From assembly GCA_030667725.1 (NCBI GenBank), contig DAOUVH010000010.1, positions 1 through 12,980 of the forward strand: DNA of 12,980 nt, in the 5' to 3' direction. Source of the stretch: Candidatus Cloacimonadota bacterium. GTDB lineage: Bacteria; Cloacimonadota; Cloacimonadia; Cloacimonadales; TCS61. Made by a program: the position numbers and the translations under genes. This document shows positions 1-12,980 of the stretch, in pieces. The first letter of the stretch is position 1; each line of letters opens with the position of its first letter. The notes below the pieces were generated by a model. That model had not been told where the DNA came from, did not search any database, and saw nothing but the letters and a program-made list of their open reading frames with translations.

Positions 1-95
1 CAATCGAGAAAAACGATCTTATCTGCAGTGCTCAAGGTGATGTCAGACCTCCTGCATGGGATGAAGAAGAAGAGTATGTACCAAGTGGAAGTTAA
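1..95 (+). CDS. 3' end of an unidentified gene (partial)
   Basis: An open frame enters from the left edge (first whole codon at position 3) and stops at TAA 93-95, giving about 30 residues. The tail is rich in acidic residues, with a Glu run followed by a YVPSGS ending, and contains one Cys. No family can be recognised from so short a piece. It reads in the same direction as the following genes, and a 32-base AT-rich gap separates it from the first ATG of the next one. Direction and stop are seen directly. The absence of other strong coding signals here makes a real C-terminus plausible, but function is unknown. Confidence 0.5.
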   Translation, partial: IEKNDLICSAQGDVRPPAWDEEEEYVPSGS

Positions 96-127
96 TTAAT
101 AAATTAACTAAATTAAATATTTTCTTT

Positions 128-796
128 ATGATAAACTTCATACAGCAGTATGGGGCGATAATAATGCGCCCAATTGTGTTGATAGGTTGGTTTCTGATTT
201 ATAAAAAATCCGGAGATTCCCAATTAACTAATTATCATATTCGAATGTTTATGATGTTTCTTCTGATATTTATTATCTGGAATATGTTTGCTATCCTGTT
301 TTCAGATAACATTAATTTAGCGAGATATATATATCTTTTCTTCTGGGCTGCAGCTACAATTTGTGAATTTTTTATCATTGTAAAAGCTTTATTTATTTCT
401 TTGAATTTGGAAAAAAGCCAGAATAAAGTATTAATAATAATCTTATTAATATTATCCGTTCCAGTGATGCTTGCTGCAATATTATCTCATACAAAAAAAA
501 CTTATAACCCAATAAATACAACAGATTTTTATAATATGATATTGCTATTATTTGGAACTGTTCTTATATTAAAAAATATATTGTCTAATGAAATTTTTGT
601 TGATAATATTGAATCTTTTTTTATTTATACCGGATTTGCTTTATACTTCGGATTACATATTCTAGCGAGTAACACTGTCTCATTAAATTTCCGTTACTAT
701 TGGTTCTTCGCACAATATGCAACATTGATCAGTTTAATTTATTGGATAGGGAGCGTATTTTTTATATGGAAAATCAAATCCAAGCATTTGTTTTAA
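128..796 (+). CDS. Seven-helix integral membrane protein of unknown family
   Basis: The 222-residue product is almost entirely hydrophobic. I count about seven membrane segments, near residues 5-25, 38-60, 65-92, 99-122, 133-153, 163-181 and 192-219, joined by short loops, with a short basic tail (KIKSKHLF). There is no signal peptide and no motif I recognise. The last 31 bases overlap the next gene, a TM-PAS-HD-GYP protein, which suggests translational coupling and a partnership, for example a membrane-embedded input module for that phosphodiesterase. That role is inference. The start is uncertain: ATG 128 has no clear ribosome binding site, whereas ATG 164 (residue 13) sits 8 bases after a GGGG at 152-155 and would give 210 residues with the first helix shortened. 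It may be a divergent 7TM sensor domain of the kind usually fused to kinases or cyclases. Confidence 0.7.
   Translation: MINFIQQYGAIIMRPIVLIGWFLIYKKSGDSQLTNYHIRMFMMFLLIFIIWNMFAILFSDNINLARYIYLFFWAAATICEFFIIVKALFISLNLEKSQNKVLIIILLILSVPVMLAAILSHTKKTYNPINTTDFYNMILLLFGTVLILKNILSNEIFVDNIESFFIYTGFALYFGLHILASNTVSLNFRYYWFFAQYATLISLIYWIGSVFFIWKIKSKHLF
748..753 (+). promoter_or_regulatory. Ribosome binding site deciding the HD-GYP start
   Basis: AGGGAG lies 12 bases before ATG 766, inside the 3' end of the membrane-protein gene. It supports the 392-residue reading over an upstream in-frame ATG at 700 and fits translational coupling of the two overlapping genes. Confidence 0.5.
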
Positions 797-1944
797 TCTC
801 TTCTATTGCTTTAGCTCTTTTTGTTTTGATCGGAGTTTATCTGATTATTCGGTTAAAGCTGAATGATATTCTCTTAAAAAGATCAGAGGAGAAACTCAAG
901 AACTTTAATGAAACACTTCAATATATGGTTGCGGAAAAAACCGAAAAATTACAATTATCAGAAAAAAAATTCCGTAATCTATACGAGCTGAATAAAGAAG
1001 TTCTTGAAAACTCACCTGCCGGTATTATTAAATTGAACAGGAAACATGAAATTGACTACATGAATCAGGAAAGTATCTTGCTGCTGTCACCTGATAATAA
1101 TAGCATAACCGATTTACTTAGTCAATTGATATCAAGAATACCGCAATTTAATAGAGCTGGTTGGGCTAGTCTTTTCAACCAATTAAAGAAAGGAAATGAA
1201 ATTGAGGGTGAAGAGACATTTTCCCAAAATACTGAAAAAAGTATCGTAAAAATCAAAGGAGTACCTATTTTTGAAGAAGGAATATACTCAGGCGCAGTGC
1301 TTCTTCTAAATGACAACACAGAAAGTATTTTGGCAGAAGAAAAACTAAGACGTAGCTTAACAATGCTACAAAAAGCAACAGAGGATATTATCCAGGCAAT
1401 GTCTTATACATCTGAGATCAGAGACCCTTACACTGCTGGACATCAGAAAAAGGTATGTGAATTAGCATTAGAAATCGGAAAAGAATTAAATATCACGGAA
1501 GAACAATTACAAGGAGTAAAATTCGCTGCAATGATACACGATATTGGAAAGATATCTGTTCCATCTGATATATTATCTAAGCCAGGAAAGATCGGAATTA
1601 CTGAATTTGAAGTTGTTAAGGGACATAGCCAAACAGGATACGAACTTCTTGATAAAATCAACTTCCCTTGGCCAATATCAGATATTGTACACCAACATCA
1701 TGAAAGAATAGATGGGAGTGGATATCCGAACGGACTCAAAGACAAGGATATCCTTCTTGAAGCAAAAATAATTTCAGTTGCCGATACTGTGGAAGCGATG
1801 ACATCACATAGACCTTACCGACCTGCTTTAGGAATAGAAAAAGCTCTAGAAGACATTACTATAAACAGAGGTACATATTTCGATCCCAATGTTGTTGATG
1901 CATGTATTAAGATATTTAATAATGGCTTCCAATTTTCTGATTAA
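766..1944 (+). CDS. TM-PAS-HD-GYP protein, predicted cyclic-di-GMP phosphodiesterase
   Basis: The 392-residue protein has one N-terminal membrane helix (about 7-30), a coiled coil (34-68), a PAS-like domain (about 69-190), a short helical linker and a complete HD-GYP domain (about 200-390). HD-GYP signatures are all present: DPYTAGHQ at 220-227, the metal-binding HD at 258-259 followed by IGK, His287, the HH pair at 311-312, GYP at 319-321 and ADTVEAM at 339-345. HD-GYP proteins hydrolyse c-di-GMP (or related dinucleotides) using a two- or three-iron centre, so this is probably an active enzyme with its catalytic end in the cytoplasm. I chose ATG 766 because AGGGAG at 748-753 precedes it and the membrane helix follows at once. 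A longer reading from 700 would lie wholly inside the preceding membrane gene. The 31-base overlap with that gene and the 13-base gap to the outer-membrane gene downstream suggest one operon. Confidence 0.88.
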   Translation: MENQIQAFVLISSIALALFVLIGVYLIIRLKLNDILLKRSEEKLKNFNETLQYMVAEKTEKLQLSEKKFRNLYELNKEVLENSPAGIIKLNRKHEIDYMNQESILLLSPDNNSITDLLSQLISRIPQFNRAGWASLFNQLKKGNEIEGEETFSQNTEKSIVKIKGVPIFEEGIYSGAVLLLNDNTESILAEEKLRRSLTMLQKATEDIIQAMSYTSEIRDPYTAGHQKKVCELALEIGKELNITEEQLQGVKFAAMIHDIGKISVPSDILSKPGKIGITEFEVVKGHSQTGYELLDKINFPWPISDIVHQHHERIDGSGYPNGLKDKDILLEAKIISVADTVEAMTSHRPYRPALGIEKALEDITINRGTYFDPNVVDACIKIFNNGFQFSD

Positions 1945-1957
1945 ATAAGGATATTTT

Positions 1958-4045
1958 TTGATAAACAAAACAATTATTTTTCCATTTCTAATTATCTTAA
2001 TAAGTTCATTTTGCTATGGTCTGAATGTTCCATACTCTGAAAAACCATTTTATTCAGTTCAAAATCAAATTAGTAATTTCCTATGCAGTATTCCACCTGA
2101 TTCATCCAACATTCCACTTGAAACAAACTGTTGGATCTGGCATGATAACGATAACTTATATTTTTCATGGGAAGCAGAAACAGATGAGAATTTCATGGTT
2201 GGAAAGTATTCTCCTAACGATGTTTCTGCCCAAGCAGATCAACTTTGTGTGCAAATAATCACTGATCACATAAATTATTATGCTTATGGATTTATTGCTT
2301 ATCCTTTAGAAAGTAGATCTGATTTTGTACGTTCTACTTCACACTCACTAGATTACGACTGGAACAGCACCTACGAATATTCATCAACAAACCTGAATTC
2401 AAAATGGATAGTCGTAATGAAAATCCCTCTTAAAGATCTGCGATTCAATGGAAAACCACCTTACAATTGGAAGATCATTCTTTCTCGTTATATGAAGAAA
2501 GATGATAAGCACTACATATCACCATTACTGACGACACAAATGGGAAAAGATTATTTTAAAATGGCAATTGATATTACGATAAATAAAGAAATTCGTAGAG
2601 ATAGAAATTTCTATTTCCGACCATTTTCAATTGTGGAATCAGATCTGATCGAGAACGATACAAAATTTAATTATGAAAGTTTTGGTCTCGATCTCTCCGT
2701 TAAACCTACCTCTTCTTCAAAACTAAAGTTCACCTATAATCCTGATTTCTCAGATGTACCAATTGATGATGAAACAAACGATTTTAATTCTAAATATGCC
2801 TCATTTTATACAGAAAATAGATATTTCTTCATTAGGGATCTTAATGCTCTGGGTGTGAGTTCAACATCATTCTATTCACGGCAGATCGTGCAACTTGATT
2901 ATGCTGTAAAATTCACTGGACGAACAGATAACCTGACATATGGTGTGCTTTCTTCCAAAGTAAAACAAGTTGCTTTAGATAACTATATTGTCGATTCAAA
3001 CGATATTTATAATATTATAGCAATTAAACCTTCATCAGAAGGCTTCAATATCCAATTTACGCTTCTTAATAGAATGAATAAAGATTATCATAATGAAGTG
3101 CTGCATCTAAAACCAAATTGGGAATTTAAAAAAGATCAATATCTCTGGTTTGACATGAACATTTCTACCAAGAATACACCTGAAAATGGTACAAGTAATG
3201 GATATTTTGGAATTGTAGGATATGATTACAAAAATGATGATTTCAATTTCACTCTAAGCGCAATACAGATGAGCAAAGATTATGCAGTTGATATGGGAAA
3301 AATCTATGAGGATGATTATTACGGTTGGAACCTTAACTCTTCTTTAATAAGGGAATTTAAAAATGATCATTTGCGGTCGATCACATCAAATATTAATGTA
3401 AGTGAAGAAATTGATAATCATACAAGTGACTTACTAGAACGCTACGCACACTTCGACCTGAACTTGAATTCCAATTATCATTTAAATTTTGAACTTGATT
3501 GTGTTTCAGTAAAAGAATTATGGTCTAAGAAATATTTTAATAAATATCAAGTAAGCTTACAGACAACCTGGACTAAACCAAAATTATTTAGTGCCTTTAT
3601 TGGAGTCAATTATGTGAATTATATAATTTATAGACTTCATGATGATTATCAGGGTCGCTATCTCCAATTGGGATTAAGGGGCATTATTTATAAATACATT
3701 TCTTACATAATAACTGCTGATAACATGGTATATTTCAATGTTCCCGATGTTGATATTATTGATGATAATTACTGGCTTGCAAATATGGATATTTCTCTAA
3801 GTTTATCTAATAATCTTGATCTTACAAGTGGTATTCGTTTCAATAATTATGAATATGCTTATACTGACTCAGATTATGAATATCGTGATTACTCACAACA
3901 TGTAGGGCTATTTTCCAATCTTCGTTGGCAATTCAAGAAACGTAGTTATATTTATTTGGGTTATAATTCTGCAAATGATGAAATAAATGAGATCAGTGAA
4001 TATAGCCATCAGCAGGCTTATTTAAAAATTTCATATTCGTTCTAA
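1958..4045 (+). CDS. DUF5916-like outer-membrane protein: CBM9-like head plus beta-barrel
   Basis: This 695-residue protein begins with a signal peptide (about residues 1-21, hydrophobic core FPFLIILISSF) and would be exported. Residues about 25-210 form a beta-rich domain like the CBM9/DOMON-type head of DUF5916 proteins (NLYFSWEAETDENFM-type strand around 66-80). Residues 261-294 match the hallmark of that family: NPDFSDV at 261-267, then an FYTENRYFF stretch at 283-291, resembling the usual 'NPDFxxV...FFPEKRxFF' pattern. The rest (about 230-695) alternates aromatic and polar residues and ends in ISYSF; a terminal Phe is typical of barrels inserted by the BAM machinery. The ligand is unknown. 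The start is TTG 1958, supported by AAGG at 1947-1950 and by the signal peptide following at once; no ATG serves as well. The gene follows the HD-GYP gene by 13 bases and probably shares its transcript. A regulatory link to c-di-GMP is only conjecture. Confidence 0.8.
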   Translation: MINKTIIFPFLIILISSFCYGLNVPYSEKPFYSVQNQISNFLCSIPPDSSNIPLETNCWIWHDNDNLYFSWEAETDENFMVGKYSPNDVSAQADQLCVQIITDHINYYAYGFIAYPLESRSDFVRSTSHSLDYDWNSTYEYSSTNLNSKWIVVMKIPLKDLRFNGKPPYNWKIILSRYMKKDDKHYISPLLTTQMGKDYFKMAIDITINKEIRRDRNFYFRPFSIVESDLIENDTKFNYESFGLDLSVKPTSSSKLKFTYNPDFSDVPIDDETNDFNSKYASFYTENRYFFIRDLNALGVSSTSFYSRQIVQLDYAVKFTGRTDNLTYGVLSSKVKQVALDNYIVDSNDIYNIIAIKPSSEGFNIQFTLLNRMNKDYHNEVLHLKPNWEFKKDQYLWFDMNISTKNTPENGTSNGYFGIVGYDYKNDDFNFTLSAIQMSKDYAVDMGKIYEDDYYGWNLNSSLIREFKNDHLRSITSNINVSEEIDNHTSDLLERYAHFDLNLNSNYHLNFELDCVSVKELWSKKYFNKYQVSLQTTWTKPKLFSAFIGVNYVNYIIYRLHDDYQGRYLQLGLRGIIYKYISYIITADNMVYFNVPDVDIIDDNYWLANMDISLSLSNNLDLTSGIRFNNYEYAYTDSDYEYRDYSQHVGLFSNLRWQFKKRSYIYLGYNSANDEINEISEYSHQQAYLKISYSF

Positions 4046-4117
4046 AGAATATATTTTTAATGTAGAATCCATACTATTTTTCTAATTTGAATTTATATTA
4101 TCTTAAGTTATTAGAAC

Positions 4118-4150
4118 GCTTTATATTAGATAAAGCTATATTCTTTTATT
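4118..4150 (+). terminator. Probable weak intrinsic terminator after the outer-membrane gene
   Basis: A perfect 7-bp stem (GCTTTAT at 4118-4124 and ATAAAGC at 4130-4136) encloses a 5-base loop and is followed by a T-rich stretch (TATATTCTTTTATTT). The stem is AT-rich, so it would be weak. It lies 73 bases past the outer-membrane gene and about 95 bases before the redox operon, where a transcript boundary is expected. The rest of the 198-base gap (4046-4243) holds AT-rich sequence, presumably including the promoter of the next operon, but I cannot fix a convincing -35/-10 pair. Confidence 0.4.
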
Positions 4151-4225
4151 TAAGAACATACAAATTCAAAAAACATTTGACATACAATTCCAGTTTTTAA
4201 AAACCTACCTTCAAATAAGATCTTT

Positions 4226-4232
4226 GGGGGAG
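4226..4232 (+). promoter_or_regulatory. Ribosome binding site of the NuoE-like gene
   Basis: GGGGGAG lies 11 bases before ATG 4244. It is G-rich compared with the surrounding AT-rich gap and marks the first gene of the redox operon. Confidence 0.55.
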
Positions 4233-4243
4233 CATAAATAATT

Positions 4244-4702
4244 ATGAAATTTAAAACCGAGATTGATATTGCAATTAATAAATTTATTGGAAAAAAAGGT
4301 GTTCTAATCCCACTTCTGCAAAATGTTCAGGATTTAGAAGGTTTTTTATCTAAAGAAGTGATGAGCTACGTTTCAGAGAAAACAGGAATCAAACTTGCAC
4401 AAATTTATGGTGTTGCAACTTTCTATACAATGTTCAGATTAAAACCACAGGGTAGACATATTATTAGAGTTTGCAAAGGAACTGCTTGTCACGTCTCTGA
4501 TGCTAATTCCATTATGAAAGAAGTCAATAAACAATTAGACTTAACTAATGAAGAAGATACCACCAAAGATGGAAAATTCACTGTAATGCCGGTTGCATGT
4601 CTTGGTTGTTGCAGTCTTGCTCCTGTTATTATGATCGATGATAGTACATATGGCAAATTAACTCCCGATTCCATTGGGAAGATATTAAAGAGATACGAAT
4701 AG
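4244..4702 (+). CDS. NuoE/HydC-like [2Fe-2S] subunit of a bifurcating NAD(P)H oxidoreductase
   Basis: The 152-residue protein has the usual length and layout of the 24-kDa NuoE/HydC/HndA family: a helical N-terminal part (1-60, with the family motif YGVATFYTMF at 55-64) and a thioredoxin-fold [2Fe-2S] domain. The four cluster ligands are intact: Cys77 and Cys82 (CKGTAC) and Cys119 and Cys123 (CLGCC, followed by SLAP). In complexes of this type the subunit docks on the NuoF-like flavoprotein and carries electrons to or from its FMN. It is the first gene of a three-gene operon, with 9 bases to the NuoF-like gene. By analogy with the Sporomusa-type transhydrogenase it would be the small subunit of the bifurcating core. 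From sequence alone, a hydrogenase or complex I role is possible, but the third gene argues against both. Family assignment is secure; the complex assignment is inferred. Confidence 0.9.
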   Translation: MKFKTEIDIAINKFIGKKGVLIPLLQNVQDLEGFLSKEVMSYVSEKTGIKLAQIYGVATFYTMFRLKPQGRHIIRVCKGTACHVSDANSIMKEVNKQLDLTNEEDTTKDGKFTVMPVACLGCCSLAPVIMIDDSTYGKLTPDSIGKILKRYE

Positions 4703-4707
4703 GGGGA
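4701..4707 (+). promoter_or_regulatory. Ribosome binding site supporting a TTG start at 4712
   Basis: AGGGGGA overlaps the stop codon of the NuoE-like gene and sits 4 bases before TTG 4712. The ATG at 4707 is followed after one codon by TGA in its frame, so it cannot start the gene. The overlap of stop and ribosome binding site suggests coupled translation of the two subunits. Confidence 0.5.
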
Positions 4708-4711
4708 TGAT

Positions 4712-6481
4712 TTGAGTTTAGTAATAAAAGTCGGTTTAGCAAGCTGCGGATTAGCAGCTGGTGCTGGTGAAGTTTATGATGCTATACTAAAACATATTAA
4801 GAAAAATAAAATTGATGCCGAAGTAAAAAAAACTGCATGCATTGGAATGTGTTTCGTTGAACCTCTTGTAGAAATGTACTCAGATGAGAAAAAATCCATA
4901 ACATATGGAGATGTTACTTCAGAAAATGTTGGAAATATAATAGATGCTTTTTATAAGGGCAAACCGATTGAAGAAAATGTGATAATTTCAAATGTTATTA
5001 AAGGTAGTGAAAATAAAACTTATAAGAAACAAAAAAGAATAGTTCTACGTAATTGTGGGATTATTGATCCTGTTTCAATTAATGACTATCTTGGAAAAAA
5101 TGGCTACAAAGCTCTCGAGAAATCTGTGAAGGAAATGAACCGTGAAGATATCATTGACGAAATAAAAAATTCGGGTCTTCGCGGACGTGGTGGAGCTGGT
5201 TTTCCAACAGGACTGAAATGGCAATTTGCCTTTAATGCACAGAGTGAAAAGAAATATATTGTTTGTAATGCTGATGAAGGAGACCCTGGGGCTTTCATGG
5301 ATAGAAGTGTTCTGGAAGGTGATCCTCACAGTGTTCTCGAAGGAATGATCATTGGAGCTTATGCAATCGGTGCTGATGAAGGTTACATTTATTGTCGGGC
5401 AGAATATCCACTTGCTATCAAACATCTTAATATAGCTATTGAACAGGCAAATGAAAAAGGATTTTTGGGAAATAATATTTTCGGGTCTGACTTCAATTTT
5501 GAACTTCATATCAAGGAAGGAGCTGGAGCTTTTGTATGCGGTGAAGAAACTGCTTTGATGGCATCAATAGAAGGTAAACGTGGTATGCCAAGTATCAGAC
5601 CACCCTTTCCTGCACAATCAGGTCTTTGGGGAAAACCTACAAATATTAATAATGTTGAAACTTTTGCAAACATAGCCTGGATAATATTAAATGGTGCAAA
5701 AGAATATGCTAAATATGGAACGGAAAAAAGCAAAGGAACCAAAGTATTTGCACTAGCTGGAAAGATAAGAAACAGTGGACTTATTGAAGTACCAATGGGA
5801 ATGTCATTGAAAGAAGTAATTTATGGTGTTGGTGGTGGAATGAAAACCGAAAGACCATTTAAGGGAGTTCAATTGGGTGGTCCTTCCGGTGGTTGTCTTC
5901 CTGCTGAGCTTTTAGACACAATTGTAGATTACGATTCGATAAATAAAACTGGGGCGATCATGGGTTCCGGTGGTATGGTTGTGATGGATACATCTACCTG
6001 TATGGTTGACATAGCTAAATTCTTCCTTAATTTTACCCAGAATGAATCGTGTGGTAAGTGCACTTTTTGCAGGATTGGCACAAAACGCATGCTTGAAATT
6101 CTTACAAGAATATCAGACGGCAATGGAAAAATGGAAGACCTTGATACACTTGAAGAACTTTCAAATAATATAATTAAAGGTTCTCTATGTGGTCTGGGGC
6201 AAACTGCTCCAAATCCGGTTTTAACAACCTTGAAATACTTCAGAGATGAATATATAGCACACATCAAAGATAAAAAATGCCCGGCTGGAGTCTGCACATC
6301 TCTGCTAAAATACGAAGTAATTGAAGATAAATGTATTGGATGCACTGTGTGTGCTATGAAATGCCCGGTAAATTGTATTTCCGGAGAGCGGAAGCAAGTT
6401 CACAAGATAGATCAGGATGCATGTATTAAATGTGGAGCTTGTTATGATGCATGTAAATTCGATGCTATCAAGAAAGGATAA
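4712..6481 (+). CDS. NuoF/HydB-like FMN and iron-sulfur subunit with C-terminal 2x[4Fe-4S] ferredoxin
   Basis: The 589-residue protein has four parts. An N-terminal thioredoxin-like domain (about 1-85) keeps Cys12, Cys43 and Cys47, but Val7 or a neighbour replaces the expected first cluster Cys. The NuoF core (about 110-340) has the FMN/NADH glycine-rich motif GRGGAGFPTGLKW at 158-170, NADEGDPGAFMDRS at 186-199 and the acidic GEET at 277-280. An SLBB region follows, then the [4Fe-4S] domain with Cys447, Cys450, Cys453 and Cys493. The C-terminus carries Cys523 and Cys528 and two ferredoxin clusters (Cys541/544/547/551 and Cys571/574/577/581). In HydB/HndC/StnB-type subunits this arrangement houses the FMN that oxidises or reduces NADH and is the proposed bifurcation site, with the ferredoxin tail as an exchange path. 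It lies 9 bases after the NuoE-like gene and 5 bases before the large subunit, so all three are cotranscribed. The TTG start is discussed with its ribosome binding site. Confidence 0.92.
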   Translation: MSLVIKVGLASCGLAAGAGEVYDAILKHIKKNKIDAEVKKTACIGMCFVEPLVEMYSDEKKSITYGDVTSENVGNIIDAFYKGKPIEENVIISNVIKGSENKTYKKQKRIVLRNCGIIDPVSINDYLGKNGYKALEKSVKEMNREDIIDEIKNSGLRGRGGAGFPTGLKWQFAFNAQSEKKYIVCNADEGDPGAFMDRSVLEGDPHSVLEGMIIGAYAIGADEGYIYCRAEYPLAIKHLNIAIEQANEKGFLGNNIFGSDFNFELHIKEGAGAFVCGEETALMASIEGKRGMPSIRPPFPAQSGLWGKPTNINNVETFANIAWIILNGAKEYAKYGTEKSKGTKVFALAGKIRNSGLIEVPMGMSLKEVIYGVGGGMKTERPFKGVQLGGPSGGCLPAELLDTIVDYDSINKTGAIMGSGGMVVMDTSTCMVDIAKFFLNFTQNESCGKCTFCRIGTKRMLEILTRISDGNGKMEDLDTLEELSNNIIKGSLCGLGQTAPNPVLTTLKYFRDEYIAHIKDKKCPAGVCTSLLKYEVIEDKCIGCTVCAMKCPVNCISGERKQVHKIDQDACIKCGACYDACKFDAIKKG

Positions 6482-6486
6482 TTGAA

Positions 6487-9400
6487 ATGATTACTATAAA
6501 AATAAATGGAAAAAAAGTAAAAACCGAAAAAGGCAACAATATCCTGGATGTTGCAAAAGAAAATGGAATTGAAATCCCTACGCTCTGTCATGATAAAGAA
6601 TTATCACCATATGGTTCATGTTGGGTCTGTGCAGTTAAAGTAAAAGACAGAAAGGGTTTCGTAACCGCTTGTGGAACCGAAGCATTAGATGGAATGGAGA
6701 TTGAAACTGATTCTCAGGGAGTGCATAAAGCTCGTAAAATGGCTTTGGAACTTTTACTTTCAGATCATTACGCAGATTGTGAAGCACCGTGTAAAACAGC
6801 CTGCCCAAATCAAGTCGATATCCAAAGTTATGTTTCATTAATAGCGAATGGGCAGCATCAGGAAGCCGTAAAAGTGATTAAAGAGACATTACCGATGCCT
6901 CTTTCTATTGGAAGAGTATGTCCTGCCTTTTGTGAAGAAGAATGTCGTAGATCTATCGTCGAAGAATCAGTTGCCATCCGTCAGCTAAAAAGGCATGCAG
7001 CTGATTTTGATATATTCAATAAAACACCTTACATTCCAAAAAAAGATGCAGACAATGGGAAAAAAGTGATTATAGTTGGTGCTGGTCCTTCCGGGCTTAC
7101 CTGTGGATATTATCTTTCCAATAAAGGCTATGATGTAACTGTATTGGAATCTGCTCCAAAGGCAGGTGGCTGGTTAAGATACGGCATCCCTGAATACAGG
7201 CTTCCAAAGAGAATTCTGGATAAAGAGATCAAACTCATGTGCAAAAACGGCATGAAGATCAAATATAAAACTGAATTGGGAAAAGATATAACTCTTTCTG
7301 AATTAAATGAACAATATGACGCAGTCTTCCTTGCGATTGGCGCACAAAATGCAGTTCCAATGAGAGTTAAGGGAAGCAATATAGATGGATGTTTTCTTGG
7401 AGTTGATTTCTTAAGAGATCTAACATTGGGAAAGAAGATCAAGCTTGAAAAGAAAGTAGCCGTTATCGGAGGTGGTAATACAGCCATCGATTGCGCTCGA
7501 ACTGCAGCAAGAATGGGTGCAAATGTCACTCTTGTCTATCGTCGAACAAGACAGGAAATGCCTGCTGAAGCTTATGAAGTAGATGCTGCGGAAGAAGAAG
7601 GAATCAAATTCCATTTCCTTACCAACCCGGTAGAAAATATTGGGAAGAAGGGTAAGCTGAAGTCAATTAAAATGGAGAAAATGAAACTCGGGGAGCCAGA
7701 TGATAGCGGCAGAAGAAGACCTGAACCTACAGGTGAATTTTTCAAAGAAGAATATGGCGCGGTAATCGCAGCAATTTCACAAAAACCAGAAATCGACTTT
7801 GTTGCTAAAAAAGAAAATCAGATAAAAGGTAAGGAACTATCATTAACAAGATGGGATACAGTTATTGCTGATGAAGAAACACAATTTACAGGACTTGGAA
7901 ACATCTTTGCTGGTGGCGATTTCCGCAGAGGTCCCGCCACTGCAATTGAAGCAATCGCGGATGGTAGAAAAGCTGCTGAAGCAATCGATAGACTTCTGAA
8001 CAACAAACCTCTGATAGGCTCGATAAAACTTTTCGATTCCAAAAAAGAAAAGAAGCTGAAAGATGTTGACCCAAAAGAATTTGAACAATATGAAGAAATT
8101 CCACGTTTTAAAATGCCGGAATTAGAACCCAGGTTGAGAGCTTCCAACTTTAAGGAAATAGAACTTGGATTTGAAGAAGACGAAGAAGCACGTGCTGAAG
8201 CTGATCGCTGTCTGGAATGCGGCTGTCAGGTTAATGAAACATGTGATCTCCGCAGGTTTGCAACTGATTATAATATTGAAGTTGATCTCTTTATGGGTGA
8301 TAAAAACAAGCATCCTATTGATGACAGTCATCCGTTTATTCGTCGTGATGCGAATAAGTGTATCAATTGCGGTCGCTGTGTTAGAATTTGTGCTGATGTT
8401 CAGGGACCTGGTGTATTGGGTTACATCTATAGAGGGTTCACAACTTATGTAGCGCCTGAATTTGGAGAAAGTCTTTCCAAAACAAACTGCGAGATCTGTG
8501 GTAAGTGTATTGAAGTATGCCCAGTTGGAGCCTTACTCCCTAAGAATTCGAATATCAAACTTAATCCTCATCTAAGTGAGAAAACAATTCAAAACTGTGG
8601 TCTTTGCGGAACAGGCTGCAATATTGAAGTAAGTGTTCAAGATAACAGAGTTACAATCGTTGAACCTGCAGATGGAGAAACTTTCAACCAGAGAGATCTT
8701 TGCTTTGACGGTAAATTCGGCTGGCAAATATTTGAAGATGAAGAGAGGATCACACATCCTTACCAAAGAAAAAATGATCAGTGGATTCCAATAAAAAACA
8801 TAGATAAAGCTGCAAAAATTATTGAAGAAAAATTACAAACTGCTGAATCCAAAATGATATATATTTCTCCAACTTCATCAATTGAAGAGACACTATTAAT
8901 ACAGCATATAGCAAAAAAGATTGGCTCAGAAATATCTTCTCTATCCATCTATGATAGCTTTGTTGATAACCTGTTTGATACCAATCTTTATACTAAAACT
9001 TATGATGATCTTGAACAAGCTGAATATATCGTTTTAGTAGGAAAAATAAGTAAGGTTTATAAAACAATTGCTCGTAGATTACAGAGGAAAGGTGCAAAAT
9101 TAATATTGATCACAAACGAGACTGGGGACTTCAATGATTTCGCTGATGAATTACATAATGATGAACCTATTGTAAAGATACTGGAAAAAATCCTGCAATA
9201 TAATATTGATCAGGTTAAAGATGAGATGGATGATTTTGATGATGAGGAACAACATGTTGAACCGTTGAAGCTTGACCTTCCAGAAAAAACGGTATTCATG
9301 TATAATCGTGACCTTATTTCGGAAGAATCAATTTGGAATATCTGGGCGATATCATCACTGGTTTGTAATTTTGAAAAGGGATCTGGCATATTTCCAACTT

Positions 9401-9918
9401 CTAAATTCAATAATTTACGTGGATTCCAGAAACTGGGGATCAATGCAGGTGAACCGAGTAATCATAATTTCGTTCTTTTCTATGGTGAATTACCATGTGA
9501 AGAGCAGAAGAAACGCATAAAAAACAGTAATTTTATTGTATCGGTCAATACTCATATCGATGATGCAGACTCTTCACATTTGCTCTTACCTAAAGCATCA
9601 TATCTTGAAATGGAATCAACTTCAATTGCAGATGATGGTAGAATTTCGAGCTTTAATAACCCAAAAAATTCAACTATCCATAATGAACTTCTTCGTATCT
9701 TCAAGAAAGCCGGATTACTTACTGCACAAGAAGCTAAAATTTCGTTCTGGAATAAAAAAGCCAAATCATTCTTAGAAGAAAAAGTGAAAGCAAGAACTCT
9801 ATCTAACCAGGAACTTATTGATTACTTATATACAATTGAGAATATGAACTTTGATGCACCTAAACAAGCTAGTGTTCAGAAGAAACGAATAACAAAACTT
9901 AAGAAAATGGCTAAGTAG
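6487..9918 (+). CDS. Large fusion subunit: NuoG-like Fe-S head + GltD/NfnB FAD/NADPH module + Fe-S clusters + degenerate molybdopterin domain
   Basis: The 1143-residue protein is a mosaic. Residues 1-78 are a [2Fe-2S] ferredoxin (Cys34, 45, 48, 62). His94, Cys98, Cys102, Cys106, then Cys145, 149 and 153 form a combined NuoG His-Cys and GltD-type two-cluster region. Residues about 190-505 are a GltD/NfnB-type flavoprotein: FAD site GAGPSG at 198-203, NADPH site GGGNTA at 328-333 with YRRTRQEMPA at 351-360, and a second FAD motif AGGDFRRGPATA at 475-486. Cys575/578/580/586, Cys625/628/631/635 and Cys668/671/674/678 are further clusters. Cys704/707/711/739 begin a molybdopterin-oxidoreductase-type domain (to about 1075) that is much shorter than in formate dehydrogenases and lacks a recognisable Mo-binding Cys/Sec. 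There is no H-cluster motif. With the NuoE/NuoF partners this suggests a ferredoxin-dependent NADH:NADP+ transhydrogenase of the Stn type. Residues 911-923 are a very acidic linker. AAAGGA at 6473-6478 supports ATG 6487. A terminator follows directly. The domains are seen; the activity is inferred. Confidence 0.85.
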   Translation: MITIKINGKKVKTEKGNNILDVAKENGIEIPTLCHDKELSPYGSCWVCAVKVKDRKGFVTACGTEALDGMEIETDSQGVHKARKMALELLLSDHYADCEAPCKTACPNQVDIQSYVSLIANGQHQEAVKVIKETLPMPLSIGRVCPAFCEEECRRSIVEESVAIRQLKRHAADFDIFNKTPYIPKKDADNGKKVIIVGAGPSGLTCGYYLSNKGYDVTVLESAPKAGGWLRYGIPEYRLPKRILDKEIKLMCKNGMKIKYKTELGKDITLSELNEQYDAVFLAIGAQNAVPMRVKGSNIDGCFLGVDFLRDLTLGKKIKLEKKVAVIGGGNTAIDCARTAARMGANVTLVYRRTRQEMPAEAYEVDAAEEEGIKFHFLTNPVENIGKKGKLKSIKMEKMKLGEPDDSGRRRPEPTGEFFKEEYGAVIAAISQKPEIDFVAKKENQIKGKELSLTRWDTVIADEETQFTGLGNIFAGGDFRRGPATAIEAIADGRKAAEAIDRLLNNKPLIGSIKLFDSKKEKKLKDVDPKEFEQYEEIPRFKMPELEPRLRASNFKEIELGFEEDEEARAEADRCLECGCQVNETCDLRRFATDYNIEVDLFMGDKNKHPIDDSHPFIRRDANKCINCGRCVRICADVQGPGVLGYIYRGFTTYVAPEFGESLSKTNCEICGKCIEVCPVGALLPKNSNIKLNPHLSEKTIQNCGLCGTGCNIEVSVQDNRVTIVEPADGETFNQRDLCFDGKFGWQIFEDEERITHPYQRKNDQWIPIKNIDKAAKIIEEKLQTAESKMIYISPTSSIEETLLIQHIAKKIGSEISSLSIYDSFVDNLFDTNLYTKTYDDLEQAEYIVLVGKISKVYKTIARRLQRKGAKLILITNETGDFNDFADELHNDEPIVKILEKILQYNIDQVKDEMDDFDDEEQHVEPLKLDLPEKTVFMYNRDLISEESIWNIWAISSLVCNFEKGSGIFPTSKFNNLRGFQKLGINAGEPSNHNFVLFYGELPCEEQKKRIKNSNFIVSVNTHIDDADSSHLLLPKASYLEMESTSIADDGRISSFNNPKNSTIHNELLRIFKKAGLLTAQEAKISFWNKKAKSFLEEKVKARTLSNQELIDYLYTIENMNFDAPKQASVQKKRITKLKKMAK

Positions 9919-9925
9919 TGAAAGC

Positions 9926-9960
9926 AAAAAAATCAGGGGTGGATAACCACCCCTATTTTT
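9926..9960 (+). terminator. Strong intrinsic terminator of the redox operon
   Basis: An 8-bp GC-rich perfect stem (AGGGGTGG at 9935-9942, CCACCCCT at 9947-9954) with an ATAA loop is followed by ATTTTT. A run of seven A's (9926-9932) lies before the stem, so it could also act on the other strand. It begins 8 bases after the stop of the large subunit and is the clearest GC-rich hairpin I see in the window. Confidence 0.92.
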
Positions 9961-10043
9961 AGCAATCATACACATTAATAAATTACTTGCGTTAATTCAT
10001 TATTCTTTTTTATTTAGTTACATCTTAATTTTTAAGGGATATT

Positions 10044-11354
10044 ATGCGGAATTTTGTTATATTTATTATAATTATCTGCTCTGTTAGTTTTTTGATAGCA
10101 GGTACTAGAATTGATAGTTTGGAAGTATATTTGAAGACAGCCGATCAAGATGAAAAGGTTGTTATTCTAAATAAACTTTCACAAGCATATCAGGAAATAT
10201 CAGCTCGTAAAAGTATAACATATGCCCAATCGGCTCTTCAAATTTCTCAAGAATCTGGTATTAGGATAGATATTGCTACATCGCTTACAAATCTAGGTTC
10301 AGCTTATTATCATCTCGGCAATTATAATAAAGCTCTGGAGTTTCATTCTAAATCCCTTGAAATATATCAACAACTTGCAGATAAACCAGGAATGCTGATC
10401 GTTAATAATTGTATTGGTCGTGATAATGAAAAACTTGGTAATTATGATCAATCCTTAAATTTCTTTCTTATCTCTTTAAAACTAAGTAATGAAATTAATG
10501 ACCAAAATGGTATTTCGATGGGACTCAACAATTTAGGAAATCTTTATCACTCATTGAATAACTACGATAAAGCTCTTGAATATTACCAGCAAGCACTTGA
10601 TCTAGAAAAGGATAGTGGAAATAAAAAAGAAATCTCTTTAGCGCTAAATAATATTGGGATCATGTATACGAATCGTGGAGATTATTCAAAATCTCTAGAA
10701 TACTATAATCAATCTTTACAAATCGAACAAGAACTTGGTAATATAAAAGGTATTTCATCGGTACTGAATAATTTGGGTATTGTTCATCAAAAATTAAATG
10801 AATATGATAAAGCACTGACCTACTTCCAAAGATCACTGGATCTGATCCTGGAAACAGGCAATCAATATGGAATTGCTGAAACATTTATCAATATTGGTCA
10901 ATTGCAAATATTGATGAACAATATGGCTGACGCATACGCAAATATTAGCCAAGGTCTTAAATTTGCTACTGATATTGGAGCACAACAGCTAATAATGAAT
11001 GGCTATCTAGCGCTATCAGATTTCTATAAAGTAAATAAAAATAGTGATGAATCACTTCGATATTTTAGACTTCACACAAAAATTAAAGATGAAATTTTCA
11101 GTGAAGAAATGACTCAAAAAATAACAAACATGCAGTCACAGTTTGAAATGGGTGAAAGAGAGCATGACTTTGTTCAATTAGAAAAAAACAATCAAATAAT
11201 GGAGTTACAGACCGAAAAAAAGAATCTGTATTTATTATTACTTCTTGCCAGTCTATTCATGGTCACTGGTTTTTCAGTAGTTCAATATAATCGAAACAAA
11301 AACAAAAAAAACAACAATTTAATATTGCAAAATGAAATTCTTGATAGAATGTAA
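10044..11354 (+). CDS. TPR-repeat sensor with signal peptide and C-terminal membrane helix (probably the front half of a split receptor)
   Basis: The 436-residue product starts with a signal peptide or signal anchor (about 1-20). It then carries about six tetratricopeptide repeats of 40-residue period (about 80-310, each with an NxLGxxYxxLxxYxKALEYYxQAL-like pattern), a helical stretch (340-393), one membrane helix (about 394-414) and a basic/coiled segment ending NEILDRM. The TPR part would lie in the periplasm and the end in the cytoplasm. AAGGGA at 10034-10039 supports ATG 10044. The unusual point is the ending: TAA 11352-11354 is followed in the same frame by eight sense codons and then by the whole GAF-HD-GYP protein. 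TPR-TM-coiled-coil modules normally lead straight into a cytoplasmic signalling domain, so this looks like the N-terminal half of one gene broken by a nonsense codon. Whether the short form still works alone cannot be told. Confidence 0.8.
   Translation: MRNFVIFIIIICSVSFLIAGTRIDSLEVYLKTADQDEKVVILNKLSQAYQEISARKSITYAQSALQISQESGIRIDIATSLTNLGSAYYHLGNYNKALEFHSKSLEIYQQLADKPGMLIVNNCIGRDNEKLGNYDQSLNFFLISLKLSNEINDQNGISMGLNNLGNLYHSLNNYDKALEYYQQALDLEKDSGNKKEISLALNNIGIMYTNRGDYSKSLEYYNQSLQIEQELGNIKGISSVLNNLGIVHQKLNEYDKALTYFQRSLDLILETGNQYGIAETFINIGQLQILMNNMADAYANISQGLKFATDIGAQQLIMNGYLALSDFYKVNKNSDESLRYFRLHTKIKDEIFSEEMTQKITNMQSQFEMGEREHDFVQLEKNNQIMELQTEKKNLYLLLLLASLFMVTGFSVVQYNRNKNKKNNNLILQNEILDRM
11352..11354 (+). 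other. Single in-frame TAA splitting a TPR-TM-GAF-HD-GYP reading frame
   Basis: The frame beginning at 10044 is open to 12635 except for this one TAA. Around it the codons read EILDRM, stop, AEKRLIKRLRIEKIITKISS, which is the usual charged helix leading into a GAF domain. A CAA (Gln) or GAA (Glu) codon at this place would restore an 863-residue protein. Possible explanations are a recent nonsense mutation, a sequencing or assembly error, or stop readthrough; the sequence alone cannot separate them. Confidence 0.8.
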
Positions 11355-11378
11355 GCAGAAAAAAGATTAATAAAAAGA

Positions 11379-12635
11379 TTGAGAATTGAGAAGATCATCA
11401 CAAAGATATCTTCTAGATTTATTAATGTATCGGATTTTGATACAGCTGTTGATGAAACATTAAAAGAAATTGGTAGGATGTGTGAAGCAAGTCGCTCCTA
11501 CCTTTTTTTACTGGATAATGATAAAGACACATTAGATAACACTCATGAATGGTGCAAAGATGGTGTACAACCTCAAGTAAGTAATCTTCAGGATATTCCT
11601 ACCGATTCATTACCCTGGTGGATGAATAAATTAGAGAATGATGAGGTAATCCATATTGCAGATGTTTCTAAAATGCCAACTGAAGCTCATCAAGAAAAAA
11701 AAATACTGCAAGATCAGAATATCAAGTCCTTATTAGTTCTACCGTTGAGATCTGCAAACAATCTGATCGGTTTCATGGGATTTGATAATGTAACTAAAGC
11801 AGAAGAATGGAAGGAAGAAGAGCTTTCACTCTTAAAAATTTCTACTGAAATTTTAGGAGTCTATTTTGAAAAAAGAGAGATAGACAATAAATTAGAACAA
11901 GCTTATTTTGGATTAGAAAAACGAATTCATGATAGAACTAGAGAGTTGGCTGAAACAAATCACGAACTACAAGTTGAAGTTACTGAAAGGAAGAGAATTG
12001 AGATCCAACTTAATGATAGTTTCCTCAGGTTAAAAAAAGCTATTGAAGAGACCATAAATGCCTTTATCTCTGCAGTTGAAATTCGTGATCCATATACTGC
12101 TGGACATCAGCTTAGAGTCGCAAAATTAAGCTATGAAATTGCAAGTGAAATGAAATTGAATAAAATGCAACTTGATGCAATACGAATCGCTGCGATTCTT
12201 CATGATATAGGAAAAATTTATATCCCGAATGAAATTCTCTCTAAACCATCTGCACTTACAGAAACAGAATTCAGCGTGATCAAGAATCATCCTCTTGCTG
12301 GTTATGATATATTAAAAACAATAGATTTTCAAATGCCAATCGCTAAAATTGTATATCAACATCATGAGAAAATTAATGGTTCAGGTTATCCACAAGGTCT
12401 TATTGGAAATGAAATTATGTTGGAAGCAAGGATCGTTAATGTTGCTGATGTTGTTGATGCAATGATCTCCCAACGTCCTTATCGCTCTTCACATGGTATT
12501 GAGCATGCACTCGAAGAGATCACGATCAATGCTGGTATCTTGTATGATCCGGAAGTAGTGGAAATTTGTTTAGATTTATTCAATGAAAAAGGATTCCAAT
12601 TCGAAGAGATTAAAATAAGAACTGCTCCGAGATAA
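11379..12635 (+). CDS. GAF-HD-GYP protein, predicted cyclic-di-GMP phosphodiesterase (back half of a split receptor)
   Basis: Read from TTG 11379, this gives 418 residues. A GAF domain spans about 12-165 (SYLFLLD near 40-46, SLLVLPL near 117-123, LIGFMGFDN near 129-137), a coiled coil about 168-222, and a full HD-GYP domain about 223-405. Its signatures are DPYTAGHQ at 237-244, HD at 275-276 with IGK, His304, the HH pair at 328-329, GYP at 336-338 and ADVVDAM at 356-362. All metal-site residues I can check are present, so c-di-GMP hydrolysis is likely. The start is doubtful: TTG 11379 has no ribosome binding site, and the frame continues upstream through 11355 to the TAA ending the TPR gene. 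I therefore think the true product began at 10044. As it stands the domain would be made only by readthrough, reinitiation or weak internal initiation. The HD-GYP part closely resembles those at 766-1944 and 12704 onward. Confidence 0.8.
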   Translation: MRIEKIITKISSRFINVSDFDTAVDETLKEIGRMCEASRSYLFLLDNDKDTLDNTHEWCKDGVQPQVSNLQDIPTDSLPWWMNKLENDEVIHIADVSKMPTEAHQEKKILQDQNIKSLLVLPLRSANNLIGFMGFDNVTKAEEWKEEELSLLKISTEILGVYFEKREIDNKLEQAYFGLEKRIHDRTRELAETNHELQVEVTERKRIEIQLNDSFLRLKKAIEETINAFISAVEIRDPYTAGHQLRVAKLSYEIASEMKLNKMQLDAIRIAAILHDIGKIYIPNEILSKPSALTETEFSVIKNHPLAGYDILKTIDFQMPIAKIVYQHHEKINGSGYPQGLIGNEIMLEARIVNVADVVDAMISQRPYRSSHGIEHALEEITINAGILYDPEVVEICLDLFNEKGFQFEEIKIRTAPR

Positions 12636-12703
12636 TTTTTTTCGTTGGCTCAGCTAAATAATATTATGTTAGGTACATATATAATCAAACCAAATGGAGT
12701 ATT

Positions 12704-12980
12704 ATGGAAAAGATCGTAAATGCTCTTTTAGCTGCAATTGAAATTTGTGATCCATATACTGCCGGACATCAAAAAAGGGTTGCAACTTTAACTTTGGCAA
12801 TCGCAAGAGAAATGGGTTTTAATCAGAAACAGTTAGATGTAATTAGAATTGCAGCGATTCTACATGATATTGGCAAGATCAATCTTCCAACCGAGATATT
12901 ATGCAAGCCCGGTAAATTGGTTCCATGTGAATATAATCTTATTAAAATTCATTCAGAAGCGGGATATCAAATATTAAAGA
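12704..12980 (+). CDS. HD-GYP domain protein (partial, 5' end)
   Basis: The first 92 residues of a third HD-GYP protein are present before the window ends. The frame starts at ATG 12704, with GGAG at 12696-12699 just before it and an in-frame TAA upstream at 12659. It opens almost directly on the HD-GYP domain: DPYTAGHQ at 16-23, the catalytic HD at 54-55 with IGK, and His83. The GYP half lies beyond the edge. No sensor domain or membrane helix precedes the catalytic domain, unlike the other two HD-GYP genes here, so it is either a soluble stand-alone enzyme or has a sensor at its C-terminus. It lies 68 bases after the GAF-HD-GYP gene and is probably a local paralogue of it (strong similarity in AIEIxDPYTAGHQxRVA and IRIAAILHDIGKI). 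Confidence 0.82.
   Translation, partial: MEKIVNALLAAIEICDPYTAGHQKRVATLTLAIAREMGFNQKQLDVIRIAAILHDIGKINLPTEILCKPGKLVPCEYNLIKIHSEAGYQILK

Follow-up and report, generated by a model that had tools for sequence, protein, structure and literature searches.

A 12,980-nucleotide stretch of DNA from a Candidatus Cloacimonadota bacterium (the window) carries a single receptor gene with TPR, membrane, GAF and HD-GYP segments, which is interrupted by one in-frame TAA. The reading we favour, with a probability of roughly 60%, is a recent nonsense substitution that would detach and probably silence the predicted phosphodiesterase, the stop being found in none of 14 related genomes. If the TAA is genuine, translation would stop as a 436-residue stub made of the periplasmic TPR part and the membrane segment, and the GAF-HD-GYP part would then be made little or not at all. 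The HD-GYP action on c-di-GMP would be lost at the receptor locus, which would leave the adjoining stand-alone HD-GYP gene and the cell's other HD-GYP proteins to act. The receptor gene is real, and what has happened to it is either a nonsense change of an ordinary kind, confined to one lineage, or an error in a single base; the only thing out of the ordinary is that a close relative, the genome G039, has a stop of its own elsewhere in the gene.

The open reading frame (ORF) list and the translation both place the TAA at codon 437, in frame between the TPR-membrane segment and the GAF-HD-GYP segment (Table 1), and the coordinates and the single in-frame TAA between the two ORFs are correct as given in the initial annotation. 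There are 436 codons upstream of the TAA and 426 downstream in the same frame, which stays open until TAA 12633–12635, giving 863 codons in total with the inner stop counted as one. Eight codons lie between the TAA and TTG 11379, from which the downstream ORF is called. Scanning the window for Rfam families and for tRNAs gave no matches.

Table 1 Features of the receptor locus, numbered from the first base of the window.
Feature	Position	Strand	Basis or remark
Ancestral single gene: likely secretion signal, TPR array, membrane helix, GAF, long helix, HD-GYP	10044..12635	+	863 codons including the inner TAA
TPR-membrane piece, 436 aa, as now terminated	10044..11354	+	ORF; AAGGG, Shine-Dalgarno-like, precedes the start
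Likely membrane helix, residues ~395–416	11226..11291	+	Read from sequence; within predicted helix 354–419
In-frame TAA, codon 437	11352..11354	+	Sense codon in every relative reaching the site
Downstream piece, same frame, 426 aa: linker helix, GAF, long helix, HD-GYP	11355..12635	+	Translation, Pfam, motif alignment
TTG called as downstream ORF start	11379..11381	+	Without Shine-Dalgarno; internal Leu codon in relatives
GAF domain	11433..11849	+	Pfam
HD-GYP domain (Pfam HD_5)	12063..12557	+	Pfam, motif alignment
Terminator-like hairpin ahead of the receptor gene	9935..9954	+	Two sites, both strands of one hairpin; shuffles expect 1.2
Stand-alone HD-GYP paralogue adjoining the receptor, cut by the window end	12704..12980	+	ORF, Pfam

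The closest genome found, Candidatus Cloacimonadota CSMAG_800 (G001; locus L001, DAOUTP010000014.1), has 96.3% nucleotide identity to the window over 8,940 bases. Its orthologous protein is 98% identical and of equal length, in the same gene order but, in contrast to the window gene, it is encoded by a single 863-residue frame without an internal stop. The rest of the window's genes lie on one G001 contig in the same order, and the counterparts of the other seven genes have zero internal stops (in this gene comparison, rows under 60% identity are shown for two genes only). A search of protein databases with the linker-GAF region as the query gave 470 matches, and 19 of the best 120 are proteins of 834–864 residues that extend from the TPR part through the HD-GYP end, carry the same domains and run through the junction as one chain. 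The nearest of the full-length database proteins among the matches listed is 91% identical in the searched region. For an alignment, the window protein was combined with 24 database proteins, 19 from this search and 5 from a second one (the best 120 of each). Of the 24, 21 extend as far as the site, and every one of these has a residue opposite the TAA (Ser in 9, Thr in 10, Ala in 1 and Arg in 1); the other three (P0122, P0123 and P0125) start beyond it and are left out of the 21.

At the genome level, the gene is present in 14 of 40 family genomes (15 rows at E <= 1e-100, up to 23 candidates being scored in each genome); a phylum set of 124 genomes, with up to 7 candidates scored in each, yielded no others. 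Codon 437 in the 15 rows is TCA (3), TCG (1), TCT (1), ACA (3), ACG (3), ACT (1), GAT (1), GAA (1) or ATT (1). The TAA at this codon is shared by 0 of the 15 relative rows and 0 of the 21 database proteins, and no internal stop occurs anywhere in the gene in 13 of the 14 genomes, the exception being G039. The G003 copy lacks the last 11 residues, and G019 has two partial rows, both at contig ends, that may be two copies rather than a split gene. The initial annotation had proposed one natural receptor of about 863 residues cut by a single TAA, and this is supported by the uninterrupted relatives: opposite the TAA, 14 of 14 genomes and 21 of 21 proteins have a sense codon, mostly for Ser or Thr. 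Its example of CAA as the ancestral codon does not fit, given that near relatives have Ser or Thr codons at 437.

An ORF list that allows TTG starts gives two ORFs, as two genuine adjacent genes would, but the relatives are single frames at codon 437. With the TPR piece alone as the query, moreover, no close stand-alone TPR-membrane homologue ending at the site was found among the best 120 matches (identity of at most 41%; 7,995 candidates of 240–763 residues scored). Because all relatives that reach the site read through it, the two-gene reading is refuted, and we give it almost no weight.

Some further possible interruptions were seen. P0123 (337 aa) and P0125 (309 aa) are metagenome proteins that begin at a Met equivalent to residue 527, and P0125 additionally lacks 28 residues of the long helix; they might be further interrupted copies and were left out of the counts. 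Stops flagged inside other HD-GYP rows were gone on re-alignment for L020 and L021. A second match in L032, the adjoining HD-GYP paralogue of G019, has a stop in the position that corresponds to residue 659, which probably falls ahead of the start of that gene.

Pfam identifies TPR families in the 436-residue piece and, in the downstream piece, a GAF domain (residues 27–165 of that piece) and an HD_5 domain (residues 237–401; 134.7 bits against a cut-off of 27.2), together with an HD match of 81.5 bits (cut-off 22). By our reading of the sequence, the N-terminus of the receptor is likely a secretion signal, and one membrane helix likely lies near residues 395–416. The HDIGK, HHE and GxGYP motifs align with the solved HD-GYP enzymes 5z7c and 4mcw, so the catalytic HD-GYP domain, a predicted c-di-GMP-type phosphodiesterase, looks intact. 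Residues H720, D721, H773, H774, G781, Y782 and P783 are invariant across the alignment of the window protein and the 24 database proteins. With PDB 4mcw, which we take to be PmGH, a GAF-HD-GYP enzyme, 186 residues of the window HD-GYP domain align, including the HD, HH and GYP motifs. However, the solved chain, at 369 residues, is too short for a TPR array like that of the window receptor, and the Glu four residues ahead of the first aligned His in 4mcw is Tyr in the window protein.

A structure of the G001 orthologue was predicted with 23 sequences (mean pLDDT 78.7, pTM 0.48). Residue 437 falls inside a predicted helix (residues 427–458) leading into the GAF domain, with block means of 41–77, that is, low to moderate confidence. 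At that confidence, the model agrees with the linker helix that had been proposed for the junction, where the membrane segment is joined to the GAF domain. The HD-GYP half of the model is poorly predicted, with several blocks under 57.

A sequencing or assembly error at the TAA, with the whole 863-residue receptor being made, is somewhat unlikely but has to be weighed seriously. The difference from the nearest relative is one base, constraint is not relaxed and the genes are otherwise open, as would be the case with one wrong letter in a normal gene. On the other hand, the window's genes contain no other lesion compared with G001, so the window sequence is not generally poor, and the separate stop in the G039 copy suggests that loss of this gene happens in the clade. 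As a prior expectation, consensus errors should be rarer than nonsense alleles.

Phase variation, one of the causes listed in the initial annotation, was rejected in its slippage form: there is no gap against G001 in 11250–11500 and no length change, the two sequences differing by a substitution. Programmed or leaky readthrough of the TAA, which would give some full-length receptor, is very unlikely. The frame and the constraint are intact past the stop and a hairpin is predicted from ~22 bases past the TAA onwards (z −2.42, with equal stability in 3 of 200 shuffles), but the stop at 437 occurs in no relative seen (0/15 rows, 0/21 proteins), which goes against a programmed event. Equally stable folding is common in the gene (a fraction of 0.254 of 280 80-base windows), and G001 and G039, which lack a stop at 437, are predicted to form this hairpin too; it was therefore rejected as a readthrough structure. 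It is not predicted in G040, G003, G004 and G038, and G002 folds partly differently. Among the causes listed at the outset, a recent nonsense mutation fits best.

The substitution pattern bears on the age of the stop. When changes are polarised with G039 as the outgroup and 5 ambiguous sites are left out, those derived beyond the stop number 19 synonymous and 5 non-synonymous on the window branch, and 18 and 5 on the G001 branch. Compared with G001, the window gene has a dN/dS of 0.062 beyond the stop and 0.070 ahead of it. Under a stricter filter, in which two outgroups have to agree, 3 synonymous and 0 non-synonymous changes are left downstream. The neutral expectation over the whole branch is ~49 non-synonymous changes per 19 synonymous (p = 3e-7, assuming a transition bias of 4), and the neutral fraction of the window branch is at most 0.11–0.22. 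If downstream selection ended with the stop, these counts suggest that the stop arose in roughly the last 11–22% of the branch that leads from the G001 split to the window. Substitution counts on the window branch gave no sign of a loosening of constraint beyond the stop, and hence the gene is not classed as an established, decaying pseudogene. Purifying selection on the downstream part implies that the stop is very young, or that it is an error, or that the downstream piece is still made or used. The selection data do not separate a recent stop, an error and continued use.

TTG 11379 pairs with a generic anti-Shine-Dalgarno sequence at −2.4 kcal/mol, in line with the initial annotation, which had seen no ribosome-binding site there; seven of the eight gene starts in the window pair at −5.2 to −9.5 kcal/mol, and the start at 128 at +1.3 kcal/mol. 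At 11379 the relatives have Leu codons throughout, TTG in 8 of the 15 rows and others in 7. A scan to 12000 lists in-frame ATG or TTG codons at 11379, 11478, 11622, 11673, 11745, 11775 and 11946, of which ATG 11775 pairs best (−5.8 kcal/mol), with a pairing that by our reading lies outside the anti-Shine-Dalgarno core.

That internal initiation or reinitiation still yields a soluble GAF-HD-GYP phosphodiesterase, freed of its membrane sensor, is unlikely. Candidate starts are available downstream of the TAA and downstream constraint is still normal, but TTG 11379 is without a Shine-Dalgarno sequence, is kept in only 8 of the 15 relatives and sits in a predicted stem, and a protein from ATG 11775 would begin within the GAF domain. 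A precedent in favour comes from Shigella flexneri, for which the available text of PMC11327459 describes dgcE, dgcQ and dgcN as carrying nonsense mutations before GGDEF while c-di-GMP is still made, the degenerate genes being expressed as multiple proteins. As in the window, these are genes for c-di-GMP enzymes with a nonsense codon ahead of a still-encoded catalytic domain (PMC11327459, same text). However, the Shigella domain is GGDEF and its product was measured, whereas the window domain is HD-GYP, as predicted from sequence. A second parallel is the HD-GYP gene VC1295 of Vibrio cholerae C6706, which, in the part of PMC4212101 available to us, has a premature stop, the gene having been amplified from another strain instead. 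VC1295 resembles the window gene in being an HD-GYP gene that is cut short in one strain, but it belongs to another organism and, in that part of PMC4212101, the stop is given only as a strain difference.

The favoured reading of a recent nonsense substitution can be compared with the G039 orthologue (L023), which is 92% identical to the window receptor and likewise broken by one in-frame TAA. Codon 437 is a sense codon in this copy; the stop lies at residue 621, past the GAF domain, and, in contrast to the window gene, the non-synonymous rate is raised. The G039 copy has 43 non-synonymous and 32 synonymous derived changes over its whole length, compared with 11 and 40 for the window, G001 and their stem together (Fisher p = 1e-4). 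This is consistent with an independent, older decay in G039 with constraint lost over the whole protein. For the NuoE/F/G-like genes, the G039 branch has 56 non-synonymous and 90 synonymous changes (p = 0.01 against the G039 receptor) and the other branches have 45 and 115 (p = 0.07 against the G039 branch). As the rate of these genes is also somewhat raised in G039, part of the G039 signal may be branch-wide or due to assembly quality. Given the different stop and the raised non-synonymous change in G039, the receptor gene seems dispensable in this clade.

Control genes in the same 40 genomes, a NuoG-like gene (36 rows) and an outer-membrane-like gene (45 rows), have 0 internal stops, though one outer-membrane-like copy (G027:C135) looks frame-shifted. 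With the window left out, stops in the receptor gene (1 of 15 rows) are not in significant excess over the control rows (0 of 81; p = 0.16). Adding the window (2 of 16, p = 0.026) would suggest a gene-specific excess, but the window owes its selection to its stop, and this biased test was discarded. A bolder reading is that the receptor is repeatedly decapitated in the clade (at 437 here and at 621 in G039), the stop at 437 acting as a one-step switch that would free a soluble, sensor-blind, constitutive phosphodiesterase from internal starts with the catalytic domain retained; we regard this as quite unlikely.

GGDEF matches were found in all six relatives searched, with 4–10 rows per genome, which makes a cyclic dinucleotide system plausible in these relatives. 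Our literature search returned nothing on HD-GYP in Cloacimonadota, nothing joining HD-GYP with tetratricopeptide, GAF domain and transmembrane, and nothing on nonsense alleles in metagenome-assembled genomes; c-di-GMP does not appear in the available text of PMC8542988, a paper on Cloacimonadota.

Eight HD-GYP rows were counted in G001, and the 13 kb of the window hold three HD-GYP genes: one at 766–1944, the receptor and the stand-alone gene at 12704. The last is a diverged tandem paralogue of the receptor's HD-GYP domain and is open in G001, G039, G040 and G002, where it encodes 198–200 residues. The gene at 766–1944 has a strong Shine-Dalgarno sequence at ATG 766 and is overlapped by 128–796, which encodes a hydrophobic 222-residue protein without a Pfam match; the counterparts of both have no stop in G001. 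At 1958–4045, a gene with a TTG start encodes a 695-residue protein without a Pfam match, which gives the impression of an outer-membrane protein and is present in 32 of the 40 family genomes. One copy of this gene (G027:C135:3514-5539) is spread over two frames that overlap, probably through a frameshift. Following the NuoE- and NuoF-like genes, 6487–9918 encodes a 1143-residue protein made of glutamate-synthase-small-subunit-like and NuoG-like modules, and this gene is present in 35 of the 40 family genomes.

At this locus, a gene caller would report a sensor stub and a free phosphodiesterase, seemingly unrelated to each other, in place of the one receptor of the relatives. Such split calls can distort the number of soluble HD-GYP enzymes counted in metagenomes. 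A real allele with a downstream part that is still made would offer a natural test of whether HD-GYP output works without its sensor, comparable to the Shigella cyclases.
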